In this document: one piece after another, positions 1-64,000 of the stretch
How the letters are laid out: every line of letters begins with the position of its first letter
Position numbering within the stretch: position 1 is the first letter of the stretch
From: Nitrosopumilus sp. K4
GTDB lineage: Archaea > Thermoproteota > Nitrososphaeria > Nitrososphaerales > Nitrosopumilaceae
NCBI RefSeq assembly: GCF_018128925.1
Contig: NZ_CP067007.1
Coordinates: forward strand, 1,330,330-1,394,329
Reading direction: 5' to 3'
Length of the DNA stretch: 64,000 nucleotides
Translations under genes and position numbers: made by a program
The notes under the pieces: generated by a model
The model's input: only the letters and a program-made list of their open reading frames with translations
Databases searched by the model: none
Told to the model about the DNA's origin: nothing

Positions 1-209
1 TTATTCAAATCAATTTTTTCCCACAGGACATTACTTGTGGTGATATATTTTACAGGAATTTCATCTTCATTTTCTACGCTACTTTGAAGGGTCTTTCCAC
101 TTCTAATATCAAAATCATATTTAATCTTCTTTATTTCCCAATTCTCAGGAACCTTTCCAATCCATTCTACTCCTGAATCTTTCATTTTTGGGTATGATTT
201 TAGTCTCAA
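1..209 (-). CDS. hsdS: Type I restriction specificity subunit, second copy (5' part only)
   Basis: This is the amino-terminal part (about 69 residues) of a second HsdS; the rest lies beyond the left edge. It starts at a TTG at 209, giving MRLKSYPKMKDSGVEWIG, and an in-frame TAG lies just upstream. A strong AAGGAGGT ribosome site precedes the TTG by 8 nt. The MKDSGVEWIG block (coded at 156-185) is the conserved opening of HsdS target-recognition domains and also occurs twice in the complete hsdS of this operon. The gene follows hsdR with a 3-nt gap, so it is probably the last gene of the same transcript. HsdS sets the DNA sequence recognised by the M2S and R2M2S complexes. Confidence 0.85.
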   Translation of the reverse strand, partial: MRLKSYPKMKDSGVEWIGKVPENWEIKKIKYDFDIRSGKTLQSSVENEDEIPVKYITTSNVLWEKIDLN

Positions 210-212
210 AAG

Positions 213-3200
213 CTAGTACCTCCTTGACAATTGCTCACGTTTTTCCTTAATTTTATCCCAATTTTGCAAAATGTCAATGGATTCGGAACTATTCCACCAT
301 TCATCAAAGGGAACTTGAGAGGTAGTTTTTCTAATTTCACTATATTGGCCAAGATTTACTGTAGTAGGTGATGGAACATTATATGTTACATTTTCTGCAA
401 TCATAAATCTATCATGCATCTGTCTATGCAAGTCTTTAGTCATTATCACCTGCATCTCACAAGAAATTCCTTTTTCCTTTAATTCATTTTGGAATTTAGA
501 GAATTCGTTATACAGTCTATCATTAATTCCATTCTGATAAACACTTGTTAGAATTTTAACATGTTTTACATTATCCATATCAAGTCCGTGCATTAAAAAT
601 TCCAATCCTTCATAATTGAAGTATCTGTCAACCCAATGCAGATGTCCTCTACAACTTGAGATTGTCTGTCTAAATCGTAATCTGTTTTCTACAGGATTGG
701 CAGGAGTGATTGGAGGAATATGATTTTCTTGAATTCGTTCATAGTATGCGTCCACTGCTTTTTGTACTATTGCAGAATGATATTCTTCATCTTCCCAAAT
801 TCTTGATACTAGTCCCTTATATTTTTCCGCAGTTTGTCTACTTCCAATAATTTTGTCAAATTCCTCTTTGAATGCTCTGGCTAGATCATTTTTATCATTG
901 AATTTTGATTTAGCAATCTCTTTGAGTGAGGAATTTTTCATCAGTTCTGACATCCACTGATCAATAGTCATTACTTCAGCATCGCTAAGATCAAATCCTT
1001 TTCCAAACTGATCATTCATTGCGCGAATAATATCAGATAAGGATGTTAGAATCTCAGGTTTTTTACCAGATGGGATTTTTCCTGAAGAAACAAGATTTCT
1101 CTTTCCAGAGTCAGGAGAAATATTTCCTTCATGAATCTTTTCGAGCCTAAATCTCTGAAGCGAAATGTCTCCTTGTACTGCTCCAAGTTGCAATGTATCC
1201 CCTGATAATAGTTTTTTAGCCACAAGAAATTTGATTAATGCATACAATTTCTCAAGATTGACATCCTTGTATTTTACAAGTCTAGTTAAAAATGCATATT
1301 CGCTATGATATTTGTGCAAGTTTGATCTAAATTCATCTTGAATCTTTTCATCACTTTTGTTGTATCTGTCAAGTAGTGGTTCAATCCGTCTAAAAATTTC
1401 AGGGTGATCAGTTGAATGTGTTTCAGGATCAAACCAAATGTCTGCAAAATCATCAAGATCTTTTTGTGTGATAATTTTAAACTCCATAATATGAGAAAAC
1501 AATTCAATAATGAAATTTGGTTTTACTTTGTCAATTAATGATGTTCCTTCATAAAATACCTTAAAGGAATCTTGAATTGATTGTGCTTCATTAACAAAAT
1601 CAATTACTCTAGTTTCTTCCTTTAATGGATGATATCTGTTAAGACGAGACAATGTCTGAACAGCCTTTATTCCTTTGAGTTGCTTGTCTACATACATTGT
1701 ATGCAATAATGGCTGATCATATCCTGTTTGATATTTTTCTGCAACAATTAGAATATTATATTCAGGAGTATCAAATAATTCTCTTAGCTGTTCATCTGTA
1801 CTTGTGTGATTTAGCGAGTATTCAGTATGAAAATTTCCTTCTTCATCTTTGATAGAGCCAGAAAATGCAACAAGTGTCTTTACGCCTTTGATCTCTTTTT
1901 CTTTGATTAGTCTGTCTAAGATTCGTTTGTACTTGAATGCTGCAAGTCTGGCAGGAGTTACAATCATTGCTTTTGCTAGCCCGCCTATTGCAGGCTTGAC
2001 ATTTTGTTGAAAGTCCGCTAGAATTACTTCACTTTTTGCTTCTTCTGCCATCTCGTGAGAATTTACCCATCGAAGAATTGCAGCTGTTGCTCTTTTTCCT
2101 TCAACTATTTTTTCTCCAGTTGAAGTTTTTACCAGATTAAAATATTGATTGTATGTCGTATAGTTTTGCAATACATCTAAGATGAATCCCTCCTCAATTG
2201 CCTGCCTCATTGTGTATTCATGATGAGGATCATATGGGATTCCATCCCCCCTCCTGCTGGGCTCAGAAATCTCTTTTCCAAAGAGCCTAAGGGTCTTTTC
2301 TTTAGGGGTTGCAGTAAAGGCATAGTAGCTGAGATTCTCAATTGAGCGAAATTCCTCTATTTTTTCAACCAACCCTTTTTTGGATTCTTCTTGCTGCGCC
2401 TCTTTTTTGATTTCCTCAGGCATTTTTGCTGAAAGCACATCAACAACTGATTTTGCTTCATCTCCTGCTTGAGAAGAGTGTGCCTCATCAATAATTACTG
2501 CAAATTTTTTCCCCTTTATTTCTCCAATTTTTTTTAGTGTTTGGGGGAATTTTTGCTGAGTCGTGATTAGAATTTTGTTTGCAGTTTGTAAATTATCAAT
2601 TAATGCAGGTGTGTTTTCCATTTTTTCAACTACACCTTCAGTTTTTTTGAATTGTTCTATTGTCTTTGCAAGTTGATTTACAACCCCTACTCTGTCAGAC
2701 AAAACAATTACAGAATTAAAAATTGCCTCATCATCATTATCATGTAATGAAAATAATTTGTATGCAAGCCATGCAATTGTATTACTTTTTCCACTTCCAG
2801 TGGAGTGTTGAATTAGATAGTTATCTCCTGCACCATTATCTTTGGTTTCATTTTCCAGTAGATTTACCGCATCTAATTGATGATATCTTGGGAAGATGAG
2901 TTTTTCTTTTGGTTTTTCCGGATACTTTTGTGGAATAATTTGTATTGCAATGTATCTTCCAATAATGTCAAGCCATTGATCTTTTTGTAGTATTTTTTCC
3001 CAGAGATAACTAGTTCTCATTCCAGAGGGGTTTGGAGGGTTTCCCTTTCCGCCATTGTATCCTTTGTTAAATGGCAGGAATTCAGTTTTTGTTCCCTCTA
3101 GTTTTGTAGTCATGTGAATTTCAAATGGATCTACTGCAAAGTGAACCATTGCTCTTTTTTTAAACGCAAATAGAATCTCTTGTGGATCCCTGTCTTGTTG

Positions 3201-3698
3201 ATATTGAGTTATCGCGTCAAGATAGCCATTTTTGTAGTCTTTGAGTTCTGCTGTTGCTACGGGTAATCCGTTTAGGAAAAATCCCAAATCAATTGACTTT
3301 TCATTTTTTGTAGAATAGTGAAATTGTCTTTTTACTGAGAGAATGTTTTTCTCATAGAGGCGTTGCAGTTCTGGATTTCTACCCGAAACAGGCTTGAAAT
3401 AGGCACAATCTAGTCTGATGTCAGATAGTACAAATCCGTTTCTTAGAACATGTATCATGGATTCAGAATCTAATGTCTTTTCTACACTACGAAGAATCTC
3501 ATCTCGAGTATTTTCTCCATGAATCTCTTTGAGTTTATTGAAATTATCTTGTTGTGAGTTTTCAATGAATCGAATTAAAATCTCATAGTCTATGCCAAGT
3601 TTTCTGTCATAGTTTTCTGTAGATTTTTCATAACCAGATTCTAGAAGAAAGTTTTCAATTGTATCTTCAAATTGTTTTTCTGTGACTTGAGTTGTCAC
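213..3698 (-). CDS. hsdR: Type I restriction enzyme R subunit (HsdR)
   Basis: This 1161-residue protein is the motor and nuclease subunit of a type I restriction enzyme. The N-terminal nuclease domain shows a PD-(D/E)xK core at D137 and E151-L-K153. The SF2 helicase part follows, with Walker A GSGKS near 301-305, DEAH at 404-407, FTATP at 461-465 and a motif VI SRLNRYHP further on. It translocates DNA with ATP and cuts unmethylated DNA at a distance from the recognition site. Its start overlaps the hsdS stop by 4 nt (ATGA), so it is translationally coupled. The length and all key motifs look intact, so the enzyme is probably active. Confidence 0.95.
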   Translation of the reverse strand: MTTQVTEKQFEDTIENFLLESGYEKSTENYDRKLGIDYEILIRFIENSQQDNFNKLKEIHGENTRDEILRSVEKTLDSESMIHVLRNGFVLSDIRLDCAYFKPVSGRNPELQRLYEKNILSVKRQFHYSTKNEKSIDLGFFLNGLPVATAELKDYKNGYLDAITQYQQDRDPQEILFAFKKRAMVHFAVDPFEIHMTTKLEGTKTEFLPFNKGYNGGKGNPPNPSGMRTSYLWEKILQKDQWLDIIGRYIAIQIIPQKYPEKPKEKLIFPRYHQLDAVNLLENETKDNGAGDNYLIQHSTGSGKSNTIAWLAYKLFSLHDNDDEAIFNSVIVLSDRVGVVNQLAKTIEQFKKTEGVVEKMENTPALIDNLQTANKILITTQQKFPQTLKKIGEIKGKKFAVIIDEAHSSQAGDEAKSVVDVLSAKMPEEIKKEAQQEESKKGLVEKIEEFRSIENLSYYAFTATPKEKTLRLFGKEISEPSRRGDGIPYDPHHEYTMRQAIEEGFILDVLQNYTTYNQYFNLVKTSTGEKIVEGKRATAAILRWVNSHEMAEEAKSEVILADFQQNVKPAIGGLAKAMIVTPARLAAFKYKRILDRLIKEKEIKGVKTLVAFSGSIKDEEGNFHTEYSLNHTSTDEQLRELFDTPEYNILIVAEKYQTGYDQPLLHTMYVDKQLKGIKAVQTLSRLNRYHPLKEETRVIDFVNEAQSIQDSFKVFYEGTSLIDKVKPNFIIELFSHIMEFKIITQKDLDDFADIWFDPETHSTDHPEIFRRIEPLLDRYNKSDEKIQDEFRSNLHKYHSEYAFLTRLVKYKDVNLEKLYALIKFLVAKKLLSGDTLQLGAVQGDISLQRFRLEKIHEGNISPDSGKRNLVSSGKIPSGKKPEILTSLSDIIRAMNDQFGKGFDLSDAEVMTIDQWMSELMKNSSLKEIAKSKFNDKNDLARAFKEEFDKIIGSRQTAEKYKGLVSRIWEDEEYHSAIVQKAVDAYYERIQENHIPPITPANPVENRLRFRQTISSCRGHLHWVDRYFNYEGLEFLMHGLDMDNVKHVKILTSVYQNGINDRLYNEFSKFQNELKEKGISCEMQVIMTKDLHRQMHDRFMIAENVTYNVPSPTTVNLGQYSEIRKTTSQVPFDEWWNSSESIDILQNWDKIKEKREQLSRRY

Positions 3699-4990
3699 GC
3701 AATCGCCTCCCGTACATCAATTTTACCAGTAACAGCAGATGTGATCAGTGCTTGTCTGAATTCTTGTATCTTTTCTATTTGAGATTCTGTTTTTGAGATT
3801 AATGAATCAATTTTAGAGGTTTCTTTTTCTAAAAATCTTGCAATTTCATTTTGTTCTTCTTTGGGAGGTACTGGTAAAACCATATTACCAATAAAACTCC
3901 ATTCAGCCCTTGGCATTTTTGCTCCATAAGTTGATGCATCAATATTCTTTATTGTTCCATCAGATAACAACAATAAAGAAAGAAATTTTGATTCGTAATC
4001 TATTCCTTTGAATACTAAAAACTCACTAGAACATCTTCCTGCAAATTCTGCATTCCATACTTTAGCAAGATATGGTCTCAGTTTTCCTAATAAAACATCC
4101 TTTTCTTCAAACAATTTAGAATCAGATTCATTCATTTCATTATTTACATCAATCAATTTTCCATTTTTTGATGTAATATTTTCTAGTCCAATATAAGGTC
4201 GTGAATTAGAATCTCTTGATTTGTCTGAACGTAAGAAAATTGAAAATTTGAGTCTTTTTTCATTCCATCCTTTAGGTATCTCACCAATCCAATCCACACA
4301 CGAATCCTTCATAGGAACAGTAGGATCTAGTCCTTTTGTTACAGTCTGATTGATGGTACTCTGCCTCTTTTCTTTGAGCAATTCAACCAGTCTTTGGTTT
4401 TTTTGGATGTCCGAATCAATTTTTGTAGTTTTTTTGTCTAGAAAATTTGCAATTTGTTTTTGTTCTTCTAGTGTTTTTGGCAATACAAATTGAAAGTTAT
4501 TGAATGATTCTTGATATAGATGATGAATTGTTGAGCCTGTTTTTATCCAATTAATGAATTCTAAAAATATGCTTGACTGTAACATCCAAAAAATAAATTC
4601 TGACAAATATGTATCTTTTAATGGTCTGATTACCATTACTCCAGTGTTTAATGTAGTGGGTGCAGGAATTTGTTCTACTTTTGCAACTTTTCCAATTGTT
4701 CCATCTTTTGTAATCAAAATATCTTTTTCTCTTAATTGTATGTGGGGATCTTGATCATATCTCCATTGATCAACATGATGACATGTATTCCAATTAATTT
4801 TTCCATTTTCAAAATCTGTTCCAGTTACTAACAAGGGACCTTTATCAGTAAATTCATCGGAACGTAATCCCTGCCAACCAATTCTTCCTTTAACATATGA
4901 TGTAAACTTTATTTTTGTTATATCCCAATGTTCAGGTATTTCTCCAATCCATTCCACACCAGAATCTTTCATCTTTGGATAAATTTTCAT
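3695..4990 (-). CDS. hsdS: Type I restriction specificity subunit (HsdS), complete
   Basis: This 431-residue HsdS has the usual two-halves plan. The first recognition domain opens with MKDSGVEWIGEIP at residue 7. The central conserved helix (EEQKQIANFLDKKTTKID, about 175-192) follows. A second recognition domain opens with MKDSCVDWIGEIP at residue 227, and a second conserved helix (EEQNEIARFLEKE) ends the protein. The two domains differ in sequence, which implies a bipartite asymmetric DNA target. The gene overlaps hsdM by 4 nt upstream and hsdR by 4 nt downstream. The repeated opening motif could support domain exchange with the second hsdS. Confidence 0.94.
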   Translation of the reverse strand: MKIYPKMKDSGVEWIGEIPEHWDITKIKFTSYVKGRIGWQGLRSDEFTDKGPLLVTGTDFENGKINWNTCHHVDQWRYDQDPHIQLREKDILITKDGTIGKVAKVEQIPAPTTLNTGVMVIRPLKDTYLSEFIFWMLQSSIFLEFINWIKTGSTIHHLYQESFNNFQFVLPKTLEEQKQIANFLDKKTTKIDSDIQKNQRLVELLKEKRQSTINQTVTKGLDPTVPMKDSCVDWIGEIPKGWNEKRLKFSIFLRSDKSRDSNSRPYIGLENITSKNGKLIDVNNEMNESDSKLFEEKDVLLGKLRPYLAKVWNAEFAGRCSSEFLVFKGIDYESKFLSLLLLSDGTIKNIDASTYGAKMPRAEWSFIGNMVLPVPPKEEQNEIARFLEKETSKIDSLISKTESQIEKIQEFRQALITSAVTGKIDVREAIA

Positions 4991-7101
4991 TCATTCATCA
5001 ACTCCTCCAGGCCTTCAGAGATTTCTTTTTGTAATTTTCTTATGTCAGCATTGATTTCTTCTAGTGGTCTTAGGGGGGTGTACTTGTAGAATTGACGTGT
5101 AAATGGAATCTCATATCCAATTTTGTCTCTAGTTGATTCATCTATCCATGCATCTGGAACATATTTTTTGACCTCTTCTTCAAAATATTCATCAATGTCT
5201 TTTCCCAATGGAATATTTTCATAATCTCTTAGCTCAGAATCGGCTACAGGGTGAGGATCATCTTGTTTTTCATAGTATGGCTCTGCCGTCTCATCTCGTT
5301 CAGATAATGCATTTTCTATTGTCTTTAATAGTGGAGATGGGAGTTTCACTTCTTTTTGTGTGAAAACTTCTTTGACTTTATCTGAGAATTCAGTATAATT
5401 TTTGAAAGTTTTAGTTGGAATGCTAGCAAGACATTCTAGAACCTGTCCTTTTGATGGAATTTTCTTGAGTGGTTTTTCAGGTAATTTTTCAAAGTTTTTC
5501 TCTTGTTTTAGATTCTCAATTCTTTCCTCATTTACAACAAAATTTCTCTTTAATGGACGCTCTACTGTAATTCGGGTATATCCAAAGTATTCGTTATCAT
5601 AAATCTTTGAGAATTCTCCTTCCTCAAAGTCCTTGAATATCTTTGTAATTTTTGAAATCTGACCATTCTTTTCTTCTTCTATCTCATTTCTTTTCATACC
5701 AAGACTGCTTTTCATTTTAGAGTAAAATTCAGGACCAACTGCATTAATCAATTGGACCTTTCCTTTACGATGTTCAGGCTTGTTATTAGTTACAATCCAT
5801 AGATATGTGAAAATTCCAGTGTTGTAAAATAATTGGTCTGGCATTGCAATTACTGCTTCTAGCATATCATTTTCAATAATCCATTTTCTGATGTTGCTTT
5901 CACCAGATCCTGCTTCTCCAGTAAATAACGGAGACCCGTTTAGAACAATTGCAATTCTTGCACCACCATTTTCTTTTGGTTTCATTTTTGAAATCATGTG
6001 CATCAAAAATAGCAAAGAACCATCGCTTTTTCTTGGAAGTCCTGCACCATACTTTCCATCAAATCCCTTTTCTTGTTCAGCAAAAATCTTTGTAGAATAT
6101 TTTCCCCAATCTACACCAAATGGAGGATTAGATAACATATAGTGAAATTTATCGTCTGGGAATCCATCTTGATCAGTCAGGCTGTTTCCAATCTTAATGT
6201 TCTCTAAGTTCAATTCCTTAATCATCATATCTGATTTACAAATTGCATATGCAAATGGCAAAAGTTCCTGCCCAAACAATTCTACTTTTAATTTTGAATT
6301 AACATCATCATGAAGATGGTTTTTTGCCATTGCAAGCATGCCGCCTGTTCCTGCAGCTGGATCATAAATCGAGACAGAACCGCCCCCTTCTTTGAGTTTT
6401 TCTTCATCTTCTGAAAAAATTAGATTTACCATTAATTGAATAACTTCTCTTGGTGTAAAGTGCTCACCTGCCTCTTCATTTGTTGCCTCACTTGTTTTTC
6501 TAATTAGTTCCTCATAGATTCTGCCCATTACTTCATGAGTGACAGATTCTTTGTCAAGAGGGGCTTTTGCAAAATGCTGAACAATATTGTATAATTGACC
6601 TTGCTTATGTAATTCATCAATGGTATTGTTAAATTTGAAATTCTCAAAAACTTCCTTCACCTCTTTTGAAAATCCCCGCATGTACTCTTTCATATTTTTA
6701 TGAATATCATCTGGTTCTTCGAGGAGTTGCTCTAGATCAAATTTGCTTTTGTTATGGAATTCATAACCAGTAACATCATTTAGGATTTTTTCTAACAGTT
6801 TTTCATCTGTTCCTTTGTGTTTTTCTAATTCTTCAAGAACTTCTTTTTTTGTTGGCTCTAAGAGTCTCCCGAGTCTTCTCAGGACAATAAATGGTAAAAT
6901 AATTCGCCCATAGTCAATTCTCTTAAAATCTCCTCTGAGGATCTCTTTTGCGTTCCATGCCAATGATACAATTTCATTCCATTCCATTTTCTCACTCGTA
7001 CTACTATCATTTAGGGTATCAAAATAACTATTACTTTCATAATTCTGATCGGAAATTTGCCTATTTTTCTTGTTGCTTTTGATTTTATTTTGTTTTTTCA
7101 T
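4987..7101 (-). CDS. hsdM: Type I restriction-modification methyltransferase (HsdM)
   Basis: This 704-residue N6-adenine methyltransferase has the HsdM N-terminal helical domain (about 40-180, with the WNAKEILRGDF stretch), the SAM-binding motif DPAAGTGG (247-254) and the catalytic NPPF (325-328). It methylates the host copy of the target and is also part of the restriction complex. It is first in the M-S-R operon and has its own promoter in the 65-bp gap after the CARF gene. An operator-like palindrome in that gap ends 34 nt before this ATG. The charged N-terminal extension of about 35 residues is not part of the usual domain. Confidence 0.95.
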   Translation of the reverse strand: MKKQNKIKSNKKNRQISDQNYESNSYFDTLNDSSTSEKMEWNEIVSLAWNAKEILRGDFKRIDYGRIILPFIVLRRLGRLLEPTKKEVLEELEKHKGTDEKLLEKILNDVTGYEFHNKSKFDLEQLLEEPDDIHKNMKEYMRGFSKEVKEVFENFKFNNTIDELHKQGQLYNIVQHFAKAPLDKESVTHEVMGRIYEELIRKTSEATNEEAGEHFTPREVIQLMVNLIFSEDEEKLKEGGGSVSIYDPAAGTGGMLAMAKNHLHDDVNSKLKVELFGQELLPFAYAICKSDMMIKELNLENIKIGNSLTDQDGFPDDKFHYMLSNPPFGVDWGKYSTKIFAEQEKGFDGKYGAGLPRKSDGSLLFLMHMISKMKPKENGGARIAIVLNGSPLFTGEAGSGESNIRKWIIENDMLEAVIAMPDQLFYNTGIFTYLWIVTNNKPEHRKGKVQLINAVGPEFYSKMKSSLGMKRNEIEEEKNGQISKITKIFKDFEEGEFSKIYDNEYFGYTRITVERPLKRNFVVNEERIENLKQEKNFEKLPEKPLKKIPSKGQVLECLASIPTKTFKNYTEFSDKVKEVFTQKEVKLPSPLLKTIENALSERDETAEPYYEKQDDPHPVADSELRDYENIPLGKDIDEYFEEEVKKYVPDAWIDESTRDKIGYEIPFTRQFYKYTPLRPLEEINADIRKLQKEISEGLEELMNE

Positions 7102-7135
7102 ACATAATATACTGAATCCTAACTCTTATCCCTAA

Positions 7136-7163
7136 ATTTGTATAATACAAATAAAATTTGTAT
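7136..7163. promoter_or_regulatory. Operator site 1, upstream of hsdM
   Basis: Read towards hsdM (minus strand), three 8-bp half-sites occur in the order ATACAAAT, 3 bp, ATTTGTAT, 1 bp, ATACAAAT. The perfect palindrome is 7145-7163 and the extra half-site is 7136-7143. Exactly 34 nt separate the last half-site from the hsdM ATG. The extra half-site runs into a TATA-like ACAAATTTA, so the palindrome sits just upstream of the expected BRE/TATA. The same arrangement recurs at sites 3 and 4. A regulator-binding role is inferred. Confidence 0.75.
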
Positions 7164-7166
7164 AGT

Positions 7167-7919
7167 CTACAATATGCTGCCTAGCAGATCAGAGAATTCT
7201 GCATAGTATTCTCCTGAGGGGGTAAGCTGAATAGTATTTTTTTTGTTATCCACTAATGATTTTCCCGTCATTTTGTTTTTTGAGGGTTTTTCCCATCCAC
7301 GAGTAACTGTAATGAGATCATTTGTTTGAAGTTTTGCCAAATGATATTCAATTCTTTGGTTTTTCTTTACTCGAGTATCTTTTCTTACCTCTTCTAATAA
7401 CATAGAATATGTGCATTTTCCTAATTTCTTAATTTTTTCTAAAACAATCTTTGTAATCTTTGATGTATTTCCTTTGTCATCTTTTTCAGGAATTACAGGC
7501 ATTGGGAGTTCTTTTACCAATTCTTCACCTCTATGCTTTGATGCTTCCATTACATAGTATACCCTAGTTCCCGCAAGATATGCAGCTACAGTTGCTGCTG
7601 AAACCATCAATTTTGTCCCACCTGTGATATTTATGGCAAAATCCTTCTTACTCAGGTTAGCGTTGGCCTTTTTTTCTTTATAGATAATATTTAGAAGTGA
7701 ATGGATAATTTTGTCCATATCAAATGCATCAACTTTTTCTAAAATTGTTGGTATTTTGTATTGTTCTTCAATTTTCTTTTTGAGTTTCTTTGCCTCTTTT
7801 TCAAAATCATAGTTTGATTCTTTTTTTGTATGAATAATGTATAATTTTTCAGGAAGTGATTTTTTCAATCCTTCTTCAACAACAACTGGTGTCAATCCAA
7901 GTGTAGCTAATTGAATCAT
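7167..7919 (-). CDS. CARF-domain winged-helix transcriptional regulator
   Basis: This 250-residue protein opens with a Rossmann-like strand (IQLATLGLTPVVVEEGL) and carries the CARF signature ITGGTKL at 98-104, the loop that binds cyclic oligonucleotides or related ligands in CARF proteins. Residues of about 155-205 look like a winged helix-turn-helix. This domain order is that of Csa3-like and HFX_2341-like regulators. It has no HEPN or nuclease domain, so it is a regulator rather than an effector. An operator palindrome abuts its start codon (7923-7941), which suggests autoregulation. It lies between hsdM and a divergent HEPN-type gene. The ligand is unknown, and no cyclase gene is visible in the window. 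Confidence 0.85.
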   Translation of the reverse strand: MIQLATLGLTPVVVEEGLKKSLPEKLYIIHTKKESNYDFEKEAKKLKKKIEEQYKIPTILEKVDAFDMDKIIHSLLNIIYKEKKANANLSKKDFAINITGGTKLMVSAATVAAYLAGTRVYYVMEASKHRGEELVKELPMPVIPEKDDKGNTSKITKIVLEKIKKLGKCTYSMLLEEVRKDTRVKKNQRIEYHLAKLQTNDLITVTRGWEKPSKNKMTGKSLVDNKKNTIQLTPSGEYYAEFSDLLGSIL

Positions 7920-7922
7920 TTC

Positions 7923-7941
7923 CTACAAATTTTATTTGTAT
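7923..7941. promoter_or_regulatory. Operator site 2, overlapping the CARF gene promoter
   Basis: The palindrome CTACAAAT-TTT-ATTTGTAT (one mismatch in the left arm) ends only 3 nt before the CARF gene ATG at 7919. A weaker half-site ATCCAATT lies 1 bp further right (7943-7950), on the side facing the divergent gene at 8052. Unlike the other sites, the palindrome here covers the region where the start of a short-leader transcript would lie. That position fits repression of the CARF gene by its own product. This is inferred from position and sequence only. Confidence 0.65.
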
Positions 7942-8051
7942 AATCCAATTATTTACATATTTTTGTTATATGTGTAAGAAAATATGAAAAATGGAAGTTA
8001 AGGAATATCTTAAATGTTCTCGGATAAAGACAATGATAGGAGGTTCATACT

Positions 8052-9218
8052 ATGGAAGATGATGAAAAGTGGGAAGAGGCTCAAGAAGCCGAAGAAGATC
8101 TCTTTGAAGAAGATCTAAAAAAAGAAGAGGAAGATAAACGTGCCTGGGAAGAATTTCAGCAAAAACAATTTGAAGATGCTGCAGAAGAATATTTTCATGA
8201 CAAAGAAATTGAAAATCTGACTGAATCATATGAAGAAGAGTCAGAGGAAAGTCTTGATTTAGATACGGAACAAGAATACAAAGCAGATACAATTGAGAAC
8301 CTCCTTACAGAATTAAAGGAGACAAATTATGATCATTTTTCAACAGAATTAGATGAATTATCAAAAACAATTAAAGAAAAATATCTTGAAGAACTTACAA
8401 AACCTCCAAAAATAATCGAAAAAGAAAATGAGATTGATCTTGATTATGAGGCATATAATTTTGCAAGAACATCAGCAATTCTTTCTTTGCAATTTTCATG
8501 GGTAAAAATAGAATCAAAATTCAAGTCATTACTTGAAAAACTAAAAGAAACAAATTTTTCAAAAGATAAGGAAATTAAAGAATTGGAATTAGTTCTTGAC
8601 AAATTTAAAAAAACATGTGTAATGGAAATTATTGATTCTAAGAAAACACTAAATCAAGATGACAGTCAATTTGATGAAACTGAGAAGTTTGATGACATTA
8701 TTACCAAATTAGATAAAATCTATGCATCATTCTTTGATGTGTTCTTAGTACCAATTACCAATTGGCAATATACCAGAGAAAAAGCGTTCAAATCAGCTCC
8801 AAAAACTATGAAATTTCGTGCATATAATATTGATCTACGACAGAAAAAAGAACAGGCATTAAAAAACAAAGACGAGAACTACTCTACAGATTATTCCACA
8901 TGCAATTATGATACTCAATTTCATTTAGGTGACGATGGACCTACAATCCGTGGTTTTTTGTTTCAAGGGTATTGGAGAGTTGAAACGATGTTAAAAGAAC
9001 TACGTAATCATACTGAGCATTGGAAAAAGGGAGAAAGCAAGGCATATCTTAGCAACAAATTAAAACGAATTTCAGAAGATCCAATCTCCAACATAGAATC
9101 TCCTGGAAATTTTCTTATTTTGATTAGTGTCTTGATGTTAGTTAGTTATCATTTCATAGACATAATGCAAACCTGGATTGACACAGATACTATTCTAAAG
9201 CAAAGATTATACAAATAA
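8052..9218 (+). CDS. HEPN-motif protein with acidic N-terminal region (candidate ribonuclease)
   Basis: This 388-residue protein is in no family I can name. Residues 1-80 are extremely acidic (runs of E and D). The rest is helical, and near the end is R318-N-H-T-E-H323, which matches the R-x4-H catalytic motif of HEPN ribonucleases, followed by a hydrophobic helix (about 343-358). A clear AGGAGGT ribosome site sits 7 nt before the ATG, so this gene has a leader, unlike its neighbours. It diverges from the CARF regulator, and its TAA lies inside operator site 3. HEPN assignment from one motif in a helical C-terminus is plausible but unproven. Confidence 0.6.
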   Translation: MEDDEKWEEAQEAEEDLFEEDLKKEEEDKRAWEEFQQKQFEDAAEEYFHDKEIENLTESYEEESEESLDLDTEQEYKADTIENLLTELKETNYDHFSTELDELSKTIKEKYLEELTKPPKIIEKENEIDLDYEAYNFARTSAILSLQFSWVKIESKFKSLLEKLKETNFSKDKEIKELELVLDKFKKTCVMEIIDSKKTLNQDDSQFDETEKFDDIITKLDKIYASFFDVFLVPITNWQYTREKAFKSAPKTMKFRAYNIDLRQKKEQALKNKDENYSTDYSTCNYDTQFHLGDDGPTIRGFLFQGYWRVETMLKELRNHTEHWKKGESKAYLSNKLKRISEDPISNIESPGNFLILISVLMLVSYHFIDIMQTWIDTDTILKQRLYK

Positions 9219-9236
9219 TATTTGTATAATACAAAT
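9209..9236. promoter_or_regulatory. Operator site 3, upstream of the 9272 operon
   Basis: The perfect palindrome ATACAAAT-AAT-ATTTGTAT (9209-9227) is followed after 1 bp by another ATACAAAT (9229-9236). The start codon at 9272 is 35 nt further on. This repeats, in the direction of transcription, the layout at hsdM. The last half-site runs into a TATA-like AAATTATA. The site overlaps the last codons and stop of the upstream gene. Confidence 0.75.
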
Positions 9237-9271
9237 TATAACATAAGCATCTAAACCTGATAACTATAGGT

Positions 9272-9709
9272 ATGAAACAACAACTTTCATACCAAATGGG
9301 TGGCGGCCATAACGCTGAATCTTATGATTCCTTTGAGAAGTTCGTCTTCTCTGATATTGACGAGAATATCGTCTACCACAAATCTACCATAGATGAACTC
9401 TATGACAGAGTAATGGCATCACTTGGAAATTCCTACAAGGGAGCAAACAAGTATGTCTATGGAAATATCTTACAGGCAATCAAAGCGATTGTAAACTGCA
9501 AGAAAAACCATCTGAAATCTCCCGTAAGAGGGCAGGCTATTGCTTTCTTACATCAGGAGATGCAGTTCTCACCTTCTACAATACAAAGGATTCTTCTTTT
9601 GTTTGATGTAGAAATGGGAACATCTGAAATCCTAAAGCAGTCAGACAGGGTCTTTGCAGACAAGCCTGCTCCTGCTTGGATTAAGAGATTCTTTGGAGGT
9701 GTGAACTAG
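9272..9709 (+). CDS. Unknown protein with MKQQ...GGGH leader motif, first gene of small operon
   Basis: This 145-residue protein is not recognised. It begins MKQQLSYQMGGGHNAES; the first 13 residues and their DNA closely match the start of the short gene at 13435, and a related MK...SGGHN start occurs at 13329 on the other strand. The C-terminal half is helical and basic. A SPSTIQRILLLFDV stretch could be a DNA-binding helix-turn-helix, but this is weak. No ribosome site is seen, so the transcript is probably leaderless or short-leader. The next gene starts at the G of this gene's TAG. Operator site 3 lies just upstream. Confidence 0.7.
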   Translation: MKQQLSYQMGGGHNAESYDSFEKFVFSDIDENIVYHKSTIDELYDRVMASLGNSYKGANKYVYGNILQAIKAIVNCKKNHLKSPVRGQAIAFLHQEMQFSPSTIQRILLLFDVEMGTSEILKQSDRVFADKPAPAWIKRFFGGVN

Positions 9710-9921
9710 TGTCAGAACACATGAGTAACTCATTGCAACGAAGATACCGAATTACTGAACTCGAATACGATATTCGAAGAATGGAAGTAGATTTGGATTG
9801 TTGCAGGGATCAAGCAAAACTCATTGAAGAAGCAATAAATGAGAAACAACGACATCTCGATAGACTTCAGCACAGACTCAGACCATCAAGAGTCATGGAG
9901 GAAGATCATGACACAAACTGA
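9709..9921 (+). CDS. Small coiled-coil protein
   Basis: This 70-residue protein starts at a GTG that overlaps the previous stop (TAGTG); an in-frame ATG at 9721 is an alternative start. Nearly all of it is predicted coiled coil with many charged residues (RRMEVDLDCCRDQAKLIEE). There is no enzyme motif. A 56-residue coiled-coil protein occupies a similar place in the 13435 operon. Tight coupling argues that it is real and works with its operon partners. Confidence 0.6.
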   Translation: MSEHMSNSLQRRYRITELEYDIRRMEVDLDCCRDQAKLIEEAINEKQRHLDRLQHRLRPSRVMEEDHDTN

Positions 9922-10036
9922 TTGTCCTAAATGCGGCAGTCTGAAAATTAGTTATTTTTTAAAATCTGACTCTAAAAATCTAGTTCAGTTCAAAGCATGT
10001 GATGACTGTAATTATGAATGGGAATGGAAAGACTAA
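9908..10036 (+). CDS. Very small zinc-ribbon protein
   Basis: This is a 42-residue protein beginning MTQTDCPKCGSLKISYF. It has two Cys pairs (CPKC and CDDC) about 25 residues apart, the pattern of a zinc ribbon. I chose the ATG at 9908 because GGAGGA sits 4-9 nt upstream; a longer reading from 9839 would only overlap the previous gene. It overlaps the coiled-coil gene by 14 nt and the next gene by 19 nt. It could bind nucleic acid or another protein. Confidence 0.6.
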   Translation: MTQTDCPKCGSLKISYFLKSDSKNLVQFKACDDCNYEWEWKD

Positions 10037-10245
10037 ACAAATTTCTATTTTGGTTTTTGGTTATAGTTCTAGCTTTTATGCCACATGGAATAATCATGAC
10101 GTTTGTAATTATACTATTTTACTATGGAATACCTTACATTAAATCGGAATTCAAAGACGAGTTCAATTTTGAGCCTAATAATGAGCCTAGGAAAAGAGAA
10201 TCTATAGATGAATACTCTGACGATGCCCTAGAAAAAATGAGATAA
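10018..10245 (+). CDS. Small membrane protein
   Basis: This 75-residue protein has a hydrophobic N-terminal half (about 7-40, FLFWFLVIVLAFMPHGIIMTF and the following IILFYYG), long enough for one or two membrane spans, and a charged acidic tail. The ATG at 10018 and the one at 10024 are both possible starts. It is the last gene of the operon that starts at 9272. Small membrane proteins are common partners in defence and toxin modules, but no function can be read from this sequence. Confidence 0.55.
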   Translation: MGMERLNKFLFWFLVIVLAFMPHGIIMTFVIILFYYGIPYIKSEFKDEFNFEPNNEPRKRESIDEYSDDALEKMR

Positions 10246-10255
10246 TGGACAGAAT

Positions 10256-11098
10256 TTAGTAAATTCTATTTTTTTTCATAATTCTTTTGAGATGTTCATT
10301 AGAAAGTCCTATTTCATCAAAGAGATGTTCATTTTCTTCATTAGTATCATAGATCAAATAGCAATCAAAAAACATGTTTGATTTACTAATTAAAATCATA
10401 ATCAAGGTTATTTTGTACATCAAATCTCCATCATTAAATTCAACTTTTTTTCCTGCATGAATAACTTGATGTCTTAATTCAAATAATTTTTCAATTTCAT
10501 TCCAACTGTGTGTTAAAGTTCCTGAACCTGTGATTTGTTCAAGATCTTTTACTGTTTGAAAAAAATCCAAACTCACAAGATTTGAAAAAACATGTCCTAT
10601 ACTATCTAAATTTTGAAAATTAAAACTAGTTGCAACAACATCTGCTTCTAAATTCCAGTCTGGATTCTTGGTTGGTTTTAGTATTTTTGGATTTTTTTCA
10701 TCTAATGCTGTACTTCCTGCAATCTTTCTAATATCATTAATCTTTTTTTCTAGACTACTGTCTTCTGGAAATAATTTTGGTAAATTATAATTGAATGCAC
10801 CATACCAATATCTCATCAAATTCCGAAAATGTATCTCTACCATTGAAACCAGTTTGATTATTAGCAGTTCTTTTAGATATGATTTGATTTTTTCATCTTC
10901 AGTTTTGAGTATTTTTGTTAAAAGATCCTTGATAGAAGGATCAATTTCCAAAGATATTGAATTATCTAAATTCTCAATCTTAGAATTATGATAAAATTTT
11001 AGTCTTGATTTACTACAGCTTAAACAAACATTATATTTTGAATTTGAAAGTTCTCTCCCACAGTTTGAACATTTTTTAGGATTTTTCTCGTTCATCAC
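10256..11098 (-). CDS. Zinc-ribbon HEPN-domain protein (candidate ribonuclease)
   Basis: This 280-residue protein has an N-terminal zinc ribbon (C10-x2-C13 and C25-x2-C28), a helical middle and the motif R209-H-Q-V-I-H214 followed by AGKK. RHxxxH-AG is a classic HEPN signature and the motif is intact. It is the last gene of a five-gene leftward operon from 13329. The start is either the GTG at 11098 (4-nt overlap with the upstream stop) or the ATG at 11095 (TGATG). HEPN proteins are often RNA-cutting toxins or effectors; the substrate here is unknown. Confidence 0.75.
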   Translation of the reverse strand: MMNEKNPKKCSNCGRELSNSKYNVCLSCSKSRLKFYHNSKIENLDNSISLEIDPSIKDLLTKILKTEDEKIKSYLKELLIIKLVSMVEIHFRNLMRYWYGAFNYNLPKLFPEDSSLEKKINDIRKIAGSTALDEKNPKILKPTKNPDWNLEADVVATSFNFQNLDSIGHVFSNLVSLDFFQTVKDLEQITGSGTLTHSWNEIEKLFELRHQVIHAGKKVEFNDGDLMYKITLIMILISKSNMFFDCYLIYDTNEENEHLFDEIGLSNEHLKRIMKKNRIY

Positions 11099-11673
11099 TC
11101 ATCATGAATTTGCTTTTTGATTTGATAAAGTAACTGTTTGAGCCCGGTAGGGTCTAACACATCTGGAATCAATATCACAATTTGTCCGCTTAGTAGAACG
11201 TTAATGTCGCCTACTCGCCTGCTAGTTGATTGCCCTTGAGTAAATCCCATGCCTGCATACATAAACCCAGGCATCATTCCTCCTGCAATTGCGCCAGTTC
11301 TCTCAGAAAATGAATGTGCATTACTAACAACAACATCCACATACTTTAGAGGAACTTGAGTCAGCTTGGCCTCTTCTTCGTTAAGACAAAAAATTCTATA
11401 GTTTGTGACATACCAGCTAGTTGTTTTTTTAAAAATAATTCCAGTTTTGTGTTCATACATGGCAATTAGTTGTTCTCCCATCTCTTTCTTTATTCTAGGA
11501 CTTTCCAGGATGTTTGCAAGTTTTCTTGCGTAAAAATCAGTTTCTTTTATTTGAATTTCAAAATTTGGAAGATGGAGAGTGATTGCGTGTAGTGGCTCTC
11601 CATCTTCTGTCAGAGATACAACGGGCTCTTTTGTATCCCATTTTTTTGACAGTTCATCTTTTAGTTCTGTCAC
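11095..11673 (-). CDS. PH-like domain protein
   Basis: This 192-residue protein has a stretch, TTSWYVTNYRIFCLN, typical of bacterial/archaeal PH-like domains (b-strand pair with a conserved TNxR). A glycine- and methionine-rich loop (GAIAGGMMPGFMYAGMG) interrupts the fold and could insert into or touch a membrane. It lies in the five-gene operon between a DUF2130 protein and a HEPN protein, with 4-nt overlaps at both ends. PH-like domains bind lipids or proteins, so a scaffold or membrane-anchor role is inferred. Confidence 0.6.
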   Translation of the reverse strand: MTELKDELSKKWDTKEPVVSLTEDGEPLHAITLHLPNFEIQIKETDFYARKLANILESPRIKKEMGEQLIAMYEHKTGIIFKKTTSWYVTNYRIFCLNEEEAKLTQVPLKYVDVVVSNAHSFSERTGAIAGGMMPGFMYAGMGFTQGQSTSRRVGDINVLLSGQIVILIPDVLDPTGLKQLLYQIKKQIHDE

Positions 11674-12905
11674 TTTTCTAGAACCTCCGCTGTAATCTCG
11701 TCTAGATCAGTCTGAGTGATAGACTCTATTCCACTAGTGACATCATTGTATGTCTTTACTAGCTGATCATAGAGATCACGTCTTGTCTTCCACAAAGTAT
11801 TGTGGTCTTTCTCCTCTTTTGTCTGCAGCAAGTAGAGTTTCTCATTTATTCCTGCAATGTCTTCAATGGTCATTGAAAATTCTGAACTCATCACAAACTG
11901 GTAGAGTTTTGCTTGCTTTGATTTCTGGTCTTCTTTACCCATAGAGAGTTTTGAGACATCAATAATTCCTGTTCTAATCTGTTTTGCAACTTCAGTTACA
12001 ATGCTTGGATGAACTAAAAGAATCCCTTCTCTTGTACCAAACAATCCATTTGGAACGCTAGTCTTTGGAAGATTTGCAGAAACTATGATGACATAGTTTG
12101 TTCCATGAATCTTTTGGTATTTCTTGGCTTTCTCAATGTCTTTTTTGGTTACAGTGTTTGCTGCCTTGTTGTCATAGACTATTGGAGTATCAAGAGATTT
12201 GCCTCTGATGCGAATCTGCTGAATTACATCTCCGCTTGATTGGCCTCTCTTTTGCCTTCTAAACAGGTCATTTGGGAAGGCATCAGTCAGGCTCGAATAC
12301 AAGTCTAGCTCGCCAGCCTCTCCTTTTAGTTCAGATTGGCTTTGCTGGAGTTGTTTTTTGAGAGATTCAATCTCTCCTGCAAATCTGCTGATTTGAACAT
12401 CTCTTTCCTGAATTGTCTGATACAGTTCACGCTCTTTTTGAGCATATGTGGCATTTGCTTGATCTATTGCGGCTTTTTTGAATTTTTCTTGTTCCTTTTT
12501 CAATTGCGAGATTTCTTTTCCTTTCTCTGAGATCTCTTTTTTGTGAACTGCCTTGAGTTGCTTTTCAAGCTCCACAAACTGTTTTTCATTCTGTTTTAGA
12601 ATTGAATCATAGTTTTTCTGCATTAATTCAGTCTGGGTCTTGTATGATTTTTCAATGTCTTGTTGCATTTGCTCTAATTGTATCTGATGAGACCTGTGAT
12701 TCTCTTCTATTGTTTTCTCATAGTCTTTTTTTAGTCTAGAGATTTGTTCCTCAAATTCTTCTTTTTGATTAGAGTTTTTCTCATCAAAGTTTTGTTGAAG
12801 TTTTTCTTCTAGTTGACTAATAGCTAATTCATATTCCGTATTTGCAAGTGTCTTTGAGCATAATGGACACTTGAATTCAGATATTTCTGATAGATTGTTA
12901 CTCAT
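11670..12905 (-). CDS. DUF2130 protein: zinc knuckle, coiled coil, nuclease-like domain
   Basis: This 411-residue protein starts with a CPLC zinc knuckle, continues with about 180 residues of coiled coil, and ends with a DUF2130 domain (from GEAGELDLYSSLTDAFP). That domain resembles the PD-(D/E)xK fold; GDVIQQIR and VYDNK could supply the acidic and lysine residues. The start is the ATG at 12905, which overlaps the upstream TGA (TGATG) and follows a GGAGGA site; a longer reading from 12923 is less likely. Its biochemical role is unknown. Its place next to HEPN and PH-like genes suggests a defence function. Confidence 0.75.
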   Translation of the reverse strand: MSNNLSEISEFKCPLCSKTLANTEYELAISQLEEKLQQNFDEKNSNQKEEFEEQISRLKKDYEKTIEENHRSHQIQLEQMQQDIEKSYKTQTELMQKNYDSILKQNEKQFVELEKQLKAVHKKEISEKGKEISQLKKEQEKFKKAAIDQANATYAQKERELYQTIQERDVQISRFAGEIESLKKQLQQSQSELKGEAGELDLYSSLTDAFPNDLFRRQKRGQSSGDVIQQIRIRGKSLDTPIVYDNKAANTVTKKDIEKAKKYQKIHGTNYVIIVSANLPKTSVPNGLFGTREGILLVHPSIVTEVAKQIRTGIIDVSKLSMGKEDQKSKQAKLYQFVMSSEFSMTIEDIAGINEKLYLLQTKEEKDHNTLWKTRRDLYDQLVKTYNDVTSGIESITQTDLDEITAEVLEK

Positions 12906-13177
12906 CAGTAAATCCTCCTGCAACTAGTACATACTGGATTTTCTACAGGCAGTAGAAATGATTCTTTACACATTACACATTCTGTTGTATGCATTGTGTC
13001 TTCTTCATCCAGATATCTTGGACGTTTTACATCAACAATTTTCTCAAATCTAGGCACTTGATTTGAAAATACTTTGTCAAGTAGTGTAGGATTTGCCAAA
13101 TACTTGTATTTTTTAGGACACAAGTCAAATCCACAACAAGCAGAGTGTTTTTGTATTGAAACTAGTTGTTGTTTCAA
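12905..13177 (-). CDS. Small cysteine-rich zinc protein
   Basis: This 90-residue protein starts at TTG 13177, after a good AAGGAGGT site. The TTG overlaps the stop of the upstream 51-residue gene by 4 nt. The N-terminal part has C14, C15 and C20. The C-terminal part has CVMC and CTSC pairs (a zinc ribbon). It also begins MKQQL, like two other proteins of this island. It is the second gene of the leftward five-gene operon. Its function is unknown; a nucleic-acid or protein-binding adaptor is possible. Confidence 0.65.
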   Translation of the reverse strand: MKQQLVSIQKHSACCGFDLCPKKYKYLANPTLLDKVFSNQVPRFEKIVDVKRPRYLDEEDTMHTTECVMCKESFLLPVENPVCTSCRRIY

Positions 13178-13329
13178 TTTGAAACCTCCTTTACTTGTGC
13201 TAAGACAATTCCAGGTGCTGACTCCATGAAATTAATAAAACTCATGACGTCTACAATTCCTATCATGTCTTGTGCAGCGATATTGTGGCCCCCGCTGTCA
13301 GGGATTAGGTTTGAAACTTTGTGCTTCAT
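13174..13329 (-). CDS. 51-residue leader protein of the leftward operon
   Basis: This short gene encodes MKHKVSNLIPDSGGHNIAA and continues to a TGA at 13174, overlapping the next start by 4 nt (TTGA). The AAGGAGGT at its 3' end serves the next gene. Its first residues fit the MK..(L/I/V)S...GGH pattern of the proteins at 9272 and 13435. The 20 bp before its ATG nearly match those before 9272 (CCTGATAACTA then GGTATG). The central part (IGIVDVMSFINFM) is hydrophobic. Operator site 4 ends 34 nt upstream. Confidence 0.6.
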   Translation of the reverse strand: MKHKVSNLIPDSGGHNIAAQDMIGIVDVMSFINFMESAPGIVLAQVKEVSN

Positions 13330-13363
13330 ACCTTAGTTATCAGGCTCAGAATGATAGTCATTT

Positions 13364-13400
13364 AATTGTATTATACAAATAATATTTGTATAATCCAAAA
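13364..13400. promoter_or_regulatory. Operator site 4, shared by two divergent operons
   Basis: A perfect central palindrome ATACAAAT-AAT-ATTTGTAT (13373-13391) is flanked 1 bp away on both sides by weaker half-sites: AATTGTAT (13364-13371) and ATCCAAAA (13393-13400). The left flank is 34 nt from the ATG at 13329 and the right flank is 34 nt from the ATG at 13435. One site therefore serves both divergent operons with the same geometry as hsdM. The flanking half-sites overlap the likely TATA boxes. Confidence 0.75.
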
Positions 13401-13434
13401 AAAATGCTATGCGTCTATTCCAGACATCTAAAGT

Positions 13435-13587
13435 ATGAAACAACAGATTTCAAAACAAATGGGTGACGGCCATATCGTCCAGCAATTTGCTGAAAACACT
13501 AGACCTCTAAATCTAGTTCAAGCTTTTCTTTATGCTTGCTTTGGAGGTTTCTCTGTAAAAGAAATTTTGGAGGGAAAAAGAATTTGA
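13435..13587 (+). CDS. 50-residue leader protein of the Cas4-like operon
   Basis: It encodes MKQQISKQMGDGHIVQQ and continues to ILEGKRI with a TGA at 13585. About 39 of the first 45 bp, counted from the GT before the ATG, match the start of the 9272 gene. The middle (LVQAFLYACFGGFSV) is hydrophobic and could be one membrane helix. Its stop overlaps the next gene's TTG (TTGA), and the GGAGGGA inside its last codons is the ribosome site for that gene. It could be a true small protein or a translated leader. Confidence 0.55.
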   Translation: MKQQISKQMGDGHIVQQFAENTRPLNLVQAFLYACFGGFSVKEILEGKRI

Positions 13588-14330
13588 GTACAGTTCAAAA
13601 ACAAAAAGAACAAAGTCTTACTACAGAAATTGATACTCCTGAAGGAATTGTTAATTTCTTAGAAAAAAGAAATGGATTGTATTCCAAAGACTATACTTCA
13701 AGATATTCAGTAACAGAATTAGTTGGATGTCAAAGAAAGTCACTTTACAAGCAGTTAGAGGTACCTCAAGAAGAGCTTCTGGAGGACACAACTCTAGAGT
13801 CAATGTGGGCTACAGTCCGTGGGGACTTTTTGCACAACATGACATACGCATACAAGTGGCGTGAAATGGACATTGAGCATTATGTTCCATTAGAGAATGG
13901 CAAAGTAGCAACATTAGCAGGACGTCTTGACATGTATGATTGGAAGACAAAGACAATCATTGATCTAAAGACTACAAAATTTGTAAGATGGCAAATAAAG
14001 CAAGGATTCTTGCCAAAGCCTGAACACATTTTGCAACTACAATGTTATGATACAATGTTCTCAGATTACATGCCAGTAGAGAATCTAAACATTGTCTATG
14101 CTGACATGTCAGACATTGTAACATACAAAGTGCAAAAGAGAGACATGACTGACTGGATAAAGACTAGAGTTCAGGAAATTGAAACAGCAAAGGACAGCAA
14201 TACAATTCCAAAAGGAGAGGTTTCTGGCTTGTGCAAATATTGTAGATACCAGACAAGATGCTTTGATGCAGGAGATGGATTGACAGACAAGCCATTGTCC
14301 ACTCCAAAGTCAAAGGAGGCATCTGAATGA
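13584..14330 (+). CDS. Cas4-like Fe-S nuclease (RecB family)
   Basis: This 248-residue protein starts at TTG 13584, coupled to the leader gene. It shows the Cas4/RecB nuclease layout: C49 (GCQRK), H84, D116 (GRLDMYD), D127-L-K129, Q151-x3-Y155, then C217-x2-C220-x5-C226. The four Cys fit a 4Fe-4S cluster and the acidic residues fit a metal-dependent exonuclease. No cas1, cas2 or repeat array is near, so it is a solo Cas4-like protein. A role in DNA-end processing or in defence is inferred from operon context. Confidence 0.8.
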   Translation: MSTVQKQKEQSLTTEIDTPEGIVNFLEKRNGLYSKDYTSRYSVTELVGCQRKSLYKQLEVPQEELLEDTTLESMWATVRGDFLHNMTYAYKWREMDIEHYVPLENGKVATLAGRLDMYDWKTKTIIDLKTTKFVRWQIKQGFLPKPEHILQLQCYDTMFSDYMPVENLNIVYADMSDIVTYKVQKRDMTDWIKTRVQEIETAKDSNTIPKGEVSGLCKYCRYQTRCFDAGDGLTDKPLSTPKSKEASE

Positions 14331-14497
14331 AGGTTACAAGACTTTTGCCAAAAAGACTGGCAATAGAATTTCAAAGACACGACATTGAGAGAAAGGAGAC
14401 AGAATTGAAATACTATAGGGCTCGTGTGTTTGTTTTGGAGCAACTAGTACAAGAGAGATACGAGGAATTGGAAAAACTGGAGGGAACATCAAGATGA
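14327..14497 (+). CDS. 56-residue coiled-coil protein
   Basis: It starts at the ATG of ATGA, overlapping the Cas4-like stop by 4 nt, and ends at TGA 14497. It encodes MKVTRLLPKRLAIEFQRHD and continues as a basic then acidic helix with coiled-coil character. A GGAGGC lies 6 nt upstream. It resembles in size and composition the coiled-coil gene of the 9272 operon. The overlaps on both sides support it as a real gene. No function can be assigned. Confidence 0.55.
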   Translation: MKVTRLLPKRLAIEFQRHDIERKETELKYYRARVFVLEQLVQERYEELEKLEGTSR

Positions 14498-14637
14498 TGT
14501 CTGAAGAAAAGGTAAAGATTCTGCTTGAGGACATTACGTCTCAGTATATGGTAGGATATCTCAAGGGTGACTTGGATTTTGAGGCTGAAAAGTGGGGCCA
14601 GATTCAGATTTTAGAATGGATTTTGTCACAGCAATAG
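14494..14637 (+). CDS. 47-residue protein, last gene of the Cas4-like operon
   Basis: It encodes MMSEEKVKILLEDITSQYM and ends IQILEWILSQQ. It starts at 14494 or at the second ATG, 14497, with GGAGGG upstream. It overlaps the previous gene by 4 nt. Its TAG ends at 14637, directly against the stop codon of the converging HEPN-type gene at 14638, with no spacer at all. It is small, helical and acidic. Function unknown. Confidence 0.5.
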   Translation: MMSEEKVKILLEDITSQYMVGYLKGDLDFEAEKWGQIQILEWILSQQ

Positions 14638-15840
14638 CTATTTTTGAATGTCAGCTAGGAATTGATCAGCCATTTCCAGGACATGTCTTGCAATGTCTTC
14701 TGTTACTTCAAAGTCACTTGCATGAACGGTTCTGTTTCTAACATTTCTGATGTAGTGTAAATTTATGACATGGTTTCCCAAGTCAGGATTTGACTCTAGT
14801 TCCTTAATTTTTTCTTCCAGTCTGAGATCTGAACGATTAAGAAATGTGGACAATGTGTCCTCTATAGCAAGTGATGAGTTGATTACAGAATCTCTAAAAC
14901 TACTTTTCTCAAGGGAATTTTTTGCATAGCGAAGGAATTTCTTTGCCCTGTCAAAATTCTTTGAGTCATCAGTATCCACAAAGGAATTTTTTAGTCTGCG
15001 AATGTATGCGTCTCGAATTTCTGCCCAGTCTTGAGCTTCGGGTATCAGTTTGTCTTGAAGGAATTCTGAAAATGTTACAAATTCCACATTGGGAATTTGT
15101 ATTGATGCAGATTCTAAAAGGTGATGGAAATTGTCTTCATTGCAAAAGACTAGTTCTTTTTTTCCATATGTTCCAATTTGCTCAATTGTTGACATTTTAT
15201 TCCATTCTTCTGTTGTGTACACGTCATTTGGAAAGTCCTGATAATCAAGATAGTCTTCATTAAGATGTATTATGAAATCAGCCAGTTTGTCTGGTCGTAA
15301 AATAAGTTTGTGTGACTTTGCAAAATCTTCATTTTGTAAATCTTTCATATAATCAAGAACATGATAGGATGTAAGATTTCTGTTTCTAAATTCATAAAAT
15401 AGTTTATGAGTATATTTTGAATCAGCATCTAGTTTTGATTTGCTCAATGCAAGATTTGTCTCATAAAATGAATACCAGTCCAATAGCAAGCAAATTGTAA
15501 TGTCCTTGCCAGATTCATTGAAGAATTGCTTGAAGACGAATGGGGGTACACTATAGTCCTCATCTACGCTATGATAGCTTAGCCCCATAAAGTCAAATTC
15601 ATCAAGATAGTTTAGCCACCAGGATTTGTCATCAAGGGTTCCTTTGTAGCCTTTAGCCAGTTTTGGCTTGTATCCTAGTTTTAGCATAAGATATGTCAAA
15701 AATCCATTAAAGAGTGCAAATGCCCCATCCATGGCCATGGTTTGTGGGATGTGACATGAGGAGTGTAAAGGAATCTTCATGTCAATGATTTCAGACTCGA
15801 ATTTGCCCCAAATCAGATCGTCGATTTGCTCTTTTGACAT
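14638..15840 (-). CDS. Unknown protein with C-terminal HEPN domain
   Basis: This 400-residue protein has a large N-terminal part that I do not recognise and a helical C-terminus of about 110 residues from DRAKKFLRYAKNSL. That part ends in R368-N-R-T-V-H373-A, the R-x4-H-A motif of HEPN ribonucleases. The pattern of two helices, a loop and RN..xxH is typical of HEPN domains. It converges on the Cas4-like operon with abutting stop codons. No copy of the palindromic operator was found at its promoter (15841-15948), so it may lie outside that regulon. It could be an effector/toxin or a HEPN scaffold. Confidence 0.65.
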   Translation of the reverse strand: MSKEQIDDLIWGKFESEIIDMKIPLHSSCHIPQTMAMDGAFALFNGFLTYLMLKLGYKPKLAKGYKGTLDDKSWWLNYLDEFDFMGLSYHSVDEDYSVPPFVFKQFFNESGKDITICLLLDWYSFYETNLALSKSKLDADSKYTHKLFYEFRNRNLTSYHVLDYMKDLQNEDFAKSHKLILRPDKLADFIIHLNEDYLDYQDFPNDVYTTEEWNKMSTIEQIGTYGKKELVFCNEDNFHHLLESASIQIPNVEFVTFSEFLQDKLIPEAQDWAEIRDAYIRRLKNSFVDTDDSKNFDRAKKFLRYAKNSLEKSSFRDSVINSSLAIEDTLSTFLNRSDLRLEEKIKELESNPDLGNHVINLHYIRNVRNRTVHASDFEVTEDIARHVLEMADQFLADIQK

Positions 15841-15948
15841 GATATAGATGAAAAAGTGATGATATTATGAATTTGGTTTTTAGTTGCACTCTAGTTAAAA
15901 AAATGATATTCAGTCTACAGTATTTTTGTAAACTGAACTAGAATCCGG

Positions 15949-16257
15949 TTAATAGTCAACAGGCTTTTCTGTTAAGGTATGCTTTATCAAAACAAATGCA
16001 AAGTCGGTATGACGTATTCCATATGATGCCATCAGTTTTACAAAATCTTCTCCTTCAGGAATCTCATCTAGGCTTCTTATTTCCTTGAGTATTTTAGGCC
16101 ATTCCAATTGTTTTTCAATGTTTGACTCAGGCTGTTTGTGGCAGATGCCATTATTGCAGTTACAAATAAAATCAATTCCAGAGTTACTGCTATAAGACAT
16201 ACAATTTTTGTGATCTCCACAGTCGCATTGTTTGCAGACATAGAAACATACTGTCAT
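15949..16257 (-). CDS. Small cysteine-rich protein
   Basis: This 102-residue protein has eight Cys in its first 40 residues (CKQCDCGDHKNC, then CNCNNGIC), probably a zinc-binding or disulfide-rich head. A helical tail follows (KILKEIRSLDEIPEGEDFV). I do not recognise the family. Coding looks real, with a natural ATG and codon use like the neighbours. It is monocistronic as far as can be seen. Confidence 0.5.
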   Translation of the reverse strand: MTVCFYVCKQCDCGDHKNCMSYSSNSGIDFICNCNNGICHKQPESNIEKQLEWPKILKEIRSLDEIPEGEDFVKLMASYGIRHTDFAFVLIKHTLTEKPVDY

Positions 16258-16377
16258 TTTATTTCATATTATGTAAGATGTTTATTGTTATAAAGCCCAA
16301 GTTGTTATTATCAGATCAAAAGTTTCTGTTCAAAAAAATAGAATGAAAAATTTTTGGCAGTTTTTGGCGCACAAAGG

Positions 16378-16424
16378 CCATGCCATTGGCATGGTCATTT
16401 TTTAGATCGTTTGAAAATGCGATC
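16378..16424. terminator. Two adjacent hairpins with T-run after the 16423 gene
   Basis: CCATGCC-ATT-GGCATGG (16378-16394) is a perfect 7-bp stem with a 3-nt loop and is followed on the plus strand by ATTTTTT. GATCG...CGATC (16405-16424) is a second, weaker inverted repeat overlapping the last bases of the leftward gene. Together they lie between the leftward gene ending at 16423 and the gene starting at 16257. A terminator role is likely, though archaeal termination mainly needs the T-run rather than the stem. Confidence 0.4.
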
Positions 16425-17124
16425 AGAGTAGAAATGTATGCAGTAGTGGAACAACTTTTGATGCACATATTCCGCATTTTACTACAGTCTGGTCTGGTTC
16501 TTTGTTTTTGCACTGACAGTCCAGAACAAATTGTTTACTCTTTTTCTTTGAGAGAAAGTTGAGTACATGAATCAACATCTTGTGTGTTGCCTTGATAGTT
16601 CTTTTGAGAAGTGCTGAATAATTGAATTTGAAATACCACAATATGAGATTGTTTTCTGTAGTAAATTTTCTCTGAAGAATTTGTGTTTGCAGTATTGAAA
16701 CCTTTAGTATTAATGTCTCTAATGATACGTCAATTTCTAACTTTGAATTGTCTGCAGGGACAAAGGATATTCCGTTAAATTTGCCATCATGTTTTGTCTC
16801 AAGTAGTTTTTCCATGTCATAGCATACCAATACTAGTTTGTCATATTGGGACAGATAGTAATCCTCTAGATGTTTCTGATGTAATTTTGAATATGCGCGT
16901 ATTGAGCAATAGATTTTCACAGAATCAAGATATTTCCAGTATCTCCAGTAATGATAGCATGTCTTGGCATTTGGCAATTCTACCTGCTTTCCACCAATAT
17001 CGCGAATAAGAAATGTAGACGCTTCAGATGCTGTAAATCCACGAACATAGTATGGTCTTAGAAGAGCAGAGATTTTTGGGTCAGGATACCACGTTTTTGG
17101 GAGATTTAGCCTCGGAAATTTCAT
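16423..17124 (-). CDS. Unknown HTH and zinc-motif protein
   Basis: I start this at the second of two adjacent in-frame ATGs, at 17124 (MKFPRLNLPKTWYPD), about 233 residues; a longer reading from 17163 is possible. Residues of about 20-60 (LLRPYYVRGFTASEASTFL, then KTCYHYWRYWKYLD) resemble the helix-turn-helix of invertases or replication proteins. The C-terminus has CQC and CGIC pairs. It could be a DNA-binding protein of a mobile element. No enzyme motif is seen. Confidence 0.5.
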   Translation of the reverse strand: MKFPRLNLPKTWYPDPKISALLRPYYVRGFTASEASTFLIRDIGGKQVELPNAKTCYHYWRYWKYLDSVKIYCSIRAYSKLHQKHLEDYYLSQYDKLVLVCYDMEKLLETKHDGKFNGISFVPADNSKLEIDVSLETLILKVSILQTQILQRKFTTENNLILWYFKFNYSALLKRTIKATHKMLIHVLNFLSKKKSKQFVLDCQCKNKEPDQTVVKCGICASKVVPLLHTFLL

Positions 17125-17190
17125 CATGGCAGGATAAGAGAGGAGTATTAAAAACATCATCATAGTTTGTAGAAAAAGAGATAGTTTTGC

Positions 17191-17207
17191 CGAGCCAATT
17201 TGGCTCG
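17191..17207. repeat. Inverted repeat CGAGCC/GGCTCG
   Basis: A perfect 6-bp GC-rich stem with a 5-nt AATTT loop stands out in AT-rich DNA between the genes starting at 17124 and ending at 17372. The rest of this gap (17208-17371) holds two copies of ATCGAGTC and no gene that I can support. It could be a terminator or a protein-binding site. Confidence 0.3.
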
Positions 17208-17371
17208 TAAAGTACTAGATTGCAGTCTAAAACAGCACATAACAAAATCAATTGGTTGTGATGTCGGGTCAGAGTAAACACAGTAAAAATAGCACGACAA
17301 AGTCAATCGAGTCCAAAGATGACACGAATTGCTTTATCGAGTCAAAAAGAGGCTTTATTGTACAAACACGA

Positions 17372-18646
17372 TCACTCTGAATTGCTCAATCCTTGGGATT
17401 TCAACCACACAGCCAGCTCTTCTTCAGTAAATACAATATCATCGACTTGAATATTCTCAAATTTCTTTTCAGTTGGAAAATATCTGTATTCTCGTCCCTC
17501 TTTGATTCTCGTTAGATAACCCATGTCAAAAAGCTGTTTGAGTAGCTCTCCTGTTCTGTTTTGGCTTTTTTGAGTTTCGTTTGCAATATCAGATACTGTT
17601 ATTCCTCCCAATGGGTTTTTGTTGAATAACTTCATGAACGTTTTGTAAACGTCCATTGATGATGAATTTATTTTGTTTAGGGTTTGCTGAATTGTTTCAC
17701 CACCAATCTGCAATGCTTGTTTAAAGTCCTCAGGATCTGCTATCAGATAATAGCTGGACATTTTGTGTGCTTGTAGTTTGTCATAAAAGTACTGACCTCC
17801 ATCAAAGGGAATCTTTTTTCTTTTTGCAAAATTCAAAAATGCAATTACGCAAGTGAGGTTTAGAATTTTTGGCAAATCCCTTCTCATGGTAAGATTCACA
17901 CTTGGAATCAGTTCTCTTATTTTATCTGCAAATGGAATGTATATTCCCTTGAACTGTTTTGATACTTCCTTGTAGGTTTGTGAAATCTCGTATAGTTTTT
18001 GGAGATTGTTTTCCCATTTTGAACCATAGTTTATTGAGCTGTATTTACCCAGAACATGGTCTATGATTCTCTTTGTTTGTTCTTCTGACTCGTCAACTTG
18101 CATCAAAAAAGTTCTGTTTAGCGTCTCAGGATCAATATTGTAGTTGGTAGAAGTGGAGATAAAGACAGGAATGCCGTTTACTTCCAGCGTTTTTGGAGTA
18201 TTCTGCCCTTTTTCGTTCTTGTCTACGAGTCCAATTCTCAGTTTCCCCTCAGATAGCAGGAATTTCATGCTGGCCAGGCTGACTTGCTTTTTGTCGTTGG
18301 TTTTTTCCATCTGCTCCATTTTGAAGATCATTCCGTCCATGTCACTCATGGATCTGTTCAAAAATGCGCTGGTGTACTCTGTAAAGTCAAGCACATCCTC
18401 TTTAAAGGGCTCCAAGACGGTATTGACCAGATTGGATTTTCCTCCACTTGACTGACTGGCAATGATTACATGCAGTCTATAGTCTCTGGGCAAATTCTTG
18501 GAGATGCAAGCACAAAAGAGGAATTTTATGTTGTTTTCTTCTCCCTTTATTTTTGGCTCGTACAGATTGACAATTTCTTCAAGAATATTGTCTATCTTGG
18601 CTAGTTCTTTTATTTTTTCAAGAGAGTCATATTCTATTGCCATCAT
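17372..18646 (-). CDS. AAA+ ATPase with C-terminal winged helix (mobile-element replication type)
   Basis: The protein is about 424 residues, starting at one of two tandem ATGs (18646 or 18643). The Walker A is SQSSGGKS near residues 65-72. The stretch from there through EGKLRIGLVDKNEKGQ and GIPVFISTSTNYNIDPETLNR resembles replication helicase-like ATPases of integrated archaeal and bacterial elements. The last 80 residues look like a winged helix (GGITVSDIANETQKSQNR). It may load or unwind DNA at an element's origin. The family assignment is by eye. Confidence 0.55.
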   Translation of the reverse strand: MMAIEYDSLEKIKELAKIDNILEEIVNLYEPKIKGEENNIKFLFCACISKNLPRDYRLHVIIASQSSGGKSNLVNTVLEPFKEDVLDFTEYTSAFLNRSMSDMDGMIFKMEQMEKTNDKKQVSLASMKFLLSEGKLRIGLVDKNEKGQNTPKTLEVNGIPVFISTSTNYNIDPETLNRTFLMQVDESEEQTKRIIDHVLGKYSSINYGSKWENNLQKLYEISQTYKEVSKQFKGIYIPFADKIRELIPSVNLTMRRDLPKILNLTCVIAFLNFAKRKKIPFDGGQYFYDKLQAHKMSSYYLIADPEDFKQALQIGGETIQQTLNKINSSSMDVYKTFMKLFNKNPLGGITVSDIANETQKSQNRTGELLKQLFDMGYLTRIKEGREYRYFPTEKKFENIQVDDIVFTEEELAVWLKSQGLSNSE

Positions 18647-18720
18647 CAATCATCTCTTGTTTGTTTTTTGTGGCAATGGAATTGTGTTAGTCCAACCGTG
18701 CGGACATAATTTTGACTTTT

Positions 18721-18999
18721 TCAAGATATTGATCTCCTTTGTGACAAATCATACAACATGTTCCACTGTATTGCAGTCTCTATAGCTCTTGTAGTTTGAA
18801 GAATTGTTTCTCGGGTAATACCACAAGCTATTTCATCTTCTCTACTATGTTCAGTAGTCAGATGGTATTTTATTGCATAACTTGACTTGTAGATCTTGCT
18901 TCCTTTTCGTTTGAGTAGATTGCATAGAATGCATCTCTGTTTGCATTCTACGTAATCTGCTCTATGATGGTCTTTATAACTATCATTTACACTAGTCAT
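18721..18999 (-). CDS. C2H2-type zinc-finger protein
   Basis: This 92-residue protein has CILC followed about 18 residues later by H-x4-H (YHLTTEH), the pattern of a C2H2 finger, which is common in archaeal viruses and plasmids. An AAGGAGG site stands 7 nt before the ATG at 18999. It overlaps the upstream 71-residue gene by 8 nt and is the third gene of a leftward RHH operon. DNA binding is likely. Confidence 0.6.
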   Translation of the reverse strand: MTSVNDSYKDHHRADYVECKQRCILCNLLKRKGSKIYKSSYAIKYHLTTEHSREDEIACGITRETILQTTRAIETAIQWNMLYDLSQRRSIS

Positions 19000-19207
19000 G
19001 TTTGTCCTCCTTTGCGGGAGTTTGTTTAGTTCTGCTAGGACCTAGTCTCACTTTAGGTCCTATCAGACAACATCTTTGATCTTTGTCAATGATGACTTCG
19101 AATCCAGGATTGCTTCCAAGAAATTCTTTCCATTCTCCATCCATTTTAAAAAGGAGTTTTCCTTGCATGAAAAATGAATCAAGATATCCTAAGGATACTT
19201 CTTTCAA
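18992..19207 (-). CDS. 71-residue unknown protein in RHH operon
   Basis: I start it at TTG 19207 (MKEVSLGYLDSFFMQG) because GGAGGA lies 6 nt upstream and the TTG overlaps the RHH stop (TTGA); the open frame extends back to 19258. The short b-rich body (GKLLFKMDGEWKEFL) has no known motif. It is the middle gene of three. Confidence 0.5.
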   Translation of the reverse strand: MKEVSLGYLDSFFMQGKLLFKMDGEWKEFLGSNPGFEVIIDKDQRCCLIGPKVRLGPSRTKQTPAKEDKHD

Positions 19208-19347
19208 TCGGATTCCTCCTTGAAATATTTTAGTCCTAACTCTAGCAGTTTCAAACAAAATCTACTGCGAGAAGTTGTGTTTTTTGTCTGCTCTATTTCC
19301 TCATAGAGTTCCATAGGGATTGAGACAGATACAGTTGTAGATACCAT
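19204..19347 (-). CDS. Ribbon-helix-helix (CopG-like) protein
   Basis: This is a 47-residue protein, MVSTTVSVSIPMELYEEIEQ and onward to LLELGLKYFKEESD. A short b-strand (TVSVSIP) followed by two helices is the ribbon-helix-helix DNA-binding fold. It leads a three-gene leftward operon with a 4-nt overlap to the next gene. The ATG at 19347 lies 40 nt from the divergent gene at 19387, so it may repress the shared promoter region. The assignment from fold pattern is fairly strong. Confidence 0.65.
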   Translation of the reverse strand: MVSTTVSVSIPMELYEEIEQTKNTTSRSRFCLKLLELGLKYFKEESD

Positions 19348-19386
19348 GTAGATACTAATGAGTTACATATTAGTAAGCTGAAAGAG

Positions 19387-20343
19387 TTGATTTATGATAT
19401 GCAATCACTCCCAGATGATGTAATTTGGTCCAGTAATTATTCCAGAGACATGGCAAGAATATTGACTAGTTCCAGATCAATTCGATCAAGACAGATTATT
19501 GGGTTGATCTCCATTTTAGGTCCATGCACTACAAGAAACATGACAGAGTACGTTTTGGAAAAATCTAACATATATGAATACAAACCCATACAAAAAAAGG
19601 ATCTGAAAAACATGCAATCTGTTTTCAAGGGAAGATTAAAGGATAGAATTGACAACAGTAGTAACAAAACATATCCTGGTTTAATTAACGAGGGATACAT
19701 TGTTGAAATCCAAAATGAGAAAGTAAAACAAGGTCCAAAACACACGCTTTCACTTAAAGGATGTTTATTTGCATGTGGATTGAATTTCTCAAATAAAGAA
19801 ACAGTACAATTCATTAAAAATTCTGCAATGAATCATTTATTTTTTCATTTTTTGTATAAAACATATGAAAAGACATCATTGGGTTTTATCAAAGAGATTT
19901 TCTTGAACCCAATTTTGGATTTGATTAAAAGAAAAAGAATCGACTTGGATGATGATATTTATTTGAATTTTGGAATAATTGCAGATACTATAGGAATGAC
20001 ATTATACAAAAAAAGATCAAGTCTGTTGAAAAAACAAGCATACATGTCAGAAAATAGAGAATTTGAACAAATTGAGACATTACGAAAATTAATTATTTAT
20101 GATTACAACCCAAGAGAAGATTGGTATCAATCTATAGTAGATCTATATTACAAAGGCAATGCCCGTGATTTTTATGAAGAATATTCTGAAGGAAATTTTG
20201 AGATGTCACTATTCCATAAGGTCATGTATCAGTTATTGCATGCATATCATGAAGCAGTACCAGAACCAATACCAATAAGATCAGGATTTAGATTACCTCA
20301 CTCCACAGCATGGAAAGAGAAGAAAAATATGAAGAGAAAATGA
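19387..20343 (+). CDS. Unknown 318-residue protein
   Basis: It starts at TTG 19387 or at the ATG 19399. The N-terminal third (ARILTSSRSIRSRQIIGLI and GPCTTRNMTEYVLEKS) looks like a winged helix, and the rest is helical with many aromatic and charged residues. I do not recognise a family. It diverges from the RHH operon, a layout typical of plasmid or virus regulators. Confidence 0.5.
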   Translation: MIYDMQSLPDDVIWSSNYSRDMARILTSSRSIRSRQIIGLISILGPCTTRNMTEYVLEKSNIYEYKPIQKKDLKNMQSVFKGRLKDRIDNSSNKTYPGLINEGYIVEIQNEKVKQGPKHTLSLKGCLFACGLNFSNKETVQFIKNSAMNHLFFHFLYKTYEKTSLGFIKEIFLNPILDLIKRKRIDLDDDIYLNFGIIADTIGMTLYKKRSSLLKKQAYMSENREFEQIETLRKLIIYDYNPREDWYQSIVDLYYKGNARDFYEEYSEGNFEMSLFHKVMYQLLHAYHEAVPEPIPIRSGFRLPHSTAWKEKKNMKRK

Positions 20344-20374
20344 CATTTCTAATATTGTTAGTTGTTAGGAGTAA

Positions 20375-20692
20375 TTACTTGTTTAGACCTAATTCACGTT
20401 TCACTTTTCTAGTTAATTTACCATTGTTGAATGTCTTGTCTAACGCATAGAGAGCCAAAAATCCTATTCCCAATGTGCCAACTTTGTTCCAATCCCATAG
20501 ATGTTGAACCGTGCCTACAGGGAATTGATATGGATCATGCTCATCCTCATGAATAACACATACTGTATCTTCTGGATCACATGTTGCATGGAGTTTTCCT
20601 TTTCTCCAGTGTAATTTTGTCAGATCTGCGCCAACTGATGGAATCCAGTCCAGATCACTTTCAACATCGGCTCGTAAAATTGTGAAGTTCAT
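20375..20692 (-). CDS. Unknown protein with C-terminal hydrophobic segment
   Basis: This is a 105-residue protein. Residues 70-90 (KVGTLGIGFLALYALDKTF) form a possible single membrane span, followed by a basic tail. It overlaps the upstream RHH-like gene by 4 nt (ATGA), so they are coupled. No domain is recognised; it may be a partner of that DNA-binding protein. Confidence 0.45.
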   Translation of the reverse strand: MNFTILRADVESDLDWIPSVGADLTKLHWRKGKLHATCDPEDTVCVIHEDEHDPYQFPVGTVQHLWDWNKVGTLGIGFLALYALDKTFNNGKLTRKVKRELGLNK

Positions 20693-21087
20693 TTTCTATC
20701 TCCTCTTGTTTGTGCTAAAGCAGAAGGTCTTCCACGTTTTACTGGTTTTTCATATGTCTTGATAGCTTCTGCCATCTCTTTTCCCTCATCCTCAAGAGCT
20801 TTGATCACATCTTTGGGTATGGATGAAAATGCCTTTTGAAAATATGGTTGCATTAGATTAGTCATTTCATTTGCATGATCTAGTATTTCGGCATTACGTT
20901 GTATGGCTTCAGTTGTAAGCTCTTCTACTTTTAATTTTTCAATAATGTCTCCCAGATAGTAAAGCATGATGTATACTTTGACAGAATCTTTGAGTAGGTA
21001 GGACACGGAAACATTGTTAGCATCTGCAATTTTCTTAATTATCTCATATTGTTCTGGTGTTACACTTGTGGAGAGTATCTTATTCAT
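20689..21087 (-). CDS. Ribbon-helix-helix-like DNA-binding protein
   Basis: It has 132 residues. The opening ILSTSVTPEQYEIIKKIAD followed by NNVSVSYLLKDSVKVYI matches a ribbon-helix-helix plan (strand, helix, helix). The middle is helical, and the tail KRGRPSALAQTRGDRK is AT-hook-like. It is first in a two-gene leftward operon. A regulator or partition-type role is possible. Confidence 0.55.
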   Translation of the reverse strand: MNKILSTSVTPEQYEIIKKIADANNVSVSYLLKDSVKVYIMLYYLGDIIEKLKVEELTTEAIQRNAEILDHANEMTNLMQPYFQKAFSSIPKDVIKALEDEGKEMAEAIKTYEKPVKRGRPSALAQTRGDRK

Positions 21088-21155
21088 AAATACAATTAGT
21101 CTTTGAGATATTTAAGACGGATCAAAATGCTATATCTTTAGTAATAACTTTAAGA

Positions 21156-21686
21156 TTAGAAATTATGTTGTTGTTTCCAATTTGACCACAATTCATATGC
21201 GTGTTCAATTTGCTCGGGAGCAAAGTTTTCTTTAATAATTCCAACTTTAGCTAGCAAGTCATCTCTAGAGATATCTGGTATGTTATTTTTTACATAATCA
21301 ATTGTTGCAGCAAGTTCAAGATTATCTTTTGACCATACAGATAGTTCGGTAAACAATTCTCTAGTAAGACGTGTTTTCTCATCATCACAGACATTTTCTA
21401 CAAATTCATCTACAAATGTTGTACCAGATTGGGTAAGATCATATTGATAAGAACCAAATCCTGGGCGAGTTTCATCAATTAGTTCTCCACGTACAGTCTT
21501 CAAGGTAGTAGCCAAGTTTCTAGAATATGGACCGTAATAGTGGAGATCATAATCACCTACATCCCAACCCAAATAACGATCAGCAAAATAGACCATTTTC
21601 TGTAATTTTGTTCTTCCAACATCATTGTCTCCAGAATTTTGGATAGCCAGGCACAAAAGACCCATACTTTCAAGTAACGTGTTCAT
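21156..21686 (-). CDS. YwgA/Panacea-like protein
   Basis: This 176-residue protein has GRTKLQKMVYFADRYLGW followed by YYGPYSRNL, the core of the Panacea/DUF4065-related and YwgA-type families. Panacea proteins often act as antitoxins or adaptors; YwgA proteins accompany HD-domain phosphohydrolases. Here the HD gene lies directly upstream (start 23038, stop 21731) on the same strand with a 44-bp gap, supporting the YwgA-type pairing. The function is not established. Confidence 0.6.
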   Translation of the reverse strand: MNTLLESMGLLCLAIQNSGDNDVGRTKLQKMVYFADRYLGWDVGDYDLHYYGPYSRNLATTLKTVRGELIDETRPGFGSYQYDLTQSGTTFVDEFVENVCDDEKTRLTRELFTELSVWSKDNLELAATIDYVKNNIPDISRDDLLAKVGIIKENFAPEQIEHAYELWSNWKQQHNF

Positions 21687-21730
21687 CCTAATTCCTACCT
21701 ACCTTCAGTTTCGAATTCTTGTTATTAATT

Positions 21731-23038
21731 CTAGTTGTTAACAATTTCATTGACTCCTGGTAAAACTTCATCAGGTACAAAGATCCTGATCTTTTTGTTC
21801 TCTATCTGACTTAAGGTGCTAATTACTCGGGACTGGCTAGAAATCTCTTGGAGTTTGTCACCATTGGGAGTCATAATGTGCCCAATAGGAGAAAATCCAC
21901 CATCTTCCAATTCTTCTGGGTTATAGGTATCATATGCTGATTTTGCATAACTATCTTCAATGTAATAATAATCTGCAGGATGTCCTGCTGCTTCAACTAA
22001 ACTGGGCAACTTACCAATTTTCACTGCGCCTAGTTTGGTATACTTTTCTGTAGAAACGGAAACAGATGAAAGTCTTCTTCTTTCTAATATTCGTAAAGAG
22101 AGATCTTTCAAAACAGTATCATCAGAATGAGTCCATTCATGGAATAATCCTGTACATGAATAATCATCCATTTTGTAAAGAAGTTCAGGAGTTGTTTTTG
22201 TGTTAATGTCAATAACTTTACTTAGATGTGTTTTTGCATCATCTAATTCAGCTGCACGTTTGAAAACTTTTTGAAGTAAAAGTTCCATGCATCTTGAAAG
22301 TTTATGAAAATAAACTCCCTCATACATCAAATGTCTTCCAAGAATATAATTTTCAATTGCAGTAATTCCTTTGTTGTTAATTATAGCTGTATCATTGAAT
22401 GGATCATTAGATTCCCCATGCCAAACTTCCATGGTGTTTGCAATTCTATAAAGATCAATTCTACCATAGTTAACACCAGTAAAATAAGAATCTCGCATAA
22501 GATAATCAAGTCTATCTGCATCAAGTTGGCTGCTAATTAATTGAGAAACTAATCTCCATTCCTTGGAATCAATGTGATTAATCAGATCACAAACGGATTG
22601 TGGATCAATACCATATTTTCTTAGAATATCTTTGATTTCAGTATCAGTGATTATAGAACATGTCATCTCTTCATGAACAAATTTTCCAAAATTTCTGTCT
22701 AAAATATCCTCAGAAGCATGTGAAAATGGACCATGGCCTACATCATGAAGTAGTGCAGTTATTGCTCCAATCATTCGTTTCTTCTCCAAATCAGGAAAAG
22801 AATCTTCTTTTCTAGTAACAGCATCAAAAAGAGTAAGAAAGACATGCATCACACCTAGACAATGGGCAAATCTACTATGAGTTGCGTTAGGATAAACAGC
22901 AGAAGTTGGTCCTAATTGTGCTAATCGACGCAGTCTTTGAAAATATTTTGATTCTACTAATTCTTCAATGACAGGATATTCTGAAATGTTGATGAATCCA
23001 TGAATCGGATCCATGATCATGGTTTCTTTTTTTACCAA
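21731..23038 (-). CDS. HD-domain phosphohydrolase (SAMHD1/YwfO-like)
   Basis: It is 435 residues long, with HSRFAHCLG (H54, H59), HDVGHGPFSH (H98-D99, H102, H107) and SSQLDADRLDYLMRDS, the metal and substrate motifs of the SAMHD1/dGTPase-like branch of HD proteins. These enzymes typically hydrolyse dNTPs or related nucleotides. Pairing with a YwgA-like gene is seen in other prokaryotes. Lying beside a defence island, it could limit nucleotide pools during infection, but housekeeping is equally possible. Confidence 0.8.
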   Translation of the reverse strand: MVKKETMIMDPIHGFINISEYPVIEELVESKYFQRLRRLAQLGPTSAVYPNATHSRFAHCLGVMHVFLTLFDAVTRKEDSFPDLEKKRMIGAITALLHDVGHGPFSHASEDILDRNFGKFVHEEMTCSIITDTEIKDILRKYGIDPQSVCDLINHIDSKEWRLVSQLISSQLDADRLDYLMRDSYFTGVNYGRIDLYRIANTMEVWHGESNDPFNDTAIINNKGITAIENYILGRHLMYEGVYFHKLSRCMELLLQKVFKRAAELDDAKTHLSKVIDINTKTTPELLYKMDDYSCTGLFHEWTHSDDTVLKDLSLRILERRRLSSVSVSTEKYTKLGAVKIGKLPSLVEAAGHPADYYYIEDSYAKSAYDTYNPEELEDGGFSPIGHIMTPNGDKLQEISSQSRVISTLSQIENKKIRIFVPDEVLPGVNEIVNN

Positions 23039-23286
23039 TGAAAATGTATGACAGTATTACCTTAATTATTTATCGATAGTTTAACAATTGACAATCTAAA
23101 GATGTTTCAGAGATTTCTTGTAAAAGCAAAAAAATAACAATTCCAACGATCTTTTGTTTTAGTTCAAATTTTTAAATTTATGAATGACATAGATCAAAAT
23201 CAATTTTAAAAATGGAATGAATTTTGATAAGAGGATCCTGTTTTTTGATCCAGAGATGTTAATACCGAATAAGAGTACAAAGAGGC

Positions 23287-24300
23287 GTGAGAAATTTCAA
23301 GATTGAGAATATTGGAAAAGATCGTTTTAGAAATTCCAAAAAAGAAATAGGTGCAAATGTAATAAGTGTAACATTAGCTGAAAAGGAATTTGAATTTCCT
23401 ACTGTTGTACCACATCAAAGTGAATTAAAAAAAGCAAATGATACAAACATAAAACTCAATTCATCACTTTTGCAATTTGTTCACAGAGTTGATGGAAACA
23501 AACGAATTGATAATGATGGAATAAGAGACAACATAATAGATAAGCTAAATTCAGTAATGGAAGAAAATCCTAAATTATTGGTGGACATATTTTTTCAATT
23601 CTGGGAGAGTTTTCCTCCTACAAAGATTGAGCAAGAGTATATTCTACAGATTCAAGAAAAAGCAGGTTGCCTAATAATTTCTGACTATGAGACAGATCCG
23701 CACCAAGATATTATAAAATTTGAAGAGAGGTTGAAAGAACTGATTCATAGATTCCCAAATAAGATCATTAGTCCAACCTTGGATCTATCTACAAAACCTC
23801 CAGGACTGTTTGAAGCAAAGATTGCTTTGTTATTCAAATATGGAATCAAGAGGTTCAATGTAATTTATAGAAGCATAATAGACGAACAGGACAACTGGAT
23901 TACGTTATCCAGAATGATCTATGGAAGAGACATCTGGTGCAATGTGGTAGGAATTCCTCAGAGATATTATTCAAGAACAGACAAATTTTCGTTGATTGCA
24001 GCAGTATTTTTGTACGGAGTGCATACTGCCTCACTTCAATATCCCAGATTTTCAAAGAAAGCCAAGTCAAAAACAGAACAAGATAAGAAACCAAGGATTG
24101 CACAGCAATATCTTTTCAATCCAACAAATGGATATTTTGAGGAAATAGATGAAATGTCAGATGAAGAAAGCAGAGCAAGGTCAATTAATGCTCTCATAAA
24201 ATATGCTGCAAAAATCAGACTCAAGATCAGAAATCAATCATATTATTCAAAATTTGTTCCTTCTCAACCATCACTTTTTAAAATTTTACAATTCGCGTGA
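23287..24300 (+). CDS. Unknown 337-residue protein, possibly a TIM-barrel fold
   Basis: It starts at a GTG. Alternating strands and helices (KIISPTLDLSTKPPGLFEAK, then KRFNVIYRSII and DIWCNVVGIPQRY) hint at a TIM barrel, perhaps distantly like tRNA-guanine transglycosylases, but no catalytic pair is evident. Its 3' end overlaps the converging gene at 24286 by 15 nt. A 23039-23286 leader region upstream is AT-rich and holds a GGATC/GATCC inverted repeat near 23236. Confidence 0.5.
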   Translation: MRNFKIENIGKDRFRNSKKEIGANVISVTLAEKEFEFPTVVPHQSELKKANDTNIKLNSSLLQFVHRVDGNKRIDNDGIRDNIIDKLNSVMEENPKLLVDIFFQFWESFPPTKIEQEYILQIQEKAGCLIISDYETDPHQDIIKFEERLKELIHRFPNKIISPTLDLSTKPPGLFEAKIALLFKYGIKRFNVIYRSIIDEQDNWITLSRMIYGRDIWCNVVGIPQRYYSRTDKFSLIAAVFLYGVHTASLQYPRFSKKAKSKTEQDKKPRIAQQYLFNPTNGYFEEIDEMSDEESRARSINALIKYAAKIRLKIRNQSYYSKFVPSQPSLFKILQFA

Positions 24301-24576
24301 TGGATGAAAATCCATATAGCGTAGAATAATTTTTTTGAATTTTTTGCTTCTAGCCTTTGTCATTTTTTTACAATATGTTTCCTGAATATCTTCTTTGAAA
24401 TTATCAATCTTAAGACAATTCAATTCCTTTTGTTTTGAAACAGGACACTTTGAACAGATTTTTTTTCGGTATTCCCAATTGTAATCTCTAAGAAGTTTTT
24501 GAATATGAGTTCCTTCTTCTTGCCAATCAAGAAGACGATTATGGAAATTGTTGGTTGATCCCTCTACGCGTTGCAA
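24286..24576 (-). CDS. Small cysteine-containing unknown protein
   Basis: This is a 96-residue protein from a TTG at 24576 (MQRVEGSTNNFHNRLL). It contains CSKC and then two single Cys (CLKI, YCKK), which could bind a metal, and a very basic C-terminus. No ATG or GTG start is available in the open frame, and no ribosome site is clear. Moderate confidence that it is coding. Confidence 0.4.
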   Translation of the reverse strand: MQRVEGSTNNFHNRLLDWQEEGTHIQKLLRDYNWEYRKKICSKCPVSKQKELNCLKIDNFKEDIQETYCKKMTKARSKKFKKIILRYMDFHPSREL

Positions 24577-24630
24577 GGATCTTTCTGGGTTAGAGATCGT
24601 TGTATTAAGATCTTTTGGTAGTAGACAGGC

Positions 24631-24909
24631 TCAATCAATATCACAATTACAATTCATACAATACCACTGACCATCAGCAGTTTTGTCTCTCATCTTCTTT
24701 GGATGTTTGCAGTTTGGAACAAGTTCTTTTTTAAGCAGATTCAAAACATGAAGATTTTCTTTGTGACAGTCTGAAAGAGTGCCTGCCAATTTTTTTATGC
24801 TATCATGTCCAACATTCCAGGATTTGGAAGGGTCTGCCATAGCATTATGCATTCTAGTCTCATATTCAATAAGAGATTCAAGTAATTGTTGAGCCTTCTT
24901 TGATACCAT
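24631..24909 (-). CDS. Small zinc-ribbon protein
   Basis: A 92-residue protein with a helical N-terminus and a C-terminal metal site: C-x-H (NCKHPKKM) and WYCMNCNC. Short proteins of this composition are common in ammonia-oxidising archaea. Function unknown; it stands alone with its own ATG at 24909. Confidence 0.55.
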   Translation of the reverse strand: MVSKKAQQLLESLIEYETRMHNAMADPSKSWNVGHDSIKKLAGTLSDCHKENLHVLNLLKKELVPNCKHPKKMRDKTADGQWYCMNCNCDID

Positions 24910-25057
24910 CAGTGCAACAAATTATACATATGCAAAAAAATACTGCTGGTCAATTTTCTCAGGCTCCATCTGACCCAAAACCAGACTAGAAAAGTGGATA
25001 TCTTAGAAAAATACCAAGGTCAATTAACTATATTAGAACAAAGAACCTAAGGAGATT

Positions 25058-25297
25058 ATGAGTCCCGGAATAGGCCTGATGAAGAGAAGATTAGAAAAAG
25101 AAAGAGACGCAATTGCTCTGGCAATATCAGGAATTGCAAAAAAATATGATGTGAAACCGGATTTGATCAAAACATTAGAAACAAAATATCACGATGATGC
25201 AGGAGATTGGTATGTTGCTTTAGGATGGGATAAAAAAAAGGCAATTATTAAGATGGATTCTGTCCAAGGAACCATCACAGAGATTAAAGAAATCTAA
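25058..25297 (+). CDS. Small conserved hypothetical protein
   Basis: This is a 79-residue protein. A GGAG stands 4 nt before the ATG. The N-terminal helix (LEKERDAIALAISGIAKKYDV) is followed by strands (DWYVALGWDKKKAIIKMDSV). I recognise no domain; the fold looks compact and soluble. It marks the start of the core-gene region. Confidence 0.55.
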   Translation: MSPGIGLMKRRLEKERDAIALAISGIAKKYDVKPDLIKTLETKYHDDAGDWYVALGWDKKKAIIKMDSVQGTITEIKEI

Positions 25298-25343
25298 GCA
25301 ACAAAAATATTCTAGTTAAATGAAAATTTTGCACGTTTAGAGA

Positions 25344-26168
25344 TTAATCATCATCATTGTTTTTAGATTTCTTATCTTTTTTTAGGTCTTTTAGTAGGTT
25401 TTTGAATTGCTTTTCTTTTACTTTAAAGTCGTTTTTCAATGCTTCTTCTTTAATTTTAAAGTCATTTTTTATTTCTTTAATTTGATTTTTTACTGATTCT
25501 TTAGAAGCATTAGTATCATCATTTTCAGTACATTTTCCAATGACGTCTCCATGTTTTAGATGAGAAGATAATGCATTATCAGATACTGAAATGGTTTTTT
25601 TGTCTTTGTGGCATACAAGCACTTTTTCGTGCCCATTGTTGTTTTCATTATCAGAAGGGATTCCATCTCCTACAATAGATTCAAGTTCAGAAATCCTCAT
25701 AGCAAGAGCAGAATTTTCTTCTCTAAGTAAAGTAACCTCATCTTCTAGATGTAGAACTTTGGCAAATAATGATTGGATGACAGTTAAAATTTGTTCAAAG
25801 ATATTGCCGTTATTTGGTTTTACAGTAACTGTAACTGTTGCAGTGTCGCTTCCTCCCTGTCCATCAGAAACAACATAAGTGAAAGAATCAATTCCATCAA
25901 AGTCATTGTTTGGGGTGTATTTGATTTGTGTTGAACCTGATAAGATTACAGTTGCACCTGAAAATGGTTGAGCCACAGAAGTGATTGAGAGTGAATCTCC
26001 ATCAATATCAGAATCATTAAACAGCACTGGAATAGTTTGTGGAATGTTTTCTATAGTAAGTACAAAATCGTCTTTTGCAGTAGGTGCCGTTTGTGCAAAT
26101 ACAAAACTAGATGAGAGTGTTCCTGAAATTAAAATTGCAATCAAGAATAATCCTGAGAATTTTTGCAT
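25344..26168 (-). CDS. Secreted cadherin-like domain protein
   Basis: A 274-residue protein with a signal peptide (residues 1-25, LIAILISGTLSSSFVFA). One cadherin-like/VCBS-type Ig domain follows (APTAKDDFVLT to SDTATVTVTVKP, about 28-118), then a short coiled coil (ILTVIQSLFAKVLHLEDE), a VCHKDKKTISV...HLKHGDVIGKC module, and a long Lys/Glu-rich coiled tail. It is probably a surface or secreted adhesion-like protein. The HLKHGD module with paired Cys recurs in secreted proteins, but its role is unclear. Confidence 0.65.
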   Translation of the reverse strand: MQKFSGLFLIAILISGTLSSSFVFAQTAPTAKDDFVLTIENIPQTIPVLFNDSDIDGDSLSITSVAQPFSGATVILSGSTQIKYTPNNDFDGIDSFTYVVSDGQGGSDTATVTVTVKPNNGNIFEQILTVIQSLFAKVLHLEDEVTLLREENSALAMRISELESIVGDGIPSDNENNNGHEKVLVCHKDKKTISVSDNALSSHLKHGDVIGKCTENDDTNASKESVKNQIKEIKNDFKIKEEALKNDFKVKEKQFKNLLKDLKKDKKSKNNDDD

Positions 26169-26310
26169 GACTGAAGAATCTCAAAATTGCATATAACCAA
26201 CAGGCAGAAAAGATCAGTAGTAAAGCAAAGTAATGGTTATAAGAAATGATATTCAGAAAACCAATTCAAGTTAGTAAAGAGATTTAATTGTCAAAAAATT
26301 TCAAAAAGTT

Positions 26311-26958
26311 ATGTCTAATGCCATTGTTTTAGGAGGTTCTAGAGGAATTGGAAAAGCGATTTCAGATGCACTAAAAGTAATTGGATGTGAAGTGTTTGCA
26401 GCATCTAAAAGTGACATCGATACTTCAAATCTAGATTCTGTAAAGATATTTTTAGAAAATCACAAACAAACGGATATTTTAGTACTAAACACAGGGGGTC
26501 CACAAGCAAAACAGTTTTCAGAAATATCTGAAGAGGAGTGGAAAACATATCATAACCAATTATTCCTAGGGTTTTGCCAGATTTTACAAAAAATCAAAAT
26601 TAATCAAGGCGGATATATTTTTCTCATCAGCTCAAATGTCATTAAAGAACCAAATTCAAAATTGATAATTTCATCAGCTTATCGTGCAGCATTTACAGAG
26701 GTATTAAAAATACTAAGCAAAGAATATGCTAAACAAAATATCAGTTGTATCAATATTGCACCGGGTCCTATCAATACAGATAGAACAAAAGAATTGGTTG
26801 AAAATATAGAAGAGTTCAAAAAAACTCTTCCAATGAAAAGACTAGGGGAACCAGAAGAAATTGGAAATTTTGTGAAATCAATTGTTCAAAACAATATAAA
26901 ATATCTATCAGGCGTTACAATAAACTTTGATGGTGCAAACTCTAACTATATTTTTTAA
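26311..26958 (+). CDS. Short-chain dehydrogenase/reductase family protein
   Basis: A 215-residue Rossmann protein with the cofactor motif GGSRGIGKAI (8-17), the NTGG strand (60-63), and Ser108/Tyr124 in the catalytic region. The usual Y-x3-K is Y124-R-A-A-F128 here, so the catalytic Lys is absent and activity may be altered. PGPINTDR follows. Substrate unknown. It converges with the DUF59 gene with a 2-bp gap. Confidence 0.8.
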   Translation: MSNAIVLGGSRGIGKAISDALKVIGCEVFAASKSDIDTSNLDSVKIFLENHKQTDILVLNTGGPQAKQFSEISEEEWKTYHNQLFLGFCQILQKIKINQGGYIFLISSNVIKEPNSKLIISSAYRAAFTEVLKILSKEYAKQNISCINIAPGPINTDRTKELVENIEEFKKTLPMKRLGEPEEIGNFVKSIVQNNIKYLSGVTINFDGANSNYIF

Positions 26959-26960
26959 GA

Positions 26961-27599
26961 TTATTTTTTAAATTCTACATTTGGCGTGTCAGGCTGATTA
27001 GGGATTGCAATCAATCCTCCGTCACGTAATTGCTGAAGGAGTTGCATGACTTCTTTTTCTACCTGATTTCTTTGCAAACCAGTTTGTTTGGCAAACATCT
27101 CAACAAGTTCAGTTACTTTACGTTGTCCATTGCATGATTTCCAAAAGTCAACTATTGCCTGATTTACCATAAATCCTTGATCATGTTCGTTTGCCAAAAC
27201 CATAGAACCATCTTCTTGTTGAACCAATTTTCCAACACCTTGAGGTAAAGCAGTTTCATAATTGATTGGTGCAGGAGTATTCATTCCAGCACTCATGTTT
27301 TTAATTTTCATTTTTGCCTCTTCAGACATTTTATCCATTGACCAGGGAGGATCCCATACGATGTCTATATTGACATTATTTACTCCTGGAACTTTTTTAA
27401 CATAACGTGTAGCATCAGAAACCAAGGTTTCATGTAAAGGACATCCTTGAGTAGTCATTGTCATTTTGATATTCACATCATTGTTATCTGCAACATCAAT
27501 TCCATAAATCAATCCCATTTCTACAATGTTTAATGGAACTTCAGGATCCATGCATTGTTTTAATGACTCTTCAACGGCTTGGGCAGTAACGGTACTCAT
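26961..27599 (-). CDS. DUF59 (SufT/MIP18-like) protein fused to a PqqD-like domain
   Basis: This 212-residue protein has a DUF59 domain (about 5-95, with DPEVPLNIVEMGLIYG and the conserved Cys in TQGCPLHETL). DUF59 proteins help deliver Fe-S clusters to target proteins. The C-terminal part (about 120-200, DQGFMVNQAIVDFWKSCNG) resembles PqqD, a peptide-binding adaptor used with radical SAM enzymes. The fusion suggests a targeting adaptor. It stands alone on the minus strand. Confidence 0.75.
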   Translation of the reverse strand: MSTVTAQAVEESLKQCMDPEVPLNIVEMGLIYGIDVADNNDVNIKMTMTTQGCPLHETLVSDATRYVKKVPGVNNVNIDIVWDPPWSMDKMSEEAKMKIKNMSAGMNTPAPINYETALPQGVGKLVQQEDGSMVLANEHDQGFMVNQAIVDFWKSCNGQRKVTELVEMFAKQTGLQRNQVEKEVMQLLQQLRDGGLIAIPNQPDTPNVEFKK

Positions 27600-27637
27600 A
27601 TTGTTAAAGCAATCTAAAAAACAATAAAAACTTTCTA

Positions 27638-28699
27638 TTAATTAGCTTCAAATAATTTTGGAATAGATTCTTCGTATGGTGGTTTAGCTACTCCTTTTTC
27701 TGTAATTATTCCTGAAATTAGTTCAGGAGGAGTCATATCAAATGCAGGATTTATCACATTGATGTCATCAGGTGCAGTTTTCTTATCACCAACACCTGTT
27801 ACTTCACTGCTTTTTCTCATTTCAATAATAACATCTTCAGCCTTACTTTCTAAATCAATAGTAGATAATGGTGCTGCAACATAAAATGGAATACCGTGTT
27901 GTTTTGCCATAGTTGCAACCTGATATGTTCCAATTTTATTGAAAACATGTCCAGTTTTTACTATTCTGTCAGCTCCAACAACAACCTTGTTTACCAAACC
28001 ATTTGCCATAGAATATCCAACTGCCGTATCAGGGATAAGACTGACATCAAATCCATCATGTTTTAGTTCAAATACAGTTAATCTAGAACCTTGTTGAACA
28101 GGTCTTGTTTCAGTAGCTATTACCTTGACATTTTTTCCATTTTCTCTTGTTGCACGAATTACTCCTAATGCTGTTCCATATGCAACAGTAGCTAAAGCAC
28201 CAGCATTACAATGAGTCATAATTGTATCATTATTATCAAATAATTCTGAGCCATTTTTTCCCATTGATTTATTGATCTCAATATCTTCATCGGCCATTTT
28301 TTTGGCTTCAGAAATTACCAATTCCCTAATTTCTTCAACAGAATTGCCAGATTTTGCAACATTCATAATTTTCTCTAAACCCCATCCAAGATTAACTGCC
28401 GTAGGTCTAGTTGCAAACAGAATTTTTTTTGCTTCCTCTAAATCAGAAATTAATTCATCTTTGGTAGTTGCTTTACTTTGTAAAACTGCCAAAGCTAATC
28501 CAAATGCCCCTGAAACACCAATTGCAGGGGCGCCTCTGACGACGAGAGTTTTAATTGCATCTGCAACTTGATTAAAATTATCATATTCTACAAAAACCAA
28601 CTCATTTGGTAATTTGGTTTGATCAATCATTACAACTTTATTATTTTTCCACTCAACAGTTCTAAGAGACGAATAATTTTTTTTATTTGAATTATCCAT
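27638..28699 (-). CDS. mtnA: S-methyl-5-thioribose-1-phosphate isomerase-like protein
   Basis: 353 residues of the aIF-2B-like/MtnA family: GAPAIGVSGAFG, TRPTAVNLGWG, the Cys motif THCNAGALATVAYGT, and GADRI...GHVFNKIGTY. MtnA converts methylthioribose 1-phosphate to the ribulose form in methionine salvage. In archaea close relatives act as ribose-1,5-bisphosphate isomerases, but the CNAGALAT motif and length favour MtnA. A gap of 37 bp separates it from the end of hisF. Confidence 0.85.
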   Translation of the reverse strand: MDNSNKKNYSSLRTVEWKNNKVVMIDQTKLPNELVFVEYDNFNQVADAIKTLVVRGAPAIGVSGAFGLALAVLQSKATTKDELISDLEEAKKILFATRPTAVNLGWGLEKIMNVAKSGNSVEEIRELVISEAKKMADEDIEINKSMGKNGSELFDNNDTIMTHCNAGALATVAYGTALGVIRATRENGKNVKVIATETRPVQQGSRLTVFELKHDGFDVSLIPDTAVGYSMANGLVNKVVVGADRIVKTGHVFNKIGTYQVATMAKQHGIPFYVAAPLSTIDLESKAEDVIIEMRKSSEVTGVGDKKTAPDDINVINPAFDMTPPELISGIITEKGVAKPPYEESIPKLFEAN

Positions 28700-28736
28700 T
28701 TTAAAATAAAAACTTCAGACCATATTTTAAATCAAG

Positions 28737-29540
28737 CTATAAGCGTACAGGAATTGATTTTTCTTTAAGATAAGTTTTGACACCATTTACTCCATGTGTT
28801 TGATAATGAAAAATTGAAGCAGCCAATGCAGCATCAACATTAGATTTTTCAAAAACTTCAACCATGTCATCAGGCTTTCCACATCCACCCGAAGCTATTA
28901 CAGGTATTGAAACAGAATCTACAATCGACCTTGTGAGTTGAATATCATATCCATCTTTAGTTCCATCCTTATCTATGCTAGTAAGTAAAATTTCACCAGC
29001 ACCTAAACCTTCAGCTTTTTTTGCCCAATCTATAGCATCAAGTCCAGTTCCTTGTTTTCCACCAAATATGAAAACCTCAAACCAGAATTTTTTTCCATTT
29101 TCTGAAAAGACATTAACATTGTCTTTAATGTCATAATTTCTTTTTGCGTCAATTGCAACAACAACACATTGACGACCAAACAATTCCATCAATTCTGTGA
29201 TGACTTTTGGATTTTTAATGGCTCCAGTATTGATGCCGACTTTGTCAGCACCATTTAAGAGAATGTTTCTTGCGTCTTCTAGCGATTTTACTCCACCTCC
29301 TACAGTAAAGGGTATATCGATTACAGATGCAACTTTTCTGACTAATTCTTTGATTGTTTCTCTTTGTTCATCTGATGCTGTAATGTCCAAAAAAACTAGC
29401 TCATCAGCTCCATCGTTGCTATATTTTTCTGCCAACTCTACTGGATCACCAGCATCTTTGATAGATTCAAAGTGAAGACCTTTTACTACTCTGCCGTTTT
29501 TTACATCTAAACACGGAATAATTCGTTTCGTTAAAGTCAC
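28737..29540 (-). CDS. hisF: Imidazole glycerol phosphate synthase cyclase subunit
   Basis: 267 residues. The (ba)8 barrel starts [16 protein letters not shown] and shows the catalytic Asp (CLDV), the phosphate site TVGGGVKS and a late IASGGCGKP. With HisH it makes imidazole glycerol phosphate and AICAR from PRFAR. Its start overlaps the hisA stop by 4 nt. Last his gene of the operon. Confidence 0.95.
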
Positions 29541-30244
29541 GATATTTTCTTTGCCTCCTCTATTGAAATTTTTTCTTCATAAAGTGCTTTTCCTAAAATT
29601 ACACCAAATGCATTTTTAGACTTTACATCTTTTACATCATTAATGTTTGAAATTCCTCCACTAGCAATCACATTTGCATTTTTTAAATTGCAAGCTTGTT
29701 CTAAGAATTTTAAATCAGGGCCTTCTAATGTGCCATCTCTACTCACATTAGTTAACAAAAACTCGGTAAATCCCATTTCAAGAAATTCTTTAATTGCATC
29801 AATTAATTTTATTCCTGTTCCATCTTGCCATCCATGAATTACTATCTCTCCATCTTTGTGATCAACTGAAATAACGATTTTTTCTGGGCCAAGAGAATCA
29901 AGAATTTTTTTTAAAATTGTTTTATCTTTAAAAGCTAAAGTTCCTATTACTACCCGATGAGAAATTTTTGAAACATCAAAAATCAATGACTCATCTCGTA
30001 ACCCGCCCGCAACTTCAACAGGAATAGAAATTTCTTCAAGAATTTTTTTAATAATTGCAATGTTTGAGCCTAATCCGAGAGTAGCATCCAAATCCACCAA
30101 ATGCAGCATATCTGCGCCACAAGATTCCCATTTTTTGGCTATTTCAATAGGATTGTCACTGTATACTGTTTTTTGCTTAGGATCTCCCTTGTATAATCGA
30201 ACTACCTGTCCATTCATAAGGTCAATTGCTGGAATTACTTTCAT
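29537..30244 (-). CDS. hisA: ProFAR isomerase
   Basis: 235 residues. [18 protein letters not shown] is the HisA opening with its catalytic Asp; VAGGLRDE and ASGGISNI are the phosphate loops. It is the fourth-step enzyme of histidine synthesis (an Amadori isomerase). It overlaps hisH and hisF by 4 nt each. Confidence 0.95.
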
Positions 30245-30849
30245 TTTTTACACACATTAAGGAAGTTATCTATCATTATTTTTCCCACATTTCCAGATTT
30301 TTCTGGATGAAATTGAGTTCCAAAAAAATTGTTCTTTTCAACAACAGCTGGTACTTTAATTCCGTAGTCAGATTCTGCAGTAACTACATCATCAGAATCA
30401 GGTTTTGCCCTATACGAATGAACAAAGTAAACCCATGAGCCGTCTTCAACCCCATCAAGAATTTTTCCAGTCTTTTTGATTTCAAGATCATTCCATCCCA
30501 TGTGAGGTACTTTCAATGAAGGAGGCAATACTATAACTTCACCATCAATCACACCTAATCCTTCTTCTTTTCCTTCTTCACTTTTTTCAAAAAACATTTC
30601 CATTCCTAGGCAAATTCCCAAAACTGGAGTAGTATCTTTTACGAAATCTAGAAATCCAGTCTTTGATTCTTCAGTAATACTTTTGATTGCAGGATCAAAA
30701 TTCCCTACGCCTGGAAGTAATAATCCAGAATAATCATTTGGCTTGTTGAAATTTGTAATTACATCTATTTCTGCACCTGCTTTTTCAAATGAATTTTTAA
30801 GGCTGAAAATATTTCCAGCGCCATAATCAAAAATTGCTAGTTTTACCAT
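30241..30849 (-). CDS. hisH: Imidazole glycerol phosphate synthase glutaminase subunit
   Basis: 202 residues. Class I glutamine amidotransferase: the oxyanion strand LLLPGVGNFDP, the nucleophile in LGICLGME and the His-Glu pair in GTQFHPEKSG. It feeds ammonia to HisF. The start shares one base with the hisB stop. Confidence 0.95.
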   Translation of the reverse strand: MVKLAIFDYGAGNIFSLKNSFEKAGAEIDVITNFNKPNDYSGLLLPGVGNFDPAIKSITEESKTGFLDFVKDTTPVLGICLGMEMFFEKSEEGKEEGLGVIDGEVIVLPPSLKVPHMGWNDLEIKKTGKILDGVEDGSWVYFVHSYRAKPDSDDVVTAESDYGIKVPAVVEKNNFFGTQFHPEKSGNVGKIMIDNFLNVCKK

Positions 30850-31436
30850 TACATCGAACCCTTTGTACTTGGAATTCCTTTTTGTTTTTTGTCATATGAA
30901 GCTGCTGTTCTAAATGCTACAGCTAGGGATTTTATTGCAGCCTCTACTTTATGATGATCATTTTCTCCATACTTTACAGTAAGGTGAATACAGCTATTAA
31001 GATTCTGTAGTAATGATTGGAAAAAGTGTTCCAAATCTTCTTTGGACATATCTTCGATTTTACTTCGCTTAATTGATAGATTTAATTTCCAAAATGGTCT
31101 CTTCACAAGATCAATTGAGGCTTCAGCTAAAGATTCATCCATTGGGACAGAGGAATAGCTAAATCTAGTAATTCCCTTTCTTGTTGCTAGTGCCTTATCA
31201 ATTGCCAATCCTATTGTAATTGCAGCGTCTTCAATCAAGTGGTGTTCAATTTTATCATTAGATTTTGCATTAACTTTAAGATCCATCATCCCATGTTTTC
31301 CAAACGATGTGATTAGGTGATCTAGGAAGTTTATGCCAGTTTTTATGCTAGTTTTTCCATTACCATCCAAATTTACAGATACAGATACATCCGTTTCTTT
31401 AGTACTACGATTAAGGGAACTTTTTCTTGCTTTCAT
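30849..31436 (-). CDS. hisB: Imidazoleglycerol-phosphate dehydratase
   Basis: 195 residues. The His-rich metal motifs [13 protein letters not shown] and [13 protein letters not shown] are intact, plus NDHHKVEA near the end. It is the single-domain dehydratase form, with no fused phosphatase. This makes the separate HAD gene just upstream a candidate for the histidinol-phosphatase step. Confidence 0.95.
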
Positions 31437-31460
31437 TTTTCTCAGAATATCTAATCTGGT

Positions 31461-32435
31461 TTATTCTAAATTTAATACCTTCGGAAGAAGTTCGATGGAT
31501 TCGAGAACAAGTTTAGCACCATTTTTTTCAAATAACTCCAGTTTTTTCATAGGTTCTTTGCTTGTACCCACAATTCCACAGAAGAGGGTATTATGTCCAG
31601 ACGCAGTTGCTTTTTTTGCCATTATAAGATCTTCCATAGAATCACCAACGTAGATAGTATTTTTGCAGTTCATACCTATGATTGAGTGCAATAAGGATTT
31701 TGGGTTGGGTTTGGCCATCTCCCTAGGTTCGTCTTCTAAAAATGCAGAGTTCTTCAGATCAAATTCATCCAAAAGATTCTGTAGAGAAAATTTTACTGAT
31801 TCTTTTCCCCTTCCAGTTACTATGGAAATTTTTGATGAAAATTTTTGTTTTAATTTTTGAATCAGAGATTCATTTAAAATCACTACATCGTTTTCGATGA
31901 ATCCAGGTTTAGAAAATTGCGAGGTGTTTTTGAATAGTTTAAGATAAAGTTCGGGACCATAAAACATTTGATCAAATATTTTGTATAACGGATTTTGATG
32001 GTGTGTTCCAGGATATGATAATTTTTCTTTAATGTTACTAATATCAACTAAATTCTCAATATACTTTTCAGCTGAAACTATGCCAGTAGAGTCTGCATTA
32101 TTAATTACATCAAAAATAAAATCATGTTGGTTTTTTCTGAGTTTTTTTGCAGCAAAAATTGAAATTATTGCACCGTATGTAACATCAACTTCATCGTTAA
32201 ATCCACCTGTTGCCTTGAATCCCTCAATAATTTCTGAATCAATCTCTATTCCATTTGAAATTCCTGCAAAATTTTCCAAGACATATTGAGTAGTTTCATT
32301 GATCGTAAGATCATATGACTTTGTAATGTCAATCAGTACACCATCGCAGTCAAAAACAATTCCATCGCTTTTAATCAGCATCTCATTAATAGAATCATCT
32401 ACATAGAGCCCATCAGATTTCTTTGTAAGAGTCAT
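31461..32435 (-). CDS. HAD-family phosphatase, candidate histidinol-phosphatase
   Basis: 324 residues. HAD motifs: FDCDGVLIDI (D-x-D, near 29-31), a Ser/Thr at SIVTGRG, a Lys in MAKPNPKSLL and the acidic GDSMEDLIMA. A large helical cap domain follows motif I. It sits between hisC and hisB, overlapping hisC by 4 nt, in an operon that has no other histidinol-phosphatase. That position suggests it does the missing step, though family resemblance alone would only say phosphoglycolate-type HAD. Confidence 0.75.
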   Translation of the reverse strand: MTLTKKSDGLYVDDSINEMLIKSDGIVFDCDGVLIDITKSYDLTINETTQYVLENFAGISNGIEIDSEIIEGFKATGGFNDEVDVTYGAIISIFAAKKLRKNQHDFIFDVINNADSTGIVSAEKYIENLVDISNIKEKLSYPGTHHQNPLYKIFDQMFYGPELYLKLFKNTSQFSKPGFIENDVVILNESLIQKLKQKFSSKISIVTGRGKESVKFSLQNLLDEFDLKNSAFLEDEPREMAKPNPKSLLHSIIGMNCKNTIYVGDSMEDLIMAKKATASGHNTLFCGIVGTSKEPMKKLELFEKNGAKLVLESIELLPKVLNLE

Positions 32436-33502
32436 CCTAGCAGATCACGGATAGCAAGTAGAAATTTTGAATTCATCTCTTTTGTTCCAACAGTAACTCT
32501 TAGGCAGCCTTCATGATTTCCAATTTTTCCCAGTTTTCGAATAGATATTCCCTGTTCTATTAGTGCGTTGTATACCCGTTGGTATGAACCATGAGCATCA
32601 AATAGTACAAAATTAGCCTTAGAGTCAAATACCTTAAAAGCATCATATTTCTGAAGATTTTCAATTATCCGCTTTCTTTCATTTTTGATTGTAGTTGTCG
32701 CATTTTTCATCTGCTCTGATTTGTCCAAAGCAAAGATTCCAGACTCTATGGTAATTGTACTTAATGGATAAGGGTATTGCAATACCTGATTAAATGCTGC
32801 AGTAAAGTCCTTGTTTGCAATAAAATAGCCAAGTCTAAGACCTGCAAGACCAAAAGACTTTGAGAGTGTCTGAACTACTATCAAGTTATTTTGAGACTTT
32901 ACCATGTTGGATAACGTATAATCGCTAAATTCACCATATGCCTCATCAATTATTATTAGTCCATTAAATGATTTCACAAGTTTTTGCAAGTCACTTTTAG
33001 GGAATTGGAATCCTGTAGGATTGTTTGGTGAATCCAAATACAAAATATCGGCATTCTTTGATTGTTTTGAAAATTCATTAATGTCAAGTGTCATATCGTC
33101 AGAAAACGGAATTGCAATTACCGGAATAGAGTAAAGTTTACACCTTTCCTCAAAGAATCCAAATGTAGGATTTGATGTCAATACTTTGGTTTGTTTTGAT
33201 GCAAAATTAGATAATATCAGATCAAGGATTTGATCAGAACCATTACCAACACCAATCATCGATGCAGGTACTTTTACGAATTTTGAGATCATCTGAATTA
33301 ATCTCTCAACACCTCCAAGGGGATATTCTCTGACATCTGAAGTTTTTCGTGCATTAGAGATGACATCGGACTGGAATTGTTTTGAAATAACATAGTTTTC
33401 ATTGGAATCTAGTTTCAAAACATCTTCATAAAGTTCAGGCTTTTTGTAGCCTCCAAGTGAGATGAATTTTTTTACTTTGTCATCTACCCAGTTCTTTTTC
33501 AT
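32432..33502 (-). CDS. hisC: Histidinol-phosphate aminotransferase
   Basis: 356 residues. Fold-type I PLP enzyme: GNGSDQILDLI, the substrate strand DSPNNPTGF, DEAYGEF and the PLP lysine in TLSKSFGLAGLRLGY. It converts imidazole acetol phosphate to histidinol phosphate. Overlaps hisD by 4 nt. Confidence 0.93.
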   Translation of the reverse strand: MKKNWVDDKVKKFISLGGYKKPELYEDVLKLDSNENYVISKQFQSDVISNARKTSDVREYPLGGVERLIQMISKFVKVPASMIGVGNGSDQILDLILSNFASKQTKVLTSNPTFGFFEERCKLYSIPVIAIPFSDDMTLDINEFSKQSKNADILYLDSPNNPTGFQFPKSDLQKLVKSFNGLIIIDEAYGEFSDYTLSNMVKSQNNLIVVQTLSKSFGLAGLRLGYFIANKDFTAAFNQVLQYPYPLSTITIESGIFALDKSEQMKNATTTIKNERKRIIENLQKYDAFKVFDSKANFVLFDAHGSYQRVYNALIEQGISIRKLGKIGNHEGCLRVTVGTKEMNSKFLLAIRDLLG

Positions 33503-34773
33503 TCTAACCTACCTCTAACGGCCTCATAGTGATTTGGTAATCCTTCTGCATCTGTAAAGACTTGAAGGTGTTTTGATATTTTTTTCAGTGACAGTTTTGT
33601 TGTGCTAATATTGGTAATTGTTTTAATAAAGTCAAGTACAGACAGAGAACCTCTAATTTTTCCAAATCCATTTGTAGGAAGTATGTGATTTGAGCCTAGA
33701 AGATAATCGCTAGCAGACGAAGGAGAGTCATTTCCTACAAGCACCAGTCCTGCAGAAGTAATTTTTGATGCAATTTTTTGGGAATCTCTAGTCATTATTT
33801 GGAGGTGTTCAGGGGCCATATCATTTGCAATTTTTATCATGTCTGATTTGTTTCTACAAATTGCAATAAACCCATTTTGTTTTAGACTAGGTCTTACAAA
33901 TTCACTTCGTTTTATTTTTGGAATTAAATCAGAGATGATACAATTGACAGATTTTGCTAGTTTTTCAGAATTTGTAATCAAATAGCAAAATGTATCTTTG
34001 CTGTGTTCAGATTGGGAGATAAGATCCAGTGCAACGTATCTTGGGTTTGCAGAACTATCTGCAATGATTCCAAGCTCTGTTGGACCTGCAAGCATATCAA
34101 TCGATGTTTGTTCGTTTATCATAGATTTTGCAAGAGTAACAAATGTACCTCCAGGTCCTACAATCTTGTCTACTTTTGGAATTGATTTTGTTCCAAATGA
34201 CAGTGCGCCTATTGCTTGAACTCCGCCTGTCTTGTAAATTTCAGTTGCACCACAAATATCAGATGTCACAATAGTAAGTGGATCAATATTCCCATCAGTT
34301 CTAGGAGGAGAAACAACTACGATTCTGTTTACACCAGCTACTTTTGCCGGAATTACAGACATTACAACGGTACTAGGATATTTTGCCAGGCCGCCCGGAA
34401 TGTAGCAACCAGTACTTTGAATTGGTTGGAATTTTTTAGATATTTTTATTCCATCTATTTGAAGTGTCTGATTTTTTAGGAGTGATTTGATTTTAGATTC
34501 TGTTTTTTGTAAACGGCTTTTTGCAAGTTTTATTGCTTGAAGTTCTTCTTTACTTACTTTAGCATAAGCAGATTTGATTTCGCTTTTTGAAAGTCTTAGA
34601 TTTTCAATATTTGTATTATTGAATTTTTTTTCATATTTCCTAATTGCCGCATCACCATTCTTTTGAATGTCTTTTAGAATAGATTCTACTATTTTCTTGT
34701 TTTTTTGAGGCTGTTTTTGGATGACTTTTGATACAAAGTTTGCAGAATTAGGTACACGGATTATTTTCATCAA
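33499..34773 (-). CDS. hisD: Histidinol dehydrogenase
   Basis: 424 residues. Conserved blocks YIPGGLAKYPSTVVM, GPGGTFVTLAKS, AGPTELGI, the zinc/substrate SQSEHSKDTF and GSNHILPTNGFG. It catalyses the last two oxidations of histidine synthesis. Its start overlaps the hisG stop by 4 nt. Confidence 0.95.
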   Translation of the reverse strand: MMKIIRVPNSANFVSKVIQKQPQKNKKIVESILKDIQKNGDAAIRKYEKKFNNTNIENLRLSKSEIKSAYAKVSKEELQAIKLAKSRLQKTESKIKSLLKNQTLQIDGIKISKKFQPIQSTGCYIPGGLAKYPSTVVMSVIPAKVAGVNRIVVVSPPRTDGNIDPLTIVTSDICGATEIYKTGGVQAIGALSFGTKSIPKVDKIVGPGGTFVTLAKSMINEQTSIDMLAGPTELGIIADSSANPRYVALDLISQSEHSKDTFCYLITNSEKLAKSVNCIISDLIPKIKRSEFVRPSLKQNGFIAICRNKSDMIKIANDMAPEHLQIMTRDSQKIASKITSAGLVLVGNDSPSSASDYLLGSNHILPTNGFGKIRGSLSVLDFIKTITNISTTKLSLKKISKHLQVFTDAEGLPNHYEAVRGRLE

Positions 34774-35747
34774 TTTTCTTCATCACGTTTAATCTCCTCA
34801 AGCTCCAGAATCTGTCGTGGTTCATGAACAACTAATCCTTGAGCGATCTTCCTAAGTTTAGGGATTAATTTGTGGAATTCTTCTTTTCGTATTACGGTAT
34901 TTACGCCATACCAACCATCTTCACTTAGTGGGCTAATGGTAGGTTTTTTCAAAGATGGCATTTGAGATAGCAGTTTTTTGAGATTTTTTTCTTCAACGTT
35001 AAGATAAATGTGTAGATGTTTTCTTCCATGAACTGCACCACGCATTAGTGTAACAATATCAAAAATTTTTTCACGTTTCTTGGAATCCTTAAGTGATTTT
35101 TTATTTACAATAAGATGTGCAGTTGAAGTTAAAACTTCATCAACAATTTTTAATTTATTTTGTTTCAAAGTTGTTCCAGTTTCAGTTACATCCATAATTG
35201 CATCAACATCTTCTGGAGGTTTTGCTTCTGTTGCACCAAAAGATAAGTGAATTTGCACATTTTTGTTAGTACCCAATCTAACCCAAGGAGTTACAATGAG
35301 AGGTTCTTTATTTCCAAAATATTTTTTGTATGATTTGCATTGTTTAAGAAATCTTGCAGCAGTTGTTAGATATTCAGAAGAAATTCTCATTATTTTTTTC
35401 TTCTTTGCATAATCAGCGATCATCGAATCGAGATCCTTGTATTTGTAGTTATCAGGAAATGCAATTACAAGTCGAATTTTTCCATATTCTAAATCTAAAA
35501 TAGGTTCAACATCTGCTTTTGTTTCTCCCACCCAATCTTTACCAGTAATACCTACATCATAAAGTCCTTCAGAAACAAGAGTGGGAATTTCTTGAGGTCT
35601 AAGCATTTTAACAATAATTTTTGGATCATCAAGATAAACACGATAAGTTCGACTTTTTCTATTGACTTTTGTCCAAGATTTTTCTAGGAGTTTGAATGTA
35701 GCTTCTTCCAGACTACCTTTAGGAATTGCAAAGCGAACCTGAGACAT
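34770..35747 (-). CDS. hisG: ATP phosphoribosyltransferase, long form
   Basis: About 325 residues from ATG 35747 (MSQVRFAIPKGSLEE); an ATG at 35762 would add five residues. The PRPP site and the extra C-terminal ACT-like domain (about 235-320) mark the long HisG that works alone and is feedback-controlled by histidine. It is the first his gene, with a separation of tens of bases from hmgA. Confidence 0.92.
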   Translation of the reverse strand: MSQVRFAIPKGSLEEATFKLLEKSWTKVNRKSRTYRVYLDDPKIIVKMLRPQEIPTLVSEGLYDVGITGKDWVGETKADVEPILDLEYGKIRLVIAFPDNYKYKDLDSMIADYAKKKKIMRISSEYLTTAARFLKQCKSYKKYFGNKEPLIVTPWVRLGTNKNVQIHLSFGATEAKPPEDVDAIMDVTETGTTLKQNKLKIVDEVLTSTAHLIVNKKSLKDSKKREKIFDIVTLMRGAVHGRKHLHIYLNVEEKNLKKLLSQMPSLKKPTISPLSEDGWYGVNTVIRKEEFHKLIPKLRKIAQGLVVHEPRQILELEEIKRDEEN

Positions 35748-35783
35748 GTTGAGTTTTTTCATTTTAGCTATATAATTGGATGT

Positions 35784-37040
35784 TTAAATTTGTGTTAACA
35801 ATTCTTTTGCTTTATCAAGTGATATACTATTTTGTTCAATCATTTTTTTGACAATTTCATCTATTTGTTCAGGGGTGGCCCCAGCAGCAGCTGCTAGATT
35901 TCTAGCATGGAGTCGCATGTGACCTTTTTGAATTCCTTCAGTAGAAAGCGCTCTTATTGCACTATAGTTTTGAGCCAAACCAGTTGCAGTCATAACACAT
36001 GCAAGTTCTTGTGCAGATTGTGCACCGAGAATCTTTGTACACACTTTGGCAACAGGATGAACATTGGCAATACCACCTACAATTCCAACCGAAAGTGGAA
36101 TCTCCAACTCTCCAACCAAATTTCCATCATTGTCTTTACTCCATTTAGAAAGAGAGCGATATCTTCCAGATTTGGCAGCATATGCATTAGCTGCTGCCTC
36201 AATTGCTCTACTATCTTGACCTAACGCGTTTGCAACTGAAATTACTCCATTCATAATTCCTTTGTTATGAGTTACTGCTCTATACACATCATTGTCTGCA
36301 AATTCAAATGCCAAAATAATATTATCAACTACTTTTTCTCCTCCGACTTCCTGTTTATCAAATACAGCGGTAGCTTTTGCTATTCTTCTTGTAGAATAAT
36401 TTGATAAGATTCTAAGCAGTGCTTTACCTCCTGTAATTTTTTCAATTAGTGGAGATACTGCTTCACACATTGTATTTGTAACATTTGCGCCCATTGCATC
36501 GCCTACATTGATTAACAGTTCCACAATCAACATTTTCCCTGATGGTGTATCAATTTCTTTACAAGAAACTTCTTTTGCACCTTTTCCCATTTTTGATAAA
36601 GTATTACTTTTTGAATTTGCAAGTTTTAAAATTTCAGTTGAAGATTGTTGGATTTGTTGGATTGCATCCTGCTTGTTAACATCTAAAACTTGAATTTGTC
36701 CTATACTGTATGACTCATCAGCAGTTACTGTAAATCCCCCTTTTATTCGAGCAATTTTTGCACCTTTAGAGGCTGCGGCAATTACTGACGGTTCCTCTAT
36801 AACCATAGGTATGAGATAGTCCTTACCATTAATTTTGAAATTTGTTGCGATTCCTAAAGGTAGTGAGAAAGTACCAATTGCATTTTCCACCATTTTATCT
36901 GCCTTGCCAAATGAAATTCCACCATTTTCATTTTGTAAAATTTCTAGATCTGTCTTAGACAAATCTGCAAAATCACCAACTATGTTTAATCTATCTTCTC
37001 TTGATTTTTCAAAAAACTTAGAAATTGAAGAATCTTTCAT
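35784..37040 (-). CDS. hmgA: HMG-CoA reductase
   Basis: 418 residues. Conserved ENAIGTFSLPLGIA, GDAMGANVTNTM and DKQEVGGE are seen. It makes mevalonate, the entry to archaeal isoprenoid lipids. The DAMGAN motif and the late His (MRLHARN) are intact. It lies a single base downstream of the PQQ-type dehydrogenase and just upstream of hisG. Confidence 0.93.
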   Translation of the reverse strand: MKDSSISKFFEKSREDRLNIVGDFADLSKTDLEILQNENGGISFGKADKMVENAIGTFSLPLGIATNFKINGKDYLIPMVIEEPSVIAAASKGAKIARIKGGFTVTADESYSIGQIQVLDVNKQDAIQQIQQSSTEILKLANSKSNTLSKMGKGAKEVSCKEIDTPSGKMLIVELLINVGDAMGANVTNTMCEAVSPLIEKITGGKALLRILSNYSTRRIAKATAVFDKQEVGGEKVVDNIILAFEFADNDVYRAVTHNKGIMNGVISVANALGQDSRAIEAAANAYAAKSGRYRSLSKWSKDNDGNLVGELEIPLSVGIVGGIANVHPVAKVCTKILGAQSAQELACVMTATGLAQNYSAIRALSTEGIQKGHMRLHARNLAAAAGATPEQIDEIVKKMIEQNSISLDKAKELLTQI

Positions 37041-37041
37041 G

Positions 37042-38175
37042 TTATTTCATCACTCTTAGTAATTTATCATCCATATTATCTGGAAAACCTTTTCCATCAG
37101 TGTTTGAAGTAATTATATACAAACTTCCATCAGAACCCTCTTCAACATCACGAATTCTGCCTACTCCACTCAAAATAGTTTTCTGGGAATTCAGACCCTC
37201 TTCAAAGTCTAATTGGTATAGATTTGTGGCACGCAATGATGCCATTACAAATGGTGAATCCAGGTTAATTTTGTCTTTAGAGTAATATAATATTCCTGCA
37301 GGTTCAATACTAGGATCATAACACATAATTGCATTTTCAAATTCTGCGTGTCCTGAACACTGTTGTTCAGGCCATCCATAGTTTTTGCCTGCGATTATAA
37401 TATTGATTTCGTCATTTTTTTCAGGACCAATTTCAGCAAGATACATTTTTCCCGAGTCATCCCATGTCATTCCCTGAGGGTTTCTGTGTCCTAAAGTATA
37501 CACAGGCGAATCTGAAAAGGGGTTATCTTCCGGAATGCTTCCATCATAATTTAACCTTAAAATCTTTCCAGATAATGAATTTAAATTTTGAGGATCATGT
37601 GAAGAATCAGAAATAGTTCCTGTTCCAACGTATAATTTTTTGTCAGGTCCAAATTTTAGAAAACCACCATTAGTGAATTCAGAGCCAGGAATTTTGTCAA
37701 AAATTGTGGTTGCATCAACTAGTTTGTTATTAGATTCTTTAATTTGTAAAATCTTATTCCATAATTTTCCATTTTCTTCATAAGTAAGATAAACATAGAG
37801 AAGGTTATTTTCTGAAAATTCAGGATGTAATGTTATTCCTAATAGACCACCATCAAAAGGAAGAGCGGGTCTTAATGTTGCAAGTGGTTCTTCTAATAAT
37901 TTATTATCCTGAACAACACGGATCATTCCATATTTTTCCGTAACAAAAACTCTATTTTCAAAAACAGCTAATGAACGGGGAGAATCAAGATTTTCTGCAA
38001 GAATCATTACAGAATCATCTTCTGATTTGAAAGAAGAAGGTTCTGGTAATGGTAAAGGATCAGAGGGAGATGTTAAGACATATGCAGAAAATGCAAGTGC
38101 ACCAATGACTGCAACTATTCTAACTTTTTTATCCACAAGAAACGAATCTTTTGAAATCCTATTAATTACTTTCAA
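37042..38175 (-). CDS. Membrane-anchored PQQ-type sugar dehydrogenase
   Basis: 377 residues. One N-terminal transmembrane segment (VRIVAVIGALAFSAYVL) is followed by a glucose/sorbosone dehydrogenase b-propeller (LENLDSPRSLAVF, GLLGITLHPEF, LGHRNPQGMTW, EIGPEKNDEIN). The propeller family oxidises sugars with PQQ, but the real substrate and cofactor in this organism are unknown. It faces outside the cell. Its ATG is 44 bp from the divergent tRNA. Confidence 0.8.
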   Translation of the reverse strand: MKVINRISKDSFLVDKKVRIVAVIGALAFSAYVLTSPSDPLPLPEPSSFKSEDDSVMILAENLDSPRSLAVFENRVFVTEKYGMIRVVQDNKLLEEPLATLRPALPFDGGLLGITLHPEFSENNLLYVYLTYEENGKLWNKILQIKESNNKLVDATTIFDKIPGSEFTNGGFLKFGPDKKLYVGTGTISDSSHDPQNLNSLSGKILRLNYDGSIPEDNPFSDSPVYTLGHRNPQGMTWDDSGKMYLAEIGPEKNDEINIIIAGKNYGWPEQQCSGHAEFENAIMCYDPSIEPAGILYYSKDKINLDSPFVMASLRATNLYQLDFEEGLNSQKTILSGVGRIRDVEEGSDGSLYIITSNTDGKGFPDNMDDKLLRVMK

Positions 38176-38218
38176 GGTTAGATAAAGCGTATATACGGCT
38201 CGTGTTCATTTCTGAATC

Positions 38219-38307
38219 AGCGGGGTGGGGAAGCCAGACTATTTAGGGCTAGGTCATCCCGGCGGGCTCATAACCCGCAGTTCAGTAGTTCAAATCTACT
38301 CCCCGCT
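38219..38307 (+). tRNA. Initiator tRNA-Met (CAT) with a 15-nt insertion in the D-loop
   Basis: Acceptor stem AGCGGGG pairs with CCCCGCT, with A1:U72. Anticodon stem GCGGG/CCCGC holds three G:C pairs around CTCATAA, which is the initiator signature. The T arm is AGTAG-TTCAAAT-CTACT. The whole is 89 nt, 15 more than the 74 expected. The extra bases fall in the D-loop (38236-38250, ends uncertain by 2 nt). Removing them leaves a normal D arm. An intron at an unusual site is the likely reading. Confidence 0.88.
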
Positions 38308-38309
38308 AT

Positions 38310-39638
38310 TTAATTTCTATAAATACAAAACCATGAATCAGATGGATTGAATTTTGAATTTTTGTTTTTTATTCCAATTCTCTGCTCAGGTCTAGTAAGA
38401 TGTCTGTGGGCAGAGATTTTTGGAGTGTAAAGTCTTTGTTGAATTTTTCTAGGCTTTTGAAGAATAGTTTTTTTTGAGGCTTTTGAACCACATTTGACAC
38501 ATTGAAATCCTTGCTTCTTTCCTTTGGATTTCATCTTTTTCTTACATTTTTTACATAGTGGATTTGTTTCCTCAGTGATTTTTTTCAGGTTAATGACTTG
38601 AATGAATTCTATATTTAGTGTTCGAGGGAATTTTTTTGTGGCTTTTTTAATTCCTCCACCTATGTTTATTTTATCACCAACAATAAGATTCTGTGCTACA
38701 AATGTGATTCCTGTAGGTTTGTAAACTGCACAATGTACCGTATAAGATTTTGAGGTGATTGAAAAAAGAACATGTCCTCCTTTGATAATTTTAGGAGTGG
38801 TGGAAACAGTTCCCAAAATAGTGCCAGAGGAATATGGTGTTAGATCTTCTACATTTAGTTTATTTGATAAATGATCACCAGTTCCCTGATTAGATTTAAA
38901 GATCATATAACCATCTAATTTTTCTTTAGGTTTCAAAATTTTTGATGCTTGTAGTAATGAAGAAAGGTTTTCTCCACGGATTCCATAAAAAACAGGGTCG
39001 GGTCCATGAGGCGTAATCAAAACTCTCTCTTTTTTTGAATCAAAATTGTTGTAGGTATATGGAAAAGTCTTGTTTTGCATCTCTTCTACGTTTTTAGATG
39101 AAAGTTTTCTTTCTTTTCCAAATCTAGATTTTTTACGGTAGCTTAGTAGCTCTAATGTGTGATCATCAAATTTGTATCCAATAGCACCAATTGCTCCAAC
39201 CAATCCTTGTCCATTTCCATGATAAAAAAATTCCAAGTTATTCTTCTTGGCAAATTTTTTTGCATAATTTCTATTAACAAGTTTCCATAATGCTAACCTG
39301 CTAAAATCAGTAAAATTTTGAGGTATGGAATCATTTTCATAAAACACCAGACCTGGATTTGCACCATTTTTAATATCAGAATATTTCAATACAAGATTTT
39401 TAATTTTGGTTTTAATTTTAGAGACATTTTTTGTTCGAATTTTTATTGAAACAGCCCCATTTCCTCGTGTTTTCCAAGGAATGTTTGGGTTAAATCGAAC
39501 TAGTTGTGGAAAATCTAAAAATTCTGAATTTTCCTTTTTTAGCTCATCAACAATTTTGTACGCAAGGAAAGTAGTACACATTCCCTGTGGGGAATCAGTA
39601 TCATCAAAACCAATGGTCAAAACTTGTTTTGAATCCAT
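38310..39638 (-). CDS. tiaS: tRNA-Ile2 agmatinylcytidine synthetase TiaS
   Basis: 442 residues. The opening GFDDTDSPQGMCTTFLA is diagnostic of TiaS, and a C-terminal zinc ribbon (CKKCKKKM then CVKC) is present. TiaS attaches agmatine to C34 of the Ile tRNA with anticodon CAU so that it reads AUA. It converges on the tRNA gene with a 2-bp gap and diverges from dph2. Confidence 0.93.
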   Translation of the reverse strand: MDSKQVLTIGFDDTDSPQGMCTTFLAYKIVDELKKENSEFLDFPQLVRFNPNIPWKTRGNGAVSIKIRTKNVSKIKTKIKNLVLKYSDIKNGANPGLVFYENDSIPQNFTDFSRLALWKLVNRNYAKKFAKKNNLEFFYHGNGQGLVGAIGAIGYKFDDHTLELLSYRKKSRFGKERKLSSKNVEEMQNKTFPYTYNNFDSKKERVLITPHGPDPVFYGIRGENLSSLLQASKILKPKEKLDGYMIFKSNQGTGDHLSNKLNVEDLTPYSSGTILGTVSTTPKIIKGGHVLFSITSKSYTVHCAVYKPTGITFVAQNLIVGDKINIGGGIKKATKKFPRTLNIEFIQVINLKKITEETNPLCKKCKKKMKSKGKKQGFQCVKCGSKASKKTILQKPRKIQQRLYTPKISAHRHLTRPEQRIGIKNKNSKFNPSDSWFCIYRN

Positions 39639-39721
39639 GACTAATTTTAGGAACTTGAGACATTTTTAGTTGTTGAAAATCACAGTTGGTTTAAATTAAA
39701 AGCAAATGATCCTTAGCTAAA

Positions 39722-40717
39722 TTGATAGTGGTAGATGAGGAGCGTATTTTCAAAGAAATTGAATCTAAAAAACCCGTATCAGTCTCATTAAATGGACCAG
39801 ATGGGATTTTACCTCAAGTTCAAGACACAGCAACTAAAATCACTGAAAAATTTGGCATTCCAGCATATGTTTTAGCAGATACTACATGGGGAACATGTGA
39901 TTTGAATTCAAATGGTTCAAAGGTTCTAGGGGCAGATATTCAGTTTAACATAGGACATACAATCAATACAGAATCATTTGAGGGAAATGTAATTTTGATT
40001 GATGCGTATGATGATGTTGAATTTGATAGGGTTGCTACCAAATGTATTGAAATTCTAAAAGGCAAAAAAATTTCCCTAGTAACAGACAGTCAACATCTTC
40101 ACCAAGTTGATAAAGTAAACGAAATTTTAGCTAAAGGAGGAATTGATGTAAAAATTGGCAAAGGCAAAGGACAGTTAAACGATGGTCAAGTATTCGGTTG
40201 TGAATTTTATCCAGCTACAGAACTAAAAGATAAGGTTGATGCATACGTCTTTTTGGGGCAAAGTAATTTTCATGCATCAGGAATTGCATTATCAACAAAC
40301 AAACCAACTTATGTTTTAGATCCATATTTTAATGAAGTAAGAGAAATTACTGATTTTGCTCAAAAATTAAAAAGAAAGGCCACACTAGCAATTTACAAAG
40401 CAGCTGAAGCAGAGTCTTTTGGAGTGATTGTTGGATTAAAAGAAGGTCAGCTTTCCAAGGTTTTTGCTTTAAAATTTAAAAAAGAATTAGAAAAAGAAGG
40501 GAAAAAAGTTCAACTGTTTGCATTAACAGACATTACAAATGAAAGATTAAGAAATCTAAAGGGAATTGATGCATTTATTCAAGTAGCATGCCCACGAATT
40601 TCTACAGATAATCAATTTGACAAACCTGTTTTGTCAACACCTCAAGCAAACGCTCTTTTGAAAATCTTGAGAAAGGAGAGTATTGAAGGATATCTCGAAA
40701 TACCTCACTGGTTATAG
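39722..40717 (+). CDS. dph2: Diphthamide synthesis radical enzyme Dph2
   Basis: 331 residues from a TTG start. Three single Cys in TTWGTCD, FGCEFYP and VACPRIS are the widely spaced ligands of the Dph2 4Fe-4S cluster. It transfers the 3-amino-3-carboxypropyl group of SAM to a histidine of elongation factor 2. Its stop overlaps the converging TPR gene by 6 bp. Confidence 0.92.
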   Translation: MIVVDEERIFKEIESKKPVSVSLNGPDGILPQVQDTATKITEKFGIPAYVLADTTWGTCDLNSNGSKVLGADIQFNIGHTINTESFEGNVILIDAYDDVEFDRVATKCIEILKGKKISLVTDSQHLHQVDKVNEILAKGGIDVKIGKGKGQLNDGQVFGCEFYPATELKDKVDAYVFLGQSNFHASGIALSTNKPTYVLDPYFNEVREITDFAQKLKRKATLAIYKAAEAESFGVIVGLKEGQLSKVFALKFKKELEKEGKKVQLFALTDITNERLRNLKGIDAFIQVACPRISTDNQFDKPVLSTPQANALLKILRKESIEGYLEIPHWL

Positions 40718-41311
40718 AATTAATTTTTGAAAGGTAGGGTTGTGGTGTAGTTTTTCAAATAATTTGGTTTTTTTTGCTTTTATTTTGAATTGATTTCCTT
40801 GATAAATTGCTTTTTGTAATGTTTTTAATCCTTCATCAATCATAGATAACATTACAAGACTACATGATTTATCAAATAAGACATCACCGTTATTTGGATA
40901 ATCTAAAAGTATTTTATCACAACATACAATAGATTCTTCAAATTTTTTCAAGGAAAACAAAATTCTCTCTTTATGATATAATGCAATGTTGTATTTTGGG
41001 TTATTCTCTAGAATTTTATTACATAATGACAATGCATCATCAAAAATTCCTTGTTTTCTCAATGATGAAATTTTGTTAACTAAGACAGATAGATCATTAG
41101 GTTCAATTTTTAGTGCATCATCATAGCACTTTATAGCACCATCATAGTCTTTGAGATTACTTAGAGCATATCCTTTGTTGTTTAAAGAACTCAGATGTGT
41201 TGGGTGTTCATCGAGAATTTTATCATAGTACGATATTGCATCTTGAAGTTTTCCTTTTAGGAACAATCTATTTGCTTCATCAAGAATGGAATCGGTTTTT
41301 GGATCTGCCAA
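40712..41311 (-). CDS. Tetratricopeptide repeat protein
   Basis: 199 residues with several TPR-like units: GKLQDAISYYDKILDEHP, YDGAIKCYDDALKIEPN, FDDALSLCNKILENNP and a fourth EESIVCCDKILLDYPN. TPRs form a helical scaffold for protein binding. It has no catalytic domain. Possibly cotranscribed with the upstream alcohol dehydrogenase (start 42391, stop 41321, 9-bp gap). Confidence 0.8.
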   Translation of the reverse strand: MADPKTDSILDEANRLFLKGKLQDAISYYDKILDEHPTHLSSLNNKGYALSNLKDYDGAIKCYDDALKIEPNDLSVLVNKISSLRKQGIFDDALSLCNKILENNPKYNIALYHKERILFSLKKFEESIVCCDKILLDYPNNGDVLFDKSCSLVMLSMIDEGLKTLQKAIYQGNQFKIKAKKTKLFEKLHHNPTFQKLIL

Positions 41312-41320
41312 AAAATCACT

Positions 41321-42391
41321 TCATGGTTTCATTATGATCTTTCCAAAAAGTCCTTTTCCTTTCAACATTTTTGTGTGAGCTTCTGCTGCATTTTCTAAAG
41401 TATATACTGAGTCAATAATGGATTTTATTTTTCCTTGAGACATCCAGTATAATCCCTGTTCCAGTTCTGCTCTTGTCCCTTGCGTTGAGCCTAGAACATT
41501 AATTCCTTTGAAGAAAATATGTCGCAAATCAGTTTTTGCGTCATATCCGGTGGTAGCTCCAGTAGTAACAATTGTTGCACCGTATTTCAGTAAAGTGAGT
41601 TCTTTGTTCCAATGAGTACCGCCAATATGCTCAAAAATAACATCCACTCCAGGAATATCGCCATATGGCTTGGGAATGTTTTTTGCAATGTTTCTTACTT
41701 CCTTATACCAGTCTTCTTTTCTGTGATCAACTGCATAGTCTGCACCCAATTCAATTAATTTATCTAGTTTATCAGGACTTGCAGTAGCAATAACTGTACA
41801 ACCGTAAAGTTTTGCAATTTGAATACCATAATTCCCAACACCGGAACCTCCTCCCATTATCAATACAAGTTGTCCAGGTTGAATCTTTGCTCTACCAACT
41901 AGCATATGCCATGATGTCAACAGTGTCATAGATGCAGCTGCAGCATCATCATATGAAACACTGTCTGGAATTTTTACAACATTTACTTCAGGCAAATGAG
42001 TTACTTCACAATACCCTCCCCATAAGGGTCCAGTTTCAAATCCCCAGATTTTTCTACTGCGACAATCGTATTCTCTTCCATCAGTACATGCTTTACAAAC
42101 TCTGCAAGACATGTTTCCATGTGAGACAACTCTATCACCAATTTTGATATTTTTTACATCGTCTCCAATTGCGATTACTTCTCCAGCTGCATCTGTTCCA
42201 GAGATATGAGGCAAAGGAATTGCCAATGGTTTTCCCCTCATTCCCCAAATATCATCATAGTTTAAAGCAGCTGCCTTTACTTTGAAAACAACCTCATCAG
42301 GTTTTGGTTTTGGTTCTGGAATGTCTTTAATTTTTAGAATTTTAGCAAAATCATCATCTGTAGTATATTGATCATACACTAGGGCTCGCAT
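41321..42391 (-). CDS. Zinc-type alcohol dehydrogenase-like oxidoreductase
   Basis: About 356 residues from ATG 42391 (MRALVYDQYTTD). MDR-family features: PHISGTDAAGEVIAIG, a structural zinc Cys set CRVCKACTDGREYDC, and the NAD(P) loop GGGSGVGNYGIQ. The substrate is unknown; crotonyl-CoA reductase-like and other branches are possible. A start at 42403 is less likely as it is a TTG. Confidence 0.85.
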   Translation of the reverse strand: MRALVYDQYTTDDDFAKILKIKDIPEPKPKPDEVVFKVKAAALNYDDIWGMRGKPLAIPLPHISGTDAAGEVIAIGDDVKNIKIGDRVVSHGNMSCRVCKACTDGREYDCRSRKIWGFETGPLWGGYCEVTHLPEVNVVKIPDSVSYDDAAAASMTLLTSWHMLVGRAKIQPGQLVLIMGGGSGVGNYGIQIAKLYGCTVIATASPDKLDKLIELGADYAVDHRKEDWYKEVRNIAKNIPKPYGDIPGVDVIFEHIGGTHWNKELTLLKYGATIVTTGATTGYDAKTDLRHIFFKGINVLGSTQGTRAELEQGLYWMSQGKIKSIIDSVYTLENAAEAHTKMLKGKGLFGKIIMKP

Positions 42392-42476
42392 GATTTTTTT
42401 CAATTATTTCTGGATATATGATTTACCTGCTTAGATTACCACAAACAATTATAATCATAACGGCAAAATCCACATC

Positions 42477-43028
42477 ATGTCAGAGTCAACCATTTTTCCA
42501 GGTGATAAAATAGCATCTATTGAAGAATATGAGGCAGGCTACAATACATTTGATGATGGGGATATGGTCAGAGCTGCCACAGTAGGAGAAAAAGACATCG
42601 ATAAACAAACCAGGGTTGCAAACATTAAACATCCTAAAACACTTTCAATTCCAAAAACAGGAGATACAGTGATTGGTACAGTAGCAGCAGTGATGTCGTC
42701 TATGATTGCAGTTTCAATTGATTATATTAATGGAAAACCAACCACATCAAAAGTTGAATGTGTATGTGGTACAAGAAACATAAGAAAAAAGAACATTGCA
42801 TTAGTAAACGATATTGTTACTTTGAAAATAGTAAATCATCTTAATGGAACAATTCATGCTACAATAGATGAACCACAGTTGGGAGTACTTTTCACAAAAT
42901 GTAGAAAATGTGGAGGAAAAGTAGTTCCAATGCGTGATGCAATCAAATGTACCGAATGCTCATGGATTGATGAAAGAAAACTTTCAACAAATTTTGGCAA
43001 TGGTGATTTCGTAAAACTTAGAGAATAA
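42477..43028 (+). CDS. csl4: Exosome RNA-binding subunit Csl4
   Basis: 183 residues. An N-terminal b-domain (FPGDKIASIEEYEAG), an S1 domain (GDTVIGTVAAVMSSMIAVSI) and a C-terminal zinc ribbon (CRKCGGK, CTECSW) in the order of archaeal Csl4. It caps the exosome and helps recruit RNA. Followed by pheA with a 3-bp gap. Confidence 0.92.
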   Translation: MSESTIFPGDKIASIEEYEAGYNTFDDGDMVRAATVGEKDIDKQTRVANIKHPKTLSIPKTGDTVIGTVAAVMSSMIAVSIDYINGKPTTSKVECVCGTRNIRKKNIALVNDIVTLKIVNHLNGTIHATIDEPQLGVLFTKCRKCGGKVVPMRDAIKCTECSWIDERKLSTNFGNGDFVKLRE

Positions 43029-43031
43029 AAA

Positions 43032-43847
43032 ATGAAACGTGTTTCGTTCCAAGGTGAACGAGGGGCATATAGTGAAGCAGCAGCAAAATCATTTTTTGAT
43101 GAAGAAATAGAAACTGTTCCTCTTGCAACTTTTGCAGAAGTACTTGAAAGTACAAAAAATAATAAAACAGATTTTTCAATTTTACCAGTAGAAAATTCTA
43201 TTGAAGGTAGTGTTGGTGAAAGTTATGATTTACTTTTTTCAACAGAACTAAATGTGGTTGGTGAGTATTACCACAGAATTGAACATTGTCTAATTGGAAA
43301 TGGAAAATTAGAAGAAATTGATACAGTATATTCTCATCCACAAGCACTTGGACAGTGTAGAAATTTTATTGAAGGGCACAAAATGAAGACAGTTCCAACA
43401 TATGATACTGCAGGAAGTGTAAAAATTATCAAAGATATTGGAACAAATAATATAGCTTGTATTGCAAGCAAAATGGCCTCAGATCTTTACAATATGCCCA
43501 TAATTTCAGATAGAATCGCCAATAATCTAAATAATTATACTAGATTTTTAATTCTATCAAAGCAACAAAAAAAAGAAACAGGAAGAGACAAAACATCAAT
43601 CATATTTTCAATAAAGCATGAACCAGGATCTCTTTTTAGAATAATTGAAAGCATTCACAGCCATAACGTTAACTTGACAAAAATAGAATCAAGACCAAAT
43701 AAAACAAACGCATGGGAATACAATTTCTATGTAGATTTTGAGGGACATGTAGATAACTCGATTATTTCAGAAATGATTGAGAAAATTAAAAAAAACACAT
43801 TATTTTTGAAAATTCTTGGTTCCTATCCAGCGGCTAGACTAGACTAG
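43032..43847 (+). CDS. pheA: Prephenate dehydratase
   Basis: 271 residues. FQGERGAYSEAAAKSFF opens the PDT domain. The catalytic threonine block (YDTAGSVKII and NYTRFLIL) is intact. A C-terminal ACT domain (EPGSLFRIIESIHSHNVNLT, about 190-265) gives phenylalanine feedback. The next, converging gene overlaps its stop by 4 nt. Confidence 0.93.
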   Translation: MKRVSFQGERGAYSEAAAKSFFDEEIETVPLATFAEVLESTKNNKTDFSILPVENSIEGSVGESYDLLFSTELNVVGEYYHRIEHCLIGNGKLEEIDTVYSHPQALGQCRNFIEGHKMKTVPTYDTAGSVKIIKDIGTNNIACIASKMASDLYNMPIISDRIANNLNNYTRFLILSKQQKKETGRDKTSIIFSIKHEPGSLFRIIESIHSHNVNLTKIESRPNKTNAWEYNFYVDFEGHVDNSIISEMIEKIKKNTLFLKILGSYPAARLD

Positions 43848-44314
43848 AATCCTTTTGGTTTTCTAAGAGTGAATCCCATGCTAAAACCAATAATAACCAT
43901 ACCTGCTGTAATCACCACCAAGTGATATGTGAACAGAATTGGGTCAACAGTCACATTCAAGGTTGCAACAATATGCAGGTTGCTAGAGCCAGTGTTTTGC
44001 ACTTTAATCATAGTTACGCCATCTTCTAAATGAACCCAATCAAGCGTAACTTGTTTGGCATGAGAGGTGTTAGGAGGGATTTGTAATCCATCACCAGGGC
44101 TAGATAGTGTAAGATCAAATTTGTCTCCCGTAATAGTCATAGATTGGGTTGCACCACTGTTGGCTCTAATCTGATAAGATGTAGACTCTCCGACTCCAAA
44201 AGTTTCATCAACTTGAACTGTTTGTAATCCAATATCAGAAATTAACGAGTAAATACCAATTCCAATAATTGCGCTACCTACAACTAGCCCAATTATTGTT
44301 CTCTTTGATAACAT
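43844..44314 (-). CDS. Small membrane protein with external b-domain
   Basis: 156 residues. A transmembrane segment at each end (IIGLVVGSAIIGIGIYSLI, then HLVVITAGMVIIGFSMGF) brackets a b-rich extracellular domain. No catalytic motif. Sort of domain typical of small archaeal surface proteins. Confidence 0.5.
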   Translation of the reverse strand: MLSKRTIIGLVVGSAIIGIGIYSLISDIGLQTVQVDETFGVGESTSYQIRANSGATQSMTITGDKFDLTLSSPGDGLQIPPNTSHAKQVTLDWVHLEDGVTMIKVQNTGSSNLHIVATLNVTVDPILFTYHLVVITAGMVIIGFSMGFTLRKPKGF

Positions 44315-44349
44315 GACTTTTAGAATTTAGATACTGCTTAAAAAATTAC

Positions 44350-45783
44350 CTACATTAATGAAACATCATGAGGTTGACTTTCTGCAAATCCAGCCCTAGA
44401 CATTTTGATAAATTCTGCGTTTTGTTGCATTTGTGAAATTGTATGTGCACCGCAATAGCTAAGACCAGAGCGAACGCCTCCAGTTAGTTGTTTTAGAATA
44501 TCAGTCACTGTTCCTTTGTATGGAACCATTGCCTCTACCCCTTCTGCAACATAATCATTAAGATCATCATCAAGTGATATTGAGCCTGTTTCTTTGGATT
44601 TTCTGCCGATTGAAGCTGCAAGGGAAGCCATTCCTCTATAAACTTTGAATCTTTTACCATTTTTAGTTAAGACTGTACCAGGAGATTCATCTGTTCCTCC
44701 AAGCATGCTTCCAACCATTACAGAAGATGCTCCTGCTGCAAGTGCTTTGGTTGCATCACCAGAGGTTCTTGTGCCACCATCAGAAATTATTGGGATTCCA
44801 TGATCTCTTCCTATTTTGGCACAATCCATTACTGCTGTTAATTGTGGGACACCTGAGCCGGTAATTACTCTAGTAATACAAATAGAACCAGAACCTACAC
44901 CGACTTTTACAGCATCAACTCCTGCTTTGATCAAGTCTTCAGCACCATGAGCCGTAGCAATATTTCCTGCAATCAATTCACAGTCAGGGAATGCTTTTTT
45001 GATATTTTTTACAGTAGCAATTGCATTTTCGCTATGACCATGTGCAATATCAACAACTAATACATCAGCTCCTGCTTCAAGCAACGATTCTGATCTTTCT
45101 AAAAAGTCCCCCTTGACACCTACTGCTGCACCAACTAAAGGCCTTCCTTTGGTATCTTTTGATGCAATAGGATAATCCTCAATATTTGTAATATCCTTGC
45201 TAGTGATTAATCCTTTAACAATTCCAGATTCATCTACAATAGGTAATTTTTCAATTCTATGTTTATGTAAAAGTGATTTTGCATCATCAAGACTTATTCC
45301 AGGTTTTGCAGTAACAACATCTTTTGTCATAACCTCTTTGAGAGATAGTCTTGAGTTTGATTCAAACAGTAGATCTCTATCAGTTACAATTCCAACCAAT
45401 TTCGAATCAGAATTTACAACCAAAAGGCCAGATACTTCCTTATCTTCAGCATAATCTATTGCATCTTGGACTGTTTTATCCTCAGATATAGAATATGGAT
45501 TTTCAATCATCACACTTCCAGATCTCTTAACTTTGAGAACTTCGTTTGCTTGTTCTTGAATAGTCAAGAATCTGTGAATGATTCCAATCCCACCAGCACG
45601 AGCCATGGCTACAGCCATGGCAGATTCGGTAACAGTATCCATATTTGCGCTCACAAATGGAATATTGATTGAGATGTTTCGTGAAAGTTGGGTTTTTAGA
45701 TCGGTTTGTGACCTACTTGTTATATCAGAATATTTGGGTACGAGAAGAACGTCGTCAAAAGTTAATCCCTCTTTGAATTCCAA
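44350..45783 (-). CDS. guaB: IMP dehydrogenase
   Basis: 477 residues. TIM barrel interrupted by two CBS domains (about 95-205, [20 protein letters not shown] and [19 protein letters not shown]). The catalytic Cys loop [15 protein letters not shown] loops and the flap are present. It starts guanine nucleotide synthesis and works with guaA at 48066. Confidence 0.95.
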
Positions 45784-45813
45784 TGAAACCTTGTAAAGAA
45801 AGTCAAAGATGGA

Positions 45814-46680
45814 TTATAAGCCTTTGTGTGATCTTGACAACTTTTCAGCAATAGTAATTGCATCTTTTGTTTGAGCAACATTATGTGTTCGAATAATGTC
45901 GGCTCCATTAACAACACACAAGGCCTCTGCTGCAATTGATCCAAACAATCGATCAGGAGGGTTATCTTTGTTCAACAGTTTTCCAATAAAGGATTTGTTA
46001 GAAACAGAGATCAGAATAGAATGTTTTTGTTTGATATTTTTCAGATTTTGAATAATTTGTAGATCCCTTGAAAGCCAATCAGATTTGATCCTTGTAAAAA
46101 ACGGACCTTTACCTGACTTTCTAAAAAAACCAATTGCCGGATCCAAAACTATTCTTGATGAAGAAACATTTGCTTTTTTTGCAAGTTTCAAGCTTTCTGA
46201 AAGAAGTTTTTTTGTTGCAGTAACTTGATTGCCTAAAACAGTTTTAGTACTAAAAGCACATAAGATCAAAGAGACATCGTAATTTGATATGACGTCAACC
46301 ATTTTTGGATCATATTTTAAACCAGATATATCATTAATAATTTCTGTACCGTTATCCAATGCCAATTTAGCAACACTTGATCTGCACGTATCCACAGATA
46401 TGGGAAGATTAGAATAATTTTGAATGTGTTTAATAGCTGATATGATTCTTTTTGATTCAGTTTTTTCAGAAGTTAGAGTTGAAAGATATGGGGCTGTTGA
46501 CATCCCACCTACATCAATAAAATCTGCTCCGTCAGATTCCATTTTTTTGATGGTGTCTCTAATAGTTTTTTTTGTGGTCTTTACAGATTTTTTAAAAAAG
46601 GACTCAGGACTTGTGTTTAGTATGCCCATTATACGTACTGGATTCTTTCCACCCACATCTACGCTTGATAGTCTATTCAC
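45814..46680 (-). CDS. folP: Dihydropteroate synthase-like protein
   Basis: About 288 residues from GTG 46680 (MNRLSSVDVGG); a TTG at 46704 would add eight. GILNTSPESFF, DVGGMSTAP, ISVDTCRSS and DPAIGFFRKSGKGP follow the FolP order. It joins a pterin to an aminobenzoyl group in folate-type cofactor synthesis. It diverges from the pterin-activating gene mptE. Confidence 0.82.
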   Translation of the reverse strand: MNRLSSVDVGGKNPVRIMGILNTSPESFFKKSVKTTKKTIRDTIKKMESDGADFIDVGGMSTAPYLSTLTSEKTESKRIISAIKHIQNYSNLPISVDTCRSSVAKLALDNGTEIINDISGLKYDPKMVDVISNYDVSLILCAFSTKTVLGNQVTATKKLLSESLKLAKKANVSSSRIVLDPAIGFFRKSGKGPFFTRIKSDWLSRDLQIIQNLKNIKQKHSILISVSNKSFIGKLLNKDNPPDRLFGSIAAEALCVVNGADIIRTHNVAQTKDAITIAEKLSRSHKGL

Positions 46681-46714
46681 ATGATTTATCAAAAACCATA
46701 CCAATTTGAGTCAT

Positions 46715-47452
46715 ATGATAATCTCAGGGTGGAGTTTACAATACTCCAAAATTCTAAAAGAATTCAATTACGATAAAAAACAGGATTTTGAATCATCAGT
46801 GATTTTAGATTCTATTATTGAAAAATCAGCAATAGAAGAAAGAATCAGAGGAATGATTAATTCAAAGACAGTTTTCGTAATAGGGGCAGGGCCATCATTG
46901 AAAAATGCAATTCCATTTTTAAAAAAATTCAAAAAAAATACAAAAATTGTTGCCGATAGTGCATTAAAACCACTCTTGGAAAAGGGAATCAAGCCAGATA
47001 TTGTCATAACTGATCTTGATGGAGATGAGAAATCATTAAAGCAAGTAGGAAAGACAAATACGATTTTAGTGGTTCATGCTCATGGTGATAACATACCTAA
47101 ATTGCATCTTGCTGAAAATTTTAAAAATTGCATTGGAACAACACAGGCAAAAGAAGTTGGAAAGATAAAGAATTTTGGAGGTTTTACTGATGGGGACAGA
47201 GGGGTTTTCCTTGCAAATTATTTTAATGCAAAAAAAATTATTTTGTGTGGTATGGATTTTGGGAATAAAATTGGAAAATTTTCAAATACAAAAAAGTTTG
47301 AAAGAAAAACCAAGATAAAAAAACTTTACAAAGCAAAATCTCTTTTAGAGTGGCTTGCTAAAAAATCACAATCAGAATTATTTACAACATCAAGTCCAAT
47401 TGCAGGTTTTAAAAAAGTAAAATTCAGAGAATTAGATATCATAATTACCTAG
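46715..47452 (+). CDS. mptE: 6-Hydroxymethyl-7,8-dihydropterin pyrophosphokinase MptE (DUF115)
   Basis: About 245 residues from ATG 46715 (MIISGWSLQYSK); a TTG at 46706 is possible. VIGAGPSLKNAIPFL, ADSALKPLLEKGIKPDIVITDLDGD and GGFTDGDRGVFLA are the DUF115/MptE core. It activates the pterin that the divergent FolP-like enzyme uses. The start-to-start gap is about 35 bp. Confidence 0.85.
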   Translation: MIISGWSLQYSKILKEFNYDKKQDFESSVILDSIIEKSAIEERIRGMINSKTVFVIGAGPSLKNAIPFLKKFKKNTKIVADSALKPLLEKGIKPDIVITDLDGDEKSLKQVGKTNTILVVHAHGDNIPKLHLAENFKNCIGTTQAKEVGKIKNFGGFTDGDRGVFLANYFNAKKIILCGMDFGNKIGKFSNTKKFERKTKIKKLYKAKSLLEWLAKKSQSELFTTSSPIAGFKKVKFRELDIIIT

Positions 47453-47488
47453 AATGCATTTAATACCCATATCTACATCATAGAAATT

Positions 47489-48061
47489 ATGAAGTTCTCA
47501 GAAGAACAGATCAAGGACATAGTTGCTTTAAAAGAAGATTTGATCGGTCAAATTGATAAGCATCAAGATGCCATAGAAAAACTCGAAAAGAATTTGCAAG
47601 TTTTAGATTTGGTTCTCAAAGAATCTAGTTTTACAAAGGCATCTGATTTAGCAAAAAAAATACCAGTAAAAGAGGAGTTACCACCAACTGAGAAAAAACC
47701 TGTTGAAAAAACTATTCCAATAAAACGAGGTAGTAATGGTGAGGTAATTGCAAATGCGTATGTTACACCAGAACAGGTATCAATTGTACTTGACGAAAAA
47801 ATGGGAATTACTGATGACACTCCACCATTCAAATCATTTTTCATCGATAGAATAATTGGAGAAATGAAACGAAAAGATTCAGCTGATGCAGATAATGGAA
47901 AAATCCAAAAAGAATCAATTATTGATTACATCATTAACAAAAATGGCTCAGATATTAGAGAAATCATAATCAGAAATTATAGACAAAAAGAAAGAGTAAA
48001 TGAAATAATTAACACTGCAGGGTGGTCATTAACACGCATGCTTGAAAATATCAAGAAGTGA
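47489..48061 (+). CDS. Conserved archaeal protein of unknown function
   Basis: 190 residues. The N-terminus is a coiled coil (IKDIVALKEDLIGQIDKHQD), a Lys/Pro-rich linker follows, and the C-terminal half is helical. No family known to me. It lies directly before guaA, whose ATG falls 4 nt after its stop, so they are probably cotranscribed. Confidence 0.6.
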   Translation: MKFSEEQIKDIVALKEDLIGQIDKHQDAIEKLEKNLQVLDLVLKESSFTKASDLAKKIPVKEELPPTEKKPVEKTIPIKRGSNGEVIANAYVTPEQVSIVLDEKMGITDDTPPFKSFFIDRIIGEMKRKDSADADNGKIQKESIIDYIINKNGSDIREIIIRNYRQKERVNEIINTAGWSLTRMLENIKK

Positions 48062-48065
48062 TCAA

Positions 48066-49589
48066 ATGGACAAGATAGTTGTTTTAGATTTTGGTTCACA
48101 GTACAGTCATTTGATTTGTAGACGTATTAGAGAATTTTCTGTATATGCAGAATTAGTACCATATGATATCAGTTATGAAGAACTGCAAAAACACAATCCA
48201 AAGGGGATTATTTTTTCTGGAGGTCCATCAAGTGTATACAATGATGATGCTCCAATTCCAGAGAATAAAATTTTTGAAATGAATTTGCCATTGTTAGGAA
48301 TTTGCTATGGTCATCAACTAATTGTAAACAAGTTTGGAGGAAAAGTGAAAAGAGCAAACAAGGAATATGGTTCATCATTACTAACAATTGACAATGACAA
48401 AGATTTGTTAAGTGGAGTTGGAGAATCAGTAAGAGCTTGGATGAGTCATGGAGATGAAGCAGAGCAGATTCCTGAAGGATTCAAAGTTATAGGCCATACT
48501 GAAAGTGCAAAAGCAGCTGCAATTGCATCAGAAAACAGATCAATTTACGGAATACAATTTCATCCAGAAGTAGTTCATACTGAACAAGGAACAGAAATTC
48601 TGAAAAATTTTGTATTAAAGGTATGTAGGGCAAAGCAAGATTGGACAATGGAGGGATTTATCGAGTCAGAAGTTGAGAGACTCTCAAAAATAGAAGGAAG
48701 TGTTTTGTGTGGAGTTAGTGGTGGAATAGACTCAACAGTAGCAGCATTATTAATTCATAAAGCAATTGGTGATAGACTAAAGTGTGTTTTTGTAAATAAC
48801 GGCCTCTTACGATTAAATGAAGAAGTAGAAATTGAAGAGATGTTTAAAGAAAATTTCAAAGTCAATTTTACTTCAATTGATGCATCAGAGAAATTTTTAG
48901 ACAAGTTAAAAGGAGTAGGTGATCCTGAGAGAAAAAGAATGGTTGTAGGTGAAGAGTTTATTCATGTGTTTACTGAGTTTGCAGAAAAAAATGGACCTTT
49001 CAAATGGCTTGCCCAAGGAACCTTGTATCCAGATGTAATTGAAAGCGGGGTATCTAAAGGCCCAGCTGCTGTGATAAAATCACATCATAATGTAGGAGGA
49101 TTACCAGATTGGCTTGATTTAGAAATTTTAGAACCACTAAGGGAATTATACAAAGATGAAGTCAGAAAGATTGCAAAAATTTTAGGAGTTCCTCAGAAAC
49201 TATTCATGAGACACCCATTCCCAGGACCAGGATTAGCTGTTAGAATAATCGGAGAGATAACACCTACCAAATTACACATTGCAAAAGTAGCAAGTAAAAT
49301 TGTTGAAGATGAATTGATGGCAGCAGATCTCTATGGAAAAGTTTGGCAAGCATATGCAGCAGTTGGAGACGACAGAGCAGTAGGCGTCGTTGGGGATGAA
49401 AGAAAATACGGAAACATTGTAATGATTAGAGTGGTTGATTCTATTGATGCAATGACAGCTGATTGGACAAGATTACCTCACGGACTATTAGAAAAAATGA
49501 GTAACAGGATAACAAATGAAATCGAAGATGTAACATGGGTCACATATACAATATCAAGTAAGCCTCCTGCAACAATAGAGCCACAGTAG
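48066..49589 (+). CDS. guaA: GMP synthase (glutamine-hydrolysing), two-domain
   Basis: About 507 residues from ATG 48066 (MDKIVVLDFGSQYS); the open frame reaches back to 48042. GATase class I (GICYGHQLIV, FHPEVVHTEQG) is fused to an ATP-pyrophosphatase (GVSGGIDSTVAALL) and dimerisation domain. Many archaea split these; here they are one chain. It makes GMP from XMP. Confidence 0.95.
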   Translation: MDKIVVLDFGSQYSHLICRRIREFSVYAELVPYDISYEELQKHNPKGIIFSGGPSSVYNDDAPIPENKIFEMNLPLLGICYGHQLIVNKFGGKVKRANKEYGSSLLTIDNDKDLLSGVGESVRAWMSHGDEAEQIPEGFKVIGHTESAKAAAIASENRSIYGIQFHPEVVHTEQGTEILKNFVLKVCRAKQDWTMEGFIESEVERLSKIEGSVLCGVSGGIDSTVAALLIHKAIGDRLKCVFVNNGLLRLNEEVEIEEMFKENFKVNFTSIDASEKFLDKLKGVGDPERKRMVVGEEFIHVFTEFAEKNGPFKWLAQGTLYPDVIESGVSKGPAAVIKSHHNVGGLPDWLDLEILEPLRELYKDEVRKIAKILGVPQKLFMRHPFPGPGLAVRIIGEITPTKLHIAKVASKIVEDELMAADLYGKVWQAYAAVGDDRAVGVVGDERKYGNIVMIRVVDSIDAMTADWTRLPHGLLEKMSNRITNEIEDVTWVTYTISSKPPATIEPQ

Positions 49590-49596
49590 TGATAAA

Positions 49597-49953
49597 ATGA
49601 ATTACGAAAAAATCTGCCAAGTTATTTTGGATGTTGACAAATCAATTCGATATGTTGGCGTTTATGATTATGGCGAATTATATGATAAAACACGAAAAGG
49701 TTTGAAAAGCTATCTAACAAAGGAAGAAACAGAGACATCATTATCTCAAGCAGTATACAGATGGTCTACTAGAAAGAAGACGACAGAAAAAATTGGAAAA
49801 CCAGTTTATGCAATGGCAAAATATGAAAAAATTTACAGAATAACAATTCCTATTGGAGGGGCAGGATTGATTCTAATAAGTACCGAACTTGATGCAAATA
49901 TCAATGAAATCACAGACAAGATTTTAGAAATTATTCCCAAATTTGGTGTTTAA
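49597..49953 (+). CDS. DUF6659-type small protein
   Basis: 118 residues. An a/b roadblock-like layout (ILDVDKSIRYVGVYDYGELY, then IPIGGAGLILIST) is common in ammonia-oxidising archaea. No function known. It follows guaA by 7 bp and may share its transcript. Confidence 0.6.
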   Translation: MNYEKICQVILDVDKSIRYVGVYDYGELYDKTRKGLKSYLTKEETETSLSQAVYRWSTRKKTTEKIGKPVYAMAKYEKIYRITIPIGGAGLILISTELDANINEITDKILEIIPKFGV

Positions 49954-49989
49954 AAAACTCCTTTAATACATTAATCGCCTAAATAATTC

Positions 49990-50457
49990 ATGGTAAAAAT
50001 CCCAGATGAAATAAAAGAATTCATAGAAACTCAGGGAATTTTTGCAGTAGGTACCATAGGAGGTAATAACATGCCTAACGTATCGCCTAGAATATTTTTT
50101 AAAATTGAAGAAGATGTTGTTTACTGGCTAGACTTTTTCAAGCATAAATCGTTCAAAAACATGCAAGCAAATCCATGGGTGACTATTTCTGTTTTTAACA
50201 AGGACGATTTGAAAGGATTCCAATTTAGGGGAAAAATATCATTCATAACAGATGAGCCAACAAAATCACAAATAAAAAATTTCATTATCAAAAAAACACT
50301 CAAACAAAATTCATCAGAAAAGGTAAAAAAAATCAGTCAAAAAGAAGCACAAGTAATACAGTTTGAACCAAAAGTATGTTATTCATTAAATCCTGAAGAA
50401 TATACAGACATGTGTATTGGTTCAGATATAGATTCTACACAACTTTTTCAAAAGTAA
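49990..50457 (+). CDS. FMN-binding split-barrel (PPOX-type) protein
   Basis: 155 residues, with GTIGGNNMPNVSPRIFF, DFFKHKSFKNMQANPWVTISVF and FQFRGKISFI, the strands of the pyridoxamine-phosphate-oxidase-like split barrel. It probably binds FMN or F420. Substrate unknown. Confidence 0.8.
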   Translation: MVKIPDEIKEFIETQGIFAVGTIGGNNMPNVSPRIFFKIEEDVVYWLDFFKHKSFKNMQANPWVTISVFNKDDLKGFQFRGKISFITDEPTKSQIKNFIIKKTLKQNSSEKVKKISQKEAQVIQFEPKVCYSLNPEEYTDMCIGSDIDSTQLFQK

Positions 50458-50490
50458 TCTAATAAATATTCTGAAAATTTTTCATTAAAC

Positions 50491-50751
50491 ATGGATTTTC
50501 ATGTATTTGACACATATGTCAAGGCAAAAGACGGTCATACAATGCATTTCGATGTGATAACTGACAAGAAAGAAACAGAGAAAGCAATTTCCTATGCAAG
50601 AGAATGGTTGAAAAATATTGGAGAAGAGAATGTAATGGTAACTGCTGAGGAATGTAAATTTTGCCATACTCAATCAGTTCCAGACGATATGGAAATTGAA
50701 ATAATGACAAATGGTTATTTTATAGCAAAGATGGAAGGTTGTCCAGAATAA
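50491..50751 (+). CDS. DUF2024 family protein
   Basis: 86 residues. DFHVFDTYVKAKDGHTMHFD is the DUF2024 opening, and CKFCHTQ is its likely metal-binding motif. Function unknown. Its stop lies against the converging ROK gene. Confidence 0.75.
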   Translation: MDFHVFDTYVKAKDGHTMHFDVITDKKETEKAISYAREWLKNIGEENVMVTAEECKFCHTQSVPDDMEIEIMTNGYFIAKMEGCPE

Positions 50752-51621
50752 CTATCCTAATAATGCAGCACCAAAAACACCTGCAGAGTCACCAAGAGTG
50801 TTTTTAAGAATAGGTGTTTCAACCAGATCTGAAAAAACTTTTTCATAAACAGAATTTTTTCCATCAGTATACAGAAAATCGATGTTAGATAATCCACCAC
50901 CAATAACAATAGCATCAGGATCTAAAATATCAATGACGTTTGCTAAGCCATACCCAAAATTTTCAAGAAGTTCATTTTTCCATGAATTAAGAAGTGATTT
51001 ATCTGGAGATTGAAGAATTTCAGGCACAGTTTGATCTTTTTTTGACATTTCTAGCCATCGTTTTTCCAAGGCGGGGCCACTGATGTATGTCTCAACACAC
51101 CCTTTCTTTCCACAATAACACATATTCCCATTATGATATAGTGTATGATGTCCCCATTCACCGGCAATATTTGTTCTTCCTTGATGCAGTTTTCCATTGA
51201 TAACTATTCCACCACCAACGCCAGTTCCCATGATAACTCCAAATACAACTTCAAATTCTTTTACAGCACCCAACATAGATTCTGCCTGAGTAAAGCAGTT
51301 TGCGTCATTTTCAATTAATATTTTTTTATCAAAAAATTTTTGAAGATCTTCTTTAAATGATTTCCCAATAAGACATTGAGTATTACTGTTTTTTATCAAT
51401 CCAGTTTTTTTGGATATTGCACCAGGAGTGCAAACACCTAAAGAAAAATCATCAATGTCATTTGAGAGTTCATTGACAAGGGATTTAATTGAATTTAAAA
51501 TCTCTTGATAATTGTTTTTTGGAGTTGGAATTCTTTTTCTTTGTATAACATTTAGAACTTCATCAAGTAAAATACCTTCAATTTTAGTTCCACCAAGATC
51601 TATGCCAATTTTATGCAACAA
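50752..51621 (-). CDS. ROK-family sugar kinase
   Basis: 289 residues from a TTG start. GIDLGGTKIEG is the ATP phosphate site, GTGVGGGIVING and GEWGHHTL are the sugar site, and CYCGKKGCVE the ROK zinc motif. It phosphorylates a hexose, probably glucose or N-acetylmannosamine. It ends 30 bp after the thermosome stop region, on the same strand. Confidence 0.85.
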   Translation of the reverse strand: MLHKIGIDLGGTKIEGILLDEVLNVIQRKRIPTPKNNYQEILNSIKSLVNELSNDIDDFSLGVCTPGAISKKTGLIKNSNTQCLIGKSFKEDLQKFFDKKILIENDANCFTQAESMLGAVKEFEVVFGVIMGTGVGGGIVINGKLHQGRTNIAGEWGHHTLYHNGNMCYCGKKGCVETYISGPALEKRWLEMSKKDQTVPEILQSPDKSLLNSWKNELLENFGYGLANVIDILDPDAIVIGGGLSNIDFLYTDGKNSVYEKVFSDLVETPILKNTLGDSAGVFGAALLG

Positions 51622-51650
51622 TAGTGAGGAGGTGTTGTATCTTATGAGAT

Positions 51651-53282
51651 TTATCCCATTGGAGGCATTCCGCCGCCACCGCCGCCACCTGGGCCACCAG
51701 ACACGGCAATAACATCATCAATTCTTAGGATCATGCATGCAGCTTCTGTTGCAGATTTGATGATTTGTTCTTTAACTACAATTGGTTCTACAACATCAAT
51801 TGCCAACATGTCTGCAATCTTTGTATTTCTAGCATCAATTCCAGTCCATTTTCTTCCTTGATTTTGTTTTGCTCTAAGATTTGCCATGGTGTCGATTGGA
51901 TCCATGCCAGCATTTTCTGCAATTGTTAATGGAATTGTTTCTAATGCTTCAGCATATTTTTTAATTGCTAGTTGTTCTCTCCCATCAAAGCTGTCTGCCC
52001 AATCTTTTAGTTGTGATGCAGCATACGATTCTGGTGCGCCACCGCCTGCAACAATTTCAGGTTTTTCAATAACATCTTTGACAACCATAAGTGAGTCATG
52101 AATTGAGCGGTCTACCTCATCAATTACTCTTTGTGAGCCACCTCTGATTAGCAAAGTAACAGATTGTGGGTGCTTGCATCCCTCAATGAATACCCATTTG
52201 TCAGATTCTACTTTCTTTTGATGAACTAAATCAGCAATACCCAAGTCTTTTTCAGACAAGTCATCTAGATTAGAGATCACTCTACCGCCAGTTGCTTTAC
52301 CTAGTTTTATCATATCACTTTCTTTGACACGACGTACTGCAAGAATGCCATGTTTTGCAAGATAGTGTTGTGCAATATCATCAATGCCTTTTTGACAAAT
52401 CAAGACATTTACTCCAATATCATGTAGTTTGTCTACCATAGTTTTGAGCATTCTATTTTCTTCTTCTAAAAACATCTGCATTTGTGTAGGATCAGTAATT
52501 CTAATTTCAGAACTCATTTCAGTTTTTTCAATTTCTAATGCAGAGTTCAGCAACGCAATCTTTGCCTTTTCAATTCTGGTTGGCATTCCACTGTGAACAA
52601 TTTCCTTGTCAAGTACAATTCCTTTTACAATTTGTGTATCCTGAATTGAACCGCCAGACTTCTTTTCTACTTTGATATTTTCAAGATCCACAGAATAAGT
52701 TTCACCTTTTTTGGTTGCAACTTTTAGAATTGCATCAACTACAACTCTAGACAAAACATCGCTATCTTCAGAGATTAGTTTTGACTGCATGCTAGTTACT
52801 GCAATTTTTAGTAGTGATTCACGATCATCTGGTTTAATCTTCTTTGATAATTCTGAATAGATTTCCAAGGCTTTTTCAGCAGCTGCTTGATATCCTTCTA
52901 TTATTACTGAAGAATGAACATCTTTTTTGAGCAATTCTTCTGCTTTTGCCAAGAGGGCTCCACCAAAAACAACAGATGAAGTGGTTCCATCACCAACTTC
53001 ATTATCTACTGTTTTAGAAATTTCTACCATCATTTTTGCTGCAGGATGCTGAACATCAATTTCTTTTAGAATAGTAGCACCATCATTTGTAATAGTAACA
53101 TCACCCAATGAATCAACCAACATTTTATCTAGACCTCTTGGGCCAAGACTGCTTCTAACCAATTCTGCCACTAATTTTGCTGCAGCGATGTTATTTTGTT
53201 GAGCGTCTTTGCCTTTTTGCTGTAATGCACTTTCTTTTAGTACTAATACAGGTCCATTTGGTCCTTGTTGAATTGATGCCAT
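51651..53282 (-). CDS. thsA: Thermosome (group II chaperonin) subunit
   Basis: 543 residues. [29 protein letters not shown] and the ATPase GGGAPE are chaperonin hallmarks. The C-terminus is a [12 protein letters not shown] tail that points into the cavity. It folds proteins in an eight- or nine-fold ring. No co-chaperonin gene in the window. Confidence 0.95.
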
Positions 53283-53326
53283 TTAGATTCAGATTCAATC
53301 CCCTGAATGCCCCTTTTTAACATTAC

Positions 53327-55090
53327 TTACTTGATCGGATTGATATAGGTCCTATTTTTGACATCAACAATTCCACCTGAAAGAATTCTAACTGAAGGAA
53401 GTGCCAAAAAAGGCAAGAATAACGGTATCAGATGAGGACGAGAAAATTTACATCCTGAGGTTACAATTGTGTCATTAATTTTTTTAAAGTTTGAAGAAAC
53501 TTTTTCAAATGAATCTGTAGAAATGATTCCTGCCAATTGCAAAGGTAAAGAGGCTAAAACTTTTCCAGATTTTACCACTGCAAGTCCACCTTGATTTTTT
53601 ACTAGTAAATTTGATGCAATTGACATATCTGTCTCATTTGAACCAATTACTATCAAATCATTCTCATGAAAGCTCCATGTGGATGCAAATGCGCCAATGT
53701 CAGCACCAAAATTTTCAAGAAATCCTATGGAATGTTTTTTTGTCCCATAGATTCTATCAAACGCAGCTACTTTCCAGACATCATTTTCACTAGATGCTAA
53801 AACATTACTATTTTCAGATTTTAGTTTGGCCTCACCTAATTTTGTGATTATTTCGGTTTGCATATGTATTGTATTGACATCTACATGATCTTTTTTTGTC
53901 TTAACTTCAAAGTCAGTAGGCGAGAATTTCTTTAGTTTGACTGTATTTCTAATCCAAGAAGAAATAAATTTCCTCTTGATACTAGTTACAATTTTGCCGT
54001 TAGACACAACCAGTTTTCCTCCTACAAAGACTTTGGACGGTTTTATTGTTTTCAAATTATCAAAAATTAGAATATCGGCTAGTTTTCCAGGAGCAATTCC
54101 CCCTAGATCTTTATTCATGTTATAATAATCAAAACAATTTTTTGATGCCATAGTAATTGCATCAATTGGTTTTAGACCATTTTTGATAGATTCTCGTACA
54201 CAATGATCAATATGACCATATTTTGTGATGTCAATAGGATCTAAACCATCAGAACAAAACATTAGTTGGTTAGTGTAAGTTCCATGCGAAATGACACGTT
54301 GAATTATGTCTTTTAAATCACGTCGAATTGAGCCTTCCCTAATCATTACAGACATGCCTAATCGTAGTCGTTCTAGCACTTGATCAAAGTTGATTGGTTC
54401 ATGACAAGAAAGAATCCCTGATGACACATATGCATTTAATTTTTTTTCACTTGCTCCAGCAGTATGACCATTTATGATACAGTCGGATTCTAGCATGGAT
54501 GATAATGATTTCATAGTTTTTGGATCACGAAGTGTAACTTTTGTCCATGAAAAAACTTCGCCCATGCCAAGTACATGAGGATGTTTTACAGAATTTTTTT
54601 GCTCAGATAATGTCATTGTTTTACTGTTGCTAAATTTACCATCTACAGGCAAACCACCAGGCACTACTTGAAAAATCCTAATTGGCAAGTCTTCACCTAG
54701 TTTCAAAAATTCTTGGAATCCTTTGTTTCCAGATACACTCACTATATCAATTGGATCTGAAAAAAGTGAAGTTACACCACACAGAAGAGATTTTTTTGCA
54801 AGTTCGGATGGTAAAACAAACTGATCAATATGGACATGAGGATCTGCAAATCCAGGACTGACAAATTTTTCCTTTACATCAATTATTGCAGTTTTTGGTC
54901 CTATTGTATGACTTGCGTCAGGACCAACGTATGCAATCCTATCTTTAATAATTGAGATCTGTATTTTTGGAATTATCTCTCTTGTGTAAACTGAAAGCAA
55001 TGAACAGTTTTTCAATACAAGATCGGCTTTTTTGTCTCCCATTGCAACGGAATTTAATGAAGAAATCGAATCAGATAGGCTTGAAGTCAC
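53327..55090 (-). CDS. ade: Adenine deaminase
   Basis: 587 residues. Amidohydrolase fold with the metal motif DPHVHIDQFVLP and the late MFCSDGLDPIDITKYGHIDH, then the adenine-deaminase C-terminal domain. It converts adenine to hypoxanthine in purine salvage. It diverges from rpl44e. The length fits the family. Confidence 0.92.
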   Translation of the reverse strand: MTSSLSDSISSLNSVAMGDKKADLVLKNCSLLSVYTREIIPKIQISIIKDRIAYVGPDASHTIGPKTAIIDVKEKFVSPGFADPHVHIDQFVLPSELAKKSLLCGVTSLFSDPIDIVSVSGNKGFQEFLKLGEDLPIRIFQVVPGGLPVDGKFSNSKTMTLSEQKNSVKHPHVLGMGEVFSWTKVTLRDPKTMKSLSSMLESDCIINGHTAGASEKKLNAYVSSGILSCHEPINFDQVLERLRLGMSVMIREGSIRRDLKDIIQRVISHGTYTNQLMFCSDGLDPIDITKYGHIDHCVRESIKNGLKPIDAITMASKNCFDYYNMNKDLGGIAPGKLADILIFDNLKTIKPSKVFVGGKLVVSNGKIVTSIKRKFISSWIRNTVKLKKFSPTDFEVKTKKDHVDVNTIHMQTEIITKLGEAKLKSENSNVLASSENDVWKVAAFDRIYGTKKHSIGFLENFGADIGAFASTWSFHENDLIVIGSNETDMSIASNLLVKNQGGLAVVKSGKVLASLPLQLAGIISTDSFEKVSSNFKKINDTIVTSGCKFSRPHLIPLFLPFLALPSVRILSGGIVDVKNRTYINPIK

Positions 55091-55160
55091 GCACCATAGT
55101 TGTATTTTGAGCCTATTATAGATTCAATGCTTAAATTACCGTTGAAGTGGTTTTTTTGAT

Positions 55161-55442
55161 ATGAACATACCCAAGACCATCAGAAAGTATTGTGCAAAAT
55201 GCAAAACACATACTGATCAAAAGGTCTCAATCTACAAGGCTGGTAAAAGACGAGGTTCTGCAAGAGGAGAACGCAGACATGCTGAACGAAAACAAGGGTA
55301 TGGGGGACAAAAATTCCCAAAACTAGCAAAGCCAGCAAAAGTAACAAAGAAGGTTACTCCGATCATGACCTGTACGGTATGTAAAAAGAAATACAACAAG
55401 CCAGGCATCAGAATTAAGAAATTTGAGTTGGTGGCAGCATGA
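55161..55442 (+). CDS. rpl44e: Ribosomal protein L44e
   Basis: 93 residues with YCAKCKTHTDQKVS and a second CTVCKKKY pair, the L44e zinc ribbon, and a very basic body. Large-subunit protein near the E site. Its stop overlaps the rps27e ATG by 4 nt. Confidence 0.97.
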   Translation: MNIPKTIRKYCAKCKTHTDQKVSIYKAGKRRGSARGERRHAERKQGYGGQKFPKLAKPAKVTKKVTPIMTCTVCKKKYNKPGIRIKKFELVAA

Positions 55443-55636
55443 AAAAAGATCATATTGAAATTCCAAAACCCACAAGTAAATTCCAGAAAGTTAATTGTAA
55501 TGAATGTGGTGAACTACAAATTGTTTATTCTCATGCTTCGCAGCCAGTAGCATGCAATTCCTGTGGAAATAATATTGCTGAACCTACAGGCTCTAAAGCA
55601 AAAATAAATGGAAAAATCTCAGGTAGTGCCGAGTAG
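55439..55636 (+). CDS. rps27e: Ribosomal protein S27e
   Basis: 65 residues. A zinc ribbon (CNECGEL, CNSCGNN) in the S27e order. Coupled to rpl44e by an ATGA overlap, a standard archaeal gene pair. The 3' end overlaps the convergent cobY by 18 bp. Confidence 0.97.
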   Translation: MKKDHIEIPKPTSKFQKVNCNECGELQIVYSHASQPVACNSCGNNIAEPTGSKAKINGKISGSAE

Positions 55637-56203
55637 ATCATAATCTTCTTTAGTGTTTAGATTAAATCCAATTCTTTTATCATCTAAAATTAGAAAATTT
55701 TCAGTTACGTTTTTTCTGTCATTGATTTTTTTAGCATTAATCATAGAAATACCTGAATAACAACAGATCTGATTATTAAAATCGATTTCATAGTTGTTAG
55801 AAATTTTTAAAGACTTTAAAAATTCTTTTGTTAAAAGTATACTAGTCCAGATATTTTTTGGATTGTATTGTTTAACAATTTGTTGAATAATTTTTCCGTC
55901 TAAAAGCGGTAAGTCACCAGAGGTTACAAAAACAGAGTCATTTATAGAAATTAATGAATCGTTAAGATCTTCAACGTATCCTTTTCCAGACGAGTTATGC
56001 AATTCAATATGATGTTTTTCAAGTAGTTTTTTTGTATCAGGAGAATTTGAACTCGTAACAGCAATTATTTTTGAAAAGCAGTTTGATTCTTTTAGTGCAT
56101 CAATAACATGTAAAATAATTGGTTTTTTGTAATGTAGCAATAATTTTTCTTTAGGAACAGACATTCTACTTCCTTTGCCACCAGCCATAACAATTCCAAT
56201 CAT
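55619..56203 (-). CDS. cobY: GTP:adenosylcobinamide-phosphate guanylyltransferase
   Basis: 194 residues. Nucleotidyltransferase fold: IVMAGGKGSRMSVPKEKLLL and TSGDLPLLDG. CobY is the archaeal replacement for the bacterial CobU step, giving GDP-cobinamide to CobS. It ends the cobalamin operon and overlaps cobS by 4 nt. Confidence 0.88.
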   Translation of the reverse strand: MIGIVMAGGKGSRMSVPKEKLLLHYKKPIILHVIDALKESNCFSKIIAVTSSNSPDTKKLLEKHHIELHNSSGKGYVEDLNDSLISINDSVFVTSGDLPLLDGKIIQQIVKQYNPKNIWTSILLTKEFLKSLKISNNYEIDFNNQICCYSGISMINAKKINDRKNVTENFLILDDKRIGFNLNTKEDYDLLGTT

Positions 56204-56925
56204 ATTGAAACAAAAATAAGAATAGACGCTAATCGTGTTAGTTCATTTGTTGCACCCAAGACATCACCTGTGATTCCACCAAAACTGCGATTTGAAAGAG
56301 AGACCAAAAACAGAGTCATGACTATGCTGGCACCAAACATGACAATCCCAGAAACCCCACCTAAGACTACAAGAGGAATAATTGTGATGAATGCAGCAAT
56401 TGATAGTTTTTTCGGACTCTTCATCAACTCAACAAATGGTGAATTTGAGCCTAAAGAAGCAGATTTACCAATACTGGCCATCAGAACCATTGAAAACTTG
56501 GCTAAAATTTCACTTAACAATATTGCCAAGAACAACTCGTAACCAACAGACAAGGAGAGAGCAATTATCAATCCAACAACATACAGCACTATTGCAGAAA
56601 TTCCAGCAGAGCCTGTTGAAAGATCTTTCATTGCAGCAAGTTTTTTCTCTTTAGTTCCTTTGACCATAAGACCATCAGCAAAATCTGCCAATCCATCAGT
56701 GTGATGAATTCCTGTAACAATTGCAAACGATGCAACAACAAGAAGGCTGACAACTAAAGGATCTAAAAATATCGACAAACCAAATGCTATTGAACCAACA
56801 ATTAATCCAATTGCAATCCCAACAATTGGAAAAATGTACATGTATTTTGCAATTGTTTCAAGAGTCGCCTTTCCAGTAGGAATAATTGTCAAAAATGAAA
56901 AAATAGAGCCAATTTCTTTAAGCAT
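56200..56925 (-). CDS. cobS: Cobalamin synthase CobS
   Basis: 241 residues, polytopic membrane protein (six or so segments). TGIHHTDGLADFADGLM is the CobS aspartate motif. It joins adenosyl-GDP-cobinamide to a-ribazole. Overlaps cbiB by 8 nt. Confidence 0.92.
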   Translation of the reverse strand: MLKEIGSIFSFLTIIPTGKATLETIAKYMYIFPIVGIAIGLIVGSIAFGLSIFLDPLVVSLLVVASFAIVTGIHHTDGLADFADGLMVKGTKEKKLAAMKDLSTGSAGISAIVLYVVGLIIALSLSVGYELFLAILLSEILAKFSMVLMASIGKSASLGSNSPFVELMKSPKKLSIAAFITIIPLVVLGGVSGIVMFGASIVMTLFLVSLSNRSFGGITGDVLGATNELTRLASILIFVSI

Positions 56926-57889
56926 GAATCCACCACCCCAAATAAGACAAGAATATAATCATTGGAATGACAATAGTTAGTGAAAATATTATTGAAGTTA
57001 CTTTCATTAATGTAATTGCAGATTTTATGTGATCATTTGAAAATGAAAAATCACCATCACCAAGAGAGTAATGATCAATTTTTTCAAATTTCTTTTCAAG
57101 TGCACCTGCAATAGCAGCCATAGGATAACCTGCATTAGGACTCTCTGTCTTTTTACCGTCTCTAATCATAATTTGGTATGATTTTTTCCAATTGTTTTTC
57201 AAGATCATTGCACTAAGGATCATTGTAAGAGCAGTTAATCTTGATGGAATATAATTCAAAAATTTATCACAATTGGCTCCAAACCACCCAATATTTTTGA
57301 AAATATTTGTTCTGTAACCAATCATAGAATCTGCTGTGTTGATTACCCTGTATGAAAATGCACCGAGGAGTCCGAATAATCCAAAATAAAACAAAGGAGC
57401 AGTAATTCCATCTACAGTATTTTCACTGATGCTCTCAATTACGCCTGAAATTACATGATTTTTGTCTAAATTTTTGGTATTTCTTTTTACAATCATAGAT
57501 AGGTTGTCTTGTGCTGCAGGAAGATCATCTCGTTCTAAACATCTCACAACATTCAAAGCATGCTTTTCCATTCCTTTAATTGCAATTGTTGTCTTTAACA
57601 AAAATGCACCAACAATTATAGAAATTACTACTGAAAGAAAACCATTCGGGATAGATTCTACTCCAAACTCTACTAAAAGCATCATAGAGATAACAATTAA
57701 CGTAGCAGTTAAAATTAAGAAAATTCCGCCAATTTTTTCTAAAATATCAGACTTGTTTTTTGAAAGTGGGGTTAGTTTAGCAATTAATGATCCAATCCAA
57801 GCCGTAGGGTGAAATTTATTTTTTGGATCACCTGCAATTAGATCAATAATGATTGCAAAAAAGATAACAAGTATTGATTCGAATATCAT
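56918..57889 (-). CDS. cbiB: Adenosylcobinamide-phosphate synthase CbiB
   Basis: 323 residues, membrane protein. DLIAGDPKNKFHPTAWIG and FYFGLFGLLGAFSYRVINTADSM are the CbiB/CobD motifs. It attaches the aminopropanol arm to cobyric acid. It overlaps cbiP by 4 nt. Confidence 0.92.
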   Translation of the reverse strand: MIFESILVIFFAIIIDLIAGDPKNKFHPTAWIGSLIAKLTPLSKNKSDILEKIGGIFLILTATLIVISMMLLVEFGVESIPNGFLSVVISIIVGAFLLKTTIAIKGMEKHALNVVRCLERDDLPAAQDNLSMIVKRNTKNLDKNHVISGVIESISENTVDGITAPLFYFGLFGLLGAFSYRVINTADSMIGYRTNIFKNIGWFGANCDKFLNYIPSRLTALTMILSAMILKNNWKKSYQIMIRDGKKTESPNAGYPMAAIAGALEKKFEKIDHYSLGDGDFSFSNDHIKSAITLMKVTSIIFSLTIVIPMIIFLSYLGWWIHA

Positions 57890-58725
57890 TTTATCATCCT
57901 CTCAATTTGTTTTATGTTCAGGTTTCTGACAACTAGTTTGCTAAGATTTTCAATTTCTGCGTCTATTTTTTCAAGATTTTTTTTAGTCCAATGAAATTTC
58001 TTTGGGTTAACATTTAGAGAATCTTCTTCTGGTAAGTCAAAATCAGCCATTGGGATAGCACCCAATATAGGTCTCTTTGTTTTTGTTTGAATTTTTTTAA
58101 ATCCTGGTTTTAAAATATTTACATCACCTCTGAATTTGTTTATAACAAATCCTTTGATCAATTTTTGATATTTTTTATCCAATAAAGATAATGTTCCCAC
58201 AATACTTGCAAATGAACCTCCTCTATCAATATCAGTCACTAACAATACAGGAGATTTTGCTTTTTCAGCCATCTTCATATTTGCAATATCAAATTTTTCA
58301 AGATTAATTTCTGCAGGCGAACCTGCACCTTCAAGAATTACTAAATCATGATTTTTTTGAAGGTTGTAAAGAGACTCTGTTGCCAAATTCAATCCTTTAG
58401 TTCTTACAAATTTTGAGTAATATTCAGTTGCGTGCATTCTTTTGAATTTTTTACCACGAAGAAAAATAGTGCTATAGTAATTACCCAGAGGTTTAAGCAG
58501 GATAGGGTTTAGATCAGGCGTAATTTCACATCGTGCAGCAAGTGCCTGAATTGCTTGAGCACGAGATATTTCAAAATTTTTCCCAACATATGAAAAATTA
58601 GACATATTTTGTGACTTGAATGGTGCAACAGAAAAGCCCTTGTTAGAAAATACTCTACACAGGGCAGCAACCAAAGTTGTTTTTCCGGCTCCTGAAGATG
58701 TGCCTTGTATCATCAATGATTTCAT
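57886..58725 (-). CDS. cbiP: Cobyric acid synthase-like protein lacking the glutaminase domain
   Basis: 279 residues. The N-terminal P-loop GTSSGAGKTTLVAALCRVF and FKSQNMSNFS match CbiP/CobQ, but the protein ends near the end of the ATPase domain, with no class I GATase. Normal CbiP is about 480-500 residues. The stop overlaps the cbiB start by 4 nt, so this is a designed gene end, not a visible frameshift. It may use free ammonia or a separate partner. Confidence 0.8.
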   Translation of the reverse strand: MKSLMIQGTSSGAGKTTLVAALCRVFSNKGFSVAPFKSQNMSNFSYVGKNFEISRAQAIQALAARCEITPDLNPILLKPLGNYYSTIFLRGKKFKRMHATEYYSKFVRTKGLNLATESLYNLQKNHDLVILEGAGSPAEINLEKFDIANMKMAEKAKSPVLLVTDIDRGGSFASIVGTLSLLDKKYQKLIKGFVINKFRGDVNILKPGFKKIQTKTKRPILGAIPMADFDLPEEDSLNVNPKKFHWTKKNLEKIDAEIENLSKLVVRNLNIKQIERMIK

Positions 58726-59804
58726 TTTATTCTCTCCAATGCTTTGAGTAATCTAAGATTATCTTTGTGGGATTTTATTGCAATTCGAATAAAATGATTA
58801 TCTAATCCACGAAAAGTTTTGCAGTCTCTTACAAGTATTTTTTTTTCAAGTAATTTCTTTTGTAGTTTTGTTGAGTCATATTCTGTTCTAATTAATATAA
58901 AATTTGTAGATGAGTCAACTAGCTCAAAACCATCAATCTTTGCAATTTTATTTTTTAAAAAATCATATTCTTTTTTTATAATTGATTTTGATTTTGTTAA
59001 ATGTGAAGAGTTTTGAGTTGCTGAGATTGCTGCTTGTTCAGCAACATAATTTATACTCCAAGGAATTTTTATTTTCTTTAAAACAGAAATTATATATTTT
59101 GATGATGCAGCATAACCAATTCTAATTCCAGCTAGTCCAAATGATTTTGTAAAAGATCTTAAAACTAAAACATTATCAAATTTTTTTACACTTGAAATAA
59201 CTGATTCATTTGATGATGGTACTAATTCAATAAAGCACTCATCAACAAAAACTATGGAATTTTGCTTTTTTGCTTTATCAATAATTTGTATTAGATTTTT
59301 TTTTGGCAATAGTTTTCCAGTAGGATTGTTAGGATTACAGATGAAAACACATCCATTTTTTGGAATTTTGGAAATAAAGGATTCAAGATTTTTTTGCAAG
59401 TCCATTGTTCTAAAAAACGTAATTTTACAATTATTCATTTTACATGTTGCTTCATATTCAGAAAAAATTGGAATTGGAATCAAAACAGGCGTATCTTTTG
59501 AAAGAAATGCATTACAAAAATTGTATATTATTTCAATAGCCCCATTTCCAACTACCAGATAATCTTCAGAGAGATTTGTAAATTTTTGGAGTGATTTTAA
59601 GAGCTGTGATGAATGTATGTCTGGATAATTTTCAATTTTTTCCAGATTTTTTTTGATGGATTTTTTTACTTTTATGGGCATTCCTGCAGGCGTCACATTT
59701 GAGCTAAAATCCAAAACTCCTAAACTAGTAATTTTCTTTGAATATAGTCCTCCATGTGTAACTGGGTCATGGGCTTCGATTGCAGATTTTGCCTTTAATT
59801 TCAC
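58722..59804 (-). CDS. cobD: Threonine-phosphate decarboxylase / HisC-like aminotransferase
   Basis: 360 residues, PLP fold-type I: GNGAIEIIYNF, CNPNNPTGKLL, DECFIELVP and PLP lysine in RSFTKSFGLAGIRIGY. The opening HDPVTHGGLYSKK suits the CobD/CobC branch. In this operon it would make aminopropanol phosphate for CbiB. A HisC function is unlikely since hisC is elsewhere. Confidence 0.82.
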   Translation of the reverse strand: MKLKAKSAIEAHDPVTHGGLYSKKITSLGVLDFSSNVTPAGMPIKVKKSIKKNLEKIENYPDIHSSQLLKSLQKFTNLSEDYLVVGNGAIEIIYNFCNAFLSKDTPVLIPIPIFSEYEATCKMNNCKITFFRTMDLQKNLESFISKIPKNGCVFICNPNNPTGKLLPKKNLIQIIDKAKKQNSIVFVDECFIELVPSSNESVISSVKKFDNVLVLRSFTKSFGLAGIRIGYAASSKYIISVLKKIKIPWSINYVAEQAAISATQNSSHLTKSKSIIKKEYDFLKNKIAKIDGFELVDSSTNFILIRTEYDSTKLQKKLLEKKILVRDCKTFRGLDNHFIRIAIKSHKDNLRLLKALERIK

Positions 59805-59885
59805 AGTTCCAAGTAGGCTTGGAGGATATAGTATCTTTTGGTAATACCAATAACGATTATTAATTGAAAAATTCTATTTTCTCTC

Positions 59886-60962
59886 ATGGATAAGAAGAAA
59901 GTAGCAATTATTGGCGTTACAGGAGCAGTTGGCCAAGAGTTTGTACAGTCTTTGCAAGATCATCCATGGTTTGAGGTAACCCAGATCGCAGCATCAGAGC
60001 GCTCTGCAGGCAAAAAGTACATTGATGCAATTAGAAATGAAAGCGGTATTGTTGCATGGGATGTAGGCGGAGAGATTCCTGAATATATCAAAGATATGAC
60101 AGTAAGAAGAATAGATGAGTTAGATACTTCTCAATTAGATTTAGTGTTTTCAGCAGTGGAATCAGTTGCAGCAAGAGACATTGAAACAAAGATGGCAGCT
60201 GAGGTTCCAGTTATTTCAACTAGTTCTGCTTATAGATATGAAGATGATGTTCCAATTCTAATTCCAGGGGTAAATGATGAACAAGCAGAACTGTTAGAGA
60301 CTCAAAAGAAGAACAGAAATTGGAAGGGGTGGGTAGCACCACTTCCCAATTGTACAACTACAGGATTGGCAATTACATTGAAGCCTTTACTTGAAAAATA
60401 TGGTGCAAAAAAAGTAATGATGACTTCAATGCAAGCAATTTCTGGAGGTGGGAAATCAGGAGTTTCAGCAATGGGAATTACAGATAACATCATACCATAC
60501 ATTCCAAAAGAAGAAGGTAAAGTTAGAACTGAAACTAGGAAGATTTTGGGCAAATTAAAAGAAGGTAAAATTGAAGATGCCGATATTAGGGTTAGTTGTA
60601 CTTGTACACGTGTACCAGTAATTGATGGTCATACAGAGTCAGTGTTTGTTGAAACAGAAAAGGACATCGATCCATCAATGGCAAAAGAGACATACAATCA
60701 ATACAACAAAGATATTTCAGTATTAGGATTACCTTCAGCACCAAAAGATTACTATGCATTTCATGAAGATCCAACAAGACCTCAACCAAGAATTGAAAGA
60801 GATGTTGGCGAGGGCATGACTACAACAATTGGAAGGGTTGAAAGAGAAGAGCTGTTTGATAAGGGTCTAAAGTACATGTTATTTTCTCATAACAAAAAGA
60901 TGGGATCTGCAAAAGGTGCAGTTTTGTTAGCAGAAATGCTTTACAAAAAAGGAAAAATCTAG
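59886..60962 (+). CDS. asd: Aspartate-semialdehyde dehydrogenase
   Basis: 358 residues. GVTGAVGQEFVQSL is the NADP loop and APLPNCTTTGLAI holds the catalytic Cys. HTESVFVE is the substrate His region. It links aspartate to Thr, Met and Lys routes; its product also feeds the threonine used by the cobalamin operon. Diverges from cobD. Confidence 0.94.
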   Translation: MDKKKVAIIGVTGAVGQEFVQSLQDHPWFEVTQIAASERSAGKKYIDAIRNESGIVAWDVGGEIPEYIKDMTVRRIDELDTSQLDLVFSAVESVAARDIETKMAAEVPVISTSSAYRYEDDVPILIPGVNDEQAELLETQKKNRNWKGWVAPLPNCTTTGLAITLKPLLEKYGAKKVMMTSMQAISGGGKSGVSAMGITDNIIPYIPKEEGKVRTETRKILGKLKEGKIEDADIRVSCTCTRVPVIDGHTESVFVETEKDIDPSMAKETYNQYNKDISVLGLPSAPKDYYAFHEDPTRPQPRIERDVGEGMTTTIGRVEREELFDKGLKYMLFSHNKKMGSAKGAVLLAEMLYKKGKI

Positions 60963-61050
60963 GAATTTCTTGCAATTTTTTCAATAATAACTTTATAAGA
61001 ACCAGAAATCTAGATCGTCAGAGGTGTTTTAAACGGCCAAAGTTGATGAT

Positions 61051-61500
61051 TTGGATTTACAAATTTTATCAGAATTATCAAATGATGCATCAATTTCAGT
61101 TCCACGTCTCTCAAAAAAAATCAACGTAAATTCATCAGTAGTTTATTCAAGAATTAAGAGATTAATCAAAAGAAAACTGATTGAGAGATTCACTATTGTA
61201 GTAAATGATGCAGAGCTTGGATATAATGTCAAAGCATTAACTGGAATCAATATGGATACAAAAAAGAGAGATCACATTATTGATGAGTTATTCAAAATTG
61301 AAGGAGTAAGAGAGATTGCAGAAGTTACAGGCAGATTTGATATTTTGGTAACAATGTATGCCAGAACCTTAGATCAGATGCACAAAATGGTTTCTGAAAG
61401 GATTGGCAGAATAGAAGGAATCCAATCATCAGAGTCATTCATAGAGATGAAAACTAGGACAAAAGCAATGCCATATATGCCATCAGAGGATAGTGACTAG
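61051..61500 (+). CDS. Lrp/AsnC-family transcriptional regulator
   Basis: 149 residues from TTG 61051. HTH in DASISVPRLSKKINVNSSVVYSRIKRL, then a RAM ligand domain (GVREIAEVTGRFDILVTMYA). The frame continues back to an ACG at 61033 after a GAGGTG ribosome-like site, and the usual family start would add six residues (AKVDDL). The true start may therefore be upstream. It may control nearby amino acid genes. Confidence 0.88.
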   Translation: MDLQILSELSNDASISVPRLSKKINVNSSVVYSRIKRLIKRKLIERFTIVVNDAELGYNVKALTGINMDTKKRDHIIDELFKIEGVREIAEVTGRFDILVTMYARTLDQMHKMVSERIGRIEGIQSSESFIEMKTRTKAMPYMPSEDSD

Positions 61501-61502
61501 CA

Positions 61503-62432
61503 GTGCAGAAACAAAAATCTGAATCACGAATTGCTGTATATTATGAATTAACAAAACCAAAGATTTGGTATTTACTAGTTTTTACTGCGTTTGGTGCTAC
61601 ATTAACTGCAGCCAATATTTACGAAGTAGAAGTTTCAACTGCAACATGGGCATTGGTGTTGTTTTCAGTAGCTGCTGGCTCTGCAGCAGCAAATACTCTT
61701 ACAAATTATCACGATAGAGATATAGATGCAATCATGGAGAGGACCAAAGGAAGGCCCCTTCCATCAAAAAGAATCTATCCTGCTGAAAAAGCAAGAAACT
61801 TTGGTTTAGCATTAGCAGGAATATCACTTGTGCTAGCATTTGCAATTTCATTTACAACTACGCTAGAACAAGGATTGTGGGCAACAGGATTCATTGCATT
61901 CGGATTACTAAATAACGTTCTAGTTTATTCGTATGCATTAAAACGAAATTCAAGGACAAATATTATTTTAGGTGGTTTATGCGGCGGCTCACCTCCAATG
62001 ATTGGTTGGGTTGCAGTCACAATGTCAGACTTGTGGACAATGGGTTTGGCAATGGCAGGATTAGTCTTCATTTGGATTCCAATGCATATTTGGGCTCTTA
62101 CACTGCATTTCAAAGAGGATTATAACAAAGTCAATGTACCAATGTTAACTGCAGTACAATCTGAGAAGACATCTGCAAGAACTATCGCAATTTCAACATT
62201 TGTCATGGTGTTGTTTTCAATTGCACCATTCTTTTTGACAACAGAAAATGGTGATCCAATGGTTGGTCCTGTGTATCTTTGGACTGCTATTGCATCAGGA
62301 ATATTGATGATAGCACTATCAGCATGGGTAATTGCAAAACCTAAAGAAAAGGCATCATGGACATTATTCAAATTTTCTAGCCCCTATCTTGCAGTATTGT
62401 TTATTGCACTAATGGTAGATTCCGCATTATAG
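61503..62432 (+). CDS. ctaB: Protoheme IX farnesyltransferase
   Basis: 309 residues from GTG, UbiA-type membrane enzyme with about eight segments. NYHDRDIDAIMERTKGRPLP is the aspartate-rich prenyl site and GLCGGSPPMIGWVA the second motif. It makes heme O for a terminal oxidase. Confidence 0.93.
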   Translation: MQKQKSESRIAVYYELTKPKIWYLLVFTAFGATLTAANIYEVEVSTATWALVLFSVAAGSAAANTLTNYHDRDIDAIMERTKGRPLPSKRIYPAEKARNFGLALAGISLVLAFAISFTTTLEQGLWATGFIAFGLLNNVLVYSYALKRNSRTNIILGGLCGGSPPMIGWVAVTMSDLWTMGLAMAGLVFIWIPMHIWALTLHFKEDYNKVNVPMLTAVQSEKTSARTIAISTFVMVLFSIAPFFLTTENGDPMVGPVYLWTAIASGILMIALSAWVIAKPKEKASWTLFKFSSPYLAVLFIALMVDSAL

Positions 62433-62660
62433 AAGGCTATTTTTATCATCTAAACTGTTTAGTTCTTTTGTAATTTCAGCATGTTCTGAAATTAGTAATT
62501 CTAGTTCATTTTTAAGATCTGAAGAATTCCATTTGGTATTTACAAGTGCTATTAATTTTGAAATTATTTTCCATTGTAGATTGTTTTGTTCATCAATTAA
62601 TTCTAAGAATCTTTTTCCTTTTTCATCTTCAGACACAACATTTTGATATTTTTGAATCAT
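62427..62660 (-). CDS. Small coiled-coil hypothetical protein
   Basis: 77 residues, all helical with heptad-like spacing (LQWKIISKLIALVNTKWN, ELELLISEHAEITKEL). It converges on ctaB with a 6-bp overlap. No function known. Confidence 0.5.
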   Translation of the reverse strand: MIQKYQNVVSEDEKGKRFLELIDEQNNLQWKIISKLIALVNTKWNSSDLKNELELLISEHAEITKELNSLDDKNSLL

Positions 62661-62706
62661 AAAAAGTTAGCATATTTAGGTACAAACTGAAAGACAGTAA
62701 AACAAA

Positions 62707-63519
62707 TTACTTGGAATCGTATGATCGTTTTCCTTTAACATATTTTTTAGCAATTGATTTTGCGTTTTTTACCTTTTTTGTATATAGATTGTTAATTTTA
62801 TCAATTTGCCAGAAAGATTCCTCGTCAATTAATGAAAGATTTGGAATGACACAATGTCCACCAATAAAACCAGGGAACATTTTTGGTCTATTACCTAAAA
62901 ATTTGTGAATTTCATCTGAAAATTCCCACATTTCATCATAATCCACACCATGTTTTTTAGCGATCATATTGCTAAGCTGGGCATAATTAATTAGCCATCC
63001 ATAGTATGTAGTATCAACCACTATTTTTGCAAGTTCAAGAGTTATGGGATTAGACATTTTCTTTGATTTGACATTACATTTTTTCAAAAGTTTTGCATAT
63101 TCAATTGATGCATTTTTTTGGTTTGGGGCAGATTTTTCTATTGCATAATATTTCGTATACTTTTTGAGATCATGAATCATTCGCTTATGAACTCCTCTAG
63201 TAGCACTATAGATTACTGGAATTGGCAATTTTGTTTGAATCAAGCTAGTAGTTTTTGGACTAACGGTACTATGAATCACAATAGTTTTTGGCAAGAATTT
63301 ATGATATAATGAAATCACGTTTGATTTAAAATTCTTAGAAAATGGTATACATACATGAAGAAATGATGTAGGAAGAGCACTGTATTTTTCAAACTTTTGT
63401 TTATTCATTAGCTTAGGATTGATATCGTATCCAATAACAACTTGTGATTTTTGTAAGAGGGTTAGAATTGGTTTTCCTATTTCTCCCAATCCAGCTACAA
63501 CATTTTTGTGATTTTTCAT
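62707..63519 (-). CDS. Nucleotide-sugar/hydroxyacid dehydrogenase-like protein
   Basis: 270 residues. VAGLGEIGKPILTLL is an NAD-binding start; HSTVSPKTTS and FIGGHCVIPNLSL resemble the UDP-glucose/ManNAc dehydrogenase and 6-PGDH-like families. It lacks the full second NAD fold. It may act in surface-sugar synthesis with the divergent gene at 63609. Confidence 0.6.
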   Translation of the reverse strand: MKNHKNVVAGLGEIGKPILTLLQKSQVVIGYDINPKLMNKQKFEKYSALPTSFLHVCIPFSKNFKSNVISLYHKFLPKTIVIHSTVSPKTTSLIQTKLPIPVIYSATRGVHKRMIHDLKKYTKYYAIEKSAPNQKNASIEYAKLLKKCNVKSKKMSNPITLELAKIVVDTTYYGWLINYAQLSNMIAKKHGVDYDEMWEFSDEIHKFLGNRPKMFPGFIGGHCVIPNLSLIDEESFWQIDKINNLYTKKVKNAKSIAKKYVKGKRSYDSK

Positions 63520-63608
63520 ATGTAATGTAATATAATAAATAAGGAATAATTACTTTGCTAGTAATAGTCTTATTATCTACCATTCAACAAATAAAATAAA
63601 GAAAAGAC

Positions 63609-64000
63609 ATGCAAAAAAGAATCTATTTGATGAGACCAGTAGTAGGTTCAGAAGAAATTCAATTAATCAAGAGAGCGATAAAATCAAAATTTCTGACAGA
63701 AGGAAAGATTACCCATGAATTTGAAAAATCAGTTTCACAGTACGTAGGAACTAAGTATGCAATTGCTACAACATCTGCAACTACGGCATTACATTCTATA
63801 TTTGAATCCATAAATGTAAAAGGAAAAAATGTTTTAGTGTCTGACTTTACTTTTCCAGCTACAATACTTGCCATCATTCAGGCAGGAGGAAAACCAATAC
63901 TAATAGATGTAGATAGACATAGTATGAATACAACAAGAGAGATTGTAGAAGAGTCATTAACAAGATCAACTAAAACTATAGTTCCAGTTTCACTCTTTGG
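63609..64000 (+). CDS. DegT/DnrJ/EryC1 aminotransferase (5' part, cut by window end)
   Basis: About 130 residues are visible, from ATG 63609 (MQKRIYLMRPVVGSE) or 63630. KFLTEGKITHEFEKSVSQYVGTKYAIATTSATTALH is the cofactor-side motif. These enzymes make amino-sugars for surface glycans. It diverges from the dehydrogenase-like gene, and continues past the edge. Confidence 0.85.
   Translation, partial: MQKRIYLMRPVVGSEEIQLIKRAIKSKFLTEGKITHEFEKSVSQYVGTKYAIATTSATTALHSIFESINVKGKNVLVSDFTFPATILAIIQAGGKPILIDVDRHSMNTTREIVEESLTRSTKTIVPVSLF

What the first reader, a model, noticed from the sequence alone, without database searches (positions are those of the whole stretch)
13330..13434. Symmetric bidirectional control element between two divergent operons
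Around the palindrome at 13373-13391, weaker half-sites stand 1 bp away on each side, and each is exactly 34 nt from its own ATG (13329 and 13435). One regulator dimer or tetramer could thus switch a Zn/DUF2130/PH/HEPN operon and a Cas4-like operon together. The mirror symmetry is hard to explain by chance.
Basis: seen in the sequence. Interest (0 to 1): 0.65.

Follow-up and report, generated by a model that had tools for sequence, protein, structure and literature searches.

The report
CARF-regulator operator, archaeal defence island
The palindrome is a real DNA switch, one of four near-identical ones used by a nucleotide-sensing (CARF) regulator next door to control a small antiviral-defence island in an ammonia-oxidising archaeon, and its mirror symmetry arises because two standard copies of the same promoter layout sit back to back on one shared switch.

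Summary
A perfect palindrome (13370-13394, centre 13382) lies exactly midway between ATG 13329(-) and ATG 13435(+), and 8-bp half-sites flank it 1 bp away, each 34 nt from its ATG. It is not a lone element. The same operator, ATACAAATnnnATTTGTAT, occurs at 7145, 7923, 9209 and 13373, and nowhere else in the 1.65-Mb genome at <=1 mismatch. It flanks a CARF-winged-helix gene (7167-7919). In 250 family genomes, clustered operators occur only where a close orthologue of that gene occurs. Nine of ten homologue loci carry a related palindrome at the regulator's start (centre 12-13 nt from its ATG). Further copies lie with centres 52-54 nt before the start codons of hsdM, Cas4-like and tagged-protein genes (26 promoter sides). 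The symmetry is two copies of a standard architecture sharing one operator. Best reading: a Csa3/HFX_2341-like CARF-wHTH dimer autorepresses and controls (probably activates) type I R-M, Cas4-like and DUF2130 genes. No Cas10 was found in these genomes, so the ligand is unknown. The conserved N-terminal peptide tag on many targets is unexplained.

The parts
13370..13394 (.). Core operator S4, perfect 11+3+11 palindrome ATTATACAAAT-AAT-ATTTGTATAAT, centre 13382 (half-sites A 13373-13380, B 13384-13391)
   Evidence: sequence; copies
13364..13371 (-). Flanking half-site C' (ATACAATT on the minus strand), promoter side of the 13329(-) operon
13393..13400 (+). Flanking half-site C (ATCCAAAA), promoter side of the 13435(+) operon
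13177..13329 (-). 51-aa first gene of the minus operon, tagged N-terminus MKHKVSNLIPDSGGHN
   Evidence: sequence
10256..13177 (-). Rest of minus operon: Cys-rich ORF 12905-13177, DUF2130 11670-12923, ORF 11095-11673, ORF 10256-11098
13435..13587 (+). 50-aa first gene of the plus operon, tagged N-terminus MKQQISKQMGDGH; its stop overlaps the TTG start of the Cas4-like gene
   Evidence: sequence
13584..14330 (+). Cas4-like PD-(D/E)XK protein
7167..7919 (-). CARF-winged-helix regulator (proposed operator-binding protein)
   Evidence: CARF; model with wHTH; best PDB hits are Csa3
7923..7941 (.). Operator S2, 1 mismatch, ends 4 nt before the regulator's ATG (centre to ATG 13 nt): proposed autoregulation site
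7145..7163 (.). Operator S1, centre 53 nt from hsdM ATG (7101, minus)
9209..9227 (.). Operator S3, centre 54 nt from ATG 9272 (plus)
213..7101 (-). Type I restriction-modification operon hsdM (4987-7101), hsdS (3695-4990), hsdR (213-3698)
   Evidence: hsdM, hsdS; hsdR ORF; hsdR homologues in the other loci
8052..9218 (+). 388-aa protein, conserved beside the regulator in G046 and G178
9272..9709 (+). 145-aa tagged protein MKQQLSYQMGGGHN..., homologues in four other CARF loci

Best explanation
The element is the shared operator of two divergent promoters in a local regulon run by the CARF-winged-helix protein encoded at 7167-7919 (relative of Csa3a and HFX_2341). A regulator dimer binds the palindrome A-B. 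A third half-site, C, lies 20 bp from A in the same orientation, between the palindrome and the core promoter, and is probably contacted by a second dimer or subunit; the divergent site carries C on both sides. At target genes the operator centre sits 52-54 nt before the start codon, just upstream of the A/T-rich core promoter. That fixed geometry favours direct contact with the basal machinery, so activation is the favoured sign (about 0.6). At the regulator's own gene the operator centre sits 12-13 nt before the ATG and would block initiation (autorepression). An infection-derived nucleotide bound by the CARF domain would switch the hsdMSR, Cas4-like and DUF2130 operons together. Shown: the operator set, the spacing, co-occurrence with the regulator and co-variation of the half-sites. 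Inferred: protein binding, the sign of regulation and the ligand.
For: Four operators within 6.2 kb and nowhere else in the genome at <=1 mismatch. In 250 family genomes, clustered operators occur only in G000, G046 and G178, the three with a >=72% identical regulator, and single ones sit at the start of more distant homologues in G092 and G023. The palindrome lies with its centre 12-13 nt before the regulator's ATG in nine of ten homologue loci, including diverged forms TATACGA...TCGTATA (G138) and ACTACAAAA...TTTTGTAGT (G071). Of 54 outward directions, 19 have ATG/GTG at offset 53 and 8 at 54, against a mean of 1.4 at other offsets. The diverged half-sites recur at other promoters of the same loci, again at 53/54. 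Flanking C matches the local half-site on promoter sides and not on other sides (Mann-Whitney p=2.6e-6; ATACGA at 3/3 G138 promoters, CTACA or CTTCA at all five G023/G071 promoters). Out-of-sample test: a tag-DNA search found a new gene in G092 (C77:42275), and its operator centre lies exactly 53 nt upstream. The regulator model is CARF plus wHTH (pLDDT 87) and its top PDB hits are Csa3. Csa3a's palindrome likewise lies just upstream of BRE/TATA (PMC8699464).
Against: No binding or expression data. The sign is open: HFX_2341 acts mainly as a repressor (PMC11434293), and the C half-site abuts or overlaps the likely BRE, which would also suit repression. No type III CRISPR Cas10 was found in any of the ten genomes, so the usual CARF ligand source is absent. 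One homologue locus (G056) has no matching operator, and the palindrome at the G084 regulator start is weak. C is poorly matched in the two most distant loci, G163 and G084. Fixed spacing could partly reflect copying of whole promoter cassettes within a locus.
Confidence: 0.85

Rival explanations
1. Same operator and regulator, but the CARF-wHTH protein is a repressor that keeps the defence operons silent until a ligand releases it.
For: HFX_2341 overexpression represses cas genes (PMC11434293). Half-site C lies next to or over the probable BRE. The regulator's own site lies over its start. R-M islands in bacteria are controlled by repressors such as RptR (PMC12255303).
Against: The 52-54 nt spacing at targets is tighter than a blocking repressor needs, and the core palindrome lies upstream of, not over, the A/T-rich core promoter, like the Csa3a site (PMC8699464).
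Confidence: 0.37
2. The palindrome is only two back-to-back core promoters (BRE/TATA), with no dedicated regulator.
For: Part of each flank lies where BRE/TATA is expected and is A/T-rich.
Against: No other copy in the genome at <=1 mismatch, tied to one regulator gene across genomes, and the sequence co-varies locus by locus.
Confidence: 0.04
3. The operator belongs to another DNA-binding protein, and the CARF gene is just a target in the same island.
For: No binding assay exists; other co-conserved proteins (Cas4-like, 145-aa tagged protein) are present in many of the loci.
Against: The regulator is the shared protein at these loci with a recognised DNA-binding domain, it carries the site at a fixed position at its own start in nine genomes, and its relative Csa3a uses a palindrome in the same place.
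Confidence: 0.08
4. The symmetry is coincidence or a recent repeat (MITE-like) insertion between two genes.
For: Four near-identical copies lie close together.
Against: The copies share mainly the operator and promoter; downstream sequence of untagged targets such as hsdM differs, the spacing is preserved between genera, and the copies diverge together within each genome.
Confidence: 0.02

Closest known systems
Csa3a and its CAPPa palindrome (Saccharolobus/Sulfolobus CRISPR regulator; PMC8699464, PMC8844856)
   Same: CARF plus winged helix; a dimer-size palindrome immediately upstream of BRE/TATA; sites restricted to genes of one immune locus.
   Different: CAPPa is TCCCN8GGGA and controls CRISPR acquisition genes and arrays. 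Here the site is ATACAAAT-N3-ATTTGTAT with an extra half-site, and the targets are a type I R-M system and a Cas4-like/DUF2130 island. The cas_HTH (Csa3) model scores 23 bits against a 60-bit cut-off.
HFX_2341 / DUF6293 (haloarchaeal CARF-wHTH regulator; PMC11434293)
   Same: CARF family: PF19810 matches above its cut-off; predicted wHTH regulator, also found without CRISPR.
   Different: HFX_2341 is a widely conserved, vertically inherited, largely repressing global regulator, with no operator described in the part of the paper read. This one is island-borne, absent from the four other same-genus genomes searched, and has a defined local regulon.
RptR (repressor of a type I R-M defence island; PMC12255303)
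   Same: Dedicated regulator of a type I R-M island with several repeated binding sites in the promoter.
   Different: Bacterial, small regulator; 6-bp palindrome TAGCTA in direct repeats; a repressor. Not CARF as far as its abstract says.
WYL-type defence-island regulators BrxR/CapW (PMC9122601, PMC9122589, PMC9122588; seen as search results, not read)
   Same: Sensor-domain regulators tied to defence islands.
   Different: WYL rather than CARF sensor domains; bacterial promoters.

Membership tests
CARF-wHTH transcription factors (broad) | N-terminal CARF domain | tested here: met
   PF19810 41.8 bits (cut-off 30), PF09651 and PF23400 over cut-off; PADLOC CARF3 2e-29; Foldseek Csa3, Can2, Csm6
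[quoted passage not shown]
   Predicted model has three helices and a two-strand wing after the CARF domain, mean pLDDT 87; the best hits, 6wxq and 2wte (Csa3), align over nearly the full length but with high rmsd, so domain placement is uncertain
CARF-wHTH transcription factors (broad) | Binds a palindromic operator and regulates transcription | not testable with these tools
   Inferred from co-occurrence, position and co-variation
Csa3 proper (TIGR01884) | Reaches the curated Csa3 model cut-off | tested here: not met
   23.0 bits against 60.2
Csa3 proper (TIGR01884) | Type III CRISPR (Cas10) in the genome as source of cyclic oligoadenylate | tested here: not met
   PF22335 finds no Cas10 in any of 10 genomes; 5 of 14 control genomes ring
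HFX_2341 / DUF6293 family | PF19810 HFX_2341_N over gathering score | tested here: met
   41.8 against 30 bits
HFX_2341 / DUF6293 family | Core, vertically inherited chromosomal gene | tested here: not met
   Relatives of this regulator at E<=1e-5 in only 10 of 250 family genomes, none of the four other same-genus genomes
Type I restriction-modification (target operon) | hsdM, hsdS and hsdR present in one operon | tested here: met
   hsdM and hsdS by Pfam/PADLOC; 1161-aa hsdR ORF homologous to the HsdR genes of the other loci, one of which carries HSDR_N and SWI2/SNF2 domains
Cas4 | Cas4 nuclease family over cut-off in a CRISPR locus | tested here: inconclusive
   PF01930 28 bits, over 22.7; NCBIfam cas4 43.8, under 65; no CRISPR locus recognised beside it. 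Called Cas4-like only

The most novel reading that the evidence does not exclude
Operator, core promoter, start codon and the first ~15 codons form one transferable cassette. The conserved N-terminal peptide (roughly M-K-x-x-x-S-x-[QL]-[MI]-[GP]-x-G-H-N) marks unrelated proteins of a CARF-controlled, CRISPR-free immune regulon. The peptide, or the mRNA 5' end that encodes it, may have a shared function such as recruitment, activation or translational control. A diagnostic tag that defines an immune regulon would be new.
Probability: 0.3. Interest if true: 0.75.

Novelty: new variant of a known kind. Interest (0 to 1): 0.6.

Why it matters
It gives a CARF-winged-helix regulator a defined operator, a conserved promoter geometry and a regulon outside CRISPR, in ammonia-oxidising archaea where defence regulation appears little studied. 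It makes two questions directly testable: how an archaeal R-M system is switched by a nucleotide-sensing type of regulator without Cas10, and how a CARF-wHTH protein reads DNA (a published Csa3a study found nonspecific binding to its palindrome, PMC8699464). Natural variants with matched regulator and operator changes (ATACAA, ATACGA, CTACAA) provide a ready specificity series.

Tried and rejected
Bacterial sigma-70 and terminator scan over the region: at chance level and not relevant to an archaeon. tRNA search for an integration site: none in the window. PDB sequence search with the regulator: no hit; only the fold search worked. Scans of viral contigs with the regulator alignment and with the extended operator: nothing, so viral carriage is unsupported. 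Class-wide regulator survey: most extra hits are a separate chromosomal paralogue type with other upstream palindromes. SMODS nucleotide cyclase as ligand source: only weak hits in ~450-aa proteins, which I take to be a housekeeping nucleotidyltransferase (probably the CCA-adding enzyme; inference), so no dedicated cyclase is shown. Cas1 is present in three of the ten genomes but may be casposon- or CRISPR-derived; not pursued. I first read the flanks as plain BRE elements and dropped that as the full story when they were found to co-vary with the operator. Position of TATA-like hexamers in ordinary promoters of these loci was too diffuse to decide activator against repressor.

Full report
CHECK OF THE OBSERVATION. 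Reading the sequence, the palindrome is ATTATACAAAT-AAT-ATTTGTATAAT, 13370-13394, with perfect 11-bp arms centred on 13382. ATG 13329 (minus) and ATG 13435 (plus) are equidistant from that base.

IT IS NOT ALONE. Searching the core ATACAAATNNNATTTGTAT gives four places in the window at <=1 mismatch: 7145, 7923 (1 mismatch), 9209 and 13373. In the whole 1.65-Mb genome there is no further place with <=1 mismatch, and the reversed-pattern control finds none. The four lie within 6.2 kb, around a gene at 7167-7919 (minus). They precede hsdM (7101), that gene itself (7919), the 9272 gene, and the two genes of the finding.

THE REGULATOR. The 250-aa product matches CARF families: HFX_2341_N above cut-off, Cas_APE2256, Card1 CARF and PADLOC CARF3. 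A model from a ten-member alignment (mean pLDDT 87) shows a Rossmann-type domain followed by helices and a wing typical of a winged helix. The best solved-structure matches are Csa3, with and without cA4, although TM-scores are modest and rmsd is high, so the relative placement of the domains is uncertain. The NCBIfam Csa3 model scores well below its cut-off, so this is Csa3-like, not Csa3.

OPERATOR AND REGULATOR TRAVEL TOGETHER. In 250 genomes of the family, clusters of operators (<=1 mismatch, several within a few kb) occur in only three: G000 (this one), G046 and G178 (Ca. Nitrosotalea devanaterra). Those are exactly the three with a regulator at least 72% identical. Single operators sit at the start of diverged regulators in G092 and G023. 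Isolated one-mismatch matches in about 50 other genomes are of the sort expected by chance in A/T-rich DNA. The four other genomes of the same genus have neither regulator nor operator, so the island is not a genus-wide trait. Inspection of the ten homologue loci shows a palindrome whose centre is 12-13 nt before the regulator ATG in nine of them (weak in G084). In two it has changed: TATACGA...TCGTATA in G138 and ACTACAAAA...TTTTGTAGT in G071. The changed form recurs at other promoters of the same locus. G056 has no such site.

A FIXED PROMOTER GEOMETRY. Taking operators found by sequence and looking outward in both directions (54 directions), a start codon lies at offset 53 in 19 and at 54 in 8, against a mean of 1.4 at other offsets. 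With the later G092 site, 26 promoter sides at 52-54 with an open frame of at least 25 codons are tabulated. Targets include hsdM in G000, G046, G178, G023 and G138, Cas4-like genes in G178, G023, G138 and G071 directly and downstream of a tagged gene in others, and the operon that contains DUF2130 in G000 and in G023. The site in G163 at centre 10846 (L053) is a second exactly symmetric 53/53 case. The finding's mirror symmetry is therefore the superposition of two ordinary copies of this geometry on one operator.

THE FLANKING HALF-SITES. On promoter sides, an extra half-site C lies at +11 to +18 from the centre, 20 bp from half-site A and in the same orientation. On other sides it is mostly absent (Mann-Whitney p = 2.6e-6). 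C follows the local half-site: ATACGA in all three G138 promoters, and CTACA or CTTCA in all five G023 and G071 promoters. The more distant G163 and G084 loci show it poorly. Non-independence within a locus is a caveat. Downstream of C there is an A/T-only stretch at -36 to -32, a plausible TATA region; transcription starts are unmapped.

OUT-OF-SAMPLE TEST. Many target genes begin with a common peptide, MKQQ(I/L)SxQMGxGHN. Searching its DNA in 250 genomes returned nine places in five genomes, all with the regulator. One (G092 C77:42275) was new to me; its operator centre lies 53 nt upstream. The gene there is a homologue of the 50-aa ORF at 13435 and is followed by a Cas4-like gene, as in the window. 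That site has no evident divergent partner, so the bidirectional arrangement itself is not conserved there.

MECHANISM. Shown: operator set, spacing, co-occurrence and co-variation. Inferred: a dimer of the CARF-wHTH protein binds A-B, with possible additional binding at C. At its own gene the site covers the start region, which predicts autorepression. At targets the site lies upstream of the core promoter at a nearly invariant distance, which is typical of activators and like the Csa3a CAPPa palindrome just upstream of BRE/TATA (PMC8699464). The contrary precedent is HFX_2341, mainly a repressor (PMC11434293). I put activation at about 0.6. The CARF domain suggests a nucleotide ligand, but no Cas10 is found in any of ten genomes and no convincing dedicated cyclase, so the signal is unknown.

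SURROUNDINGS. The regulated genes form a defence-type island: complete hsdM-hsdS-hsdR, Cas4-like nuclease, DUF2130 and small tagged proteins. In other genomes the effector changes while regulator, operator and (in most) the Cas4-like gene stay; in G092 a 2072-aa DEAD/MZB helicase takes the place of the R-M genes.

KNOWN OR NEW. CARF-wHTH regulators and defence-island regulators are known kinds (PMC4012209, PMC12255303). In six full-text searches of the open library I saw no description of a CARF-wHTH regulon with its operator over a type I R-M island in Nitrosopumilales; subscription papers are not covered. I file it as a new variant of a known kind.

Noticed in passing
13435-13479, 13285-13329, 9272-9316; also L047, L049, L050, L051, L053, L054, L094: Conserved N-terminal peptide tag on unrelated proteins. 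All 13 tagged ORFs in 11 loci and all 9 tag-DNA hits in 250 genomes have the operator 53/54 nt upstream. In G023 and G138 the tag is fused directly to the Cas4-like protein. Function unexplained.
   Followed up: partly
L053 10837-10855 (G163): A second exactly symmetric operator with start codons 53 nt away on both sides.
   Followed up: partly
L049 11760-17978 (G092): 2072-aa DEAD/helicase-C/MZB protein beside the regulator and a Cas4-like gene, possibly a YprA/Druantia-like defence module under the same control.
   Followed up: no
L076-L086 regulator upstream regions: Chromosomal HFX_2341-type paralogues of other Nitrosopumilaceae carry a different palindrome near their starts, e.g. AGTATGCATACTGTACATACT; possibly their own operator.
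   Followed up: no
7984-8001: On the plus side of operator S2 an ATG at offset 52 opens only a 5-codon ORF (MKNGS*), and the 388-aa gene starts at 8052; possible leader peptide or a leadered transcript.
   Followed up: no
3-209: N-terminal part of a second HsdS-like ORF running off the window edge next to hsdR, possibly an alternative specificity gene.
   Followed up: no

Follow-up and report, generated by a model that had tools for sequence, protein, structure and literature searches.

The window analysed here is a 64,000-nt stretch (positions 1330330-1394329) of the Nitrosopumilus sp. K4 genome, which is a single contig of 1,645,909 bases that is 99.94% complete. On the plus strand the window carries a gene for initiator tRNA (tRNA-iMet) at 38219-38308, which runs from A1 to A73 over 90 nt, is 15 nt over the normal length, and reads AGCGGGGTGGGGAAGCCAG-ACTATTTAGGGCTAG-GTCATCCCGGCGGGCTCATAACCCGCAGTTCAGTAGTTCAAATCTACTCCCCGCTA. 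Its A1-U72 pair, together with the three G-C pairs at which the anticodon stem closes, marks it as an initiator. The gene and its surroundings are laid out as follows.

38189-38195, plus strand: putative TATA-box-like element (TATATA), approximate, about 25-30 nt upstream of the tRNA and read from the sequence
38219-38237, plus strand: 5′ exon of tRNA-iMet, positions 1-18 (with 17a), from ARAGORN on the spliced sequence and the position map
38238-38252, plus strand: 15-nt intron ACTATTTAGGGCTAG at position 18/19, exactly missing in intronless orthologues, its last base varying
38253-38308, plus strand: 3′ exon, positions 19-73, with the anticodon CAU at 38269-38271, from ARAGORN and the position map
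38310-39638, minus strand: TiaS, tRNA(Ile2) agmatidine synthetase, convergent neighbour used as a locus marker, with three TiaS domains in Pfam

TATATA is likewise found upstream of tRNA-iMet in relatives. The neighbouring protein matched all three Pfam TiaS domains, and its NCBIfam match was under the cut-off. We note that TiaS modifies tRNA-Ile2(CAU) and that its stop codon (38310) lies right beside the point where the iMet(CAU) gene ends, a neighbourhood that is kept in many relatives.

Neither ARAGORN nor an Rfam gathering search found a tRNA at 38219-38308 in the unedited window. ARAGORN reported none on the unspliced gene even with anticodon-loop introns permitted, and an RF00005 search of the whole genome saw the gene just as a 31-bit partial match. 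After removal of the middle 15 bases, ARAGORN returned a complete 75-base tRNA-Met(cat) with a standard cloverleaf. The initial annotation had read the gene as an initiator tRNA with a 15-nt intron in the D-loop, and both points are borne out by ARAGORN and, for the intron, by intronless orthologues; the mature length that it gave, 74 nt, becomes 75 once the discriminator base is included. The practical consequence is that the initiator tRNA of this genome is missed by ARAGORN.

No second iMet-like gene was found in the genome; a second tRNA-Met(cat) gene elsewhere has an anticodon-loop intron and is taken for the elongator. The idea that the gene is a decayed pseudogene or was misassembled has nothing in its favour except the odd length, and against it stand the status of this gene as the sole iMet-like one found in a genome of such completeness and the presence of the same insert in many independently sequenced genomes, which leaves an artefact or a dead gene with a vanishingly small chance.

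ARAGORN also misses two other tRNA genes of this genome. One is tRNA-Arg(CCT) (L195, G000:C1:1600380-1600560, minus strand), whose D-loop appears to hold an insert of about 22 nt, for which a register search yielded no single clear junction. The other is tRNA-Glu(TTC) (L197, G000:C1:1224740-1224960, plus strand), with an apparent T-loop insert of about 15 nt. Two tRNA-like loci on the same contig, L196 (168820-169000, minus strand) and L205 (1151730-1151880, plus strand), are unreadable by ARAGORN unedited and possibly carry non-canonical introns.

The ends of the insert had been called ambiguous from the start, and this was correct for a single sequence, where an AG repeat permits three intron registers. 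The comparison of tRNA-iMet in relatives that was proposed with the annotation fixes the junction. We searched 250 genomes of the family and obtained a match in 118; going by record titles, the matching genomes are Nitrosopumilaceae and related ammonia-oxidizing archaea. Exactly the insert is missing in 53 of these 118, all of one genus code and most of them reading GGGGAAGYCAGGTCATCCC, and the remaining matching genomes have an insert of 14 to 17 bases. Intronless orthologues read GCCAGGTCATCCC, and 15 of the 35 intronless loci compared are identical to the spliced tRNA over all 75 nt. In standard numbering the insert lies between G18 and G19. G19 and the exon ends are constant, and the base preceding GTC is G, A or T by species (for example ...GGGCTAA/GTC and ...GGGCTAT/GTC). 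Because the last intron base is A or T in some relatives, the cut CCAG^ACT...^GTC is the only one that restores G18-G19 and gives the conserved tRNA everywhere, and the intron is therefore 38238-38252, 2 nt downstream of the 38236-38250 first assigned to it.

Placed at this junction, the intron and the adjoining exon bases are predicted to form a bulge-helix-bulge motif made up of the following parts.

38232-38235, plus strand: 5′ strand of the central 4-bp helix, AGCC, which covaries with 38247-38250
38236-38238, plus strand: 5′ bulge AG^A, in which 38237 is the last base before the 5′ splice site; the 76 precursors read AG^A or AG^T
38239-38246, plus strand: intron hairpin CTA-TT-TAG, the second pair of which is T-A, A-T, C-G or G-C in relatives
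38247-38250, plus strand: 3′ strand of the central helix, GGCT, showing covariation with 38232-38235
38251-38253, plus strand: 3′ bulge AG^G, in which 38252 is the last base before the 3′ splice site; the 76 precursors read AG^G, AA^G or AT^G

The 76 distinct precursors have introns of 11-24 nt with a variable inner sequence and nearly constant exons, and share a general form in which exon AGYC pairs with intron GRCT next to a small intron hairpin. Across this set the central helix was 95% paired and the hairpin 91% paired, levels reached by 0 of 2000 column shuffles in each case, a significance that is inflated by the relatedness of the sequences. The third central pair is C-G (32 precursors), T-G (32) or T-A (12) and never C-A. 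Four central pairs form in 62 of the 76 and three in 14, and the outermost pair is A-A or A-C in 14. Sliding the register brought pairing of the central helix down to 3-47%; the drop for the hairpin was weaker (89% at +1, 84% at +2). When the window's own intron was shuffled, the 4-bp central helix arose in 1.1% of cases and the central helix together with a 3-bp hairpin in 0.08%. Because the motif is rare in shuffled introns and recurs in 76 distinct precursors, we conclude that it is not due to chance. Folded alone, the segment slightly favours an alternative structure (-8.4 vs -7.2 kcal/mol), and RNAalifold on the 76 precursors retained the D stem and three central pairs, and no more.

The 5′ bulge AG^A fits a 3-nt bulge that is cut after its second base. 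On the 3′ side there are two possible arrangements, a 3-nt bulge bounded by a 2-bp outer exon helix (A13-T20 and G12-C20a) or a 6-nt bulge bounded by the D stem. Some relatives lack the second pair of the outer helix; the 3′ side may therefore follow a relaxed motif, with the 6-nt bulge as the real one.

A relaxed motif had also been proposed for the register 38236-38250, in which GACT at the 5′ end of the intron would pair with GGTC as the central helix. All four pairs of GACT/RGTC are possible in 48 of the 76 precursors and the helix is 90% paired across the set, yet 169 of 2000 column shuffles reach that level, as against none for the standard helices, and T-T and other mismatches are present. 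The pairing also joins the intron to the 3′ exon, the opposite of the strand order in the standard motif, where the 5′ exon (the anticodon, at 37/38) pairs with the intron (PMC4090602), and the register does not restore G18-G19 where the intron of a relative ends in A or T. On these grounds we rejected this helix, and the register that goes with it is very unlikely to be the one used.

It is also conceivable that the mature tRNA retains the insert within an enlarged D-loop and that the 90-nt initiator tRNA is functional, a view with which the cloverleaf, intact apart from the D-loop, is in keeping. G18 and G19 bind positions 55 and 56, and these two invariant bases would be split. Retention also sits poorly with an insert that varies between 11 and 24 nt and changes in its inner sequence while the splice-site bulges and the exon pairing are kept, and with the existence in relatives of the identical tRNA without the insert. 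We therefore regard a retained insert as highly improbable. Our preferred reading, to which we give a probability of about 0.96, is that the initiator tRNA contains at the non-canonical position 18/19 an archaeal tRNA intron that is spliced by proteins.

A search for a splicing endonuclease of relaxed specificity had been suggested as a check on the intron, and the genome does encode an enzyme of the two-subunit EndA type that is associated with such specificity. There are two EndA (PF01974) proteins. The catalytic one (181 aa) has its best matches among crenarchaeal-type chains (2cv8, E 5e-42; 3p1z chain B, E 6e-41) and, aligned to the Aeropyrum pernix chain 3p1z, keeps Tyr119, His127 and Lys158; the second subunit (220 aa) is without the catalytic histidine. 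Lys38 of the catalytic protein aligns with Lys44 of A. pernix 3p1z, which we take to lie in the crenarchaea-specific loop and to be the loop lysine. An RtcB ligase is also encoded (PF01139, E 3.4e-178). According to a review, a conserved lysine in the loop of crenarchaeal EndA is responsible for broad specificity (PMC6379350), and reviews place the two-subunit EndA in Thaumarchaeota and link it to non-canonical introns (including PMC4090602).

In the mechanism that we propose, the 90-nt precursor would form the bulge-helix-bulge in the D arm, with exon AGCC (positions 14-17) paired to intron GGCT, a short hairpin closing the intron, and the cut sites within the bulges AG^A and AG^G. We infer that both sites are cut by an EndA composed of the catalytic and the structural subunit, in an (alpha-beta)2 assembly, that RtcB ligates G18 to G19 to give the standard 75-nt tRNA-iMet, and that the tRNA would be inactive until it is spliced.

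The kind of element is already known, and this intron is a further case of the non-canonical archaeal tRNA introns described from Crenarchaeota and Thaumarchaeota. It resembles them in being short, in lying outside 37/38 in a genome with a two-subunit EndA, and in its predicted splicing at bulges beside a 4-bp helix. For Thaumarchaeota, 107 non-canonical introns were counted with tRNAscan-SE 2.0 (PMC8450103), and GtRNAdb may already list the very intron described here. Our literature search turned up no paper naming a thaumarchaeal iMet D-loop intron, and 18/19 is not among the example positions of a review (20/21, 22/23, 25/26 and others), a list that ends in 'etc.' (PMC4090602). Canonical archaeal introns at 37/38 share the motif and the enzyme, and the same gene has an anticodon-loop intron in many relatives; unlike those, the intron described here is at 18/19 and not one base 3′ of the anticodon, and the gene in the window is without an anticodon-loop intron. 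An initiator gene that is disrupted and dependent on splicing is also known from the permuted tRNA-iMet of Thermofilum pendens, although in that gene the two halves stand in swapped order and meet at 59/60, whereas here the insert is a plain intron (PMC3978253).

The initial annotation called D-loop introns rare, which may be true of archaea at large, but this D-loop intron is common among ammonia-oxidizing archaea. Intronless loci are mainly from Nitrosopumilus, with others from a second genus of the family and from Nitrososphaerales. The locus is syntenic, in that flanking DNA matches on at least one side in most loci, with or without the intron. When the presence or absence of the intron was mapped onto a FastTree phylogeny of 128 TiaS proteins, 7 changes were required vs 24 for shuffled labels, and at least 4 of the 7 are forced by well-supported branches; such counts do not distinguish gains from losses, and the tree contains some long branches. 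Because the same junction occurs in Nitrosopumilaceae, Nitrosotalea and Nitrososphaeraceae, the intron is probably ancestral and was lost several times, with parallel insertion at the same site as a possible alternative history. Non-canonical tRNA introns have been read in a review as likely recent additions (PMC4033280).

One further locus (L095), on a contig titled Woeseiaceae bacterium (OFTM48), holds an intact iMet locus. The locus is of Nitrosopumilus type and its TiaS groups with Nitrosopumilus on the tree, so the MAG appears to be contaminated.

In relatives the gene carries other introns as well. A second one, in the anticodon loop, is present in about 62 of 145 loci that have the D-loop intron, and some relatives have a further intron in the T arm. 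Several loci (L045, L058, L063, L108, L153 and others) show three apparent introns in one iMet gene, in the D-loop at 18/19, the anticodon loop and the T-loop, and Nitrososphaeraceae-type genes (L071, L086, L112, L119) combine the D-loop intron with a T-stem insert of about 24-30 nt.

With a shared junction, clean absence in several lineages and up to two more introns in the same gene, this initiator tRNA is a well-sampled case for tRNA intron gain and loss. A more speculative proposal, which we consider improbable, is that selection has maintained the intron ever since the order's ancestor, the unspliced D-loop keeping the initiator inactive or directing its modification until EndA acts, such that splicing would gate translation initiation. 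If this were true, the repeated loss of the intron would mark lineages that dropped such control.
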